A stretch of DNA of 64,000 bases from Clusia tigrina (Eukaryota > Arthropoda > Insecta > Diptera > Clusiidae). Both the position numbers and the translations under genes were made by a program. The notes below the pieces were generated by a model. That model made no database searches, was not told where the DNA came from, and was given only the letters and a program-made list of their open reading frames with translations. The stretch lies in assembly GCA_920105625.2 (NCBI GenBank), contig OV050031.1, positions 227,712,194 to 227,776,193 on the forward strand, read 5' to 3'. Shown one piece after another: positions 1 to 64,000 of the stretch; position 1 is the stretch's first letter, and every line of letters begins with the position of its first letter.

Positions 1-1526
1 GCAAATTCAAAGTGAAACTAAGTGAGATGCCAAACTGGTACTTAAAGCAGCCTGAAGGAATTATAATAGTTTAATACCTGAGCCTCTTATCCGCGAACAT
101 CGGGGCTTATATATATAGTTATATAAACATTTTTTGTTTGTTAATTAGCAGATTTAATCAAAGAAATATATTTGCTCCCTTGAACTCTGGTGAAATTGTT
201 CATTGCGGAGCAGGCAGCTTAAAGCAGCTCCCAGTCTGAAACTTTCCTTGATGTATTTGACACTTTTAATCTGCTTCCTCTTTGGACTGCCCATTCTTGT
301 CTGCGTTGCAGCCCCAAACATGATGAATGCCGTTTCATAAATTTCGGTTCCCTCAACGTGTCCCATCCAGACACTCCCCATATTTCGTGCTGCCAACAGC
401 AATTCTCGTAAACCGAAATTAGTCATCCGGAAGTAAGCTGCACAAGGAAAAACACTCACACACAATGCTAATCAAAATCTTTACAGCCAACCGCTGTGAC
501 GTTTTTATTAAGCATTACATTTCGGATTTACCATAAATACTCAGCGACATTCTGCGTGGCAAATGCGGAGCGAACACTTCCACTCCTGAAAGCCAGTTTG
601 ATAAATTTATTTATGTTTGCTTAGTGAATGTCAAAATGGAAGCACAGCGTCAAAATTATTAAAATGTGTTTACACAAATTCGTGTTTAAAGACAAGCCCG
701 CAGGAGGACGCAATCCCTGCGAACTGTAAACGCAGACATTATTCGGTGGAATACTCTCCTTTGATTCAACAAAGCCATGTTCACGTGGAAAACAATATTT
801 TCATAATTTCTTGATCCGGCCTGGATAAGGCGGAAATGCAAACAAACTTTGAGCTTCCATTAGTTATCATCAGTAATCTCCTCGAACGAGATTTTCATGC
901 CAAATAATATCACCGAGCTAAATTTGATTCATGGCTGAGCTAAAATTCATTGTCGTTCATGTTGTCTCTGGCAAACTCGTTACTTCAACTCAGAGTAGAA
1001 CTGACTATCGACTAATTGAACCAAACCATCCGTTCCCATCTCTCCATAATTTTACTTTCACTCTCTCGAAGCATTGTCGTGTGCGTATCTTGTTTTTGTT
1101 TGCTAACTTGACTGCAACTTTCTCTATCACTGAGTAGTTGCCAATGGCGGTACTTTCATGGCTTCGTGTAATTAGCTGGTCTCATGCTCGCGCTAAGCTC
1201 ACTTGCAATCCCACTTGAACTCATGTGTTTGTAGTGACAACTCGCAACAGCACAAAGCAGTGTACAATTTCAGTGTACAGTTTTAGTGGGTTTAGATAAT
1301 GTCGCTCCTCCTGGCGTAAAGCGATAAATTTGCTCGCCGTACGCGTGCGAATAGACACACAATCCGGGGGAAGACCAACTATTACGGTTATGGAAAAGGG
1401 GTTCTGCTGTCTGGTGTATTGCTCTGTGATGTGTCAGTGTTGAGGCAGGGGATTTCGATAACAACTTTAAGGGACGACACTAAAATTCAGGCACTAAAGC
1501 CTCTTCTAGGACTTGTTAAGGATATT
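1..1526. other. Anonymous AT-rich sequence
   Basis: No recognisable gene, RNA or transposon was found. A 103-codon open frame on the minus strand (154-465) matches no family I know, and its composition does not set it apart from chance. Confidence 0.5.
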
Positions 1527-1611
1527 TTCAGTATCGAATCTAATGCCAATCTTACTGCTTTTCTAATGCTTATATCAGTGCTGGAGTCATTGTATTGGAT
1601 ATTAGATAGAT

Positions 1612-2664
1612 AGTTATGTCACTTAGACCACCAGTTGAGTCCGGTGTGAGCCGCGGATGCGAGGCTAGGCTACGTTTCCCCCTACAGATTGCACCAACCT
1701 GAGCATTCAATAAAGCGGAAAAGGTTGTTGTCACCTGACTGGTATGGATTATCTATACTTCTCAAGAAGTGGGATCCTAGTAAACGTTCCCTATTTCTAG
1801 CAAAAGCTGGACATCTACAGAAGAGATGGTGGACATGTACAAAAGAGATGGTGGACATGTACAAAAGAGATGCTGGACATCTACAGAAGAGATGCTGGAC
1901 ATGTACAGAAGAGATGCTGGACATGTACAGAAGAGATGCTGGACATGTACAGAAGAGATGCTGGACCGCTTCCAGTTGCTCCTACGACAGAAACCATGCG
2001 TATAAACTCCCATTGCATGATTTTCTATTAGACAATGTCCGGTGAGGGCTCCTATTAAAGTCCTCAATCATAGTCTATTGAGTCTAATGATATTCCTAGA
2101 TAGATGCAGATTTAGCCTGGGCCATGTTTGCCTGGCGATTTCGCAAGGTACAGGCACAGATCCACCTTTGATTGGTAGAATTAATTAGTGTCTTCCTTAT
2201 GAGAGGCTTACAAGCCGCGAGAGGTACATCCATATGCCTACTGACATTTGGCACACAAGTGCCTGCCGGCTCTTGCAAGTTGATAAGCCTTGCAGTTCCC
2301 TGGTATATCCCGATGGCCTGGTACCCAGCAGAGATGGATATGGAATTGTTTAGCCATCTCATTTAGCGATAGGCGAGAGTCTAGGACACACACTGATATT
2401 ATTTAGAATGCAATCAAAGTCCTTACTGCAGTCTGATACAATGCAGATATCCGTGACGGTTACCTCGTTTATCCTAAACCAATTCAAGGCTTCGTGAATA
2501 GCGGCTATTTCCTCTTGAAAAACACTGCAGTGATCCATTAGTTTGATGGATCCACTGATTGAGGGCATTTCGCAATAAAATCCTGATCCTACACCGGCAT
2601 TAATTTTTGATCCGTCTGTGTATATCTTGATGGGAGTATCTGGTGATGGATCAGTATCGAACAT
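1612..2664 (-). pseudogene. RNase H and C-terminal tail of a non-LTR retrotransposon (family A)
   Basis: Read on the minus strand from 2664, the first frame opens with the RNase H motif IYTDGSK (first catalytic Asp), then SVFQEEIAAI (catalytic Glu) and CIVSDCS (second Asp). A frameshifted part follows that still shows the AGTCVPNVSRHMDVPLAACK region. The domain then continues into the tail LTGHCLI...ENHAMGV, a Cys/His-rich segment and NRERLLG near 1790. I/LOA-type elements carry such a domain after the reverse transcriptase. Several frameshifts and a 22-bp minisatellite inside the Cys/His segment mean it cannot work. A shorter relative sits at 38690-39077 on the same strand. The 3' end is near 1612, by a TAGATAGATAG run. 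Confidence 0.8.
1806..1976. repeat. 22-bp minisatellite, seven units plus a partial eighth
   Basis: Units of the type GCTGGACATGTACAGAAGAG+AT start at 1806, 1828, 1850, 1872, 1894, 1916 and 1938, with a partial unit from 1960. Variants differ at GCT/GGT, ATCT/ATGT and CAG/CAA. The array lies inside the Cys/His-rich tail of the surrounding transposon. Because 22 is not a multiple of 3, each unit shifts the frame, yet frames on both strands stay open through it. The related copy at 38.9 kb has only one unit. Confidence 0.95.
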
Positions 2665-2935
2665 AATGCCAATCTTTCTGCTTTCTAATGTTTATAGTAG
2701 TGCTGGGAGTTATTATATAGGGTGGTAGTGCATCAGAATTCTATGTATTAGATACACTAACACCCTGTATTATTTAAGTTAGTTGAATTGGGTTTGGGCC
2801 TATGCATTAAGAATTTCATCTAAGAATAGCATTCTACCTGCAGGCCGTATTTGATTCGAATCGGAATCGAATCGTTAATCCTTTTAAAGTTGTTGCTGTT
2901 TTCATCATTGAAATAAAGGCAAGTAATATTTGTAT

Positions 2936-3112
2936 GCATCCTGCCCCGGGATTGATCTCCAAAAAGGCTGCTTTCTAAATATCGTTTTCACTGCGAGTTG
3001 AAGGCCTTAGTTACTAGTACTGATTCCCCAACCCCAACTCTCACTCCTCTCAAATCTAACAAATCTAATCTGCCTTGCAGTCATAATTGATTATGGTGTA
3101 GATTAGATTTAT
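2936..3112 (+). repeat. SINE fragment, 5' truncated
   Basis: The segment starts inside the T-arm end (CCTGCCCCGGG) and carries the family's body: AAGGCCTTAGTTACTAGTACT, then CCCCAACCCC and GCAGTCATAATT...ATGGTGTA. It ends in an (A/T)-rich tail containing AGATTTATTAGATTTATT. It matches the fuller copies at 19706-19872 and 34991-35178. Its tail abuts the 3' end of a minus-strand non-LTR element at 3115. Confidence 0.65.
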
Positions 3113-3114
3113 TA

Positions 3115-3770
3115 GATTTATTTAAGGGTGTTGTACACTGCGACCTGAGAGATCTACTGTGATGCCCCTATTTATTTGAAACATGAGGATAGTCTCATCT
3201 GCAGGTCTTCTGCCATGTGAATTTCCGAAAGGAATTCATACATTTTGGAGGAATCAATTTGAAGGATCCTGCTCATATCTAAGATATATTCTCCAAAACA
3301 CCTGAGTCTTTTGTGTGCCAATGGTCTGCAGTCCGTGATCAGGTCCAGTGAGGTTTCATCACTTTGTCCACAGAATCTACAGATGGCATCTGAAAATAGA
3401 CCCCCATCTTATTCATAGTTGAGTTTACAGTGTCCGGACCCATAGTGGTCTGAGATAGTTGGTCTGTAGATCGGCTACCACGATTACCTAAACTTAACCT
3501 TCTACACAGAATCTAGAGATGGCCTCTGAAGATGTACCCAACTTATTCGTATGATAGTTGAGTCTACAGTGATGATTCTATATTTACTCTGAGGCATATT
3601 TATTAACTCTTTAGCTCTTTTAGGATTAAAATCTCCCAGAAGAGCTTTGGACTGTCTTAATCCCGGAAGAGTTTTCCAGGTTTGACTTCTTTTTGCATCT
3701 GTACACTTCTTCAGCAGACCTCCAGTGGTCTTGAATTGTAGTCCACAGAAGGGTTCAGGCCCGTTCAAAG
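3115..3770 (-). pseudogene. RNase H tail of a non-LTR retrotransposon (family B)
   Basis: The minus strand encodes a C-terminal tail with a CRFCGQSDETSLDLITDC Cys motif near 3370-3330, then LRCFGEYILDMSRI and, at the stop, RLSSCFK. The same tail recurs on the plus strand at 62966-63245. Farther upstream (3502-3768) lies the segment LLGDFNPKRAKELINM, which normally connects RNase H to this tail in such elements. An internal near-duplication of about 65 bp (around 3370-3435 and 3508-3575) interrupts the order. No RT or complete RNase H remains. Confidence 0.7.
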
Positions 3771-3856
3771 TAGAGGTCTCAGCCTTAATTATGTTGTAAG
3801 ATATAATAATGATAAGATTTTGATGTATGTTTATGAAATCTGTTCAGTTTTGAGAA

Positions 3857-4180
3857 TCAATTAAATGAAATGACTGAGGCTTCGCTCTTCACATGGTTAG
3901 AAAGCCTTTCCATGTGGGACTTTGCATATTTTTGTATTGTAGCGGCAACAGACTGGATGCCAAGATCGCGTTCCAGGTCGCTGCTGCGGATATACCAAGG
4001 TGCATTTACCGCACATTGGAACTTGAGCAACCCCATAGTTGAATGCCATAGGTCCATGCCGGTCTAACCACTTGTTTGTATAAGAGAAAAGATGCTTTAA
4101 GTGAAAAGATGTTCTTGCCAAGGAATCATAAATGAGTTCATAATGACCAAGGACCTTCATAAGACAGTTTAAAGACATTT
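3857..4180 (-). pseudogene. C-terminal end of a Jockey-type ORF2
   Basis: The minus strand reads NAPWYIRSSDLERDLGIQ, then VAATIQKYAKSHMERLSNH. This is the typical end of a Jockey-clade reverse transcriptase protein, where newly exposed NAPWY is followed by (H/E)RDLGI. Upstream, frameshifted, lies the thumb segment containing WLDRHGPMAFNYG. A better copy of the same family is at 56200-57030, with about the same sequence between NAPWYIRSSDLE and KSHMERL. This copy is truncated 5' near 4180 and has at least one frameshift. Confidence 0.75.
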
Positions 4181-7100
4181 GAAAATAACACTTGAGGCTA
4201 AATATAAGTATTTATGAACTGTTCGACCTGATCCTGGTGTGTAAGGACAACGTGAAGGTCGGCCAGTCAATTCTATAGAAGAGAGCACATTAAAATTATG
4301 CGGTTTGGGATGCGGCAAAAAGTGTGTCATTGGCATATTTTAGCACAGCACAAGCACATCAATATTCATCAAAACGTACGCATATCAACTTAAGCTCCAT
4401 CAAATTGATTTGTGGGCGTCAAAAGGTTTCACTTTTGTCAACAAACGCCACTCAGCCGAAAAGAGGGTACGTGAACTACACAACACGCTTTGAATGTTTG
4501 AAAAGGTTTGTCTAAAAAGTTAAGCCCCAGTCTCAGCAGCAATATCGCCACCCACAGCATTAGTCGAAATAGTGCTACGCTATTCATATGCAAACGGATA
4601 TATGACACATTCATATATGCCAAAGGATGCGCTTATGTATGCATGATGACAAACATCAATCAAAATCAAAAGCGAAGGAGCAAGCGAAACCGAAGACTCT
4701 CACCGCACCCACCCACAAAAAGCTACAATTTCAATTGGGAAGGTTGCATTTGCGTGAGAGTGAGTGTGTTGGTGTGTGTGTGTGTGTGTGTCGGTGTGTG
4801 TGTGTGTGTGTGTGTCGGTGTGTGTGTGTGGGTCGGTGTGTGAGTGTTGTACACACGCAATTGCTGAGACCATTTAAGCGTTACCATTTTCGCGTTAACC
4901 GACACAACTAGAATCCAAGTGCAAAACCCCAAAGGCAAGGCAGCCGCCCAAGCATCTGCAATCACAACCTCGGCATTATTATCGTTTTCAGAGAGCGGTT
5001 CACATGACCCAATTCAGCGAGTGTGGAAGACCAATGTGTGTTCTCTGTTTACACAGACGTGTTGTTCCTCTAACGCGAGTGGGTTGTTTAAATTTAATTT
5101 CCAGACCACGAAAATCGTTGAGTTCGCAGTTAAATTGACGCATAGCAATATTTCAGTTGCTGGCATCCGTGAGTATGCAAGAGGAGAATGTGCTTTGCAA
5201 GTGCTCCTATCCTATGTCCTAAAGAGGCCATAATCATCCTGTGAATATATGACGTTAGTACTGCCTTCTGAGTGGATTTTGCTTTGACCTTTTGTCTGCA
5301 TATCCCTCTGTGGGTCAATTTATTGCAAAAGTTTATTGGAGTCATTGAAGCATCCTACAAAAAGCATCTGCAAAGAAAGCGTTCACCTGAAAGAGACCAA
5401 TTTTCGACGAGGCTTTTATGATATGAGCGACCGCACTGACATGACCACAAATTGTATGCATTCATAATTATTGATCCATTTATGCCAACAATAATGTCCT
5501 TTGCGAAAAGTTTCGTTTCATAACTCGACTGCAGCGACCACTTTTCGGATTATCAGGTTTTGTACGTTATGTTAATGTATACTTTCATGTTCTCAACTCT
5601 TTATGCGTCCCACACAATTTTCATTTAGTTAGAAGAGGAATTTGGCATATTCAGCAAACGGTTGCCCAAAGGAGTGCACGCCCACTCGACAAATATACGA
5701 CGAAAACATGTCTGGGAATGTGAAAGAAGCCGCTTTTGTCACTCACAATTATTGCTTTGCATTTGAAACCATTCCAAGGATGAAAAATGATCTGAAAGGG
5801 AATATTTTCTTTTATTTATGCACTCTTGAGCCCAACGGAATCCCAGCATTCGACGTGAGTATTTCATGATTGCTATCCTTGCAGGATGAGTTGAGTTTCA
5901 GTTCAAATGTTAAATGAGAAGCAACGGGAACAAAATACACATTTATGGGTATTCAGTGGAATGTGTCGCATAATGAAGCATATTTTCGTTTGGTTATATG
6001 AGAAGAGTGCAGAGTGTAGCGTGTTTTATGCAGAGGATATTACTGTCGAGATGAAACTGATGGCTTGCAGGACTTTGTTAATTTGCATTACCAAATAACT
6101 CAATAAAATAAAGGATTTGTCTCAATTTGTCAGCTGCCGATTCGTCAATTAGACACATTTGCCTGCTCGCAGTCAGAAGAGTTATTTCAAGGATGTGCAA
6201 ACTCCACAACAAAGAAGTGTTCCAGGCTATTTATATACACAACCAAGAGTTAGACAGGCAGTTGTATATGTGAAACAGTCGAAGAGATTCAATGAATTGC
6301 TGTCTCTTTAGCTCTAAAAATCACTTTTCACACATCCCCTTGATCCTTGGTGTAAATTTGCTCAAATATTCTGGAGGATAATCAATAAAGCAATCACAAG
6401 TTTCTAAGCAAATATTTAATTTTATACACAATCTTCTTTCTGGCCCCTTGTCCGAGTCCTCATTACAATTTAAATCCCGGATTGTTGTGCAGTGGGAGTG
6501 TTTTGAATGAACGGCTTGGGGTCCACCCAAATCTCCTTTTATCACATAATTATAAATATTTCTACCCACACTTCACGACGAGAGCAAATTACCAGCTTTA
6601 ACAGAATTATCTATTTGTACCTTTGTGTATAAATACACAACCGCAGCAGTCACACAATTTCTGTAAACAAACTGTGTATGAAAGCCTCTAAAATTAGTTT
6701 AAGTAGAAACCACAAAGAAACAACAATGGGATTAACTGATAATCTTGAGCAATATTCAGTCACAGTCCTACAGCATTTGTAGGAGAGCATATCAAGCGAT
6801 TTAATGACAACCAATTAAAAGGCAAGCGAAAAAAATATGCAAATTACGTTCAAATGCAATGGAAAATGCAAAGCTCATCAGCCAGCCAAGAGTGCTGGTG
6901 TCTGCCCACACATAATGACTGCTTAAATAGTAATTATAAGAGGGATTAGTGTAAAGCAGTAAATGAAAGGGTCGAATCTGTGCATACAAGGCAGTCGCAG
7001 AGTAGTATGTGACAATTTAGGAGGTGGATCGGTATGTGGGAGCAGCTCAAGTCGCAATTAGGTGCCAGGAATTGGTGCAACGCGTGGTTGGAGAATGTAG

Positions 7101-7299
7101 ATTGACCTCTTTAATAATTGGTATATTTGTTTAATTATCCCGGGAGAAAAGAACAATTCTATTTTAATGAAAGTCCTGCGAATAGTATTCGAAAGTGCTG
7201 ACAAATGGACAGTGTAGATGCAATGTGGTGATCACACCGTAATAATTATCAGATGGAGAAGTTCTGAGTAAGTCATGAAGGGCACTACGCTATTGTTTG
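4181..7299. other. Anonymous region without recognised genes
   Basis: Apart from the GT microsatellite at 4760-4850, I see no transposon motif, tRNA or exon-like conserved protein. Open frames here are short (at most 111 codons) and partly created by the GT repeat. Confidence 0.5.
4760..4850. repeat. GT microsatellite with CGGTG interruptions
   Basis: Runs of GTGTGT are broken by three TCGGTG motifs and a GGGTCGG. The opposite frames therefore give Cys/Val or Thr/His/Pro strings, which explains the overlapping open frames here. Confidence 0.95.
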
Positions 7300-7796
7300 G
7301 TGCGTTCTTGACCAAACCTAGTCAAGAGCACCGAGAGAAAAATAAGTAGTCTAATGCAGTATTGCAGGTATAGATGTTCAGATTAACTCTGGTTTATTTA
7401 GTGGCTCGCTGGCTCTTTTATATCATTTAAATTATATTGTTATCTTATTCTATCTAACATAACCTATCTTATTTCTATTAGTTACAAATCATATTTCCAA
7501 AATTAATCTCAAATATCGGATTACCGATATTATTCATTGACGAATCATCGTCTTTGTTTATATTGTTGAATTTGAGTGCAAGTGCATGGGCAAAGTCACT
7601 GCACTGTCCAATATGCATACGACGCTGCAATATAGGCAGCGCATGTCAATGCACCACCAAATGTGCGTATCTAGCGTATATGGGAATTGAGTGCAAGTGC
7701 ATGCGATACGCTATTGTCAGTTCGTTTGCATAGGCGAATTGCTACGGTGCTTGTGACGATGTGTGGTCGTCAGTGTACACTAGTGAAGTACACTAC
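7300..7796 (-). mobile_element. Probable long terminal repeat inserted in a non-LTR RT
   Basis: On the minus strand the segment starts TGTAGTGTACTTCACTAG exactly where the RT reading frame at 7797 breaks off. It then carries two copies of a GTGCAAGTGCATG-type motif, followed by a TATAAAAGAGCC box and AATAAACC about 25 bp downstream. That TATA-to-polyadenylation spacing is typical of the R region of an LTR. The far end near 7300 (CTCTCGGTGCTCTTGAC) is uncertain. No internal LTR-element coding sequence adjoins it, so it would be a solo or truncated LTR. Confidence 0.45.
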
Positions 7797-8220
7797 AAAT
7801 GTGGTATCCAAGGTTCTTTACTTTTTCAACAAATTTTAGGTTAGTATCATTGAGTGAAATTGTTGGTATATCAGAGGAAGGGTAACCAGACTTGGAAATC
7901 GGGAGGACATATGATTTTTGGGAGTTGAGCTTCAGCCTATTAGCTTTAGTACATGCTGCTATTATGATCAAGTGTTCGTTTACCTTAACACATAAATCAT
8001 CAATGAGACCAATAGGTCTGGACAAATACAATTGAAGGTCATCAGCATATGCATGCATGGTAACATGACAACACTTACTGAGCATATCATCTACGCACAA
8101 TGTAAATAAAAGTGGACCAAGCACTGAGCCCTGAGGCACCCCACAGGTTAAATTACTGAACCCAGACACACATTTTCCCTTGCAAAATGGCGTTCCAATT
8201 CTAAGAGAATACAGAACTAT
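7780..8220 (-). pseudogene. Non-LTR reverse transcriptase, palm part (distal piece)
   Basis: The minus strand reads TCGVPQGSVLGPLLFTL, then HAYADDLQLYLSRP, with the catalytic YADD intact, and later LKLNSQKSYVLPIS and VKNLGYHI. These are RT motifs B, C and D/E of a non-LTR element. This stretch is open for 129 codons. It is cut at 7796 by LTR-like sequence and at 8220 by a BEL fragment. The upstream part of the palm resumes at 8576 on the same strand. Lineage within I, LOA or related clades is unresolved. Confidence 0.85.
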
Positions 8221-8569
8221 TTGGATCCAGTCTCTATAAATAATGAGATTTTGATAAATGCGAATGCCGAGACGTCATTGCTGGGACTGAGATGGGATAC
8301 CACGACTGATGAGTTCACATTGAAGGTACAGTTGTTGCCAACAGTTCCCATTTCGGCTTGGATGAAGCGATTAGTTTTAAGTGTCATAGCGTGGATTTAT
8401 GATCCAGACGGATTAGTGGCACCATTTGTGGTTAGAGCGAAGATCCTGCTTCAACGCATTTGGGAAGTGAAAAGCACGTGGGATGCAGCATTGCCGGATG
8501 CACTGCTCAATTCATGGCAAGATATACGAGTATTCTCTGAAATCTCCCTTTGCGACCTTTCAACCAAGT
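8221..8569 (+). pseudogene. BEL/Pao pol fragment inserted inside an RT gene
   Basis: The plus strand encodes LLGLRWDTTTDEFTLKV, then VLSVIAWIYDPDGLVAPFVV, then RAKILLQRIWEVKSTWD and a final LLNSWQDI. This is the conserved RT-to-RNase H connection of BEL/Pao Pol. The fragment has no LTRs. It is flanked by AACTAT on the left (8215-8220) and again on the right (8570-8575), so it looks inserted with a 6-bp duplication or by microhomology. A close relative, clearly the same family, lies at 29937-30130. Confidence 0.85.
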
Positions 8570-8575
8570 AACTAT

Positions 8576-8700
8576 GAGGGTTAATAATGAGACAGAGTTG
8601 CTTAAGCGGCCCATAGACGATACAACATGATCATCCACAGAATCGAATGCTTTAGAAAAATCTAACAGACAAAGCTGGTTCAAGTGTCAAATAACTCTCT
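8576..8700 (-). pseudogene. Non-LTR reverse transcriptase, proximal piece
   Basis: The minus strand encodes LCLLDFSKAFDSV, the RT motif A with its catalytic Asp. It is in the same orientation and frame as the palm part at 7780-8220 once the intervening BEL fragment and one AACTAT are ignored. The 5' end is lost near 8700, close to the SINE at 8740. Confidence 0.75.
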
Positions 8701-8739
8701 AATGTTATCAAATGACTCTCTAATGTTAGCCTATATTTT

Positions 8740-8845
8740 AACAACAGCAGTGGAGGAGCAGCTGCAGGATTTGAACGTGCGACCCTCGGGGTGTGAGTCT
8801 AGCATGCTTACCACTAGGCGACAGAGAGCGGGTGTCTTAAATTAG
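8740..8845 (-). repeat. tRNA-headed SINE, truncated
   Basis: Reversed, the sequence reads CGCCTAGTGGTAAGCATG, then GAGGGTCGCACGTTCAAATC, a box B with T-arm-like pairing. It matches the head of the copy at 34991. The body is missing. An (ATT)n run at 8846-8876 lies just beyond the head and probably belongs to a neighbouring copy. Confidence 0.7.
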
Positions 8846-9104
8846 TATTATTATTATTATTATTATTATTATTGATAGACATTTTGGAAGATTTTATACA
8901 ATTTATTTGGACAAGCCACTGTGCTCATCTAAGATCTTTCAATGAAGGAACATTTTTTTTCTGAAGTCTTGGAAATCAACAACACACCTACTATGAACCT
9001 TCACAGGAGTCGATCCTGGGCTTTTAGTTATTGGGTTGTTAGTTAAGTACTATTCTAACTGCAGGTGGTGAATTTATACTGCTAAGCCTGTCTGAGTACT
9101 GTCT

Positions 9105-9190
9105 CAGTCTACCACTCTCTGAACAACTGTCTCTTTATTATTTCTCTTTCAGTCTACCGCTCTCTGAACAACTGTCTCATTATAACCTAT
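9105..9190. repeat. 45-bp direct tandem duplication
   Basis: CAGTCTACCACTCTCTGAAC recurs 45 bp later with one change (ACCG for ACCA), followed by AACTGTCTC in both units. The flanking sequence is AT-rich, with no coding motif. Confidence 0.85.
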
Positions 9191-9529
9191 CTTTCTTTGT
9201 AAAATTCCTCTCATCCATTGATTATTGAATTAAGTGTTAATTTAATTTTAAAAATTAAACTTATTAATTATTATAAATCGATTTTGAAATCTCCTCATCC
9301 ACATCTCATATTGAAGAAATATCGAGGGATTTTGGAAATCTTGTAAAGTGTTTTCTTGCTGATGGTGAAGAGGAATTTTAGATACACCAAAAGCCATTCA
9401 GTTCAAGTGGAAATTTTACCCCTTATTTGATTTGAGTGTTTATGGTTCGAGCAGAGATTAGACACAAAAAACAGACGCAGACGAACGTGTACTATCATCA
9501 GGGACTTTGGGAAGTGTGTGTATGTTCAT

Positions 9530-10630
9530 ACTTTCAGATATGAAACATTCAATATTTTATAATACGAAGACCAATATCTACTATTAGGATGTTCAAGAAC
9601 TTGGGAAGTATGTTCATACTTTCTGATATATAATATTTTATAATATTCCAGCATTCTGGATGCCTTTTTGCTAATGGGGCACGGCACTGCAACTAATTTA
9701 ATGCACACTGCATGTGGAATATGTGATATGAAAAGAGCGGTCTGAAAGAAACAGACGTAGGAAAGACTTTCGTAGTTTTTCTTTGTATTTGAGCATAATC
9801 TCTGTGAGCTCACTTTTAACAAGAGGAATGTTGAGATCCTTATGGATGTCAGCATTTCTAACGAACCAAGTATTACACGCAAGATTTCCGATTGCATTCG
9901 TTGTATCAGCTCGACGTTCGATCAACTAGCATGTCCGCAAAGATCAGCTCCGTATGCCCAAATAGGTTTGATCAATGCTTTGTTCAGAAGTTTTATGTTT
10001 TTATTGTATCGACGTTTATGTTCCAATCGAAGCCTTGACTTGGGGTTGAGTAGCCAATTTATATTATGGGCCTTTAACTTTATGGGCGTTCTTTTTGCCT
10101 AAATAAGGTTCCATCAAGTTCGTCGTCTGTGTAGATGGACTCATAGGTGTGTTACAGTATTCGATTGAGGATTAACAACATTGTTTAGTGTGATCACAGG
10201 ACATGTTTCTTTCCCAAGTGTAAACGTAATATGAATGCTCTTGGTCTCATTTACCTGAATGAGCCAATTTGCCAGCCACACTTCTATGATCTTCAAGTGC
10301 TCCTCAAGGCGATTTGAAGCCACTCTGGATTGCTATGTGTACTGAGAATAGTAGTGTCGTGAGCGAATGTTGAAGTGACTAGATGATCATCAGTAGGGAG
10401 GTCTGCCGTGAATAATACATATAATACAGGACCTAGAACACTACCTTGTGGAACCCCAGCATTTATACCAAAGTCTTTTATGGTGTATTCTCCATATTCT
10501 ACTCTGAACTTTCGGTTATCCAAATACGATTCCAGTAGCATGTGCACATTAACAAGTTACAGTTTTTGAATTTTATATATTAACACTGCAAACGACTCTG
10601 TCAAACGGCTGATGCAGTATCAAAAATATA
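9530..10630 (-). pseudogene. Jockey-type reverse transcriptase pseudogene with mutated active site
   Basis: From right to left on the minus strand: a degraded motif A near 10600, then NAGVPQGSVLGPVLYVLFTA (motif B), then TFAHDTTIL where Jockey elements have FADDT, then LNETKSIHI-like VNETKSIHITFTLG and the thumb. After that come a WAYGADL-like segment and NTWFVRNADIHKDLNIPLVK at the C-terminus near 9870. The first Asp of the catalytic pair is His (codon CAC). Frameshifts break the gene into four frames. There is no endonuclease domain, so it is 5' truncated. Confidence 0.85.
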
Positions 10631-10754
10631 GCAGAACTCCCCTTGTCTGGTACCGCTAAGGACAAATAGGTCTATGTGTGGCTTACTCCCAGCCTAAGTT
10701 AACTTAATCTAACCTATTACATGGCACTGTGTACTTTTCTGCTCGGAATAATAT

Positions 10755-10845
10755 ATCGTTAGAAGTGGGGTAGGCCGGAGAACCGCCGAAGAAGTAGGCC
10801 TCCAAGCATTCAGGCATTGATGCCCATTGTACTAAGGTTCTGAAT
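10755..10845 (-). mobile_element. Family C non-LTR 3'-end fragment
   Basis: A GC-rich block reads GGCCGGAGAACCGCCGAAGA on the plus strand, followed by GGCCTCCAAGCA and TTGATGCCCATTGTACTAA. The same block is found at 11400-11520 and 41455-41590 in this orientation, and at 27640-27786 reversed. At 41.5 kb it follows the stop of an element ORF, so it is a 3' untranslated end. Confidence 0.7.
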
Positions 10846-10918
10846 AATGCTCTGCAGCAAACTCTGTGTTTAATCGAACACATCCTTATTATATATTTAT
10901 CATTTATATATACATATA

Positions 10919-11166
10919 TGTAGGATATTGAAACTCGGAATTAGTGATTAATTGTTCAACTTTATTAAATAAGAATATAATTAAATACAATGATTCGTTC
11001 AGTGTCGAGTCTTCTCCGCAACTACTTTGTCAATTTTGCACGTTCGTCTATGCCGGAGATTATTTGCCCTTCTTTATTTATTCGGCAGGTTTGAGTTGCA
11101 ATCTGCCTTGATTCTCAATATGTTTGTCCACTTCTTATAGTCCGCTGTTAGACTGTGACTGCTACA
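10919..11166 (-). mobile_element. Solo LTR, 248 bp, flanked by TATA
   Basis: The segment begins TGTAGGATATTG and ends GACTGCTACA, so it has TGTAG...CTACA inverted ends. TATA is present on both outer sides (10915-10918 and 11167-11170), fitting the 4-bp duplication common for Gypsy-group elements. On the minus strand AATAAATAAAG and, near the end, TTTAATAAAGTTG are polyadenylation-like signals. No internal domain lies nearby, so it is probably the recombination product of a full element. The flanks are TA-rich, so TATA could coincide by chance. Confidence 0.6.
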
Positions 11167-11399
11167 TATATATCACTGAACCGAAAGCATAATTTTTATA
11201 TTATATCACACAATGTTCTTCAAAGATAAAGTAGTCAGCCCCACTCTTCGATTTCAAATGCAGCTTATTTTAAGAATACTACAGAGAGTAGATATTGGCT
11301 CCTTAGAGTTATTAGAGGCCATGTTTTGAATTTTTCGAAGATTCTACTTAAATATTTCGACATTGTTTGCGTTAAATTGATCGTCACACAAAAGTATCT

Positions 11400-11520
11400 G
11401 AACTTTATTGTAACTTCGTAGAAGCATAGAAGAGCGGTAGCCCGGAGAACCGCCGAAGAAGGAGGCCTCCAAGCACTCAGATATTGATGCCCATTGTACT
11501 AACACAGATCGAAGTGGGGT
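11400..11520 (-). mobile_element. Family C non-LTR 3'-end fragment
   Basis: This is the same conserved block as at 10755, here with CCCGGAGAACCGCCGAAGAA and TTGATGCCCATTGTACTAA. On the minus strand it still gives the peptide CLEASFFGGSPGY seen in the other copies. No coding part of the element remains here. Confidence 0.7.
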
Positions 11521-13284
11521 CAGCAGAAGAATAGTAAAGTGTAGCGTATCTCCAGTTCGTTCAGACACTTACTTTTTTATATACAATGTAAGTGAAACGT
11601 TACTGCCTGGCGAATAAATAAAGAGCACATTATGTGCTTATTTCAATACGCTCGCTCTTCATCGCACAGATAAAATTGTTCCCTTTCAGCGTGCAAAGTC
11701 AAACTTCAAAATTAATGCAGAACTTTACACCTTCAGCTTCAAGTGCGAATGCATGTCTTTGGCTGAATGTGTGTATGCTTGTGAGCTTGTGTGTTTGTGT
11801 GTGTGTGTATAAAATTAGAATTACAAATAAATCCGTGCCGTGTTAGTACTTGAAATTTTGAAGAGTGAAGCGCAACAGCCAAACAGTTGAACAACCAAAC
11901 AACGAGAGCTCATCCAACCGCCTGAACGAATACATCAGCATGGAGGCCGATACTTCATCATGCCTTCACATACTCTTGCCCCATAAATATGCAAATGCAA
12001 AAGTAAATAAATATTAAAATATAAAAGTAAGTAGAAGGAGGAAGAAATATGTTCGGCTAAAAGCCCAGAAGTCATCTTGAGAAATACGCAGAAGTAATGC
12101 GGAAGCCAAAATGTTTGGATGAGTCGGCGAATTTGCGTGCATATGCAATGCGGAGCTGGAAAGTACGAGCAGCTGATGTTGCAGTGCAGGAGAATTTGTG
12201 AAGATACAACATAAAAATAATAATAGGAAATTAAATTATAAAAACAATTGAAATCAGCAGAAGAAATTGCATAATCTCAGCACTACTCGGACAATTCCAA
12301 GCAGCATTAAACGAAGGCGTTCAAGATGTATTTTTATGTTCACTGACACACAATTTGTTTGCTTATTTGGCAGCCCGTGTTGGTCATATTTGGAGTGTTG
12401 GGTAATCTCATATTTAGGCAAGTGTGTTCTCTTCATCACACACGAAATTGTGGGTAGTGATAAATTGCTGGCAGCCTCCCACATATTACATGTAAATGAT
12501 GAATATGGGCAACAAATGCGGATCTTTTGATTTACACCACTCTATTTTTCATATACAAACATTGAGTGTTGATAATGGCAGGCACTAGTTTGCGGTGTTT
12601 GGATTTCTACGGCTGTTTCGATACGGCAATTCATTCCTTTCCAGTTTGATGTCAGCAGAATTCTGCCATTTTTTGTTGGGTGCTTTGAAGACAACATATA
12701 TTTGAAAGAATTCGGGGATGACATTGTTTTATATTAATTGATAACTAGTGTGAAAAACAGTTCTAAAGCAGAAGCAAAATTTGCAGCATTTTTTTCTCAT
12801 ATTGATTAGTTTTCATCTTAATATACACTCATCCATGAGAGAAGACATTAAATGCTCTTATTCAGCTTTCTTATGATTTTAACGTGTTTCAGATTAGCTT
12901 CGTTGTTACAAATATATTCAATCGATCGTTTAAGTATGCCATGAAGAGGAACTGCTGAAGAATTCTCTAAATTTCCTATGTCGAACGTGTCCTTTCACGA
13001 GTGCAAATTGAGACGAGTAAATTTGCTACAATTTTGAGAAACTTCTGAGTATTTGGAATGCTTTAAGTTCACTTTTCCAGGACTGGAGGATCAATGGACA
13101 ATCAGTAGTAGGTTGCTCCTGTCACTTTTTTGCTATAAGTGAAAGTCAGATTATAGTGAGTCCTGCTCCAAAACTTCTTTTACATAAAACATAATCTTCG
13201 TTTGTCTTTGGTCCTTTTCGAGGTGGCGACGACTATTGCTTTCGACTGAACCGCGAGCTGTGTGAGCTCTACCTCGACATTGAC
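11521..13284. other. Anonymous AT-rich region
   Basis: A short GT repeat lies at 11786-11806. No TE or gene motif is recognised. The open frames at 12254-12530 overlap on opposite strands and look like chance. Confidence 0.45.
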
Positions 13285-13518
13285 GTAGATCAGCGTTTAA
13301 ACCAGATAATACAGAGAAAAGGCAAAGCAGCGAAATAAAGCAGATGGACGTTGTACATGAATCCACTCAAAATCGTGGTGAATCCACTCAGAATCGTAGT
13401 GAATCCACTCAGAATCGTGGTGAATCCACTCAAAATCGTGGTGAATCCCCTCAGAATCATGGTGTGTCCGCTACGGACGCTGGCAGCGAAAAATACTTTC
13501 TTTTCTCTGTGATCTTTG
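13285..13518 (+). CDS. Short ORF with five heptapeptide repeats
   Basis: A frame open from about 13285 has its first ATG at 13344 and stops at 13518. After MDVVH it contains five near-identical 7-residue units, consensus ESTQNRG, encoded by 21-bp units. The last unit is ESPQNHG. The frame then runs VSATDAGSEKYFLF and stops. Beyond that stop the same frame goes on into an RTE-like C-terminus, so this may be the upstream part of that retrotransposon protein or a fused repeat. No family match is known to me. Only the repeat and the open frame are observed; function is unknown. Confidence 0.35.
13359..13463 (+). repeat. 21-bp tandem repeat, five units
   Basis: Units begin at 13359, 13380, 13401, 13422 and 13443. 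The consensus is GAATCCACTCA(A/G)AATCGTGG plus T. Substitutions are few and keep the frame. Confidence 0.95.
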
Positions 13519-13777
13519 GCTAAAACATTCAGCGACTATGCTGGCTGGATCATGTCCATCGTATGGATGAAGAAGCTCCGGCTTAACAGGTATTCGAAGC
13601 GAGAGCCGATGGTCGACGACGAAGACGGAGACCGTGCCTTCGATGGATAGACCAAGCTGAGGAAGCACTAACTACGCTTGGTGTAATTAATCAGAGAAGG
13701 CTCGCGCGAAGCAGAGGCGCCTGGCGAGAGCTGCTTCAATCGGCCGTAACCCGACCACGGGTTGTAATGGTCATCTA
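13519..13777 (+). pseudogene. C-terminal end of an RTE-like retrotransposon protein
   Basis: The plus strand reads LCWLDHVHRMDEEAPA, then a stop codon, then an Arg-rich stretch and CLRWIDQAEEALTTLG, ending ARSRGAWRELLQSA and a stop near 13777. The pattern (R/C)WL(G/D)HVHRM...RWID...LG...WR is the usual C-terminus of several RT-endonuclease retroelements. Two stops break the frame, and the RT proper is missing. A second partial copy of the terminal sequence (GGTTATAATAGCCACCTAAG with AAGAAGAA) lies at 13902-13931. Confidence 0.65.
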
Positions 13778-16700
13778 AGAAGAAGAAGATATATTTCACT
13801 TATAAGCCCACTATTCAGAACTCAGAATGAACAACAATTTTTACACAATTTTAAGGTCTCATTCATTTCCTTGGAGAGAAAATATGCTCCGCAACTCAAC
13901 CACAGGTTATAATAGCCACCTAAGAAGAAGAATCCCCGTTCCACTCACATCGGTTCATGCTGCATATTGAAGCCACCAAAAATGGAAGATAAGTTAATAT
14001 AGACCGATGATGATCAAGTTTTGTTCACAGCTGATCAATATAATCATCAAATATGATGGCGATTCTATATCTTTCTTGGTCTTTTCGTCGACACGTTGTT
14101 GTTGTCGCTCTGTTTTGTTGACGTGGTGTAATGGGTCGCACTTTTATCGCCTCACCCACGGTTGCAAACAAATCCTCTGCTGACTTGAAAATCTTCGCTA
14201 ATTTTGAGGTGGCTTTTCAGTGCATACTTTTAAATTGACTCACAATGCATTCTGGATGAGATTTACAGCTTGTACACCACCAAAACATCCGTGCATAGAT
14301 GAGGTGACTTCACAAACGTATACAATTAGATAATTGGCATTCTAAGTTTACAATGCTGAAAGAAATATGTTTGCCAAATAGATTTTTGCGTGTGGTCATC
14401 TGAAACGAATATTAGAATTCTTCACATAACATGAACAAATTATCCTTAGGCTCAATGTAACCTACAGAAATATGTTGTTGCCGTGGCAGACAAGGATTTC
14501 GCTTACCCTGTCTTAGATGTATGTGAACACTTTTTAAATTTAATAAATTTGAAAATTTGAAATGGTTCCGCACAGTAAATCAGCTGATTTTGTAACCTGG
14601 GGTGTGTAGTAATCGTAAAAGGAGATTCAGATTTCAGATTGTGAGAAGTCGAGTTGATCAGAATCGTTTCCCTTGAAGCCAATTTTGTCGACAAGAAAAC
14701 TTGATGATAGGTAGAAGTGTTATCCTGTTTACAGTTGTATTTGAATAGCTCCTGCACTATCACTTTGCTCCGGGATATCCTTTTATAGTTTTTTGGAGAT
14801 TTCAAAAAATCATCATACATCAATTTACGATTTTTATGGTTTTTCCCTTTGATGTTGGCGTTTCAGATCTTGCATAACATATTTCCATTCGTTGAATGGT
14901 CTGTTTACAAAAGGTTGAAATTGCTGATGACGTCGCTTCCCGCTCCAGTTCCCTGAAAATAGTGCTCAATTCTCCACTTTAATGCTCCTGCAAGAAGAAC
15001 AAGGAATTTCACTCCCTAGTATCTCCGTCCTTGTAATCGGAATTAAGACTTTGCGCCGTTTCGTAGTGCGTGTCATGATTTCAATTTAGTTTCGAAGGTG
15101 ATTTGTTTAAATGAACCCAAACATATGTTGAAATCTGTCAAACCGTGAGTAGTTCTCTTTGTATATCTTTGTATATCTGTCCTTAATCTCTATCAGGCCT
15201 TTGTGGCTTAGCGAAACTGTTAGATTAGGGAGGTGGTTTTAGTGAGTAAAAATCTCACACTCTTGGTGGTGCGTACCCCTTCGTGTCTTTTTGAAGATTT
15301 CCCCTCTCTTCGGACTTCACTGAACTGCAATTAGCTCAGACCGTTTTACTCCCGGAAGTCATCCAAAAGGGGACTTCGCTGAACAGTAATTAACTCAGTC
15401 TCATTCTCCAGAAAATTTTGCCGAATATCTATCTATCATAACGCCCCTCGCTGTCCTTAACCCGCATAAACAACCACCTGACATTGTTCAAGCCATTTAA
15501 AGCTTTCCTAAGTCTCTTTTCAAACCCAGAAATCGGGGACTTGAATGCGTTTTCGGGCTTCAATGACGTGTCTAATAGTTTTGGACTCAAATCGTCATCA
15601 AATTTACTATTTATTCCAATTGTATCTTCCAACATCTTAAATATTTTACTGAAATAAATAATTGTATATAGAAACCTCGATAGCACCTAAGTAATTCATC
15701 TGTAACGGCGTCAAATATAGATTTCATTTGGTGGTTGATAGTAGTGTGGATATATCGCTTAATTTGTAGTGGTCGTTTCATAGGCTTTTTGGAAATATAC
15801 CCCGTTTTCCTTAGTTCCTTTTGAATTGAGGAATTGTCGACCTACATTTAACAGTAGAAATGATAGTATTCGAAAACTTTCGGTATAAGATTTACCGCTG
15901 CCCCCCCCACCCATTTATCTACAGCCTTGTATGTATGTATCTATATTTGAGAATTTGGAATTGGGAGTGTGGGTGGTGTGTTATCCTTTTTATGAACATA
16001 AAGATTCTTCCTTTTCTCAACACACTTTTCCATTATCTATCTAGCATGAGGTCGTATGAGACTGCTCCTATATTCCAGAATCTTTTTCCAAATATGTTTC
16101 GTGAACTTGACGATAAAACAATGTTTGTGTGAGTTTCCGCTTTAATAAGTGTACATTGCGGGCATCAGGAAGTAGGTCTGCATCCTTGTGTTTCCAATGA
16201 ATAAAAACTACAAAACTTGAGTTGAAACGCATTAATTTTAGCAGAGATTTATGGGAGAACTCCCCTTCGAACTGTCACACAGTTGAATTTGGTCGAACAA
16301 TTGAAAAGAAAGATTCTGAAATCAGAAATAATTGAATTCCTATATAAAATTATAAGGGTTGAATGTACGAGATTGCTGCAGCCACGTGTACTGGGTTGAT
16401 ACATACATTGAAGGACAAAAGTGCCCGACACTTTGCCTCTGAGTACGCCGCGCGTATGAAAATAGTTTTGTTACATTGTTAAAAGACTCACTGATAAGTG
16501 AATATATTTAAGACGCATATTTCAAACTTCCTCTTACTGACTGATGGAAAATCGTCATAGATTTGGAACTTGTTTGGAGCTATTACTGAAGCATCCGTAT
16601 GTCGTCTGATTAAAACCAAATCTAGTGTATAAAAATACATGTGTATTTCGTACTAAACGTGCTCTGATATATGATCAATATCACTCCTAAATAACCCGAT

Positions 16701-17380
16701 TTTCAATGAACTCTTGAAACTAAACTGTGGCTAGTTCAGCAAATCGATCGTAGGATAAGAGTGCCAAATCCACTTGGACAGGACTTTGCACTCCCTATGG
16801 AGCAAGATTTGCTGGCAATATGGCAAAACGTGTCATATAAATGTTGAGTATATGCACTGAAAGTGGGTGTGGCATTTCAATATAGCCACATATAAACCAT
16901 CAACCGACTTTGCCTGCCCTGCTGACCGACCCATGCTTCCCAAGGATGCTCTTTAATATTAGTTGAATAAGGAATTAGTTCTAATTGGAAGTTAGTATTG
17001 GTAGCTTAAAAGGCTTACTCACATTGGTTTATTTCCTCCGAGCTGTTTGCTAGAAACACAGTGTGAGAGCTCCCGGTAAATTGCTATCAAACTACCGCGT
17101 GTCTTGAATGTATTTGCATGCACTTTCTACTGCCGCCTCACTACGGAGTTGTTCAATTTACACACGCGTATTAATATCCGTTATAATGCCTGCAATTGCA
17201 GGATTTCCGTTTATAATTTTCTCAGAATAAGTTTCCTGAAGGCGAATTACTGGAGAAAATATTGCAGTTGGTGCACTATTTCGCGTTCATTTGTGTTCAC
17301 TTAATCCCCATTTGGAGCGGTAACAGCGGTGTGGGGGAACTTTAAAGCATTTGTTTGCATTTCGAGTGCGATTAGTTTTA
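13778..17380. other. Anonymous region without recognised genes
   Basis: No domain is recognised. Short direct repeats of GGACTTC(A/G)CTGAAC occur at about 15319 and 15372. Minus-strand open frames at 14503-14823 (106 codons) and 15429-15686 (85 codons) have protein-like composition but match nothing I can name. Confidence 0.4.
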
Positions 17381-18600
17381 CAAATTTTATGGACTTGTTT
17401 CTATTTTTTGTTTGGTTTTTATTCCTTCAAAAGTTGCACAAACACTTTCACTTTTAATCACTATTAATGATGTCAGAGACTTATTTAAATCCTTCGGCCG
17501 CTTCGCTGGCATCCAATGTTAGACGCTCAATAGAACTATATTTGTAAAACACATTTGCATCGGCGAACTTTTTTCTTGATCTTTGAATATTTTGTTTACG
17601 GTTGTGCCTTTCATGCTGTTGTTGTTACCTCTCTTAGAAGTGACAAGTCGACTTTTTTTGTAATTCTATTTTGCTTGTGGCTCGTTTTTTTCATGTTTTT
17701 ACGATTGCCCCAAATTTCACTTTAAAGATACACTTTGAGATGCCTGTTTATTTTTACACTACACACACACAGCGCCACATACGCTCCTCGTTTGGCGTAC
17801 GACCGACGGACCGAGCGCCCGATACGCACATCTACGTCGACGTCCCCACGTTCCCTCGACGCTTTATTAACACATTTCCAACGCACGCAAGAATTTCGCT
17901 GAATATTGTTTTTTTATCTTTTAGATTTTTTTTGTGGATGGTGAGTTGTCATCTTTAAAGAATTTTTTATTGCTGTAAGAAAAATCCAATTTGGTTGGCT
18001 GTCTGCCTGTTGTGCTGTGATGCTCCACACGCATTCCCCCTTTCACACAGAAAATTCAAATGCGGCTACGCATCGGCTTCACAGAGACGTTCTATCTATA
18101 ACGAGCCACGAAATTCAACTGAGATACTTGAATCTCCCAACAGATACTTTTTGATACCATTCTTTCTGCTCGTCGCAGTCGTTTCACCCGTCGTGTTTTT
18201 TCGTGTTCCCTGTTCATGGGGGTTTCAGTATTTTGTGTACATCGCGGCACGCGTCGTTTTTGTGTCATCGGCAAAGGGTGGCTTTCGTTAAGGTCCTATG
18301 AGTGCGGCTCGGCTGCAACATTGCTGCCTGTGGACTGGGGCGCTTTGTTGCTAAGGATACGGTCCACTTGAGGTGTTAACATGCTTCTTGTTGTGTTTGC
18401 AGTCGGATCATGCGTAAAGGGATGTTGTGTATGCATGCTGAGTAAGTGTGCTCTTCTGGCGAAGGAGATTCTCTCGGTACATTTTAGTGTTATCCGCATG
18501 GCCTTTACTCTAGCAACAATGTTGCTAGTGGATGTTGCTAAGAAGTTCATGTGGACTTTCTGGCTAGCAATACTTTCCGATTGAGAGGCACGGAATCTGC
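17381..18600. promoter_or_regulatory. Possible promoter or 5' exon region
   Basis: This stretch is richer in CpG than its surroundings. On the minus strand an initiator-like TCAGTTGAATTTCGTGG occurs near 18120, followed about 28 bases downstream by AGAACGT, which resembles the fly DPE. On the plus strand a good donor GTGAGT follows ATG at about 17938. A pyrimidine-rich acceptor ending TTTGCAG (18402) and a perfect donor GTAAGT (18442) bracket 39 bases. These signals are suggestive only. No protein motif supports a gene. Confidence 0.2.
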
Positions 18601-18994
18601 ATGTTTAGCAAAGATGACGGTTATGGCGCGAAAATATTCGAAATATACGGGATATGTTTTTGCCGAAGTTAGGATATCTCGACGTCAAAGAGAACGTGTG
18701 AAATAATCTTTATTATTATCGGGGTTTTACTTAATATAAGGACTTCATAAAAGTTAGCTCAGTTTTATAATATTCCTTATTAGTATAGTTCACTTTTATA
18801 ATATTCTTTATTAATAAAGTTATGTTTAATATTTTTAAATAGCAGCATTTGATATATATATTTTCTGTATTAGAGGAGGTGGGTAACTATATAGTTCTGT
18901 TTCTTGGGACCCAATTAACTCATATGCCAATGTGGTATAATTATTATTATACTTTATTATAATAAATTAATTATTACAATAAGTACAATTAATG
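18601..18994. other. AT-rich sequence
   Basis: Two similar TTATAATATTC(C/T)TTATTA motifs lie about 30 bases apart near 18767-18812. Nothing else is recognised. Confidence 0.4.
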
Positions 18995-19035
18995 AGTAGT
19001 GGCTGCCAGGGCCTTCGACTCGATCATAATCTATT
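18995..19035 (-). repeat. SINE 3'-body fragment
   Basis: GTGGCTGCCAGGGCCTTCGA is the reverse of the SINE body (CGAAAGCCTCAGTAGC in the fuller copies). It is preceded by TAATTATTATTA-rich sequence, as expected for the tail of a reversed copy. Confidence 0.5.
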
Positions 19036-19705
19036 ATAATTTTAAATTTTATTTTTGAAATTCATACAACTTAAAAAGGCTTCTGTTGATTTTATACTAT
19101 CTAGAGTTTGATTTTTTAAAAGATTACTAGGGACTTCCGTAATTTACATCCCTTCTAATGGCTCTGAAAGCTCTGCATTCGTTCAGTATCTGAGTTATTG
19201 ACGCTCTGTGTGGTAATATGGAGCATTGTGTTTGCTTTTTCATAGAAATTGAATAAGGTTGTATATTTAACTACGTTCTATTAGAAAATACAGATAAATG
19301 ACTCTTGTTTTGGGCACACTTAAACATGTGCAAAACTGTAGTAGTGTGGCTGATTTTCTGCAGAATTCTGGTTAACCAATGATAAACAAACCTATCCATA
19401 TAGGCAACTAATCATAGACAAAGACAGATTTTTTTTAAATGTCATAAAATTTGACGTTTAGGTGTCCCATCTCTATGCTCTCTGATTCTATTGAGGCCCA
19501 TGTATTGGGCCTATCCCAGCATATTAAATCTTCTGTATGTGTTACAAATTCTTCCGAATATAAGCGGTTAATGTAGCTAGGTTAGAGTGGCTTCTTCATG
19601 AAAGCTTACTTAAGCACACTTAAAGGTTCACTGTTATAAATTAATTTAGTTTCAAACAAAAATCATTTCACGTATTCACAACTTATAATATTCCTTAAGT
19701 CACCC

Positions 19706-19872
19706 TTTGTATTCTAGAGGTAAGCATGCTACACTCATACTCAGTGGTTCAAATCTTGCCCCGGGCTTGGCCTCTAAATAATCATTTTCTCTTCGAGCCG
19801 AAAGCCTCAGTAGCTAGTACTCATACCCCAACCCCTGGCAGTCATAATTAATTATTATTATTATTATTATTA
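19706..19872 (+). repeat. tRNA-headed SINE with (ATT)n tail
   Basis: The copy begins within the A-box part (GAGGTAAGCATGCTA), followed by box B in CAGTGGTTCAAATCTTGC, then CTTCGAGCCGAAAGCCTCAG, CCCCAACCCC and GCAGTCATAATTAATT, and ends in an (ATT)n run. It agrees with 34991-35178 through the whole body. Part of the anticodon-arm region is deleted. Confidence 0.75.
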
Positions 19873-19907
19873 CTTGAAAAACAATAACTTAATTATCATT
19901 TTACATT

Positions 19908-19990
19908 GTAAGGGGATCACTAGCTGCCAGGGCCTTCAGCTCCAAAATTAATTATAATGTAATAATAACAATAATAATATAATATTCCTT
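19908..19990 (-). repeat. SINE 3'-body fragment
   Basis: ATCACTAGCTGCCAGGGCCT is a reversed piece of the SINE body, next to AATAATAAC repeats. It lies tail-to-tail with the plus-strand copy at 19706-19872. Confidence 0.45.
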
Positions 19991-21079
19991 TATCATAGCA
20001 ATGAAATCTTTGATAGATCCAATTAGAACTCTTTCTATGGAGTGGAAATGACAAATGGTTGCTTCCATAAATGTTGCAGCAACATGTTGCTTTCGTTATA
20101 AGTTGAATCGTAGCTGCTCTTTGCAACACACAAAATCTCATCAGTACTACTCCTATACACGACTTGTAGGGAGTAAAAACATTTCAGCAGCGTGGCACAA
20201 ACCTCAGATAATTTTCCCCCACTATGTCGGCATTGTGCCTAGTCAGGTGCTGCTTCAAAGGTAGGAAAATGTTTGTCGCTTCCAAATTGTTGGAAATACA
20301 GAGAAACAGAAATATACGAATATCTCTCTTTACTCCGTTTGGTTGAAGACTTTTTAACAGACCCCCTAGCACTGTACACTTGCATTCGATTTCCCATTGA
20401 TTTTGTTGTTGGATTTACGAAGTTATCTTTCTAAATAGTACTCTATGATAAAAGTACAAGCATACACTGGTGGAATCTATCGCTTCCATGCCACAACTTA
20501 GCTCCATATATCATTCAAATGTCTCAGGAAATACAACAGTTTTAGACTTATGAGGCGAACAAAGCAGAATAACTGGGAACATATTTAAATTTGGTCTCTC
20601 TCTCTATTTATTTCTCTATCATTTAAGCCTTCAATATAACATACAAGCAGTTACTTACGTTCTACCATGTATTATTTCTCTATATAAGTACTACTTAAAT
20701 ATACAAGTCAATTCTTAGACATTCAATTAGACAAGTCAGATCAGTTATAGTCAAGAATGATAGAAACAATTTCTATCATTTTTAAGTTATAAACAGAAAT
20801 GCTGTTCCATACCTAGCTATTAAGTATATAGTATTTCTCTAGTAATAAATTTCTCCAAGTAGATTAATTCACTATTTTACGATTCCATTCTGAATTGTGG
20901 GGAATTTGGTTTGGATCACCGGATATTTTTTTATTATTTAAGATGAAAATAGTTCTGCTTGTTTTATTATTTGAGATGAACACAATATTATTTATAGCTC
21001 AAATAGTTCCCAATGTACAATTTACAACAGTTTCACAAGTGGAAGTAGCGCAAAGTAAGAACTACCAAATAAATTTCAG
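19991..21079. other. Anonymous AT-rich region with a perfect 11-bp hairpin
   Basis: AATGATAGAAA at about 20757 pairs with TTTCTATCATT three bases later. The rest is AT-rich sequence with CTCTATTTATTTCTCTATC-like tracts and no recognised gene. Confidence 0.4.
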
Positions 21080-21170
21080 ATCTGTGGGTAGGCAGGTAGG
21101 TAAGGCGGCCGCCCGAAGGGGCGCACTTAGGCCATCACTGACCCCTTGTGATAGATTTGTGGGTAACGTG
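21080..21170 (-). mobile_element. Non-LTR 3'-UTR fragment (family D)
   Basis: GGTAGGCAGGTAGGTAAGGC, then CACTTAGGCCATCACTGACC, matches the sequence beyond the stop codon of the RNase H tails at 29415-29730 and 35718-36400, in the same orientation. Only the 3' end is present. Confidence 0.65.
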
Positions 21171-21319
21171 TCAGAATGATATAATATAATAATAAAATTA
21201 AATAGCATAAAGTAAGATTTCAGAGATGAGAGCCCGAACTTACTAAGAATAACTTCTGTCAGCCCAAATTTAACTTCCAAAGAAATTTCAAGGTTGCATT
21301 CCCAAATATGGTAAATTGG

Positions 21320-22640
21320 GAACAGAGCAGACCAAAGCCCGTATATAATAAGTCTCCTGTTTGGTACCCAGATAGCTCTAAAATGGCTCTGGGGTCTTTG
21401 GAGAACACACTAAGGGAATGCAACGCGTGGAAATCTGCCAAATATGGACACTGTACAATTTTGGGCGAAATAAAACGGAAGGATCAAAGGATAGTTACCT
21501 TGACTTAGAAACGGCTACAGACTACATGACTTCTACTCTAGACTTTTCAGCTAGAATTCCAACTCTCTATACAACCAGAGAAGACTGAGAGTCTGGCTCT
21601 GTAACGGGTAATTCTGACATTATCATCTACACTGACGGCTCAAAGATGGAGAGTGGATCGGGGGCGGGTGTCTTCTCGGAAGGCTTGCAGGCAAAATAGT
21701 CATATCGAGTGCCTGACGCATGCAGCGTCTTTCAAGCCGATGTCTATGCAATTGAGAAAGCGGCCAGGCTGATACAAAGTAGTAAAATTCGACCCTCGAA
21801 TATCACTATCTGTGTGGTTAGTCAGGCGGGGATTAAGGCAATAGAATCCAATACAGTCAAATCGAAGTTGGTAATGAAATGTCGTACCTCACTACTGAGC
21901 ATTGGACCCCACAAGATGTCACTTTGCTGGGTTCTCGAGCATAGTAATATAGAAGGGAATGAACTAGGGGACGAGATGGCCAGAAGGGGCTCCGAAATGG
22001 ACATTAACGAAGCAGACACCTCAATACAAATCCCGATATGTGAACTATTTAGGAGCATAGATGAATTCACTATTGCGGTGACAAACAACTTATGGACTAA
22101 TCGTGACGACTGTAAAGTCTGACGGGCCTCATGGCCTAGGTTAGACATGTAGGGAACGAAGGTTCTCTTAGGGCTCAACAAACCTGCAGTAAGAGTGATT
22201 ACGGGGATCATAACCGGGTATGCATCAACTTTGGCGTATTCCGTCGATCCAGATATCCACGAGTTGTCATGCTGAAGAAGAGATAGAATCGATTGATCAC
22301 TTCGTATGTCAATGTCCAAGACTACAGTTGAAACAACTTCAATGTTTGGCGTCGCGCTTCTTCACAAGCTTGACAGAGATAAGGAAGGTGGACTTATCGG
22401 ATCTCCTCACTTTCGTCTGGAAAACCAAATGATTTAATAGGGATGGTACTTCCAATGTATACGGAAATCGAGGGTAAGGACGAGTATGCCTCCAGGCAGT
22501 CACAATGGACATAGATGTCTCAGATTAGAAGTACGGATACCTAAGCGCACACGCTTATTCCGGTTGGCGATGGCAATCACTGATTTCGGACCTCTCCAAC
22601 GCACTCGATTTTCGAATTACCTTCAACCAAATACGATACA
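21320..22640 (+). pseudogene. I/LOA-like RT end, RNase H and tail
   Basis: Reading right, the RT end segment (CNAWKSAKYGHCTIL) is followed by ARIPTLYTTREDW in a new frame, then IIIYTDGSKMESGSGAGVF (RNase H, first Asp). A stop follows at about 21697, then the 137-codon frame with CSVFQADVYAIEKA, ICVVSQAGIKAI and EHSNIEGNELGDEMARRGS. In this family the second motif normally has Glu and the third an Asp-Ser pair. Here Glu is Asp and the DS pair is absent, consistent with a 6-base deletion. The Cys/His tail SCHAEEEIESIDHFVCQCPR follows at 22260-22320. The 3' UTR ends near 22640 after CACAATGGACATAGATGTCT. Confidence 0.85.
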
Positions 22641-25495
22641 TTTATATATCTTATACGAGTATATCGTATTTGCATAAAACTCTGATCGTTTTCTGTGTTT
22701 CAAGCTGATTAAAGTGAATTCATTTGTTGTATTCCCTGAAGAGCATGTAAGTATGTGTCTGAGCCATCGCTATGCAGCCCCATGCGGGTGATTCTCGTCA
22801 AATTTCCAACTCACTTTTGGCAGTTTCTCGATTTACTCTGTTTGTGAACCCTTCTGAATTCATTTTGAATGTGGGTTAACGGAAATAAGAAAGAAAGAAG
22901 CTGCTAATTGGAAATTGGAAACAATATCGTAGGTAATATTTAAATTGTGCTATATCTTAATCTACTTTACCCGTATCGATTAGCGAAAGCGATCTTTGTC
23001 GCTGCCACTACCAGCGGGGAAGAGCTGCTTCACCAAATGAAATAATTTCAGTTTTCCGAACTAATGTGGAAGTTACACACTCAAGTATGGGGGCCTCTGC
23101 ATGTGACGACGCGGACAGGGCATTTCGAACAATATATCAAGCGAGTAGGATCGATGTAGATTTTGCGATAAGGAACTGAATTTATAAATGAAAGAGTAAC
23201 CAACCTTTTATGGCAATTGGAATTGTGTTTGCTAGTTATCCACTTAATTGCCACCAACTGGCAAGGGGCAAATCAATTATAAAAGATTAATGAGATACTG
23301 GTAGTTGCATTTCACACATTTTCAAGGTCCTGCTGAGATAACGCAGTAATTAAGTCTAACGAAGTATACGCGATAGAATAAGGGCGAAGCACCCGTAAAT
23401 ATAGCATAGGAAACAAACAGAACAAAGAGCAGTCCTCATTCTCGTCGTTTGACATTGACTAAGTTGGTGTCGGTCTAACTCGACGAGGAAAAGAGGGGAT
23501 AATGCTTAAAATACTTGGAAGGAAAGAAAATGTACTGGAAGGAAGGTAAATACTGGAGTGGGGGAAGAAGTTCCAATCTGTGCCAACCATATCTAGCAAG
23601 AGTCTCTTTGAATTGAAATTCTTCTTCCAATTCAGTATGATAATTGGATGACTTCCCCTAATTTCAATAGGGGAAGTCCCAAAGGTATGATGTGTTTAGA
23701 CATACATATGTATATATATACATATACATAAGTACGGCAGTTGCACTAAACAATGTAATTAATATATCAAACTTCCGTGGTTTTAAAGTCGCAACAATTC
23801 TCATACAATTTCTATGTCTATAACTCGGATTTATGTTTCCATAATTCATTTGATGCTGGCATATAAAATTACAGTTTCAGTGTAGAGTATAAACGAAATA
23901 TCTGTTTCTCTTTTATATGCCGTCTCATGAGAGTTAAATTAAATTCTCACCACTCCACCGAAGGAGTGTAATTGCAAATGGGCAAATTTTGATTAATTTC
24001 ATTTATGAAGCATTGCAATTAAGTTTACGCCCCTGCGATGGTTTAATTGTCGTCACCGAAACCAAACCTCCTCACAGTGATTCAATCTTATGCAGCAAAT
24101 GCACAAATTTACGATTAAAGCTCATTAAAACGGAGCACTTCTGAACTTCACTTTACTTTTGAAATCGGCTCAACTGAAGTTTCACCGCATTTCATTCTTA
24201 AAGTAGCTCAAAATTTGTTCTTATTTACTCAATCACTATTTAAAATTTCTTCGAATTTGCTGTGGCCGAATGCACCCACAAGGATTATGCTGTTAAACGA
24301 CTTTTGAGTCCTTTTTGAGTCCTTTTTGTATTTGGAATATTCTCTGTACACAATTTGCTCGGTTTTATAGAACAATCTTTCGATACTACCCATGAGCCCA
24401 CACACTGTGCGGCGGCCGCATTGTCGAGCACCTACGTTTGCACTTTCAGTGCCTCGCTTTGCTTGGACAATTGCCAAGGAAATTAATTTCTTTGAATTAT
24501 GCTGTCAAAAGCGAAGTACAAAAATGTGTATTTGTCCTTCAGTGACAGGGAAACCATTATATTTTCATTTTTGAGCGTTTAAGAGTGGCACAAAATGATT
24601 TTGTGGCGAAACTAATTTTCAGTTTAGGCCACGCTGCTAAATAATGGCCATATTTGGGGGAGTGGGACTCAACATAAATTAGATTCCCATTCTACGCAAA
24701 GATACGAAATCAACTGAATATATTACAGGACACACTAACGAGCTGCTCATTTTGCAGGCAAGAGATTTCTCATTTCCCTCAGAGCACAAATTCTGCTTTT
24801 ACCGCTGCTTGTTGTTGGTCTCCTGGACGGCTGTCATTGCGTAATTAATGCAAAGTTAATAACCCATGTAATTCATATCACCCCGTAGACAGCAATATTG
24901 GCTCAAAGAGACAACAAGGACCAAAGCCATTGAAAGTAAAGAGACAAAGGCAGCAACACGCAGAAATTTTTATTAAAAATTTATTAGCTTCCACTCAACT
25001 ACAGCACAGGTAGTGTTCGAAAGGGATGTTTCCAGGAACAAAGGATAACCTACGAACGGTTGAAAAAACACAATGAGAGCTGCGAAGTTAAAAGTTGTTT
25101 CTATAAATTAGAAACCTGATACGAGCACACATCCATCTATTCAGATTGTTGTATTAATTAATTGAATTTGAGCCGCACTAATAAAGCATGCCAACCGTGT
25201 GCCAACTGACGTCAGAGAAAATACTTTTTATGCGGTGGAAAACACACAAAATAAAGTGATATTATGCCACTCCCAATCAAAAGGAAAACCAGTTAAATAT
25301 CGTTAATCTATATACAAAATCGTTCCGATTTAATAAGCGAGACTTTTATGCGCCAGTAATAAAATTCATAATATCAACAGTTCATTTTGTTATATAGGAA
25401 CACCTGATGCGGTTAAGAGAAGGGTTCCTACTCAGCATGTAAGGATGTTCCCCAGATTGTTCCAAATTCAATGAGGATAGATGTAATAAAAGAGA
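22641..25495. other. Anonymous region
   Basis: A perfect 10-bp hairpin lies at 23650-23678 (GACTTCCCCT...AGGGGAAGTC, 9-base loop), and a doubled TTTTGAGTCC occurs near 24303. No transposon or exon motif is recognised. Confidence 0.45.
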
Positions 25496-25623
25496 AACGG
25501 ACCGTCAAAGTAACGGACGGCCAGAGTAACGGACCGTTAGAGTAACGGACCGTCAGAGTAACGGACCATCAGAGTAACGGACCGTCAGAGTAACGGACCG
25601 CCAGAGTAACGGACCGCCAGAGT
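25496..25623. repeat. 16-bp minisatellite, eight units
   Basis: Eight units of consensus AACGGACCGTCAGAGT start at 25496 and every 16 bases thereafter. Variation is limited to the GTC/GCC/ATC/GTT position and single bases. Period and phase are perfect, without indels. No transposon motif flanks it. Confidence 0.97.
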
Positions 25624-25799
25624 TTGCCAACTCTACTCATGCCAACTTACATTGGCATACGAGTATGTTCGAGAGTAATAAGCAGCCGATTGCTTAGACT
25701 AGTCAAGAGTACCATTTAATCCTGCAATCGCGCTGTCTTCTATAAGAGTAGATTGGGCAAAGTTTTGTTATACATTCCTAGGCAATACTTTCAATTCAT

Positions 25800-25990
25800 T
25801 ATTTGCCAGGTTAGGTTAGGTTAACCTGGCAAGCATAAAGCCCCGCATAGACCGATTGGTCCCTAGCGATACCAGATGGGGTCTGACCTCTATGTAGATT
25901 TCCAGTAGACATCTTGTAGGATGTAAAGCGTATTTAAGCAGTACTGTCAGACTGAGTACTGAGATGTCTTCCAATCTCCCATCATTATTT
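25800..25990. mobile_element. Possible non-LTR 3' tail with GGTTA repeats
   Basis: GCCAGGTTAGGTTAGGTTAACCTGGC is partly palindromic; its arms are GCCAGGTTA and TTAACCTGGC. It is followed by CGATTGGTCCCTAGCGATAC and TCTGACCTC. Runs of GGTTA often mark 3' ends of fly non-LTR elements. No coding sequence adjoins it, so family and strand are open. Confidence 0.35.
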
Positions 25991-26025
25991 GCTGATTATC
26001 ACTAATATTCAGAAGGCCAGAGGAC

Positions 26026-26145
26026 TTGACTAAATCCCTAACTCAATTGACCATGTCCCTAACTCACTTGACCATATCCCCAACTTACTTGACCAAATCG
26101 CCAACTTACTTGACCATATCCCTAGTTCACTTGACCAATTCAGCG
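26026..26145. repeat. 21-bp minisatellite, about five units
   Basis: TTGACCA(T/A)(A/G)TCCCTAACTCA-like units recur at 26026, 26047, 26068, 26089, 26110 and 26131 (partial). Divergence between units is higher than in the 16-bp array 0.4 kb away. Confidence 0.9.
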
Positions 26146-27639
26146 CTACCTTAGAGCTTTTTTAACCTTTAAAGTATCCTTCAAGAAAAGCATGCAATCC
26201 ACTTGCAAAAACTCACTTATGACTGGAGATAGTAAAGAGCCTGGCTATCCACTGTATCCTTCTGAGTTTTCGTTCATTTAATTGGCTTCTCAGTCGTTAC
26301 ATCTGCTCAGATACTCCAGAATTATGCTATTTTAACCCAAATCTAAACAAAATTAAGTCGCATCTTGTTTCAAATACGCACTGATTCCTTGAAAATATTG
26401 TGTACTATATATTAATGAAGCTTTTCATATATCCTGGTGGCACTGTAATGCAATTACTCGAATTATCTTACTTAATTATGGCATTCTGCAACGCTCTTTC
26501 ACTTTAAATTGCCCGATTGTGACAAACAATAATTAATTTACGAAGCTATCCTGGCAGTTGCTTGAACAGGCTGGCAAAACATTTGTTCATGCAAAATCAC
26601 AAAAATAATACTCAGTAGGGAAAAAAGGATGCATATCGGTTCATTAACCGCTGCGAGGCGCATTAAAGCCTCAAACAACCCCACTGTAATAAATTAACCT
26701 AATTTCAGGATAAACATTTAAGACTGCACAGCAAACAAAACAAAATTATGCTTAAAACGCATTCGCCATATGGGCTCGCAAACACACACAATCACATTCA
26801 TGCGTACACGCACCTCTCCGAAGAGCCAGGGAAGGCGGCGCCCATTATCATTATTATCTTTGTAAATAACGCATAAATGCTGCTCACACAATCGCACACT
26901 CACACTCACGGATAATAAACGCCGAGTGACCAACTGTGCCACGCTTAGTTGCATCTGGCACGAGGCCTGCAGCCAGCCGGGAGTGCATCACTCGCATTAC
27001 AAAAGTGCAAGAGTGTGTTTTCTATGTCCGATATTCCAACTGCGAAAATGCCATTAGCCCTGTTGAAGCCCCTCTGGAATTGCCTGTGCTGCATCAGAAT
27101 TGTGAAGTATGTTTCTGGACTATTCCGCCACGAAAAAGAAGTGAGGGTGGAAGTCGTCCTGTGCCCGCTGTATCCCTTGGGATCACACTGAAACATATTT
27201 AGGTGGAATGACCACTACGCGTTGCATTTGCAGTGGGCCGCTCCAACATTTTACAAAATGCATTCGCTTGATTTATTGGCACTGGACAGGGCAGTCGCGG
27301 CATTTTGCTTTTCACTGAATAGTTGATATTTCCGAAAACTTGCATAAAGCCACATGGAGAGAGAGTTTTCATGGACGTTCATTTGGTTATTCCTTCATTT
27401 ATGGACTCGCAGTTTCGAATTTTTGTGCTTTATATCTGTAGCATAGATTAAGGTGACAAGAAGAGTCCTTATACACAAATGTTTGTAACTCGCAATGTGA
27501 TTGATGGGCGATGTATTTCAACCGATCAAAAAGTAGCTGATTTTTCTGAGCCAATTGCATGTTATATAGTGTTATCCCAAGTCATCTGTGATATGTGCCT
27601 TCTTAGGCTTGAATATGTATAAATAACAATGTATAATGG
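26146..27639. other. Anonymous region
   Basis: No recognised motif. Three overlapping open frames at 26936-27202 on both strands (80-88 codons) suggest unbiased sequence rather than a gene. Confidence 0.45.
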
Positions 27640-27786
27640 TATATATCCTTTCCAAAATCCTATATAACCCACCTTCCCTAAATATTTTTTCAGGCTTAGG
27701 ACAATGGGCATCAACGCCTGAGTGCTTGGAGGCCTTCTTCTTCGGCGGTTCTCCGGCCTACCCCTATTTATCAATCTATCTATCTA
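27640..27786 (+). mobile_element. Family C non-LTR 3'-end fragment
   Basis: This is the same 3' block as at 41455-41590, here on the plus strand: AATCCTATATAACCCACCTT, then GACAATGGGCATCAACGCCT and TTCTTCTTCGGCGGTTCTCC, ending in a TCTATCTATCTATC run typical of a non-LTR 3' tail. Confidence 0.75.
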
Positions 27787-27796
27787 TGGTACATAT

Positions 27797-28205
27797 ATAG
27801 AAGGTGTGGCAGGCGTGTTTTTAACCGAAACACTTGAACTCTCATTACTTGGACAAAGTATAGGTTCCGTGATTAATGTCCTAACGGGTCACTGGAATCT
27901 GGTTACTCATGGGTGTAGGCTGGGGATTACCTTTAACGACTTCTGCATTAGTTGCATGGACGAGGAGGAGAAAGAGTCCATTGTACACCTGTTAAGCACG
28001 TGTCCGGCGTTGTGCAGAAGGAGGCGCACTTTCCTAGGCGACTACTTTCTAGACCCTTTGCGAGATGTCTCAAATAAAAAGATTAACTCCATCAACTGCT
28101 TCATTAAAAGCTCCAAATTGCTGGACCTTTGAAAGGGATGGCACCTGATGTCCCATGCGGTATCACAAAGGGTCAATGTTGGCCTAAATGGGCCTTACAC
28201 CACAG
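27797..28205 (+). pseudogene. RNase H fragment and tail with internal deletion (family D)
   Basis: The plus strand starts GVAGVFLTETLELSL, resembling the RNase H segment just after TDGSK. It then jumps directly to VINVLTGHWNLVTHGCRLGI, the post-RNase H region, so most of the catalytic core is deleted. The Cys/His tail follows: FCISCMDEEEKESIVHLLSTC, one residue group, then RRRRTFLGDYFLDP and KKINSINCFIKSS before the stop at 28132. The 3' UTR contains GCGGTATCACAAAGGGTCA. It is the same family as 29415-29730 and 35718-36400, which lie reversed. Confidence 0.8.
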
Positions 28206-28374
28206 TTAATTATATCTCCAAGAGGTGGGGTAATGATTGCTAGCTACAGAGGCCTTCGACTCGAAGAGAAAAGTATTTTTTAGAAAGAGCCATTTTGGAG
28301 ACCAAGTCCGTGGCAGGATTTGAACTTGCGACCCTCGGGGTGTGAGTCTAGCATGCTTCCCACCAGACCACAAT
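28206..28374 (-). repeat. tRNA-headed SINE
   Basis: Reversed, the copy starts TGTGGTCTGGTGGGAAGCAT, has GGGTCGCAAGTTCAAATCCT (box B), then CTTTTCTCTTCGAGTCGAAG and GCCTCTGTAGCTAGC, ending near TATAATTAAC. The head and the middle CTTCGAGTCGAA block agree with 34991-35178. It directly abuts the 3' UTR of the family D copy. Confidence 0.75.
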
Positions 28375-29414
28375 ACACGGACCTGAACCTTTCAGAATTG
28401 TCGGATACTTGTATTCTATTTGGCTCTTATACGAAGCAAACATTTAAACTGACATTAAAGCAGAATAATAAATGTGATAAACGAAATTTTCTCATAGTTT
28501 TGCCATTGCATAAAATTGATTCCGCACTCGAAGGGAGGGAAATATTAAAATTTATGTTATGCTGTTTTATGGGGTGCAACTTTCTATTGCCACTGCAACC
28601 TCACCCAGTTCTCCAGAAGCGTCGGCGCCATCTCCACTCTTCAACTTTCTCAATTACAAATACGAACGACCTCGTAAAATATCATTGAGTATTACTTTTA
28701 TGCACTTACAACGTAATATGACCGACAATGCGAAGGATGCTGCAAGGCGCATGCATTTCGACTTCACTTTCCAGACTCGGCAACTCGTTGTTCAGCATGC
28801 AACAACTACCAACGCAGCAGTGTAGTGGACATGCCAGGCGAAGCATTGTTGCTTTTTCGCATTTGTACCTGATTTTATTATTCGTACATACCGAGTGTTA
28901 TGTGGGCTTGTCTCCAACTACATGGAAGTATTAAAAAAATTGCTCGCTGGAATTGGGTCACAGTTATTTCGAGCACTTGCCTAATAGAAAATTATATAAT
29001 ATGTAGGAAAATATTGGAACCTTTGTTATTGCTGGCATTGGGCTTAAAACTGACGAAAATATTGGTTGTTTGGCAATTTCAAAACGTTAAGGACTGTATC
29101 GGATTTGACCAATATTATCACTTTGTTGTGATTTAAATTTTATCACTATTACCATGGTAGGCAGCAAATGTGTGTGCTTTAACTGCCTTTATGATCTTCA
29201 AATGAAATGATGTAAACGGAATGGGAATAAAGGATGTGACGTCACATGTAAGATCCAGAATATTATAGTCATATCCGCAATATTCCATATAGGAATAAAT
29301 GCTTAATTCTGTTCTGCAAGGTCTGTCACAAGTTTGAAACGTGAAGTAACCATATACGCCGGCGGTCTTAGAGTTATGCTTACACTCTTACTCGTGTATG
29401 CCCGGTCATCCCAG
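28375..29414. other. Anonymous region
   Basis: Several 68-122-codon frames overlap on the plus strand, but none shows a recognisable domain. The first begins inside the SINE. Nothing else is seen. Confidence 0.45.
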
Positions 29415-29730
29415 TGAAGGTAGGTTGTAGGTAAGGCGGCCGAAGTGGCACTTAGGCCATCACTGACCCTTTGTGATACCGCATGAGACATCAGGTCCCA
29501 TCCCTTTCAAAGGTCCAGCCATTTGGAGCTTTTAATGAAGCAGTTGATGGAGTTAATCTTTTTATTTGAGATATCTCCCAAAGACTCCAGAAAGTAGTCG
29601 CCTAGGAAAGAGCGCCTCTTTCTGGATAACGCTGCACACTTGCATAACAGGTGCACAATGGACTCTTCCTCATCCTCGGCCAAGCAACTCCTGCAGAAGT
29701 CGTTAGAGGCCATCCCCAGCCTACACTCGT
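29415..29730 (-). pseudogene. Non-LTR RNase H tail and 3' UTR (family D)
   Basis: The minus strand reads DFCRSCLAEDEEESIVHLLC, then RKRRSFLGDYFLESLGD and KKINSINCFIKSSKWLDL, then a stop. This is the intact Cys/His end of the element protein (C-x2-C...H-x3-C type). The 3' UTR follows, to a GGTAGGTTGTAGGTAAGGC block at 29419. The 5' boundary is sharp at about 29730. Confidence 0.85.
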
Positions 29731-29936
29731 AAGTGCCCAGAGTGTCCAGTTAGAACACTAATCACGGTACCTATACAAATATCTTCCCAGTGAAACAATT
29801 CATAAAAGGAACCAATTGTTTCTCATTTCCCATTAATCTGAAACTGAGTTGTTTGGGGCCCTGCTGTTAATAATTTAAAATTGTGAAAATTCTTTAAGTT
29901 GCTCACGGCTTCATGCGAATTTGACGAACTCTTTTA

Positions 29937-31230
29937 CGAACTGGATAAAGCGATTAGTTTTAAGTGTCATAGCGCGGCTTTATGATCCAGACGGATTAGC
30001 GGCGCCGTTTGTGGTTAGAGCGAAGATCCTGATTCAACGCATTTGGGAAGTGAAAAACATCGGATGCTGCATTGCCAGATGCACTGCTCAATGCATGGCA
30101 AGAGATATTCTCTGAAATCCCACAATTCGAGCGTCTCCCCATACCATGCTGGTTTCGCTACGCGCGGCATTTCAATGTGGTTTTGCATGGCTTTGCAAAT
30201 GCGTCTCGAGGGTTTATGTGTGGTCATAAAAAACGAAAAAAACCCATTTCTCGACAGGTACTGGCCAAATGTAGGGTTGCGCCATTAAAAGCAGAGACCG
30301 TGCCCCGCCTCGAGCTCCGTGCTGCCACCTTACTCAGTGAATTGATGCCATGTGTTCAAGCCGATTGCGTGGATGAACATAACATACAAATGAATTTCGT
30401 CATCTGCTGGTCCGATTCTACGGTGGTCTTGTGTTGATGAAAACGCAACATTGGAGGCCAAAGATCATCTGAGTGTCAGTGAACTGGATGAATCATTAGC
30501 ACATGGGATAAGCAGTAGCAATATGACCATTTCAGGACTGATATCCAAGCATTGCAGCAGAACGGCGAGAACAATATGTCAGCCAAAATACCGTGTTTAT
30601 CGAATGCAATAGGAGCACTGACCCTATTCATGCAAGACGTATGCATGGTCGATTGCAGAATGCGGACTTACCAATCGATCAGTGTAATCCTATTATAATA
30701 TCGGGAAAGGGGCATCTGGCCTGGATGTTGACTCATTCGACGCACCTTAACCCGGGCATCTGTTAATCGGTGAATCCTTGTTCCCAGCTCTGGGAGAGAA
30801 AGTTCCGCCAGCACGGCTGGAGAACTGTCTAACCTATTTGCAAACATGGCAACAAATAGCCCAGAGATTCTAGAAATTATGGAGCGACAGCCACATAGAT
30901 GAATTACGGCAGTGCACCAAATGGCGACATGACAAAATATGAAGGAGGGCGATTTAGTCGTCATTAAAAAGGAAGCCACACCACTAACACTTTGGATTAT
31001 GCCACGTGTAATTGGAGTGCACCCGGGCACAGATGGATCGATGCGGAATGTCACACTCTGGACTGGACGGGTACAATCACTCCACTCATACAGCGATTAT
31101 GTTTGCTACCCGTAGAACCAGTTGAGCCAAAACTTCACATGCCACGCAAAGACCAAATATCATTTCGTCGTCATTGGAGAACACGCCATTTCACTAGTAA
31201 TACAAATTCCTTTGAGGACTCTCCATAATG
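29937..31230 (+). pseudogene. BEL/Pao pol remnant: RT end, RNase H, integrase end
   Basis: Plus-strand pieces occur in the order expected for BEL Pol. RLVLSVIARLYDPDGLAAPF and RAKILIQRIWEVK come first, then AWQEIFSEIPQFE. VAPLKAETVPRLELRAATLL and ICWSDSTVVL (RNase H Asp) follow near 30290-30430. Next is the integrase N-terminal zinc-binding end CNPIIISGKGHLAWMLTHST near 30690. It is joined directly to the integrase end GHLLIGESLFPALGEKVPPA and a KLWSDSHIDELRQCTKW segment. Last is GDLVVIKKEATP...VIGVHPGTDGSM near 30955-31050. The integrase catalytic core (DDE) is deleted between the zinc-binding part and GHLLIG. Frameshifts and stops are frequent. Confidence 0.85.
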
Positions 31231-31300
31231 CCGACCTAGGCCGCAACTCCACCCTCGCAGCGGTTAAATGCTACATGAGTGGAGTTGCGGCCTAAGTCGC
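31231..31300. repeat. 22-bp inverted repeat at the 3' end of the BEL copy
   Basis: CCGACCTAGGCCGCAACTCC+AC (31231-31252) is matched in reverse by 31279-31300 with two mismatches, leaving a 26-base loop. Sixteen central pairs are perfect. Confidence 0.85.
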
Positions 31301-31789
31301 GGAGCAATGTTGAATGATTTTCCTTTTTTGAAGTATACGGTTTGGCGTGCAGGATGGAAATAGGATGAAGTGTCTCCACATAGTGACAATTAGTATATGT
31401 TATTTTTTGAAGCATCTTCAAGGAATCGCTTCATCACGCTGATATAACGGAAATGCTACATTTACTTGCACGAGCTTCTGAAATTACGTTCTGGCAAATA
31501 TTTGCGTGTCATTCGAATTGATTCAGTTAAATTTCAAATTAGATCTTTTGTGCCGGATGGCGGAGGAATATTAAATTTATGTTCGTGAACATCCTTCCAT
31601 CTCTTGGAAAATTAGAACTCAACTGACTGATGTGCAGTATTTGTGTTTTTGTTGTTTATTATGCTATGTTAGGTCATATTGGCTGCAATGGTACTTGTGC
31701 ACCAGTCTTGCACTTGCACTGTTTGAGTTTTGAGTATTGTGTCAGGACCTGTAACCAGGCGCAGTGTAGCTCGTTCGACACATAGTGGA

Positions 31790-32025
31790 TAAGAATTATT
31801 CTCCAAAACGTTTATGACTAATCTGGAGAAAGGAAATTCATTGAGTCGAGTCCTTTAAGATTACTTTGCAACGCTTTATTTAACAACTCCCTTTTATACT
31901 TCAATTACCAATAGAAAATTGTACGATTCTTATATTATGATATTATTATGTCATTTGGAGTAGTCACCTTAAAAGGAGCTCATGGAATATCTGAATTCCT
32001 CTTAACTTTCTCCATAACCACTTTA
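31790..32025 (-). mobile_element. LTR-like segment
   Basis: On the minus strand TATAAAAGGGAG is followed by TTAAATAAAGCG, about 15 bases from the TATA box to AATAAA. This layout is close to the LTR candidate at 7300-7796. The ends are not defined, although AGTTAAGAGGAATTC near 32012 could be a 5' end. It lies between a plus-strand BEL and a minus-strand Jockey copy. It could equally be a chance TATA box. Confidence 0.25.
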
Positions 32026-32039
32026 GGTTTAATGACTAT

Positions 32040-33800
32040 ACACCTCTTTAAATATGCAGTCTTTCGTTTTTGAAATACCACGGTGCATTGGTTGTTGTGC
32101 GTAGTATTTTAGATTAAAATCGTTGAATCAACTCGATGTTGGAAATTCTGGCAGAGTCCCACAGTTGAATGTCGTAGGTCCAGATGGGTTTAATTACCAC
32201 TTTATATAGGAGGATTATTTCCATGCTCAAACCTGACCTGCTGTTAAGCAGCCAATAGAGTGTACTAGTATTGAGCCGTAGTTGTAGTCCTGTAGCTTCG
32301 ATGTGCTTCGTTATTCAAAGGAATCCCAAGATATTTCACTTCGCTTGCTTGTGAGATCATTACTCCATTAAGAGATAAAGGAGGGCTTGTTTCTTGTCTT
32401 AAAGTAAACGTTATGTGAACGCTTTTCGAGTCGTTAACCGTAATTCTCCATTTTAGTAACCATTCTTCTACACGTCTGATGTGATTCTTTAATTTTTGTG
32501 AGGCAATGTTGGAATATGTATGGGAATATCAAATATCGTCTGCAAACGTCGATATAGTCAGCTGGTTATCTGTTGGTGAATCACTTGTATACCAGAGGAA
32601 CAAAAGCGGTCCAAGTATATTCCCTTGTGGGACTCCAGCTAGGATTCTGTGGGTGTCTGTCTATATCACACAAAAGCGTGTGACTTTAACTTTCCGATCA
32701 AAAAGGTAGGACTTCAAAATATTACTATATTCTGGAAGGTCGTTCTGAACTTTGTAGATGAGACCCTCAGGCCAAACTTTATAGAACGCTTGTGCCACAT
32801 CGAGAAAAATCGCAGAGCAATATTTTTTATGCAGAAATTCTGTGGACCTGCTCTGTTGTACCGTGCTTCTCTCCAAACCCAAATTGGTGTTGAGGGATTA
32901 CTTCTGTTCTTCCCAACAGTGGAGTTAATTTATGGAGAAGTACCTTTTCGAAGATTTTGGAGAGTGTTGACAGCAGGCTTATTGGTCTATGTGATGTTAT
33001 TTTTATTGGATCCTCTCCTGGTTTATTAATCATTATAATACGGACAATTTCAAAAATTTGGGAAGTAATTTAGTCTGAGCAGAGCTGTTTTCCTTCTTGG
33101 CTTTTCAGTCTATTCGCCGCGACTGGGCCGCTGAGAGTTTCCCTGTTGCCTTTGTTGGGATTGTTTTTGCTTTTACTCTGCTGCTCGGTGTCCCATTCGC
33201 CAATATGAGAAGCATTTCAATCCTTAAATGGCGTTGTTAATCCTTGCTTCAATTCTGGAATTCAAATTTGGACGCAGCTGATTACTCCCAGTGTAGAAGG
33301 AATTCCCACCTTGGATAATTCCTTCAGTGGAATTAATTTTATGTCTGATGAATTTTTTCCCGCCTCTCTCCTGGGCGCAGCCAGGCGCCGCGTCGCTGGC
33401 TGTCTCATACTCTGATCCGTAAAGTGAACAATTGCTATATTTGGTAGTTCCTTCAGCAATTTGTTTGTGATTAGGTCGTGACCCGGAGATTTTTTGGACT
33501 TATTTCCTTCCGTACAATCAATTTTACTTCCTTCATTTTAATCTTTGGGCTTCGTTTCGCCTGACGTACATTTAGAGGTGTTTGGATTACTTCAGTCTGC
33601 ATTAAATTTGGTGTGAACACTAGTTGGAGATAATCTGCAAAGGCTTCGCTTTTTCTGCATCGCTCTTTGCCCAATTACCGCATCGCTGCATCGGTTTTTA
33701 CCAATTACAAATCGGAAAGTCTTATTGGCGGTTCCCAGTACCGGGGCCGCTTCATTTTACTCACAGCTTTCCATAGCGAGTAGTTGGTATCTGCGGTCGC
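32040..33800 (-). pseudogene. Jockey-type RT pseudogene
   Basis: From right to left on the minus strand: SLWKAVSKMKRPRYWEPP near 33750, then RKSEAFADYLQLVFTPN, then PGHDLITNKLLKELPNIAIV. After a disturbed stretch come the RT finger motif HRPISLLSTLSKIFEKVLL and IPQHQFGF, motif A AIFLDVAQAFYKVWPEGL, motif B AGVPQGNILGPLLF, motif C TFADD, the thumb VNDSKSVHITFTLRQE, a WTYGIQLW-like part and, near 32080, ILRTTTNAPWYF. The catalytic FADD is retained, but at least three frameshifts and a stop disable it. The DKVWH position reads YKVWP. An endonuclease piece of the same strand lies just upstream at 33868. Confidence 0.88.
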
Positions 33801-33867
33801 TGAAAGACTTTTTTTGGCTATATTGTAGACTCATTAATATAATATTGGCTTTCAGAGCTACTATTTT

Positions 33868-34042
33868 TCATGACCCCCAGAAATCATATAATTGGCAGGC
33901 TGCATTGAAGTCGAAACATATAACAAATGGGCTAAACTGTGAACCGGATACCCTTCCATTTCTTATTTTTTTGTTCACGATTAGAAACGAACAAATTGTA
34001 GTCGGAGTCAATGGTAGTTTTAAGTGGCATCGTTGATCTCTG
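33868..34042 (-). pseudogene. Jockey-type AP endonuclease fragment
   Basis: The minus strand reads LKLPLTPTTICSFLIVNK, then FVICFDFNAACQLYDFWGS. In Jockey-clade elements the endonuclease carries (I/V)(I/C)GDFNAHH..WGS, so DFNA (about 33900-33912) marks its catalytic Asp/Asn step. The downstream part of the endonuclease and the linker to RT are deleted between about 33800 and 33868. Its upstream end runs into the foldback at 34010-34085. Confidence 0.65.
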
Positions 34043-34085
34043 TGCATTGACTCAGAGATCAGCGATGCCACTCAAAACTACCGTT
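34010..34085. repeat. 33-bp foldback (near-perfect hairpin)
   Basis: The left arm 34010-34042 (from AATGGTAGTTTTAAGTGGCA) is matched in reverse by 34053-34085 with three transitions. The loop is ten bases (TGCATTGACT). As plus-strand RNA, two of the differences would be G-U pairs and one A-C. The left arm belongs to the endonuclease coding sequence of the Jockey remnant, so the right arm is an inverted copy of that edge. Confidence 0.93.
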
Positions 34086-34990
34086 GATGCAGATCATATT
34101 CATGGAAACTTTACTTAGGAAAATGTCAAACGACGCAGACGAAAATGTCCGATGACTTCATTGTAAATGCGTCTATGAAGATTACAGTTCCATTACCCGG
34201 GATTTTCGATATTCCGCGATAACTGCCGTCGCCACAATGCCACATAATTGCAACTCAACTGCACATCTAAATTGATTTCGCTAATTTTCTTTCCTCCTTA
34301 CCACCCCTTCCCAAGTTTGAAGCCGCTACTTCAAACGAGATCGTGAAGAATTCTCTACAAATAAAGTCCGGCGGTTATTTCTTAATTGAAGCAAATGTGC
34401 GCCAGCAAATGTGCAATTGTAGAAATTACAACAAAACAGAAGCGATTGGCACAGTCTTAAAGAGCACAACGCACATAAAATCTATCCAGCAATTGCATCA
34501 TGCTTTCGGAATCAGTAAATCACTCCGATAGAGTGGCTGCGTATGCTAACTTTCGCATGTAATATTTGGAGCGCTGGAAGTAGTGATTATGATATATGAG
34601 CCCACCGACCGGCCCAGTGCCCGGAGTATCGTGTGCTGTGCCAACCGAGCGCATGAGGAGAGTGCAACTAATTAAATTGCAGTTGACCATAAATTGCCGC
34701 CTCTTTACTACTGGACTCGACTGATTCGTTTTGATTGAAATTTATGTGCATTATGCACGCAATTTCATGTGCTATTACCTTTTTCGAGTCGCAGGGATAT
34801 TTCAAGGGATGTTTCAGGCTTTTTTCAATTATCAATGTTGGAAAGAAATCATTTTTAATATAAACAAAGCGAATGCATGAATGCGAATTATAATTTTCTT
34901 TTACTGCTGGAAAGAGCCAAATTTGTGTAAGTCCTAATTCGGTGTTATAACCCCACACTAGACGCTTTCTCTGTAGTAAATTTTATATCA
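34086..34990. other. Anonymous region
   Basis: No coding or mobile-element motif is recognised. A 96-codon minus-strand frame at 34668-34958 has no known counterpart. Confidence 0.4.
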
Positions 34991-35178
34991 GCCGCCATCT
35001 GTGGTCTGGTGGTAAGAATGCTAGAGGCACACCCAGAGGGTCGCAGGTTCAAATCCTGCCCCGGCCTCCAAACTGTTTCTCTTCGAGTCGAAAGCCTCAG
35101 GGGCCAGTACTCATTGCTCTAAGCCCTTGCAGATATAATTCATGATGGTGCAAGATAAAATAATAATAATAATAATAT
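34991..35178 (+). repeat. tRNA-headed SINE, best complete copy
   Basis: This 188-bp copy starts GCCGCCATCTGTGGTCTGGT (A-box-like, GGTCTGGTGGTAAG). Its T-arm, GCAGGTTCAAATCCTGC (35043-35059), has a perfect 5-bp stem and box B. CTCTTCGAGTCGAAAGCCTC and GGCCAGTACTCATTGCTC form the body. GCAGATATAATTCATGATGG and an (AAT)n tail end it. The head folds like a tRNA in its D- and T-arm parts. Transcription by RNA polymerase III is the usual mode for such elements. The tRNA parent cannot be named with certainty. Confidence 0.85.
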
Positions 35179-35289
35179 TTTATATAGAATATCATAAAAC
35201 TGAAGCTCAGAAGTCGAAGAGCATACAACATTTTTCTTGTGAGTTATTTCATCTTTGTTTACATGAAAATATTTTATATTCGATTTGGT

Positions 35290-35717
35290 TGAGACGTGCT
35301 CACTTTAAGTGTATTGTGGCTTGTGATACCACCACAATATTTATCAGTTGGAATATAAAGGAAAACTATCGCAGATCCAATATTTATTTCGATGAAGCCA
35401 CTGTCCTCTTCAGAGATCTCCCAAAGGCAATTTTCCCAGTAAAGATCTTGCATGTTAAAGCAACACTACAACAAATATGAGTGGTTTCTTCCTCCTCTTC
35501 GTCTTTGGAGCTTTTGCAGAAATCGTTAGATAGGTAACCTAAATCTAATCTACTGGCCTGGCTCTCTAGAATGCAATGACCGGCGATTAACCCAATAACC
35601 CCAACGCGTCCCTCTTTTGACCTTTAGCAGACTTTTAGAGGGTTTTCAGTCCAACGTTTGCTAGATCTGTTTTGCTGTCTTGCCTGTCTTTAAGACACCA
35701 TTTTCAACTAGCAGATG
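35290..35717 (-). pseudogene. Degraded non-LTR RNase H tail
   Basis: Minus-strand frames around 35640-35480 read VGVIGLIAGHCILESQASRL, then LSNDFCKSSKDEEEE, resembling the post-RNase H tail of the other families (TGHC...L.R, then a Cys/Glu-rich segment). The LTCKIFTGKIAFGRSLKRT piece near 35450-35400 may be the shifted continuation. Divergence is high, and the boundary with the next copy at 35718 is inferred from the shared family D 3' end. Confidence 0.45.
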
Positions 35718-36400
35718 GTAGGTAGGTAAGGCGGTCGCCCGAAGGGCTCACTTAGGCCATCACTGACCCTTTGTGATACCGCATGAGACATTAGGTCCCT
35801 TCCCTTTCAAAGGTCCAGCCATTTGGAGCTTTTAATGAAGCAGTTGATGGAGCTAATCTTTCTATTTGAGATATCTCCCAAAGAGTCCACAAAGTACTAC
35901 CCTACGTACGCCTAGGAAAGTGCGCCTCGTTCTGGACAACGTTTGACACGTGCATAACAGGTGTACAATGGACTCTTCCTTGCAGATACTTAGTTGAATA
36001 TTTTAGTCAGCCAATTCTGGATAAAGTTTCTTGGTGGTGTATTGTCTATCCAGTTCGGCCCCCCTGTAGTTCTCTGGGATATATCTGTGATCAGGCACCC
36101 ATATAAGATGAATGTTATGCTGTTCGGGAATCCGGTCAGTACTTTCTTGGCAGCTAATCACGGCTTGTGATGTCAAAACATGAGATTTCAGAACCCTGAT
36201 AGTTACTTGGCTATTGCAGTATGTTGATATCTCGCGGTGAGATGTTGCCCTCTTCCAGGGAGGCTTTTTCTGCTGAAACCTCTGCCTGAAAAGGACTATA
36301 GTAGTCTGGCAGTTTGAAAGAGTAATATTTCCCCAGGGAGTTTAAGAACACTCCTCTGCCCACCGCTTCATCTACAATCGGAGACGATCTGACATGTGTT
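35718..36400 (-). pseudogene. RNase H domain and tail (family D), degraded
   Basis: From right to left on the minus strand: EAVGRGVFLNSLGKYYSFKL, then PDYYSPFQAEVSAEKASLEE with the catalytic Glu. After frameshifts come HLIWVPDHRYIPENY (normally WVPGH.DI.GN) and the tail ending KINSINCFIKSS-like, with the family D 3' UTR to 35718. The second catalytic Asp cannot be found in frame. A short insertion (ACTACCCTACGTACG) lies within the tail near 35896. Confidence 0.7.
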
Positions 36401-36884
36401 GTCTAACGATAATACTCTGCCTCCCTTTATATTTATGTATATAATTATACGTTTATGTTTATATTTGTGGTAGCCATCTGCTTCTTATTCAGCTAATTTG
36501 ATCGATAATTACGTTCTCTTAGCTATTCTATAGTAAAGGAGATTCCCGTTCGGTATGCGGTGTATTACATTTTTAGATTGTGCCGGTTGGATTTGGCATC
36601 TTATTGGTCGATGTTTACTTAAAGACGAGAAACTGTTTTTGCGCAAGTTGACGCGCTGTAAGTTTTCCTTGTATCCCTGTGAGAACTGCAGTTCAATCAA
36701 TTTGTTAAGACTAAACCTTTCATTTTCCTGAATTTCACCATCATAAATCGTTTCATTATCTTTCACTATCTTAATAATCTTTCGCAGCTGCTACACTTAA
36801 CAATAAAAATATAGCTATCAACAAAGTTAACAAAGAAAGAGATACAAAGAACTATCAACACAAAAATTAAACAAAAAAATCTCC
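36401..36884. other. Anonymous AT-rich stretch between two TE remnants
   Basis: No domain is seen. Two abutting minus-strand frames (36509-36766 and 36766-36954) show no known motif. Confidence 0.4.
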
Positions 36885-38015
36885 TGGATATGTTGGACTT
36901 ACAGGTAAAATTCGAAAAGAACTGCCTGATAAAGCACTCACAGACATTAGGCATTTATTTAATGCCATTATAACACGAAAAGACTATCCCGCAGCGTGGA
37001 AAGTTGCTGAAGTTATAGCTATTCCGACACCAAATAAGGACCCCTCAGTCGCCACATCGTACATACCGAGCAACTTACAAACAACTCTATCAAAAATTGT
37101 TGAAAATTTGCTTTTTGATCGCCTGGATTTTTTACCCTGTCTAAAATGGGATTTATCCCTTGGGAATAATGGAAATAATCCCTTGCCATCGGTTCGGTTT
37201 CAGACGGAAACACTCCACAGTTCAACAAGTTTAGAGAGTAACGCATAAAATAGCAACAGAAATTGACGAACAAAATGCTTGTGTGGCAGTATTCCTGATG
37301 TTGCAAAGGCGTTTGATAGCGTGTGGCACAAAGGACTACTGCACAAGTTAAGACAATGCCTTCCACTAGACTTCTACTTACTTCTAAAGAGCCACATCAA
37401 AAACCGATGTTTCTATGTCAAGTAAGTTGAGGAATGTTCCGATATTCTAAAAATGGAGGTCGGAGTACCACAAGGGAGGGTACTAGGGCCAACACTATAT
37501 GTCTTATATACAGCTGACATCCTTATGCCTATATCAGATGACAACATGACAGCAAAATTTGCTGACGATACTGTTCTGCTTGTGTCGCTCAAGGATTTGG
37601 CGATAGCTGCAAAAAATCTCCAACAAATACTTGACAAAACTTTATCTTGGTTTGGAAAGTGGGGAATCAAAATAAGTAGCGACAAGACTATCCAAGTTAT
37701 TGACACTAATATGAGGACTGAGCCAGTTCATCTAACCAGACATAATGACCAGATCAAGATTGATACTAAAGCGAAATACCTTGGTATGAGAATTGATGCC
37801 AAACTGTTATAGAAAGAGCACATCATACAAAGGACGAACGAAGCAAAGAATATATTCAGACCACTGTGCTGACTGTTACGGAAACAATCGAATCTTTCGC
37901 TAGAAAATAGAATCCTGATCTACAAGACAATGATCATGGCTATATGGAGGTACGGAATAGAGATTGGGGGCAATGCAAGCAGATTTCACACAAATATCAT
38001 ACAAAAATAATAATA
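36885..38015 (+). pseudogene. Jockey-type RT pseudogene, plus strand
   Basis: Left to right: GLTGKIRKELPDKALTDIRH, then YPAAWKVAEVIAIPTPNKDP, LQTTLSKIVENLLFDRLDFL, VAKAFDSVWHKGLLHKLRQC (motif A), then VGVPQGRVLGPTLYVLYTAD (motif B), then AKFADDTVLLVSLKDLAIAA with intact FADD. The thumb follows: SDKTIQVIDTNMRTEPVHLT and AKYLGMRIDAKLL, then a stop at 37809 and, after it, an in-frame continuation with ILIYKTMIMAIWRYGIEIGG. A frameshift lies near 37250, and an unexpected ~20-residue insertion follows FLPC. The central 119-codon frame is well preserved. This is the only Jockey copy here on the plus strand. Confidence 0.88.
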
Positions 38016-38689
38016 ATGCTACCCGATATCTCTTCATTGCTACCATCAGATAATGGAAATCAGTGCCTTAATAACTCCTATTCGTGACACTCCTTGATGG
38101 AGAAGTGGTGAATTCTTTGTAAGGCAGTGACTAAGAAAATATATTTATTTATTGAAAGTGCATTAAAATATATATCAATATACCTTAAAAGTATATCTAC
38201 AATTTGTTTATGATTTCCGTTGAGAGAGCACTCCTCGCTCTTACGACGAATTTTTCAGTGTCACTTACAAAAATTATGGAACTATTTAAGAAGAAAATAT
38301 CCATTGAAGTGCATTTAATTCCCACATGTGAAAAAATGTAATATTAAATCTCTGATTACATTGCGTTTTTAATATACGAGACTTTATTTACAACGAAAAA
38401 CAACTCATGAAAGAAAACGTGGCCTGGGGCTGCTTCGCGGTCGACTCAACGAAATCCATCTGCAATTTAACTCGTCCGCATGTCAGTGCTGTGATTGGGA
38501 CATTTCTCAAACGATTCTGTGTCAAATAAGCCTCTTGTGCATAAAATGCCACTCCACTATTTATGGAGAATGATGGAGAAGATTTTACCAATAAACCATG
38601 AGGAAGGTAATGAAACTATGGAAATGATGAGTAAGTCCACACAAGCCCCTTTAAGTAATTTTTAGACCCACCATTAGGTAGGTAGGTTG
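38016..38689. other. Anonymous AT-rich stretch
   Basis: Nothing is recognised except the (TAGG)-type start of the next element's tail at the right end. Confidence 0.4.
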
Positions 38690-39077
38690 GGCAGCCGCAT
38701 CACCACTTGGTGATGCCACTTAGACCACCAGTTGGGTCCCTTGTTACCCGCGGATGCGAGGCATGGCCACGCTTCCCCTTCCAGATTGAACCGACCTGAG
38801 CCTTTTACTAAGCGAAGAAGGTTGTTGACACTTGACTGGTGTAGATTAACTCTACTTGTTAAGATGTGGGATCCTAGTAAATGTTCCCTATTTCTAGCAA
38901 AACTAGACAAGTACAGAAGAGATGATGGACCGTTTCCAGTTCCTCCTCGTTTCTGCAGCTGCGACAGAAATCATGCGTATAAACTGCCATTCTTCTTGCA
39001 TGATTTCCTATTCGACAACGTCCCGTGAGGTCTCCTATTCAAGTCTATTGAGCATAACGATATTCCTAGATAGACCC
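38690..39077 (-). pseudogene. Family A non-LTR tail, second copy
   Basis: It matches 1612-2105 in sequence and order. The 3' UTR has CACTTAGACCACCAGTTGGG, then SSFARNREHLLGSHILTS on the minus strand, a single 22-bp GACAAGTACAGAAGAGATGA-type unit, then the region that in copy 1 reads TGHCLIENHA and the CCTAGATAGA end. The 3' end has GGTAGGTAGGTT at 38680. It shows that the seven-unit array at 1.8 kb grew from one unit. Confidence 0.8.
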
Positions 39078-41454
39078 ACTATTAATTGCGTGGTAAATTT
39101 ATTGTATTGTGGCTGTGTTAAGTTCCTCCACATATTTTTACATTATACACCATTATATTTCTCACCATCAGGGTATACATCCAACGAACGATTTTTGTGT
39201 TACATCCCCATCCCCATCCCCTTATGCATATCATTCAGGATACTCTTGTAATAACTGATATAAACTAATTGTAATTCAGTTAATTCAAAATATAAAACTG
39301 GAAAAGTGGAATTCGCAGTAGCGATGCTGATGATGAACACTTGAAAAATTAGTTCCTTATAATTTTTTAAAAAGTGTGATAAAAAGTATTGCAAAACAGG
39401 CCACATATGCTGTTATACCTTTTATTACTGAGGTCCTCTGACGCAGGAATCTGCAGCTCAGTTCCAGAGTAGGTGTGGAAGACTTCCATGAGTTCTACTG
39501 AACGTTTGCTAATGAACGCACTTATATATTAAAACGTAGGACTCAATATAAATGTGATTGTGCCTCCTACGAATGCCATGGTGCGTCATTCGCCTTTGCA
39601 AACTTCTGTTGGGACAACTCTTCACATTGTCTACCACTTGGTTGCTTGTTTCTAATAAAAGCCATTCAACATTGCGGATCTCGAAAAAATCTTTTAACAA
39701 AAATCCTTGCAGGTAATTAAAGGGAACTCATAAAAAGTCACACTAACTTCCATATTCAAAATAATTCCTTAAATCTTCTATTGCTCAAAATGGGACTTTT
39801 CAAAATCCTGTTAATGGTTTCGCACCTTTTTGTTCGCAACCTTTTCTTTGGCGGAAAAGTGAGGCTACTATGGCCACTACAGGGGCATCCGATAAAAAAG
39901 TCTGGAGTTGTCCTCAACTGGGAATTTTCATTCAAAATATCGAGAGGTTGGCTTATGATTGCGAATAACGACGCACTTTCCTTTTTCACATCTCTAGTGT
40001 TCAATTAGCTAAATGCGTGCCGCACAGCAGGAACCTATGCAGGGAAGCTGTACAGGGAAGCTGTGCAGGGAAGCTGTACAGGAAAGATGTGCTCTAGAAA
40101 TATCCTTGCTTCTGTGTGAATGTGAATTGTCTGCTCAATCTCGTTCAGTGTTGCTGCGGATAACAAGCAGTGCACTTCTGCCTCATTGACTAATATGCCA
40201 GTGCATCGTGTCTTTGTTAAAGTTTCTGTTCACTCTTGGTTCCTCTTCGTCTTATGCAGAAGTGTGTAACAGTTCAACAATTTTGCGGAATGCTGACAAC
40301 ATGTGCCAATTAGGAATATTTCTGCATATTCATTTCTCATGCCACTCCATACTAAAAAAGGTGAAAAGGGAGCGTGTCAGTTTCCCACTGGTTGGGAGGT
40401 ATTTGTATCACTCACAACAAGGTAGCCTTGATCAATATCATCACATGACTTCACTTAGTGTGAGAAACCCCTTTGGAACAACCTGAAAAAGCCAGAATTG
40501 TACGAATGTGTGGCCAAATATATTTTTTACGGATTTCTGGATGCAGAAGCCGTTTATATTCCGGTATTTTATTCACGAGGTCGATTTTATGCGCGAATGC
40601 AATGCTTTCTTTGCACTCTGCGGGGACGAAAATAAAAAAGTAATCGCTTTCATATCGCCGCTTTAATATATTTCGACGGTCATGCTGGGAAAATTATGAT
40701 AAGAGCAATGGCTGAAGTTGTCTTTGCCATCACAGCAGCGTGTTGACTGTGCGCCTCGACAAAATTGGCTCCTTTCTCCATTCGCTTGAGGCAATTTTTA
40801 TGAATAAACCTTTTAGTGCACCACTTGCGATGAAAGACTGACGCAACCAGTCAGCAGCGAAAAAATCACAAGACATGCAACTCGTTAACTTTAAATACAA
40901 CTTCAAAACGAAAAAAGGATAATTGCTAAAATTGCCACAAAGAGTCAGAAGTTGTGGCCATTTGAACAGTTTTTTTTGGCGAATTGGCAACTTCACTTCT
41001 GGTCCTGCTAAGCATTTATATTGAAGACCAGTAAAGAGAGCTGCAGTCGGGTTAGAGCGACTGCGAGATGCCCGTGCGAACTAAAACAGGACAATATGGT
41101 TTCCGTATAACAACAGTCATAAACATTGTCTTTCTAGGCAATTTGAGCCACCTTCGTGTGAATGCGCCGATGTGTCTTATATAGTGTCAAAGTAATACAT
41201 AAGAGTGACTTGTGGGCGTGACAGTGGGATTGTGGTGCTCATTTTCCTTATGTAGATTAGTAAAGAGCCAACCTACATTACCATGAAACAGCCAGTCGAA
41301 ATTGGTTACAGTGGACGATAACAAATACGCTACACAGTTTCTGAAGTAATGCTTTAAGTACTAATCGTCTTCCTTTAAGCCATAGTAGTAATGATGGTTG
41401 CCAAGTATACAAGGTTCCATTGGCATAGTCAGAGAGTAAGATAGATACAAGTGG
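39078..41454. other. Anonymous region with one 13-bp tandem repeat
   Basis: No confident gene. A minus-strand frame at 39509-39700 contains RNVEWLLLETSNQVVDNVKS, faintly like the BEL integrase region (EW...VKS...LRR), which is too weak to call. Confidence 0.4.
40041..40092. repeat. 13-bp tandem repeat, four units
   Basis: AGGGAAGCTGT(A/G)C repeats at 40041, 40054, 40067 and, diverged, 40080. The alternate A/G base gives a 26-bp higher-order period. Confidence 0.92.
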
Positions 41455-41985
41455 AGTAGGCCGGAGAACCGCCGAAGAAGGAGGCCTCCAAGCACTTAGG
41501 CATTGATGCCCATTGTACTAAGCCTGGAAGAATATTTGGGGAAGGTGGGTTATAGAGGATTTTGGAAAGGAAGTTACACCTTTTCAAACTTATTTGACTC
41601 TTTTATGGACCTCAGAAGTCTGTCCAGGGATAAGGAATGTACATTATCCATTCCCAAAACATCTGACCCTAAAATGCGCCTCCTCATTCTGGTAAGGGCA
41701 GGACAAGCCCTCTGTGCCGTCCTGTTCTTCCTCCATGTGAGAGATGCAGTTCGATTTCTCGATGATGCCTATGGTTGCCATATGATGACCCCATGGAGTA
41801 TGCCCTGGGATTATCCCAACCACGGATCGAAGATTTTTCCTTCGTAATGTCAGAAGGAAATTTGCAACTGTCCTGTTTGGGCTTTCTAGGAAGCACCTGG
41901 TTGTTTTGGAGTATGCCCTTTTTTTTGTTTTTTGTTTATGAGGGGAAACATCTAACATGTCTATAGCCCAAACCATAGTATGGAC
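41455..41985 (-). pseudogene. Family C non-LTR C-terminal tail and 3' UTR
   Basis: The minus strand from about 41900 reads CFLESPNRTVANFLLTLRRK, then NLRSVVGIIPGHTPWGHHMA and TIGIIEKSNCISHMEEEQDG, followed (shifted) by the CP..NEEAHFRVRCFG region, and LDRLLRSIKESNKFEKV before a stop near 41590. The tail is the kind that follows RNase H in I/LOA-type elements. The 3' UTR at 41455-41590 contains the conserved block that also occurs alone at 10.8, 11.45 and 27.7 kb. Confidence 0.75.
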
Positions 41986-42765
41986 CTTTAGCCCGAACCA
42001 AACCTCCCTCCCCCTTGTCCGACGGATATTCCTCCTGGAACTTCACCGTTAGGTAGTGCGTCGGTAGCCCGTTATATAGCCCGTATATTACTACTCCATC
42101 GGCTCATTCTATCATAGTACGATCCAAAGCTCATTTGGGCGTCGCGAACTTCTTCTGGAGATCCATTGGCGTGTTCTGTTCTACGCACGTATTCCGTGTA
42201 GTGCAGCGTGTTCATAATACTCGCCTCTTCAGCGCATGTGGTGTTCCATTTCTCTTTATCTTCGCTCATATATGGGACCAGATTGTACTCTGTCAGAGTT
42301 TTGCCGCATAATCTTTCTAGCTCCATTCGTTAATTGATGAATCGCGGGCAGTGCAATAACACATGCAGCGCGCTTTCCGGTTCTTCTGGTATATTGAGCA
42401 ATTAGTTTGGTTTTCACGATGGTACGTACCTGTGCAGGTATTCTTTGAAACAGCCATGTCCAGTGAGCACCTGCTTAGGATGATAGTTAACCTCTCTAGA
42501 TGATACCCTCTCTGATAACCTCTCTAGATTAATCTCTAGGATGATAGTTAACCTCTCCGTGCCTTCGGTCCATCCACATCGCAATATTTGGGATGAGTCT
42601 GAACGTCCAGCGACCTTTTTGGGATTGCTTCCATCGTTGCTGGTGTTCCGCAATTGTGCGCAGCCTTTCTTTCTTTTTCTGCCGCACTTGACGGTCTACG
42701 CTCGACATCACTATAAAGTCGCTCCATTTCGCGAGCGAGCAGATCGATGGTCACCTTCCTTGCAA
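41986..42765 (-). pseudogene. R1-type non-LTR C-terminal domain
   Basis: The minus strand reads WTFRLIPNIAMWMDRRHGEV, then NYHPKQVLTGHGCFKEYLHR (in two frames), then, after a frameshift, MELERLCGKTLTEYNLVPYM. W(T/R)(F/R)LIP...W..R.HGEVNYH..Q.LTGHG(C/S)F..YLHR is the signature of the R1 clade downstream of RT. The part between YLHR and ELERL holds the remains of the CCHC segment (TGKRAACVIALP). A 61-bp local duplication near 42477-42557 shifts the frame at HGEVNYHP. R1 elements often target rDNA, but no rDNA is visible here. Confidence 0.82.
42477..42557. repeat. 61-bp spaced duplication inside the R1 remnant
   Basis: AGGATGATAGTTAACCTCTC occurs at 42477 and again at 42538. AACCTCTCTAGAT lies twice between them. 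It accounts for the broken frame at HGEVNYH. Confidence 0.85.
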
Positions 42766-44482
42766 TGAAGGAGTATGCCCTGTGATTACCCCAATTAGCA
42801 TAGTTAGTGAGCTTGGGTTCCTCTTTTTATATAGTGCTGAAATCAGCTTTAAAGATTTGCGAACTCTACGATGTGGTTCAATGATATTTCAGAATAAGCC
42901 TCGTTCTAATTCAGGTACAGTATTCCTTTCCTTCTGTCCTTTTTAAAGGCATACACGATTGTCCTCACTTACATAACAACCTTTTATATTCTACAAGGTG
43001 TAATAAGCACCAACATGAATTTTTTCATGGAAATATGTTTCTGGGCCTGAAATGTTCGGTTGAGTTTGCTAAACTAGACGACTTGTCTGAGTGGTCCATA
43101 TCGATTGTATGTAAAATTTCTGCCATTGTGTTTCTTGGCTCATCAACAATAACCCACAAAAAATAACAAAAAGTAGACGGATTGTCTGCGCTTCCAGAGA
43201 ACTGTGCTGGTCAAGAGTGTGCGAGTATTTACATGCCCACTCCCTTGCCATCCCATTCAGCTACTTCGAATGCGATATGTGCCGCCAGTATAATGAAGTA
43301 CCTACATGGAAACCGGAAAAAACGCGCACATAAGTTGGCAGATTTTCCACATCATTTGCCACATAAGCTTTCCGCTCGTGCTGGAAAAAGGGTTTTTTCC
43401 CTTAGCTCGAAAAATTCAGCGTCAAGTAGTTTTAGTGCCGTTGAGTTTAGCCAACTGAGGTTTCTATTGCAATTGGATGCCGGCGTACCGGAGGGAGGGG
43501 GACTGGTGCGAGTTGATTGGCTTTCGGGCTTTGGTGCTAAATGACTTTTAAGTGCATCTTGTGGCCAATTTCAATGCTCTTTTATGCTTATTTACTGAAA
43601 TGTTAAATTGCATTAAGTCGCATTTTGCCATGAAAAGTATCCTGCAGCACGCGAAGTATTCTGTGAAGCGTCACTTAAAGGTGCAACTGATGTAGGGGTA
43701 AATTCTCTAAGATAAGGCAACTGTTAACTGAGCCACCTTCGATAGATTTTATGTCCGCCTATGACAGTATCGCGAGTACACAAATAGCTGCGAAGGGAAA
43801 CTGAAGTCAACTCCTTGCCTGTGACTGTGTCAGTGGCAGACTCACTTAATAATAGACTGTGAGCAGACTTGTGGAGATACTGGAACTTAAATATGGCCCA
43901 CTCAAAGCCAGCATAAATTATGGAATGCTCATTTGATTAAGCATGTGAGTACTTCAACATATCTTTCTTCTGAGTTCTTCAAAGGCAACTTTATTTTACT
44001 GGGGACGGCCTTATTCGGCGGCAGATTCTGCTGTGGCATACTTCGGTGCGAATGATGCATTTTCATTAATAAGAAAGCACAGTATGAAACATCACTGGGG
44101 GAGGCCACAGAAATAATACTAAGTAGAATATTTCCTTCCTTGCGTTGTGTGCGCTGCACCAAGCGGTATGTTACAGTGTTCAAATCCAAATTGCATATCA
44201 AAGAGAGATTTTGGGCGGGTGGGTTGGTTGCCTTCTCAGGATTGCTTAGCAGTTTCGGCAGTGCTGACGTACGGAACCCGTACGTGAAACATTCCTGCCA
44301 CTTTTGGTGCTCTCTTTTGCAACTATTTGTCGCATTTGCATATGCAAATTGGAGCAGCATAAGCCGCTTATGCAGGAGTGCATGGAAATGTTGCCTGTGA
44401 CATTTGTAGTGTGAAACAAATGTGGTCCGAAATATTGTTTGAGCATGTGACTAGCTAAATTCAAATATGGTAGCGGCTGAGC
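42766..44482. other. Anonymous region
   Basis: Open frames at 43182-43544 (120 codons, plus) and 43929-44360 (143 codons, minus) show no domain I know. The minus frame is overlapped by open frames on the other strand, which argues against coding. Confidence 0.4.
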
Positions 44483-44662
44483 TCAGCTCGTGTACTTCTC
44501 CAGCTCGTGTACTTCTCCAGCTCGTAGCTCTTCCCACTCTGATTATTGGACGTATTGTACGCATCCTTGAAGCTAGTTATACTTTCTTATCATTGAACGT
44601 ATTGTACGCATCCTTGAAGCTCTTTCTACTTTCTGATCATTGAACGTATTGTACGCATCCTT
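44483..44662. repeat. Two adjoining tandem repeats (17-bp and 47-bp)
   Basis: AGCTCGTGTACTTCTCC (17 bp) is present twice, with a partial third, near 44488-44530. From 44541 a 47-bp unit with ACGTATTGTACGCATCCTTG recurs at 44550, 44597 and 44644, about 2.4 units, with TTTCT(T/G)ATCATTGA between. Confidence 0.88.
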
Positions 44663-47488
44663 TTTTCCATAACCGATTTAAGACATATGTGAGGTTATAT
44701 AATTGTGTGGTGTTCATTAGTCTCAGCGATGGCTTAAAGTAAAACTTGAACACACTCAAATTGGTGCCTAAAATCGTCCACTTCCTACACGCTCCTTGGA
44801 GTTTGTTGCAAATAGATGTGCTGAAATTGCTGCAACATTCTCTTCCTCGTGCTCTTAATAAATTAGCTGCCATTTTGACACTTGCTACGAATTACCAGGG
44901 CAAAACTGAACTCTCTGAAAAATTGTGTGCAAGTGTTTCTGCAGCGCCCAGACATGCATCCTGCTGCCAAGGAGCTCCGCAATTTATTAGCTGCAAAACA
45001 ATTGCACCTGCAAATTAAGCAAAAGTAAAAGAAGTGTGCTTAAAAATACGCTCCTGCGGGGAAGCAGTATTTCTTGCTTATTCCAGAAAAAGCTCAGTCA
45101 GGCATGCCGAGAAGAGCATAGAGCAGGTACGGACAGGCCTGCCACGGGAAGTGGAAGTCATAACTTGTATAATTAAGCCCAAGGTTTTTATAAGCGGGTA
45201 TTAAAGTAAATGCAGGGAAGTAGATTTTGGCGTTTCTCTGAAGCTCAGTTTAAATGGACACACATTCAAAGGACCCTTCCATATTTTCAAAAGGGTGCTA
45301 TGCATTCTATAACTACTTCTAGTATAACTGCAAGCTGTTACATTAGTGGAGATATATGCACCGATTTGAGGGCTAACCAATAATGGTTCTTCCTCTATAT
45401 TCGAATATGAATAATTCTGACCAATTCAATGTGAGGTCGGTGACTAAGGACCTGAAAGCAAACACAACAGACCAGTTCATGAATAAGCGACAATTGTCCG
45501 CTTTGCTTCCTCCTCCTACGAATTTCGCTTGCTCCGTTTTGGTTGAACTAAGAAATTTTACTTCCTCTGTCTTTCCACACCTCAATTTCTATGTCCTTAA
45601 AAATACAATTGTGGGCTGGGAATCAGTGAAGTTACATTTCAGAGCAAATAAATCGTTGGGTTTCATTGTGGCTCATTGAAACCGAGAAACATGAAAGTAC
45701 ACCACGGAAGTAAGTCAAAGGATACAACAAACTGCTTTACCATACCACACAATTACTTTTACACACTTCCTTAGACTCAAACATCACTTCGAATACAACT
45801 ACCCACAGGATATATCATGAGAAATGGCATGTAGCATTGTTCTAGTGCTGTAGAAATATTCCAATAATTAGATTTGCATGTCATATGCCGTTATATCTCA
45901 TGTATATCCAAAGCGTTTGTTGTGCTTCATTGACGCAAAAATGTATCTAAAAGAAATGCTTGCAAGCATCCTTTGAAACTTATCAAAATACCACGAAGAA
46001 TTTATTCCCACAAAGTCTTTACACATTTTTTGTTGTCAAACATTTTGTTCGCATACGCCGGAAAATTGTCGTAAATATATATTTACACATACTTACAACT
46101 TCCTCGGCACTTTACCTTAAATCCGATTTGTTGCAATTTGTGCGGGCGAGGTAAGGATAAGGCTCGGAGAACTCAGCGCAGCCACAGGCATTCGAAACAA
46201 ATCAAAGCCAAAAAGCGGCATGAACAACTCCTTCCTGTCTTTTGCTGTTGATAACAAACACTCCTTCTGCGGTAACGTATCCGCAGACAATTTAACAAAT
46301 CGCCCATTAAAGCAGCACACACGCAAATTCCTTACTTTAAATCCTTTTCGGGAGCAGCGGGAAAAGTTACGCAAGCAATTAACTCATTAAGAGCTAAGAC
46401 GCCTGGTGTCGGAGTGCGATAATGTGCACATTATATATATGTACATGCATAGGTGTGCGTGGGGTGATTAATTTCCCAGCAGGGAGAAGCATCATTCAAG
46501 GGGGAATTGCGACTTCTGAAAGCCAACATTCTCATAAAAAACACGGTAAAAATTTGGTTTATTCAGCTGAAATGACCAGCATTAGTGGTGGGGTGGTGAA
46601 GGTACCGGTAACGTTGTTATTGCTACTTGATTGATCACAACTTTAGTCGCCTGGATGTAAGCTTCTTCATAACATTTTCATGGAAATGAATAATAGAATA
46701 GTTCGTCAATGGAAGTGAGATGCGGACAACTTAATATCAAATTCCTGCTATTTTCATTGTAGCGAAGTCGACAGAGCTTGAGTAGTCGTTCAATCTGATG
46801 CTGCAGCTTTCTTTTCCCTCTGCCTCCTGTTTTTCAGTTGTCTATCAAGCAGCTTTTCATCTGTCTAAGGACCTCCAATACTAGTTTCTTCTGTCTTCTT
46901 ACGGATAATCCCTTGCTACATACGAGGTTTAACAGTTGTGGAAGACGACTTCGGTACAAATATTCGAGAGGAACTATAGAGGCCATTTAACTTTACTGTA
47001 GACTTTGTGAACTTCTAATGGCTTTGATGCTAGTACATCCTTCTTCTCTTCCAAACCTAAGGTCTCTATTAGACAGCCTATGGCAGCGTAAAGAGTATGA
47101 GCAAGTAACTATCACTTCTTTGGGTGATGCATTAAGTCCTGCATTGTGTGGTGTAGACTCCAAAATGGACTAAAAGCACGCAGTATGTGAATATGCGTTT
47201 TTACAGTCTGCTCACTTTCGTTGTAAGCGGTTGCTCCACCTAATTAAGAATTGAAAGGATGCAATAACTGACATAGCGTAACTCAGTACAAATATTCAAG
47301 TATTGACCCGGAATTCATTAATAAAATACAAAGTATTCATTATTAACACACCATCAAAATATCTTGTATCGCCTTCAGAGAAAGCTCCTTCTGAACCAAT
47401 ACATTTATACCAATAATTGACTCAGTCATCCACTTCTTACAGACCTAATAATAATAATTTAATTTAAATAGTTTCCCCTTGGCCGACA
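44663..47488. other. Anonymous region
   Basis: No recognisable gene or mobile element was found in this 2.8 kb. Open frames reach 98 codons at most. Confidence 0.4.
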
Positions 47489-49080
47489 CTGCGACCTAAA
47501 GGTCTTTTGTGTCATTCTACATTTGCCATTAGTGATCCATGTGATCACAATTGTTCGATCTACTGTACCCTATTAGTTTAGTACCGGCATTTCTTCCGTA
47601 ATACCATAGCATTTCGTCCGTTTGATGATGCCCATTAAAGTCATCAGATTCTACCTCCTTTGAAGGTAAGCAATTGAAAGTCATGTTCTTTCATTATCTG
47701 CCAAAGCGTCACAATTAATGTCATCAGATTCTCTTCTACCTAGATGTTCCTTCTCTAGAGAAAGGAAGCAGTTGAAAGTCATGTTCTTTCACTATCTTTT
47801 CCGCTTTGTGGATGAATTTGAGATTGTCCATAACAGGAGCATTTTTTATTTCTTCCAGAGCCACCTGGTCGCGGTGGAATATGTTCATTCTAGTTCCTGC
47901 CAACGCAATGCAGTTGCACAGTATGTGCTCTGTGGTGTCCTTCTACATAGAGCCGGCCATCCGTATCATCAAGAATGTGGATTTTAGTCAAGTGATATTT
48001 TAGGTAGTAATGACCTGATAGAAAACCTACCATTTTCCCTATGTCTGCTTTGCACATATTGCAAGGCCTTACCAGTCTTTTGGCTGTGCGAAGTCTCTCT
48101 ATCCCTTCCCAGTCTGACATTCTGAGACTATGTTTCCAGCTATCTACCTTGGATTTAGTCTCCGCCCAGTTGATACCACAATATGGCTTCGAACCTATGA
48201 GGCTTGCTGTTGAACCGGGCTTAGCCAGTTCGTCAGCAATTTCGTTGCCTTCGATCCCCGAGTGACCCGGGACCCAGCAAATTGCAACCTTATGTTTTGC
48301 ACCTAAAGTTTGGAGGTTGTTGAAGCATTCCTCCACCACTAAGGAATATGAAGTTAATGTCTGTAATGCAGCTTGACCATGTAAATAGATCACTAGGTGT
48401 GCGCTCTTGATACCCCTTCTCAGATTTGTCCTCCCACAGATTGAGATTGCTTGAATTTCAGCCTGGAAGACGCTAGGCCACCTGCCCATTGGTTCTGAGA
48501 TTTTGGTGTCCGGTCCATAGACCCCTGCACCGACTCCGGTGTTTGTTTTTGAACCGTCTGTGAACCATGCTAGACTTCTAGGGTCGACCCAAGGTCCTCC
48601 TATGTTCCATTCATCACGGTCTGAGGTAATAATCTCAAAATTGCGATCAAAATGTTGTTTTGGGATCGTATGATCCGTTATTGAGCAGATTATGTTTTGA
48701 TCCGGTGTGATTTTTAAAATATTGAAACGACCTTAGTCATAAGGTTGTTGTCTAGACAAGATTTTCATCTTCAATGCGCTTCTAGCAGCACATTTTTTCA
48801 CGAATGTATGTAGTGGGGATAATCCAATTATGGCCTCAATAGCAGTGGTTGGGAAGTTTCGCATGGCACCGGTGATTGCCAGGCAGGCCTGCCTTTGAAA
48901 ACTTGTAAATACTTTCTTACCGGATTCTTGTGTTGTCTTAGGCCACCACACAAGGGATGCATAGGAAATGATTGGTCTAACCATCATTACATACATCCAG
49001 TGTATCAGTTTTGAGTCTAGACCCCATGTTCCACCACATTGCTGTTGTCTCTTACAGACCTATGTGCATTTCGGTACTAA
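47489..49080 (-). pseudogene. I/LOA-like RT end, RNase H, tail and 3' UTR (family E)
   Basis: From right to left: WGLDSKLIHWMYVMMVRPII and SYASLVWWPKT, then ACLAITGAMRNFPTTAIEAI (RT C-terminal region). A single stop follows near 48734, then WFTDGSKTNTGVGAGVYGPD (RNase H first Asp) and the 199-codon frame 47890-48489 with PSVFQAEIQAIS (Glu), LVIYLHGQAALQTL, and CWVPGHSGIEGNEIADELAK. The third motif should be YSDSQAAL; here the catalytic Asp is lost (LHG). The Cys/His tail and a 3' UTR with an 80-bp duplication follow, ending by TTGGCCGACACTGCGACC and TAATAATAATTTAA. Near-identical parts lie at 54155-54665 and 57405-57650. Confidence 0.88.
47641..47800. repeat. 80-bp tandem duplication in the family E 3' end
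   Basis: TCATCAGATTCT and, later, CAGTTGAAAGTCATGTTCTTTC (CAATTGAAAG in the other unit) are present in both halves, starting at 47641 and 47721. The plus-strand copy at 54.4 kb has the same doubled arrangement, so the duplication predates the two insertions. Confidence 0.85.
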
Positions 49081-50617
49081 TCTGTCTCTGTTAATTCATT
49101 AAAGATATGAAATAGAAAACACACCACTAATTTTTCTGCGATTATCAAAAATATTGCTCCCAATAAAGCCCCAATTTGAAGTAGAAATGCCCCCGTCATT
49201 ATATCAAATTCCATTTGAATGCACTTTCGTATCCAGCAAAACGATTACTTCCGTTGCCGGGGTCGCTGGCATTTGTCATAAAAAATGGCCTCTGACATTC
49301 AGTGAAATAAATATGAGAATAGAATCACTTCCGTGGCATGAACGTCGCGCCGCGTATGCTGTTCGCTTGTGTGACCTTGACAAATTATATTTTGATGATA
49401 TATGACGGAGAGTCCTTTGAGCCGTGTAGGTGTCCGACTATGTTATTCTTTTTGGGCTTTTCGCGACACATTCACACAAAGCTGTCCCGCACATACTCGT
49501 ACAGCTGCGAGCCAGGATTCTAGGAGACACATTTATTAATATACGTTTGCGTGGAATCCGAGCTCGCAGCTCACAATTGCTAATTCCACTCACAATGTTT
49601 ATGCCACTTTATCTCGTAACACAATCGTTGTTGGTGTACGTGCACGCCTGGCCTTATTTTGCTGTTTAATATATAACCCCAAAGTATTTAACTAAAACTT
49701 TCGAAAATTAATTAAAAATCTACAACTAAATAATTGCTCCCAGTGCTCGTGCACTGCGCACCACTCCATTATAATCCACAGGGCTGCGCTCCCTTTGTAG
49801 GTTTATTAAAATGGGCAACGAAGCGCCAGAAAGCGGAAAGTGGCAGCAGCATTTGGACCATTGTAATAGTTTCGCCAATAGCCAGCAGCAGAAACAAAAC
49901 TTTTTAGTACAAGTTAAAATTATGTCGCACAAATTTTGCCCAACTTGGTTTGATATTTAGTTTCAGGATTTGCATTAATAATAAAACATTACTTTGTGCC
50001 AAAATGGATGAAATTATTTAACACAGTTTGTGATTTGATTGTGCGGCGAATTTCGTTTTCATATGAAGCCGGGCATTTCCTCAATCCCAATTCCAAATGC
50101 TGCAAAGTGATTTGAATATTTCTGTAATAAGTTTCCAGCTGTTAACCAGCTTCCATTCCCCTGCCGGGTTGGAGGAGGAGGACAGCGAAAAGCAATCAAT
50201 TATCTCGATTAACATAACTTTGGATTAATTCATATCGCGATGCAGTTCGAAGGAAGATGCGTGGAAGGGGCAGTCGGGGGAACAAACACTTTCAAAGTGT
50301 TTGGATTAGTTAATTACAAAAAGAATTTTTAATAGTGTTGGGTGATGGAATGGGACTGAGTTGTGTTGCTCGTATTCTGGTATTGAACTGATATTTATGC
50401 AATTTAATGGCTGGCTGAAGTAATCTCAGAGATTGCGTCTCCGGGTTGATAATCAGAATTGGAATTGAATTAGTTTGCGGTCCATTTGAACAGATTAGCA
50501 AATGATTGACACTTTGTGTAGATATGAGTGGTTATCAGGGAATACAATAGGAGCAATTTGTTGAATAATAGCAAATGCGCTAATATAAGTAAGGACCTTT
50601 GTATAAATAGACCGGCA
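49081..50617. other. Anonymous region
   Basis: No motif is recognised. Three overlapping plus-strand frames at 49154-49669 are short and domain-less. Confidence 0.4.
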
Positions 50618-51005
50618 GTAGAATTATATTGTGAGCATCCCAGAAGAGTTCATACTTCAGCTGATGTAGCCAAACACATATATCGATAATGCGACGATTC
50701 ACGTGGTTGAAGTATAGAGAATTGCTTGTAAATGCCTCTAAGCCTCTTCGAACCTGTGCCTCTCGGGAGGTGGTTCGGCTGTCGATTAGGGTAGCTCTCA
50801 CCTTGTGCTCTCAACATATTCCCACGAGTGAGTAACTGTAGAATTATATTGTGATGCATCCCAGAATAGTTCATACTTCGGCTGATGTAGCTAAATACAT
50901 ACGAGTATATCAATAACGCGACTACTCTATGGTTAAAGTATATAGAATAGATTCAAAAAGCCGGCAGGCCTCTTGAGACTTGTGCCACAAGTGAGTAACT
51001 TAGTA
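50618..51005. repeat. ~220-bp tandem duplication, second unit shortened
   Basis: GTAGAATTATATTGTGA(G)CATCCC at 50618 recurs at 50838. Both units share TTCATACTTC(A/G)GCTGATGTAG and end in AGTGAGTAACT (50828 and 50990). The second unit lacks about 55 bases near GAACCTGTGCCTCTCGGG. Confidence 0.88.
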
Positions 51006-51306
51006 TTAGCAAAGGAAACAGACTGCATTCACAGCAGTGCCAGTTGCCGCGCTTTCTCCTTTTATTTTTCTCCGTTGGGAGATGTAAAATCCTCATGAAG
51101 ACCAGCAGTCTCCTGTCGCGCTGGTAATGTGGGACTCCTCCAAAGAGGCCTATGCCACTAAAATTGACTTCTTTCCACCCACATCCCCTTGGAAAGTGAA
51201 ATATTAAATTAGAACTAAAAGTGTGCTGTTGTTGTATGTCGCAGTTCTGTTCCAGGAATTTTTTGGGCCCGATTTCGGATGGAGCTATACCGGGCCGGTT
51301 ACTTCG

Positions 51307-51443
51307 ACAGTGGACACAGGACAGTGGTCGATAGTGGACAGTGGTGGACAGTGGACAGTGGTCGACAGTGGACAGTGGTCGACAGTGGACAGTGGTCGAC
51401 AGTGGACAGTGGTCGATGGTGGACAGTGGTGGACAGTGGACAC
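51307..51443. repeat. 17-bp minisatellite of GTGGACA / GTGGTCGACA units
   Basis: ACAGTGGTCGACAGTGG-type units recur about eight times, with GTGGTGGACA variants at the ends. The period is not a multiple of three and no stop arises in any frame, so long open frames on both strands (123 and 186 codons) run through it without being genes. Confidence 0.93.
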
Positions 51444-51474
51444 AACTTATTCGCCGTTGAGGATAGATTCCACG

Positions 51475-51566
51475 TGGATATCGAGCAAATGCGCTCTCTA
51501 GAGCAGGCGTCAAGGTGGGCTGGATATCGAGCGAATACGCTCTCTAGAGCAGGCGTCAAGGTCGGG
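51475..51566. repeat. 46-bp tandem duplication
   Basis: TGGATATCGAGC(A/G)AAT(G/A)CGC followed by TCTCTAGAGCAGGCGTCAAG is present at 51475 and 51521. The flanking 17-bp array ends about 30 bases away. Confidence 0.93.
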
Positions 51567-54154
51567 GCGCTATGCTGCGAAAAGCTGCCTCTACTATTCT
51601 GCCGCTTCCCTGCGACACTCTCTGGTTTTAATTGCGTCGATTCTTTGTAGCCTACGATTCCTTCTACAACGTCTTTTAGCACGTGTTCTGCATATCTTTG
51701 GAACGCCTTCCACTTCCTAGCTGATGATGTAACAGCGAATACATTTTTGCATCGCTTTCCCACTACAATGTAGAAAAAAGGATTTGGCTACTCGCACCAA
51801 AGGCCGCGGCATTGGTCAAGAGGGACTTAAAACGCTGTTGCCGACTTGGAATACTTCAGTATAGGTCAGTGCTAAATGCATATCACTAATTTCTTTATCG
51901 GAAAGCATTTAGGCAGACCCCAACTAATCAAGCTTCATTTAACCACCAAGGCCACTTTTATGGTGAGATTGGTTTGACCAAAGACAAAGTTTGTTCTGTG
52001 CAGGGTATCTCTTGCATAAAACAAGCTTTTTTATAGCAAGGAACAATTTCCCTTCTTTGCTTAGCTACGCAGGTGCAAAAAGGGAATCGATTACGTTGTC
52101 TCGTTAATTATCTCAATACGGGGGCGCACACATTTTTTGCTAATTGAATGAAAATAGAAAAACAACAATAAACAACGAAGCAAATTATATGCTTCTAGTC
52201 CACGTACCCCCCCACTGTGGGCAGAATTGGGCGGAGGTAATTCTGGTGTATGCGCAGCAGAAACAATCCGAAGTTTAAATAATCGAAGAAAGAAGTTGTT
52301 TGTGCGTGAATCAGCAGCAGAAAAGGTTGTGTGGCTTAAATATTTGGCAAAACTGATTATCCTGTCGGGCGTTTGTGCCGCTACGCATTATGTGCAGCAC
52401 TTCCGCATGTGTTTCTGTTTGCTTCGTACTTCGACAATATTTGCCTTCATTACCGCATTTACTTAAGTAACTGCTTCTGGGGTTATATAAATAAGCAAGT
52501 GCCTATGGAAGTCTTCACGTTAGGCAACTGTTTTACTTATTGCTGGAGCTGTTGAGAGGTGATCCCTTTCGTCGTCGGTGTACTGTCCAAACAGTTGCAT
52601 TAAGTTAAGTATGGCCCAGTAGATTTTGTGGTGGCATATGAGTGTATGACTACATACTGGCAGACAGGCTCTTACAGCCAGGCACAGGATTCACATACAC
52701 GTATGTACAGCGTATGGAGCAACATTTATGTAAGCAAGCCGCATTTGCGAGTGTTCTAAATTGTTATGGCAGCTGCTGTGTTAAAAAGAGGTCTGGCTGT
52801 GCTGCGTTTACTACGTGCTAACAACTTTCTGACATGATTGGTGCTAAGGCCCTGCTGAGGCTTAGCAAATATTGTGCTCTTCATTTACTCGTGTGCTGTA
52901 GTGTGGGTCTGTGATCCTAGGATTAATTACCTCACGTACTTTACTCCAATAGCGGCATAAGTGACCACTGCTGTGTTATGGGTACAACTAAACACAATGT
53001 GCAGAGAACCCAATAAATAAAATGACGAAGTAAATAATAAATTTGCAAAAATTGCGTTTCATTTGGGTATGAAATAAACGGTGAAACGAACCCGAAGGAT
53101 ATTAAATAAAACAGAACAAAAAACCATTGTGGAAAAATCTGAATTTGCATAAAGATAATTATAAAGAGCCACAAGCCATTTAAGGATATGTGACGCTAAG
53201 AAAGGCTGACCTACTTTTTGTTTTTTACTTCTCCACCTTACCTGGGAATAGTCTTCCGCCTTAGTTTCGACACATTGCTTTTTCATCTACGTTAGTCAGT
53301 GCGTAACATCAACAACTTCGTCTTCATATTATTTAATTAAAGTCGATCCTAACGAATTTTGGCAATAGACTCCTCAAATTTACGTTAACAATTACTCCTT
53401 GTTTAAGGAACATTCACCAGACTCCAAATTGAAAGCATTCTGGAAAAGTTTTTAAATAAAATAATTATTTAAGATTGATATTTATAACAGAAACTTTCCA
53501 CAATGGCCGCACGATTCTTTCAGCACTAACCTCCTCTAAATACCACATAATAAAAGTTCTGGCTCGGCGTCCACTTAAGGCCAAAAAGCACTTGCCCAAT
53601 TCATTGCCACGCAACGCAAGTTTCTCCATACAAGCGAGCGGAAGTAATTTTGCGTGCTTCAGCGATTTGTGTCAACAAGGCTAGTTGTCCTTTGCACTGA
53701 AAGTTGTTGAAATGCTTTCACAACTTCATAAGGCATTGTTCAGGGTTGTCACCAGCAACTTCATCATATTTATAAATTTCACGTTCTATGAAAACTGAGG
53801 ATGGCATTTCACAATCCATGCCTTATGTTTGGCGTTGAATGGTTCTTAATTCTGTTATCTAGAAAGTATATAAGTATACATTATGTATATTAATATATAC
53901 ATATATACCTATGTGTGTGAGTGACTGTGTGTTTATCAAAACACGAACATAGATTATTCAAGGAGAAAAATGAAATCTTCGTCAGGAGAGTGAAATGAGA
54001 GCATATGAAAATGTTTGGAATTTGATAAGTAATTCAGGAGAGTGGCAGCGATGATAATGATAATTACAATTCCTCAATCTTTTCCTAGAATTCGTCGGAC
54101 TATTATCGTTCCAAGCATTGAAGTACTGGACTTTTATAACACTGTTTGTATCTC
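51567..54154. other. Anonymous region
   Basis: Nothing recognised in 2.6 kb. A minus-strand frame at 51299-51763 is partly created by the 17-bp array. Confidence 0.4.
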
Positions 54155-54665
54155 AAGTTATTACTACCAGAAATATTATCTTACTAAAATCCACATGCTT
54201 GACGACACGGAGTGCTGTCTACAAGAAGAGTGCTGTCTACTGTGCAACTGCATTGCGTTGGCAGGAACTAGAATGAACATATTCCACCGCGACCAGGTGG
54301 CTCTGGTAGAAATAAAGAATGCTCCTGTTATGGACATTCTCAAAATCATCCACAAAGCGAAAAAGATAGTGAAAGAACATGACTTTCAACTGCTTCCTTT
54401 CTCTAGAGAAGGAACATCTAGGTAGAAGAGAATCTGATGACATTAATTGTGACGCTTTGGCAGATAATGAAAGAACATGACTTTCAATTGCTTACCTTCA
54501 AAGGAGGTAGAATCTGATGACTTTAATGGGCATCATCAAATGGACGAAATGCCGGTACTAAACCAATAGGGTAGAGTAGATCGGACAGTTGTGATCACAG
54601 AGATTACTAATGACAATATGCAGAATGACACAAAAGGTCTTTTAGATCGCAGTGTCGCCCATGGG
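54155..54665 (+). pseudogene. Family E non-LTR 3' end, plus strand
   Basis: It matches 47489-48010 reversed. The start encodes the KYYLTKIHMLDDTE segment (KYHLTKIHILDDTD in the other copy). Then come GCAACTGCATTGCGTTGGCA, the region encoding DFENVHNRS on the opposite strand, the doubled TGACTTTCAA(C/T)TGCTT motif, CGCAGTGTCG and a TAAATTATTATTAT tail. A 15-base local duplication (GAGTGCTGTCTACAAGAA / GAGTGCTGTCTAC) breaks the Cys region near 54213-54241. All upstream coding sequence is missing. Confidence 0.85.
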
Positions 54666-55332
54666 GCAAACTACTAGAACTAAATTATTATTATACACAT
54701 ATTTAGACACAGTCCTCTTCAATGCAAAATATAACACTGCGAATGGAAGGCAAAGTTCAGCAAAATGCCAAATTTTATATCAATTAATGTACCAATCTAC
54801 TTTTAGTCGCAAGAAGGATGGAAACAAAACTTAATCCCACTGACTAGACTAATTAAGAGACAAATGCGAGCAAGTACAGCAGGAAAAATGCATAATCGAA
54901 TGGAAAGAGGAGGGCATAGAAAAGCGTGTTTGTGCTATCGTTGTTGTTTCTTTCCGGGGTCTAGGGGAAAATATGCAATCTTGAGTTGTTACCAATATAC
55001 AATATTTACAAGTAAAACAGTCATTCAGTCATATCCGATACTGAATGGAAGAACATTTCATGTACAATTGACAAAAAACCACACAATCAGTTTCTTTGGA
55101 ACACCTTCTACTTCCTTTGGAAGACCTCCTACCCAAAATTGGAAAGTTTTGTCTACCTAATTCACAGTCAATTGCTGTATTTAAAACTGTGATAGGTTTC
55201 CTTTTGACATCAATCCTGATTCGGTTTTAAACAGAAAGAGCTTTCAATGCCTGCTGGAGGCATTCACAAGTCGGAAGTCATAAAGATTTCTTTTGTTATC
55301 CACAAGTAAATAAAAGAAATGCGTGCGACTGA
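54666..55332. other. Anonymous stretch
   Basis: No mobile-element motif was found between the family E tail and the ORF at 55333. Confidence 0.4.
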
Positions 55333-55851
55333 GCACAGGTGTTTCTTCTGGCCGGGAATGGGAGAAATGTGCGAGTTACTGGGGCAGGGCGATTTAGACG
55401 CAAGCATTTTATATCGTATTCACTGGCGGAACGTAGCAACAAACTTATCGATTATAATAAAAATTTGATACCTTCTCATATGGTTAATTTAACAGTGTTT
55501 CTAGGTGAAGGAGACGAACTGCTGCCCGAGGAGACGAGTTTCTTTATACGAAACGCAAACTTTGTATTTGCCATTTCTGTTATATCTAAACCGATTTTAA
55601 TAGCAAATGGACGGGAAGCTAAGCGAGATGGGTTGAAACCACCTCCCTACGAAAATACGACAGGACATAAGTCAATGGGAGAGTTAATGCTTATAAAAAG
55701 GAATAGTTCCTGGATAAGAAAGGCAAAATTGACATTAGTTGGTTGTGACAAAGTTTCCACCGAAGCATTTAAAGATGTGAAAGTTTGCAAACAAACACTG
55801 TCAAAAGTGGACGTTGCTGCTCTGGAGTACATGCACAACGAAGAATATTAA
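55333..55851 (+). CDS. Unidentified open frame, about 170 codons
   Basis: The frame opens after a stop at 55330 and runs to TAA at 55851. There is no ATG near its start; the first Met is about 50 codons in (PSHMVNLTVFLGEGD). AG at 55337-55338 could be an acceptor, but it lacks a pyrimidine tract. The product would be rich in Lys, Glu and hydrophobic residues, with stretches such as FFIRNANFVFAISVISKPIL and ELMLIKRNSSWIRKAKLTLV. It has no membrane segment longer than about 12 residues and no Cys motif. I recognise no family. It sits between family E and an RNase H tail, so it may be an unfamiliar TE protein fragment or a host exon. Confidence 0.3.
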   Translation, partial: AQVFLLAGNGRNVRVTGAGRFRRKHFISYSLAERSNKLIDYNKNLIPSHMVNLTVFLGEGDELLPEETSFFIRNANFVFAISVISKPILIANGREAKRDGLKPPPYENTTGHKSMGELMLIKRNSSWIRKAKLTLVGCDKVSTEAFKDVKVCKQTLSKVDVAALEYMHNEEY

Positions 55852-55873
55852 AGAGCTAAATGAGTAGCTTCAA

Positions 55874-56008
55874 ATGGCTAAGGAACCTTACCTGATCAAA
55901 CAGGCTGCTCCTGTGGTTGATTCTGTGAATATTTCTACGACAGCCTCATATATTATAATTGTATATGGAAAATGGTTCCTTAGAGTTCCCGATGCAAAAG
56001 ACGAATGA
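55874..56008 (+). CDS. Small open frame after the 170-codon ORF
   Basis: An ATG at 55874 opens 44 codons to TGA at 56008. The start is MAKEPYLIKQAAPVVDSVNI and a hydrophobic YIIIVYGKWFL lies in the middle. It is 22 bases beyond the preceding stop, in a different frame. It may be the frameshifted continuation of that ORF, or chance. Confidence 0.2.
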   Translation: MAKEPYLIKQAAPVVDSVNISTTASYIIIVYGKWFLRVPDAKDE

Positions 56009-56039
56009 GTCAATAACTGATCAATAACTCAACTCCAAT

Positions 56040-56200
56040 AACTGTTGTTTAAGAAGCCATCTAATGAAACTGGGACTCTCGCCAGTAAAAACGTGTATGG
56101 AGGCAGAAGAAATACCAGAGCACCCTCTAATGAACTGCGAAGGCTTAGCTCGCAGTGGAAAGAAATATCTGGGGCATTACTGGCACGAGGGCAGAGATAT
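56040..56200 (+). pseudogene. Non-LTR RNase H tail fragment, plus strand
   Basis: The plus strand reads LRSHLMKLGLSPVKTCMEAE, then EIPEHPLMNCEGLARSGKKY and LGHYWHEGRDI. The pattern HL.K.GL...C...EE..EHLL..C..L...R...LG is the Cys/His tail of I/LOA-type proteins. The first Cys pair is reduced to one Cys. It abuts the minus-strand Jockey copy at 56200. Confidence 0.7.
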
Positions 56201-57030
56201 TAGAGCAATGAATGGTTAGTCAGTCTTTCCATGTGGGACTTTGCATATTTTTGTATTATAGCGGCAACAGACTCGATGCCAAGATCGTGTTCCAAATCGC
56301 TGCTTCGGATATACCAAGGTGCATTCTCGGCACATCTTAGTACTTTATTTTGGAATTGTTGGATCTGTGTTATATTGCAGGAACTTGAGCAACCCCATAG
56401 TTGAATGCCATAGGTCCATGCCGGTTTAAGCACTTGCTTGTATAGGAGGATTATGTTATATGTGGATAACGCAGATCGGTTGCCCAAGAGTCAATACATA
56501 TTTCTCAATTTTAGTTCAAGTTCTTCTTTTTTCTTTCTGGCGTGAGCGTTCCATCTAAGCTTAGTACCCAGGGTCTTAACTAAGTATTTAGCGGTGTTAT
56601 GGTACCGGAGTTGCATGCCGTTTATATATAATGGAAGATATGAGGCTCTATTGTATGTGAAGTCTATATGGACTGATTTAGTTTCGTTCAGTTTCATTCG
56701 CCATTCCACTCAAACATTTTATTTAGATAATGTTGCAGTTGTGCGATAGACTCTTTCACCGATTTTTCCACCGATGGCTGTGTCGTCTGCAAATGTCACT
56801 GTAACGCAGTTTTCGTCATTAGCTAAGTCACATCTAAAGAGTAGGTACAGGATGGTTCCCAATACACTACCCTGAGGGGCATCAGCTTAAATTTCCTTGA
56901 GATCAGAGTATATAGGTATGACAGGTATGATTTTAGTATGTTAAAATACTGTGTTGGTAACTGAGCATTAATTTTATTGAGGAGCCCGCCATGGCATATT
57001 TTATCGAAAGCTTGCGAGCCCCCCTTCTTT
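56200..57030 (-). pseudogene. Jockey-type RT pseudogene, C-terminal half
   Basis: From right to left: AFDK(I)CHGGL-like motif A remains near 57010, a PQGS-like motif near 56880 (GAPQGSVLGTILYLLF after shift), TFADDTAIG (56790, intact catalytic pair), then LNETKSVHIDFTYNRASYLP, KYLVKTLGTKLRWNAHARKK, then LYKQVLKPAWTYGIQLWGCS and NAPWYIRSSDLEHDLGIE with KSHMERLTNH at 56210. The last 165 codons are nearly clean, with one frameshift near 56489. It is the same family as 3857-4180. Confidence 0.87.
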
Positions 57031-57404
57031 CTTTTAATGTTATCACCTTCTTAAGTTCTTCCGTAGTTACATCTTTGCCCTCATTTAATCATTTTAGAAG
57101 AATATGATGACGAAAATCATGTTCTGAATAATGACTTTTTAGTATTGAAGCATTGGGTAGTGGCTTGGAAGAACTACAGCTTTAGCTAAATAACAATGTT
57201 CATGAGTGTATTACTGCGTACATAATTCGTTTGGATAGTTATAGATTGATCAATTGATTCTATAAAATCATTCCAACTACTTGTTTGATAATTCAATTTT
57301 ATAATAGTCCAATTTAACAGAAATTTACTTGAACAATAGTTAAAAAGATTTCTTTAAATAACAGTTAAATAAGTGTCACTTTCACATATAATCGCTTCAG
57401 GTTC
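57031..57404. other. Anonymous AT-rich stretch
   Basis: No motif was found, apart from possible further diverged Jockey sequence at the left end (TTAATGTTATCACCTTCTTA). Confidence 0.35.
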
Positions 57405-57650
57405 TAGTTGGAACCATTCTAGACTTCTAGGGTCAACTCAATGTCCTCCTATGTTCCATTCATCACGGTCTGAGGTAATAATCTCAAAATTGCGATCAAA
57501 ATGTTGTTTTGGGATCGTATGATCCGTTATTGAGCAGATTATGTTTTGATCCGGTGTGTTTTTGAAAATATTGAAACGACCATAGTCATGAGGTTCTTGT
57601 CTAGACAAGATTTTCATCTTCAATGCGCTTCTAGCAGCACATTATTAATT
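57405..57650 (-). pseudogene. Family E internal fragment
   Basis: The minus strand reads ALKMKILSRQEPHDYGRFNI, then FKNTPDQNIICSITDHTIPK and QHFDRNFEIITSDRDEWNIG. It matches 48590-48800 closely. Here the codon that is a stop at 48734 is Tyr (HDYGRFNI), so the frame is open. Both ends are truncated and neither RT nor RNase H is present. Confidence 0.85.
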
Positions 57651-60589
57651 CACATAGTCGTACGCAATATTCAGAATTATTTTGACTGCTCTTCTGCATG
57701 GTGAGCTCTTTGGATTCTACCTACTTCTTTGACCCATTTGCATTTTTACTCCTTTTCCATTCTGGAAATTATAAACTATTTCAAGTTTGGGGGCAGTGAG
57801 CATGTGACGAGACACTGAGCACTCTGCAATGACAGAAGCACACTAAATAAGTAGGCCTGCGACACACAGAATGCGAGAGCGCTGTCAGTAGATGGTTTCC
57901 GCTTCGCTACTGAAAAGGCAGAAGCACACTTGCACATGCTCATAATACAACTGGATTGGAGTCCTTCGCACAGGATGTGCAAACAGCCTTTTAAGAGCTT
58001 TCCGCACACTTTTCTATGCACTCGCAAATTGTTTCCCAGTATGAGTGTGGATGGCTTCTCTAATTTGTTCTTTGTGTTTCCCAGAGTGAGTGTGTGTTTG
58101 TTTATCATTAAACATATGTAAGTGGTTGTGTAAGTTGCTTGCGTCTGATCCTTGTTGTAAATGATTGCAAACAATGAGAAGTGTTTAGGATCTTTTTGTA
58201 GTTTTAAATACTCCAATATAGAAAGTGTTTGTCCAATTCTCACTTGACTGGGCTTAATGTCTATTTTATGCAAGTATATCCCACAACAGCCGACTAAGAA
58301 CACTGTGGCTGGAATTTCATGTCTCAATTTCACTGTCAATGCCAGGAGTTTATTAAAATTCCGCTCAGCTAAATCCATAAAAAACAAAGTTAAACGTTTT
58401 AAGCACTACTGGCACACTGTGGCGCTCTCCTTGCTTCCAAGTCGCCATCTTCAGCTCAGTCACAACTCAATTTCCCGGGCAGCCTCCGAAACTTCGCCTC
58501 AATTATTGTAATTTAATGGTAAATTCGATGAGCAAACTTCAGCGTTGCGTTTCTATGCACGAGTGCGTCAAATTTTCCATCACTTTCCTTTCCCACTTAT
58601 TAGCCGAAAGTTTATTACTTTTCTTCTGTTCCTTTTAATTGCATTGCGTTCGGAATCTATTGCACCAAATACGTGAAAGTGGTATTTATTTATAAAAAAG
58701 GCCAGAAGTCTTTTGACATTTTAACGGTTTCAGCTGTTTATGCCTCGCCATAAAACTTTCCCACTTTTGCGCTATTAACGTGCTTCATGCTTAGGGGGCT
58801 TCTGATGGCGTCCCCGCTCAGCTATCACCTTAGTATGCAGGACACACCAGCGTCCTTAACTGTTGCGCATGGTGGTAGACATGGGTACTAAGCGTGTTGC
58901 TTACGCGTGGGCTTGTTGTGCTGCTCCTCGATTTGGAAGTCAATTCATTGGCGCAGCGCTGTTGGTTGACGCAATATTCAAGGGGGAGTTGGATCCTGGC
59001 AGCTAAGAATAAGGTCAAGGAAATTGTTATTGTAGGCAAATGCCTATTCGAGAGACGTGACAAAGCAGCCACTTGTGACGAAATTTGCGATTTAAGTTGT
59101 TGCCGCAAATTTAGCGGAAAAATAATTCAAACACTCCACGCCCGGAGGGGAGTGGAAGGAAATGGAGGTCATCCATTTGGCTCTGCAGCAATCTGACAGC
59201 AATTTCATAATTCGGATTATAAACTATTAAAGTAAATCTGTTACAATTAATTGCAGTACTGTTTGGCAGTTGCGGCTTTACGATCAAGCAAGCACGTTGA
59301 GTAATTGGTGAAGACTGAGGTGGCCTGTATGTCGAAAGCTGCAGTTTCCAAGGAAGAGCCAATATAGGATAAATATAAATTGCACCAGCTCATCCATAAT
59401 AAAAATCTAATAACATTTGCCAGTCTATCATGTATCATCATCCATGTACTTCATGTCTTTACAATTGCGAGTAGGAGACTCTGACATCCAACTGGCTACT
59501 GGGAACCATGGTATAAGATAGGTATATACCAAGTATTCGAGGCTAAATATAACCGTTTAGAACATGTTTCTTAATGACTTTAAAGTATTTCCCTCAATCG
59601 ACTCGTATCAAAGAGCACAAATTATAAACAAAATTTGGATATTTTGAAAATAAATCAATTATAAAAAAAACAAAAAGTTGAGGGAATGAAGCAACCGAAC
59701 AGCTGCATTGACGCCAATTAGTAAGCAGCATATGCCGCATGTGGCAGGCACAGCTTTCGGTGTGGCGCCCCAACCCAAAAGCAGCCCGCGCAGTAGGCAC
59801 ACCAGATAGAGACAATGTTGACACGTTCATTCGGGAACAAATACGAAGAAAAATGTTCCACAAAAAACGTGTGAAAATAAAACATTCATCGTTTGCCTTC
59901 CTTCGAAGTGGGGATGACAAACAAATATGAATTATGCAGCAAATGCGTGTCAACATTGCGACATCGCAGTGCAGCAGGCTTTCAAAGCTGCAGAACTGTT
60001 TGTTTCATTAATTTAGCAGATGTTTTAATGATGCGAGTTAAATTTGTTGAGTGCGTTGCACTCTCCAAATGGCAACTCACAGAAGAATGCAAATGATTGC
60101 TCTGTGCAGAGTGGATTGATGGAAACAAGCTGAAGATTTCGGCTTTTGGATTTAAGTTCCGTACAATTTCTGAGAATTGTATGAAGACAAGGGCCGTACT
60201 CAACATATGCCTCCTAATAAATGATCCAAGCTAAATTAAGTGGGTTGATTTCATAATACATGTACTCAGATAAAGTGTATGGGGGTACATCAGAAGCATC
60301 TCCACTTCGCTATTAAAAACAGTTCACTGCAATTTCTGTGAAATTAGTTTTGCGGTATCAAATTATAAAGGAAATATGTTAAAGGATATTCCCTTTCCTT
60401 TTGAGTGTGTGGTTCTTTAAACTGTATCTAACATAAACGAATGCTTGGAAGCAATGAGGCAATATTCATTTCCCACTCTTATATTGGTATGCTTCGACTA
60501 CTTATGAAAAGCATTTTCTTCATAAATCAAATTTAATCATATGCCAGTTAACTGAGGACTGGCAGCAAATCGAACTTAGAGAATATTAT
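57651..60589. other. Anonymous region without recognised genes
   Basis: A 203-codon minus-strand frame (57776-58387) is the longest of the window, but it has no known motif and shows no codon or composition pattern that would support it. Nothing else stands out. Confidence 0.4.
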
Positions 60590-61025
60590 TGTGTAGAAGA
60601 TTTAAAGCATCGCGACCTTTCGATCTATTGTGCCCCCCATCAGAGGTTCAAAGTACATCTTTGAGTCCTATCCTCTGGATAAACGTAATGACAAGTTTTG
60701 GCTCCAGAGGTTTCACATCACTAGCAGAGCCTTGGAAGAATCCCAAATATTTGCTGCGGGTGTGCATGAGCGCCGAACAGTGTGTCAGCAGATGCAAAAA
60801 CGTCTCCTCTTCCTCCACACAGAATCTGCAGGAACCTTCCGAGGTTAACCCCATCCTCACCACATGTGACTTCAGTTTACAGTATCCTATGAGTAGGCCT
60901 GCCATCATCCCAACATTCTTCTTAGAGATATTGATGAATGATTCGTATCTTTTTAAGTGCCATGTCCCTAGCAGACTCTTTGGTACCCTTAGGCCTGGTG
61001 TGTTAGCATAGAGAATAAAGAGCAA
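60590..61025 (-). pseudogene. Non-LTR RNase H tail, open 125 codons (family F)
   Basis: The minus strand reads LGTWHLKRYESFINISKKNV, then GMMAGLLIGYCKLKSHVVRM and CRFCVEEEETFLHLLTHC (C-x2-C...H-x3-C), then RSKYLGFFQGSASDVKPLEP and a stop at 60648. The frame is clean to the stop. The 3' UTR has AGGTCGCGATGCTTTAAAT near 60610. RT and RNase H are absent, so this is a 5'-truncated insertion. Confidence 0.82.
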
Positions 61026-61757
61026 TTAAACAGAAATCCTCTTATCATACCGATATAATTATTAACTACAGTATGCGTATTTATTATATTACAATATGCG
61101 TTGTCATATTAGTAACAGAGAGAGTAGATCGAGGTACAATAACCTTTGAAGCCCAAACAGCCTCATTTGTCTACGAAAAAAGTGCTCTTCATAACGATAA
61201 CGTACCAGCACATTCATCTTCAAGGGAAAAATTGTTAATTACTTTGGATGAGACGCCGCAATATCAACTTCATGATGATGTGGCAACAATTTGAATATAA
61301 AATTCTTTCAGGGTTCTTTTTGTGGCAGATCTGTCTTCATCACAACAATTGGAGTCATTTTGCCGTTGCTTTAAAAAGTACTTTTTGTGGGTCTTTAAAT
61401 ATAAAATAAATGTGTTTTTAAATTGTCGCCACTTGGCACTGCAAAGAAATACAGTCAAATATTCTGCTTAACATTCTAATTTTGAAGTATTTTAAAACCG
61501 CTTCTTCGTTCGGTCGACCTAAAACTAATTTCATAAATAAAATAAATCAAACCCATCAACTAGCGGCCCTTTGCTGCCCCGCGGAGCCATAGGAGTCATA
61601 GGACATATATATCAACTAAATGGAATTGAAGGTATTCATTAACAGAGCTCCCAGCAAGCACCTGCGAAATATTCCCAGCGGATGTGCTTTTGCAACGCAA
61701 GCGTCTGGCTCCTCATATTCAATGTTAGCTGTGTGCATTCCAGAACAACGCTCCTGA
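61026..61757. other. Region with a faint mariner-like motif
   Basis: A plus-strand frame at 61073-61294 contains SALHNDNVPAHSS, resembling the H.DNAPAH motif of mariner transposases. The flanking residues do not continue the match, and no terminal inverted repeats were found. The rest is anonymous. Confidence 0.25.
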
Positions 61758-62185
61758 TTCGTCAGCGCAATTATTATTGTTATTATTATTATTATTTATA
61801 TATTTACTATAATTAAAATTATAATAAACTAATAACTTATAAGCAATGGAAAGCTGTTCCGTGCTGTTCAGTGTTCGAACTTTTTGAGCCGTCTGTGTAA
61901 TGGGAAGCCATCTTGTATATGGGAAGAGGTTTTTAGTTTCGAGGAATAGTTGACCAAAGGTGTTGGCGGAGGTGTCGTTTTTGGCATAGGATGTGAGGCT
62001 GGTTATGAAAGTATCCGGGTATAGGTTCCATGGAGTGTAGGTTTCAGTGATGGTAATGGGTGTGTTGCAGTTGATTTTCAGATCATTGGTTGCGTCTAGT
62101 AAGCCGACCAAGCCCGGGTCAGGATTTGAGCCTGAGTGTGAGTCCATCATGCTTACCACCAGACCACAGAGGGCGGCCATTTACA
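61758..62185 (-). repeat. Long tRNA-headed SINE (~430 bp)
   Basis: Reversed, it begins GGCCGCCCTCTGTGGTCTGG and TGGTAAGCATGATGGACTCA, with box B in CAGGCTCAAATCCTGACCCG, so it has the same head as 34991-35178. A different body of about 330 bp follows, starting CTTGGTCGGCTTACTAGACG. It ends in AATAATAATAATAACAATAA (61760-61800), an (AAT)n tail like that of the short SINE. A 151-codon frame crosses it only because of base composition. Confidence 0.75.
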
Positions 62186-62234
62186 ATAAATTATGCTTAT
62201 ACACTGAACGTACGCCACTGAATGATGAGTCGGG

Positions 62235-62965
62235 TCAGGTCTGATTGCAACACTGGTCATTCAAACTGATGGTGTTCGTGGTCGGTTGCGACGCGTTGAT
62301 CTTGGTGGAGGTGCTCTCTGGCTTATACACTTCGAGGTGCGGTAGATAGTAGTGAGGCACCGGGGATACGGACGGAGGCGAATCTTCGGACATGTGGTTG
62401 AGCGTCATATATTCCACTATCACTTCGTCATATAGTTGTGTGTTTCCTGGGTGTTTACCCAGCCGTACTTCATTACGTTCGAATTGTTTGGGTGCAATAT
62501 GACGCGATGAACCTAAGGATTGACTAGGATGAAAATCAGATTTATAGGGCAAAGATACAATATATCGCCTGGAGGCGTCCCGTCGGGTTGTCTGGGAGTA
62601 TAATTCGAGGCATGCCGCGCCTATATCGGCGTGCGCTTCTTTTCGGGAGTATAATTTGAGGCATGCCTCATCTATATCGGCGTGCGCTTCCTTTCGTAAG
62701 GGGTCTCCTCGATTCCCCAAAATCGGTTGTGAAGAGAGTCGAGGGGTTGAGATTCGTCAACCTTCACTCTCGTAGCAAAGGCCGAGATTCGGCGTTCCGG
62801 AACTGTCCCCGTGAGGATCCAGCCGAATATGGTCTCTTGAGCGAGTAGAGACCCCACAATGTTTCTTTTTAACCCATAGAGCAGTACTATTGGGTATAAC
62901 TCCCCACCTTATAGGACATCCACCTGTGCGGAGTTGTTGGTGTGTGGATCCGCTAAGTGGATCCC
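62235..62965 (-). pseudogene. BEL/Pao pol, region between protease and RT core
   Basis: From right to left: HLADPH, VDVL (one stop) GGELYPIVLLYGLKR, then LLAQETIFGWILTGTVPERR, then LDSLHNRFWGIEETP. After a frameshift come a duplicated ADI(D/G)(E/A)ACL(K/E)LYS unit, RRYIVSLPYKSDFHPSQSLG, YDEVIVEYMTLNHMSE, and YYLPHLEVYKPESTSTK followed by a shortened NAS...NTISLND. Each is a known BEL Pol block in the right order. The LRVVF step between STSTK and NAS is partly deleted. The reading ends near 62235 before the RT catalytic motif. Confidence 0.85.
62594..62695. repeat. 51-bp in-frame tandem duplication in BEL pol
   Basis: GGGAGTATAATT(C/T)GAGGCATG starts at 62594 and 62645, with CTATATCGGCGTGCGCTTC at the end of each. 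Fifty-one bases add 17 codons without a shift, in the (A)CL(K/E)LYS region. Confidence 0.93.
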
Positions 62966-63245
62966 CCCCAATTGTTCTGTGGAGATAGTGACGAAACCGC
63001 ACTGCACCTGATCATAGACTGCGGACCATTGGAACACAATAGACTCAGTTGTTTTTTAGAATATATCTGAGATATGAGCAAGATCCCTCATCTTGATTCC
63101 TCCAAAATATTTGAATTCCTGTCGGAAATTAACCTGAGAGAAGATCTGTAGATGAGACTATCCTCATCTTTCAAATAAATAGGGGCATCACAATACATCT
63201 TTCAGGTCGCAGTGTAGAACACCCTTAAATATATCTATCTATCGC
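62966..63245 (+). mobile_element. Family B non-LTR tail inserted in the BEL element
   Basis: The plus strand reads FCGDSDETALHLIIDCGPLE, then SKIPHLDSSKIFEFLSEINL and RLSSSFK before the stop at 63178, then CATCTTTCAGGTCGCAGTGT and a TATCTATCTATC tail at 63231-63243. It is the same family as 3115-3400. It separates the BEL segments at 62235-62965 and 63246-63660, which run on the opposite strand, so it inserted later. Confidence 0.83.
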
Positions 63246-63660
63246 CTTGAGCCAGTTTGAAAGGGGGCAACTCCCCGGTTAGGTTGGCAACATCACAGCT
63301 GACATATGGAGCCGCTTTGAAGGGTCGTAACGCGAGCTTAACACTATTTTACAAACTTTCATGACGTTTGCAGCTACCACATTGCTTACCCTTGACACTT
63401 GTGCATGCACGGTTCGCACTGGTGGCTTGAGCCATCTTTGGAGGCGGTTAGAAATAAAATACCCTTCAGATCCAGAATCTACCAGAACCAGGGCTATGTA
63501 ATTGACTCCCCGGTGTTGGACTTTGATCAGGGCGTTACCCAGCAGTATTCTACTAAACAGTTGACCACTCGTATGGCTTGGACTGGGCCCCGACTCATCT
63601 ACCGCACGTGTGACTTGCGTTGTGTGGGCGCTGGATATGGAGCAGGTGCGTTTCAAATGT
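63246..63660 (-). pseudogene. BEL/Pao retropepsin region
   Basis: The 125-codon minus-strand frame carries LLGNALIKVQHRGVNYIALV, then LVDSGSEGYFISNRLQRWLK with the aspartic-protease DSG, then a VVAANVMKVCKIVLSSRYDP segment and LHMSAVMLPT. This is the A17-type protease of BEL/Pao elements, and the active-site DSG is intact. It continues, shifted, as LTGELPPFKLAQG to the insertion point at 63245. The gag zinc-knuckle region that should precede it is not recognisable beyond 63660. Confidence 0.85.
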
Positions 63661-64000
63661 TGGGCTGGTTCACTGCATCAATACGCAAACAAAAATCACG
63701 GAATTTTTCTCTTTATGCAACCAATTTCCATCACATTCTGTCTTCCAATTGTACTAAAAAGTGTATATTGGTATATAGCGAATCATGTTTGAACTTCCCC
63801 TCTAGAATTGTGTTATACCAATTCTTCCCCTCGGAATTGTGTGGTACTAATTCTGCCTCCATTGCAATACTTTGACATTTCAAGCTGACTCACATCAATT
63901 TGCCCCAAAGTATTATCGTGTTGTAGATCCAATTTGATTGTAATCCATTAAAAATCAATTTTAAAATATTTATTTAATTTCTTTAATTAATTGGAACTCA
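63661..64000. other. Unassigned right end
   Basis: It may contain the BEL gag portion, but no zinc knuckle is visible. TCTAGAATTGTGTTATACCA and TCGGAATTGTGTGGTACTAA near 63803 and 63831 form a diverged direct repeat. Confidence 0.35.

What the first reader, a model, noticed from the sequence alone, without database searches (positions are those of the whole stretch)
7780..8700. BEL pol fragment with a 6-bp direct repeat splits an RT gene whose frame closes when it is removed
Seen: the minus-strand RT has motif A at 8600-8690 and motifs B/C at 7900-8170. Between them sits a 349-bp plus-strand BEL pol piece flanked by AACTAT at 8215-8220 and 8570-8575. Ignoring the piece and one AACTAT, the RT frame runs through without a stop. 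The inserted DNA has no LTR, so this is not a normal BEL insertion. Inference: an internal fragment was captured, perhaps by template switching in a retrotransposition intermediate or by repair-coupled insertion.
Basis: partly seen in the sequence, partly recalled or inferred. Interest (0 to 1): 0.75.

Follow-up and report, generated by a model that had tools for sequence, protein, structure and literature searches.

The report
Retrotransposon fragment patched into broken LINE
A 365-base internal piece of one mobile element sits inside an old copy of another, with seven bases lost and no flanking duplication, which looks like a scar of DNA-break repair rather than a transposition; such scars are a known kind of event.

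Summary
Copies of both parents in the same assembly fix the joints. The host is a minus-strand LINE reverse-transcriptase fragment. I read 27 of the 39 listed sister copies at the site; all 27 run uninterrupted across it. The BEL/Pao pol piece is window 8180-8544 (365 bp, plus strand). BEL copies run through its left edge (4 of 4) and its right edge (5 of 5). The LINE lost 7 bp (ACCCTAA). No target-site duplication, LTR or poly-A/T was found. One base (C) is shared at one edge; one (T, 8545) fits neither parent.

AACTAT is native to both parents, 35 bp inside the BEL piece and 24 bp beyond the other joint in the LINE: a coincidence, and so is the frame closure. A second foreign patch lies 30 bp away: 57 bp (an internal piece of a dispersed repeat plus a MITE end) in place of 67 bp of LINE. 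The closest BEL relative is 21.4 kb away in this window.

Best reading: repair of a double-strand break captured internal BEL DNA, a known kind of event.

The parts
7798..8179 (-). LINE RT piece, 3' side (motifs B and C). 93-94% identical to the 39 other copies listed. 8179 (C) can belong to LINE or BEL
8180..8544 (+). Internal BEL/Pao pol fragment, 365 bp (from some 50 residues after the RT YMDD motif into Peptidase_A17), no LTR. 88% to copies at C1:19.65-19.79 Mb, 92.1% over 178 bp to the second copy in this window
8545..8545 (.). Single T matching neither parent (LINE A, BEL C): added or mutated base at the joint
8546..8575 (-). Ends in the right-hand AACTAT
8215..8220 (+). Left-hand AACTAT: native BEL sequence, 35 bp inside the fragment
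8570..8575 (+). Right-hand AACTAT: native LINE sequence, 24 bp beyond the right joint
8576..8604 (+). Second patch, first half: internal piece of a dispersed repeat R (1104 first-look candidates, 40 scored, all 40 matched including the query's own place). The joint with LINE shares AT (8574-8575)
8602..8634 (+). Second patch, second half: one terminal inverted repeat of a MITE (515-558 bp in the 8 of 10 loci where both ends were found). Meets R at TTA and LINE at a shared AT (8633-8634)
8635..8763 (-). LINE RT piece, 5' side (motif A). Protein similarity to about 8763, DNA match to L003-L006 to 8759
8687..8728 (-). 21-bp tandem duplication in the LINE; L003-L006 are 14 bp shorter here
29942..31128 (+). 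Second, longer, decayed copy of the same BEL family, same orientation, 21.4 kb away; candidate donor or its remnant

Best explanation
An old LINE fragment suffered a double-strand break in its RT region. The break was healed by end joining that captured or copied a 365-bp internal piece of a BEL/Pao retrotransposon, losing 7 bp of the LINE and leaving no target-site duplication. Shown: the two joints, the uninterrupted sister sites, the missing 7 bp, the absence of LTR, tail and duplication at the joints, and the native origin of both AACTATs. Inferred: that a break came first, and that end joining or synthesis-dependent repair did it. Inferred with less certainty (about 0.6): the donor was the chromosomal BEL copy 21.4 kb away, then more complete than now. 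Inferred with low certainty (about 0.35): the 57-bp repeat/MITE patch 30 bp away belongs to the same event.
For: Sister LINE copies read TTTCCC-ACCCTAA-CCCTTTG. TTTCCCACCCTAACCCTTT is contiguous in 27 of 27 at up to 3 substitutions; with the next five bases added it matched in 25 of 27 at up to 2 errors, the other 2 (L046, L047) leaving the LINE right after CCCTTT; 0 of 27 carry BEL. The other BEL copies read GATTCGAG|CTTGCAAAATGG at the left edge (4 of 4) and CTGAAATC|CCACAATTC at the right (5 of 5). In L010 an open frame runs from an RT YMDD motif straight through the left edge. Poly-A/T of 5 or more within about 15 nt of the edges: none. BEL sense is plus while LINE sense is minus. Of 24 other BEL-related places found in 1.214 Gb only 5 exceed 85% identity; one lies 21.4 kb away and is the closest (92.1% against 87.8% for L010). 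A randomly placed copy would lie that near with a chance of about 3.5e-5 (rough). Deletions of 1-15 nt and fillers of 1-68 nt at joints are typical of repair-mediated duplications in interrupted TEs (PMC2671141, passages). Yeast Ty fragments are captured at breaks by NHEJ (PMC10802722, section 4).
Against: No donor of near-identical sequence was found: the nearest differs at 14 of 178 sites and lacks the left half of the piece. The grouping of the two window copies rests on 3 shared derived sites against 1 and 1. The 21.4-kb distance exceeds the 5 kb of most repair duplications in PMC2671141. A break cannot be seen directly. No related species with the same locus was available. Copy counts from the genome search are lower bounds by the tool's own statement.
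Confidence: 0.82

Rival explanations
1. A variant of the best explanation: the captured DNA was a fragment of BEL cDNA (linear reverse transcript), ligated into a break by NHEJ, not a copy of chromosomal DNA.
For: Ty cDNA fragments are captured at breaks in yeast (PMC10802722). The piece has no LTR, as a random cDNA fragment would.
Against: Its nearest relative found is a decayed chromosomal copy 21.4 kb away. The neighbouring patch contains a MITE end, which is DNA that is not reverse-transcribed.
Confidence: 0.2
2. A whole BEL element inserted normally and later deletions removed both ends with their LTRs.
For: BEL elements do insert in other elements (recalled); the second copy in this window is also truncated.
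Against: Two deletions would each have had to stop inside BEL on one side and within a few bases of the insertion point on the other: only 7 bp of LINE are gone. No duplication is left, and the edges lie inside pol.
Confidence: 0.04
3. Template switching by the LINE reverse transcriptase during target-primed reverse transcription joined BEL RNA to LINE RNA.
For: Such chimeras exist for other LINEs (recalled, not looked up).
Against: BEL sense is antisense to the LINE, so a normal BEL RNA cannot give this product; the enzyme would also have had to return to the LINE 7 nt on. There is no tail. No other copy of the chimera appeared among the 40 candidates scored of 409.
Confidence: 0.04
4. Assembly artefact joining unrelated repeats.
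For: Repeat-rich region; reads were not available.
Against: The LINE flank (24-26 of 382 differences from the 7 sister copies compared, which differ among themselves by 0-4) and the BEL piece (8-12% from relatives) are both private, diverged sequence; misjoins usually happen at near-identical repeats (recalled).
Confidence: 0.03

Closest known systems
Repair-mediated duplications found as interruptions of transposable elements (Pace et al. 2009, PMC2671141; abstract and passages seen)
   Same: An interrupted TE with contiguous sister copies, an insert copied from elsewhere in the genome, a small target deletion, a filler base, no tail; chimeric two-donor inserts are also reported (20 instances there).
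   Different: The candidate donor is 21.4 kb away and 8% diverged, not within 5 kb; the insert is itself an LTR-retrotransposon piece with several relatives, whereas that study kept inserts found at one other place; described there for vertebrates.
Capture of numts or Ty cDNA at double-strand breaks by NHEJ (PMC2567098 abstract and section 8; PMC10802722 abstract and section 4)
   Same: An internal fragment of foreign DNA fills a break, often with 0-1 bp overlap at the joints and little target loss.
   Different: Here the source is a BEL/Pao element and may be chromosomal.
Complex insertions of polymerase-theta end joining in Drosophila (PMC2895639, abstract and passages)
   Same: Several template pieces joined at short microhomologies.
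   Different: Those inserts are short (average 5.5 nt with wild-type alleles there), with templates mostly in flanking sequence.
BEL/Pao LTR retrotransposon insertion
   Same: Sequence is BEL pol.
   Different: No LTR, no target-site duplication; an internal fragment only.

Membership tests
Repair-mediated duplication / filler DNA | Inserted sequence interrupts an element whose other copies are contiguous at the site | tested here: met
   27 of 27 inspected LINE copies (of 39 listed) are contiguous across the joint; 2 leave the LINE right after CCCTTT and 2 others 17 nt into the right flank
Repair-mediated duplication / filler DNA | Joints show small deletion, filler or microhomology | tested here: met
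   7 bp lost, 1 bp shared, 1 unassigned base
Repair-mediated duplication / filler DNA | Insert matches another place in the same genome | tested here: met
   5 other places above 85% identity; none near-identical
Repair-mediated duplication / filler DNA | Donor close by (mostly under 5 kb in PMC2671141) | tested here: inconclusive
   Nearest relative 21.4 kb away, 92.1% identical, lacking the left half
BEL/Pao element insertion | LTR at both ends | tested here: not met
   Edges lie inside pol, where the other BEL copies read through
BEL/Pao element insertion | Target-site duplication | tested here: not met
   Empty site shows loss of 7 bp; AACTAT native to both parents
LINE-mediated (TPRT) retroposition | 3' poly-A or tail and target-site duplication | tested here: not met
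   In the empty LINE site the word lies 24 bp beyond the joint; in BEL it lies 35 bp inside the piece

The most novel reading that the evidence does not exclude
One multi-template repair event in the germ line left a chain of patches in a single LINE copy: BEL pol (365 bp), a 30-bp LINE island, an internal repeat piece joined to a MITE end (57 bp in place of 67), and perhaps the 21-bp tandem duplication 52 bp further on. Several unrelated donors would then have been sampled within 550 bp. The repeat/MITE joint occurs nowhere else in the assembly at up to 3 mismatches, as expected if it was made here; a lost or masked donor is not excluded.
Probability: 0.3. Interest if true: 0.45.

Novelty: new member of a known kind. 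Interest (0 to 1): 0.3.

Why it matters
It is a clean worked case in which sister copies of both parents resolve the joints of a repair scar to within a base or two, and a warning: a 6-bp repeat plus an open join looked convincing and both were chance. If the neighbouring patches belong to one event, interrupted LINEs in this 1.2-Gb genome could be used to measure how often break repair samples several donors in its germ line.

Tried and rejected
Rejected: AACTAT as target-site duplication. Rejected after first favouring it: TCCCTT (8176-8181 / 8545-8550) as a duplication. It looked better placed (chance 2.7%) but the empty site shows loss, not duplication. AATAATGAGA (10 bp; 1.4% of random zone pairs share 10 bp or more): the left copy is native BEL and the right copy belongs to the repeat in patch 2; taken as chance. 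I first read 8576-8632 as diverged RT in a shifted frame; DNA comparison showed it is foreign. I also first read 8173-8178 as BEL from a recalled motif; it is LINE.

Led nowhere: protein searches with the two BEL pieces (none at E 0.001); viral contigs and genome contigs: no relative confirmed; NCBIfam only a group II RT model far below its cut-off; PDB none; tRNA scan none; paper search for BEL motif strings 0 hits; paper searches (0 hits; 2 hits, one relevant, PMC2671141) found nothing on such scars in insects. These are narrow term searches and do not show absence from print.

Full report
What was checked. The window carries a minus-strand reverse-transcriptase piece (PF00078, 1.8e-14) and a plus-strand BEL/Pao pol piece (PF05380, 9.4e-15). 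AACTAT occurs at 8215 and 8570. In zones of that size around two edges, shared words of 6 bp or more occur 1.8 times on average in random pairs of zones from this window, and 82% of pairs have at least one; the repeat is not significant by itself.

Host element. A protein search with the RT piece gave 880 relatives (120 listed). Their SYL..RSQ block (39 of the 120 usable) as a profile ranks window 8576-8544 (HSYLVERSQRE, minus strand) third of 127,936 six-frame positions, behind positions in two other RT-like regions of the window.

Empty site. The assembly (1.214 Gb, 666 contigs) holds many copies of the LINE: 409 candidate places, 40 scored, 39 of them other copies, 93-94% identical to the window. 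I read 27 of the 39 at the joint. TTTCCCACCCTAACCCTTT is contiguous in 27 of 27 at up to 3 substitutions. With GAGAC added the site matched in 25 of 27 at up to 2 errors; the other two leave the LINE right after CCCTTT (L046, L047), and two more leave it 17 nt into the right flank (L007, L008). 22 of 27 run on through AACTATTTAACAT. None of the 27 has BEL or MITE sequence there. The window has TTTTCCC, then foreign DNA, then CCCTTTG: 7 bp are missing and nothing is duplicated.

Donor family. The BEL piece has 24 related places elsewhere, a lower bound: four near-identical copies at C1:19.65-19.79 Mb and one in this window at 29942 exceed 85% identity; 19 lie at 69-77%. The four C1 copies carry other sequence on both sides of the fragment's limits, and the 29942 copy agrees with them beyond the right limit. 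In L010 an open frame leads from an RT YMDD motif through the left limit, so the copy is BEL on both sides of it; further stops and shifts follow inside that copy. The fragment is therefore 8180-8544, with 8179 (C) common to both parents and 8545 (T) matching neither. The left AACTAT is present in the BEL copies printed, L010 and L012. No poly-A/T of 5 or more lies within about 15 nt of either edge. The LTR of this family was not identified; that none is present rests on both edges lying inside pol.

Nearest relative. Over the shared 178-180 sites the fragment differs from the 29942 copy at 14, and from L010 at 22; the 29942 copy differs from L010 at 19. Derived sites shared by the two window copies number 3, against 1 and 1 for the other pairings: weak but in the same direction. 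The two lie 21.4 kb apart in the same orientation; for random placement the chance is about 3.5e-5 (rough). The 29942 copy now begins in the middle of the fragment, so it would have to have been longer then.

Second patch. Between the LINE island 8546-8575 and the LINE piece from 8633/8635 on, 57 bp (8576-8632) replace 67 bp of LINE. The first half is an internal piece of a dispersed repeat: 1104 first-look candidates, 40 scored, all 40 matching and all extending past the joint position; the 12 printed all continue upstream of the joint. So this is not a normal end of that repeat. The second half is one terminal inverted repeat of a MITE: 33 of the 34 other matches hit this end. Both ends were found in 8 of 10 loci, 515-558 bp apart; in 4 of these 8 I see matching TTA or TAA flanks by eye (a PIF/Harbinger-like label is recalled). 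The joints share AT with LINE on both sides. The repeat/MITE joint occurs once in the assembly, here, at up to 3 mismatches, and the control pattern not at all. A third scar, a 21-bp tandem duplication, lies at 8687-8728. Whether these scars are one event or several is open.

Mechanism. Integration of BEL by its own integrase would give LTR ends and a duplication; neither is there. Target-primed reverse transcription would give a tail and a duplication, and both RNAs would have to be in the same sense; BEL is antisense to the LINE. What is left is capture or copying of DNA at a break: a 7-bp loss, a 1-bp overlap and one odd base fit the joint classes of repair-mediated duplications in interrupted TEs (deletions 1-15 nt, fillers 1-68 nt; PMC2671141, passages) and of numt capture, where 65% of the fusion points had 0-1 bp overlap (PMC2567098, section 8). 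Polymerase theta in Drosophila makes inserts from several templates (PMC2895639, passages), which would suit the second patch. The MITE end suggests that at least that patch came from chromosomal DNA. Capture of BEL cDNA, as for Ty in yeast (PMC10802722, section 4; a preprint), cannot be excluded for the first patch. Of PMC3118150 (BEL/Pao survey) I saw the abstract and outline only.

Verdict. The possible link of the patches is the part most likely to interest a specialist, and it needs related genomes to test.

Noticed in passing
window 8764-8843: tRNA-like repeat (by eye) abutting the 5' end of the LINE piece; other copies at 28313-28372, 35059-34979 and 62136-62176. ARAGORN calls no tRNA.
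   Followed up: partly
window 7780-7797: The 39 listed sister LINE copies start matching at 7798 (38 of 39) or 7800 (L004), so the LINE piece seems to lack its own 3' side and to be an internal fragment itself; the neighbour was not identified because searches did not complete.
   Followed up: no
window 8868-9141: Diverged (about 71%) copy of the part of L029 next to the repeat that supplied half of the second patch, with a 45-bp tandem repeat at 9104-9195.
   Followed up: partly
window 29942-31128: Second BEL pol copy, 5'-truncated, with gaps relative to the C1 copy (matches 29941-30454, 30460-30751, 30750-31128).
   Followed up: partly
L007, L008, L046, L047: LINE copies that leave the LINE within about 20 bp of the same site; probably 5' truncations, alike in pairs, so perhaps two insertions copied by duplication.
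   Followed up: no
window 31232-31299: 68-bp stretch matching its own reverse complement at 79% (imperfect inverted repeat) just after the second BEL copy.
   Followed up: no
L029 181-1427: Locus of repeat R that also matches window 13317-13519 several times, so further copies of neighbouring repeats lie elsewhere in the window.
   Followed up: no
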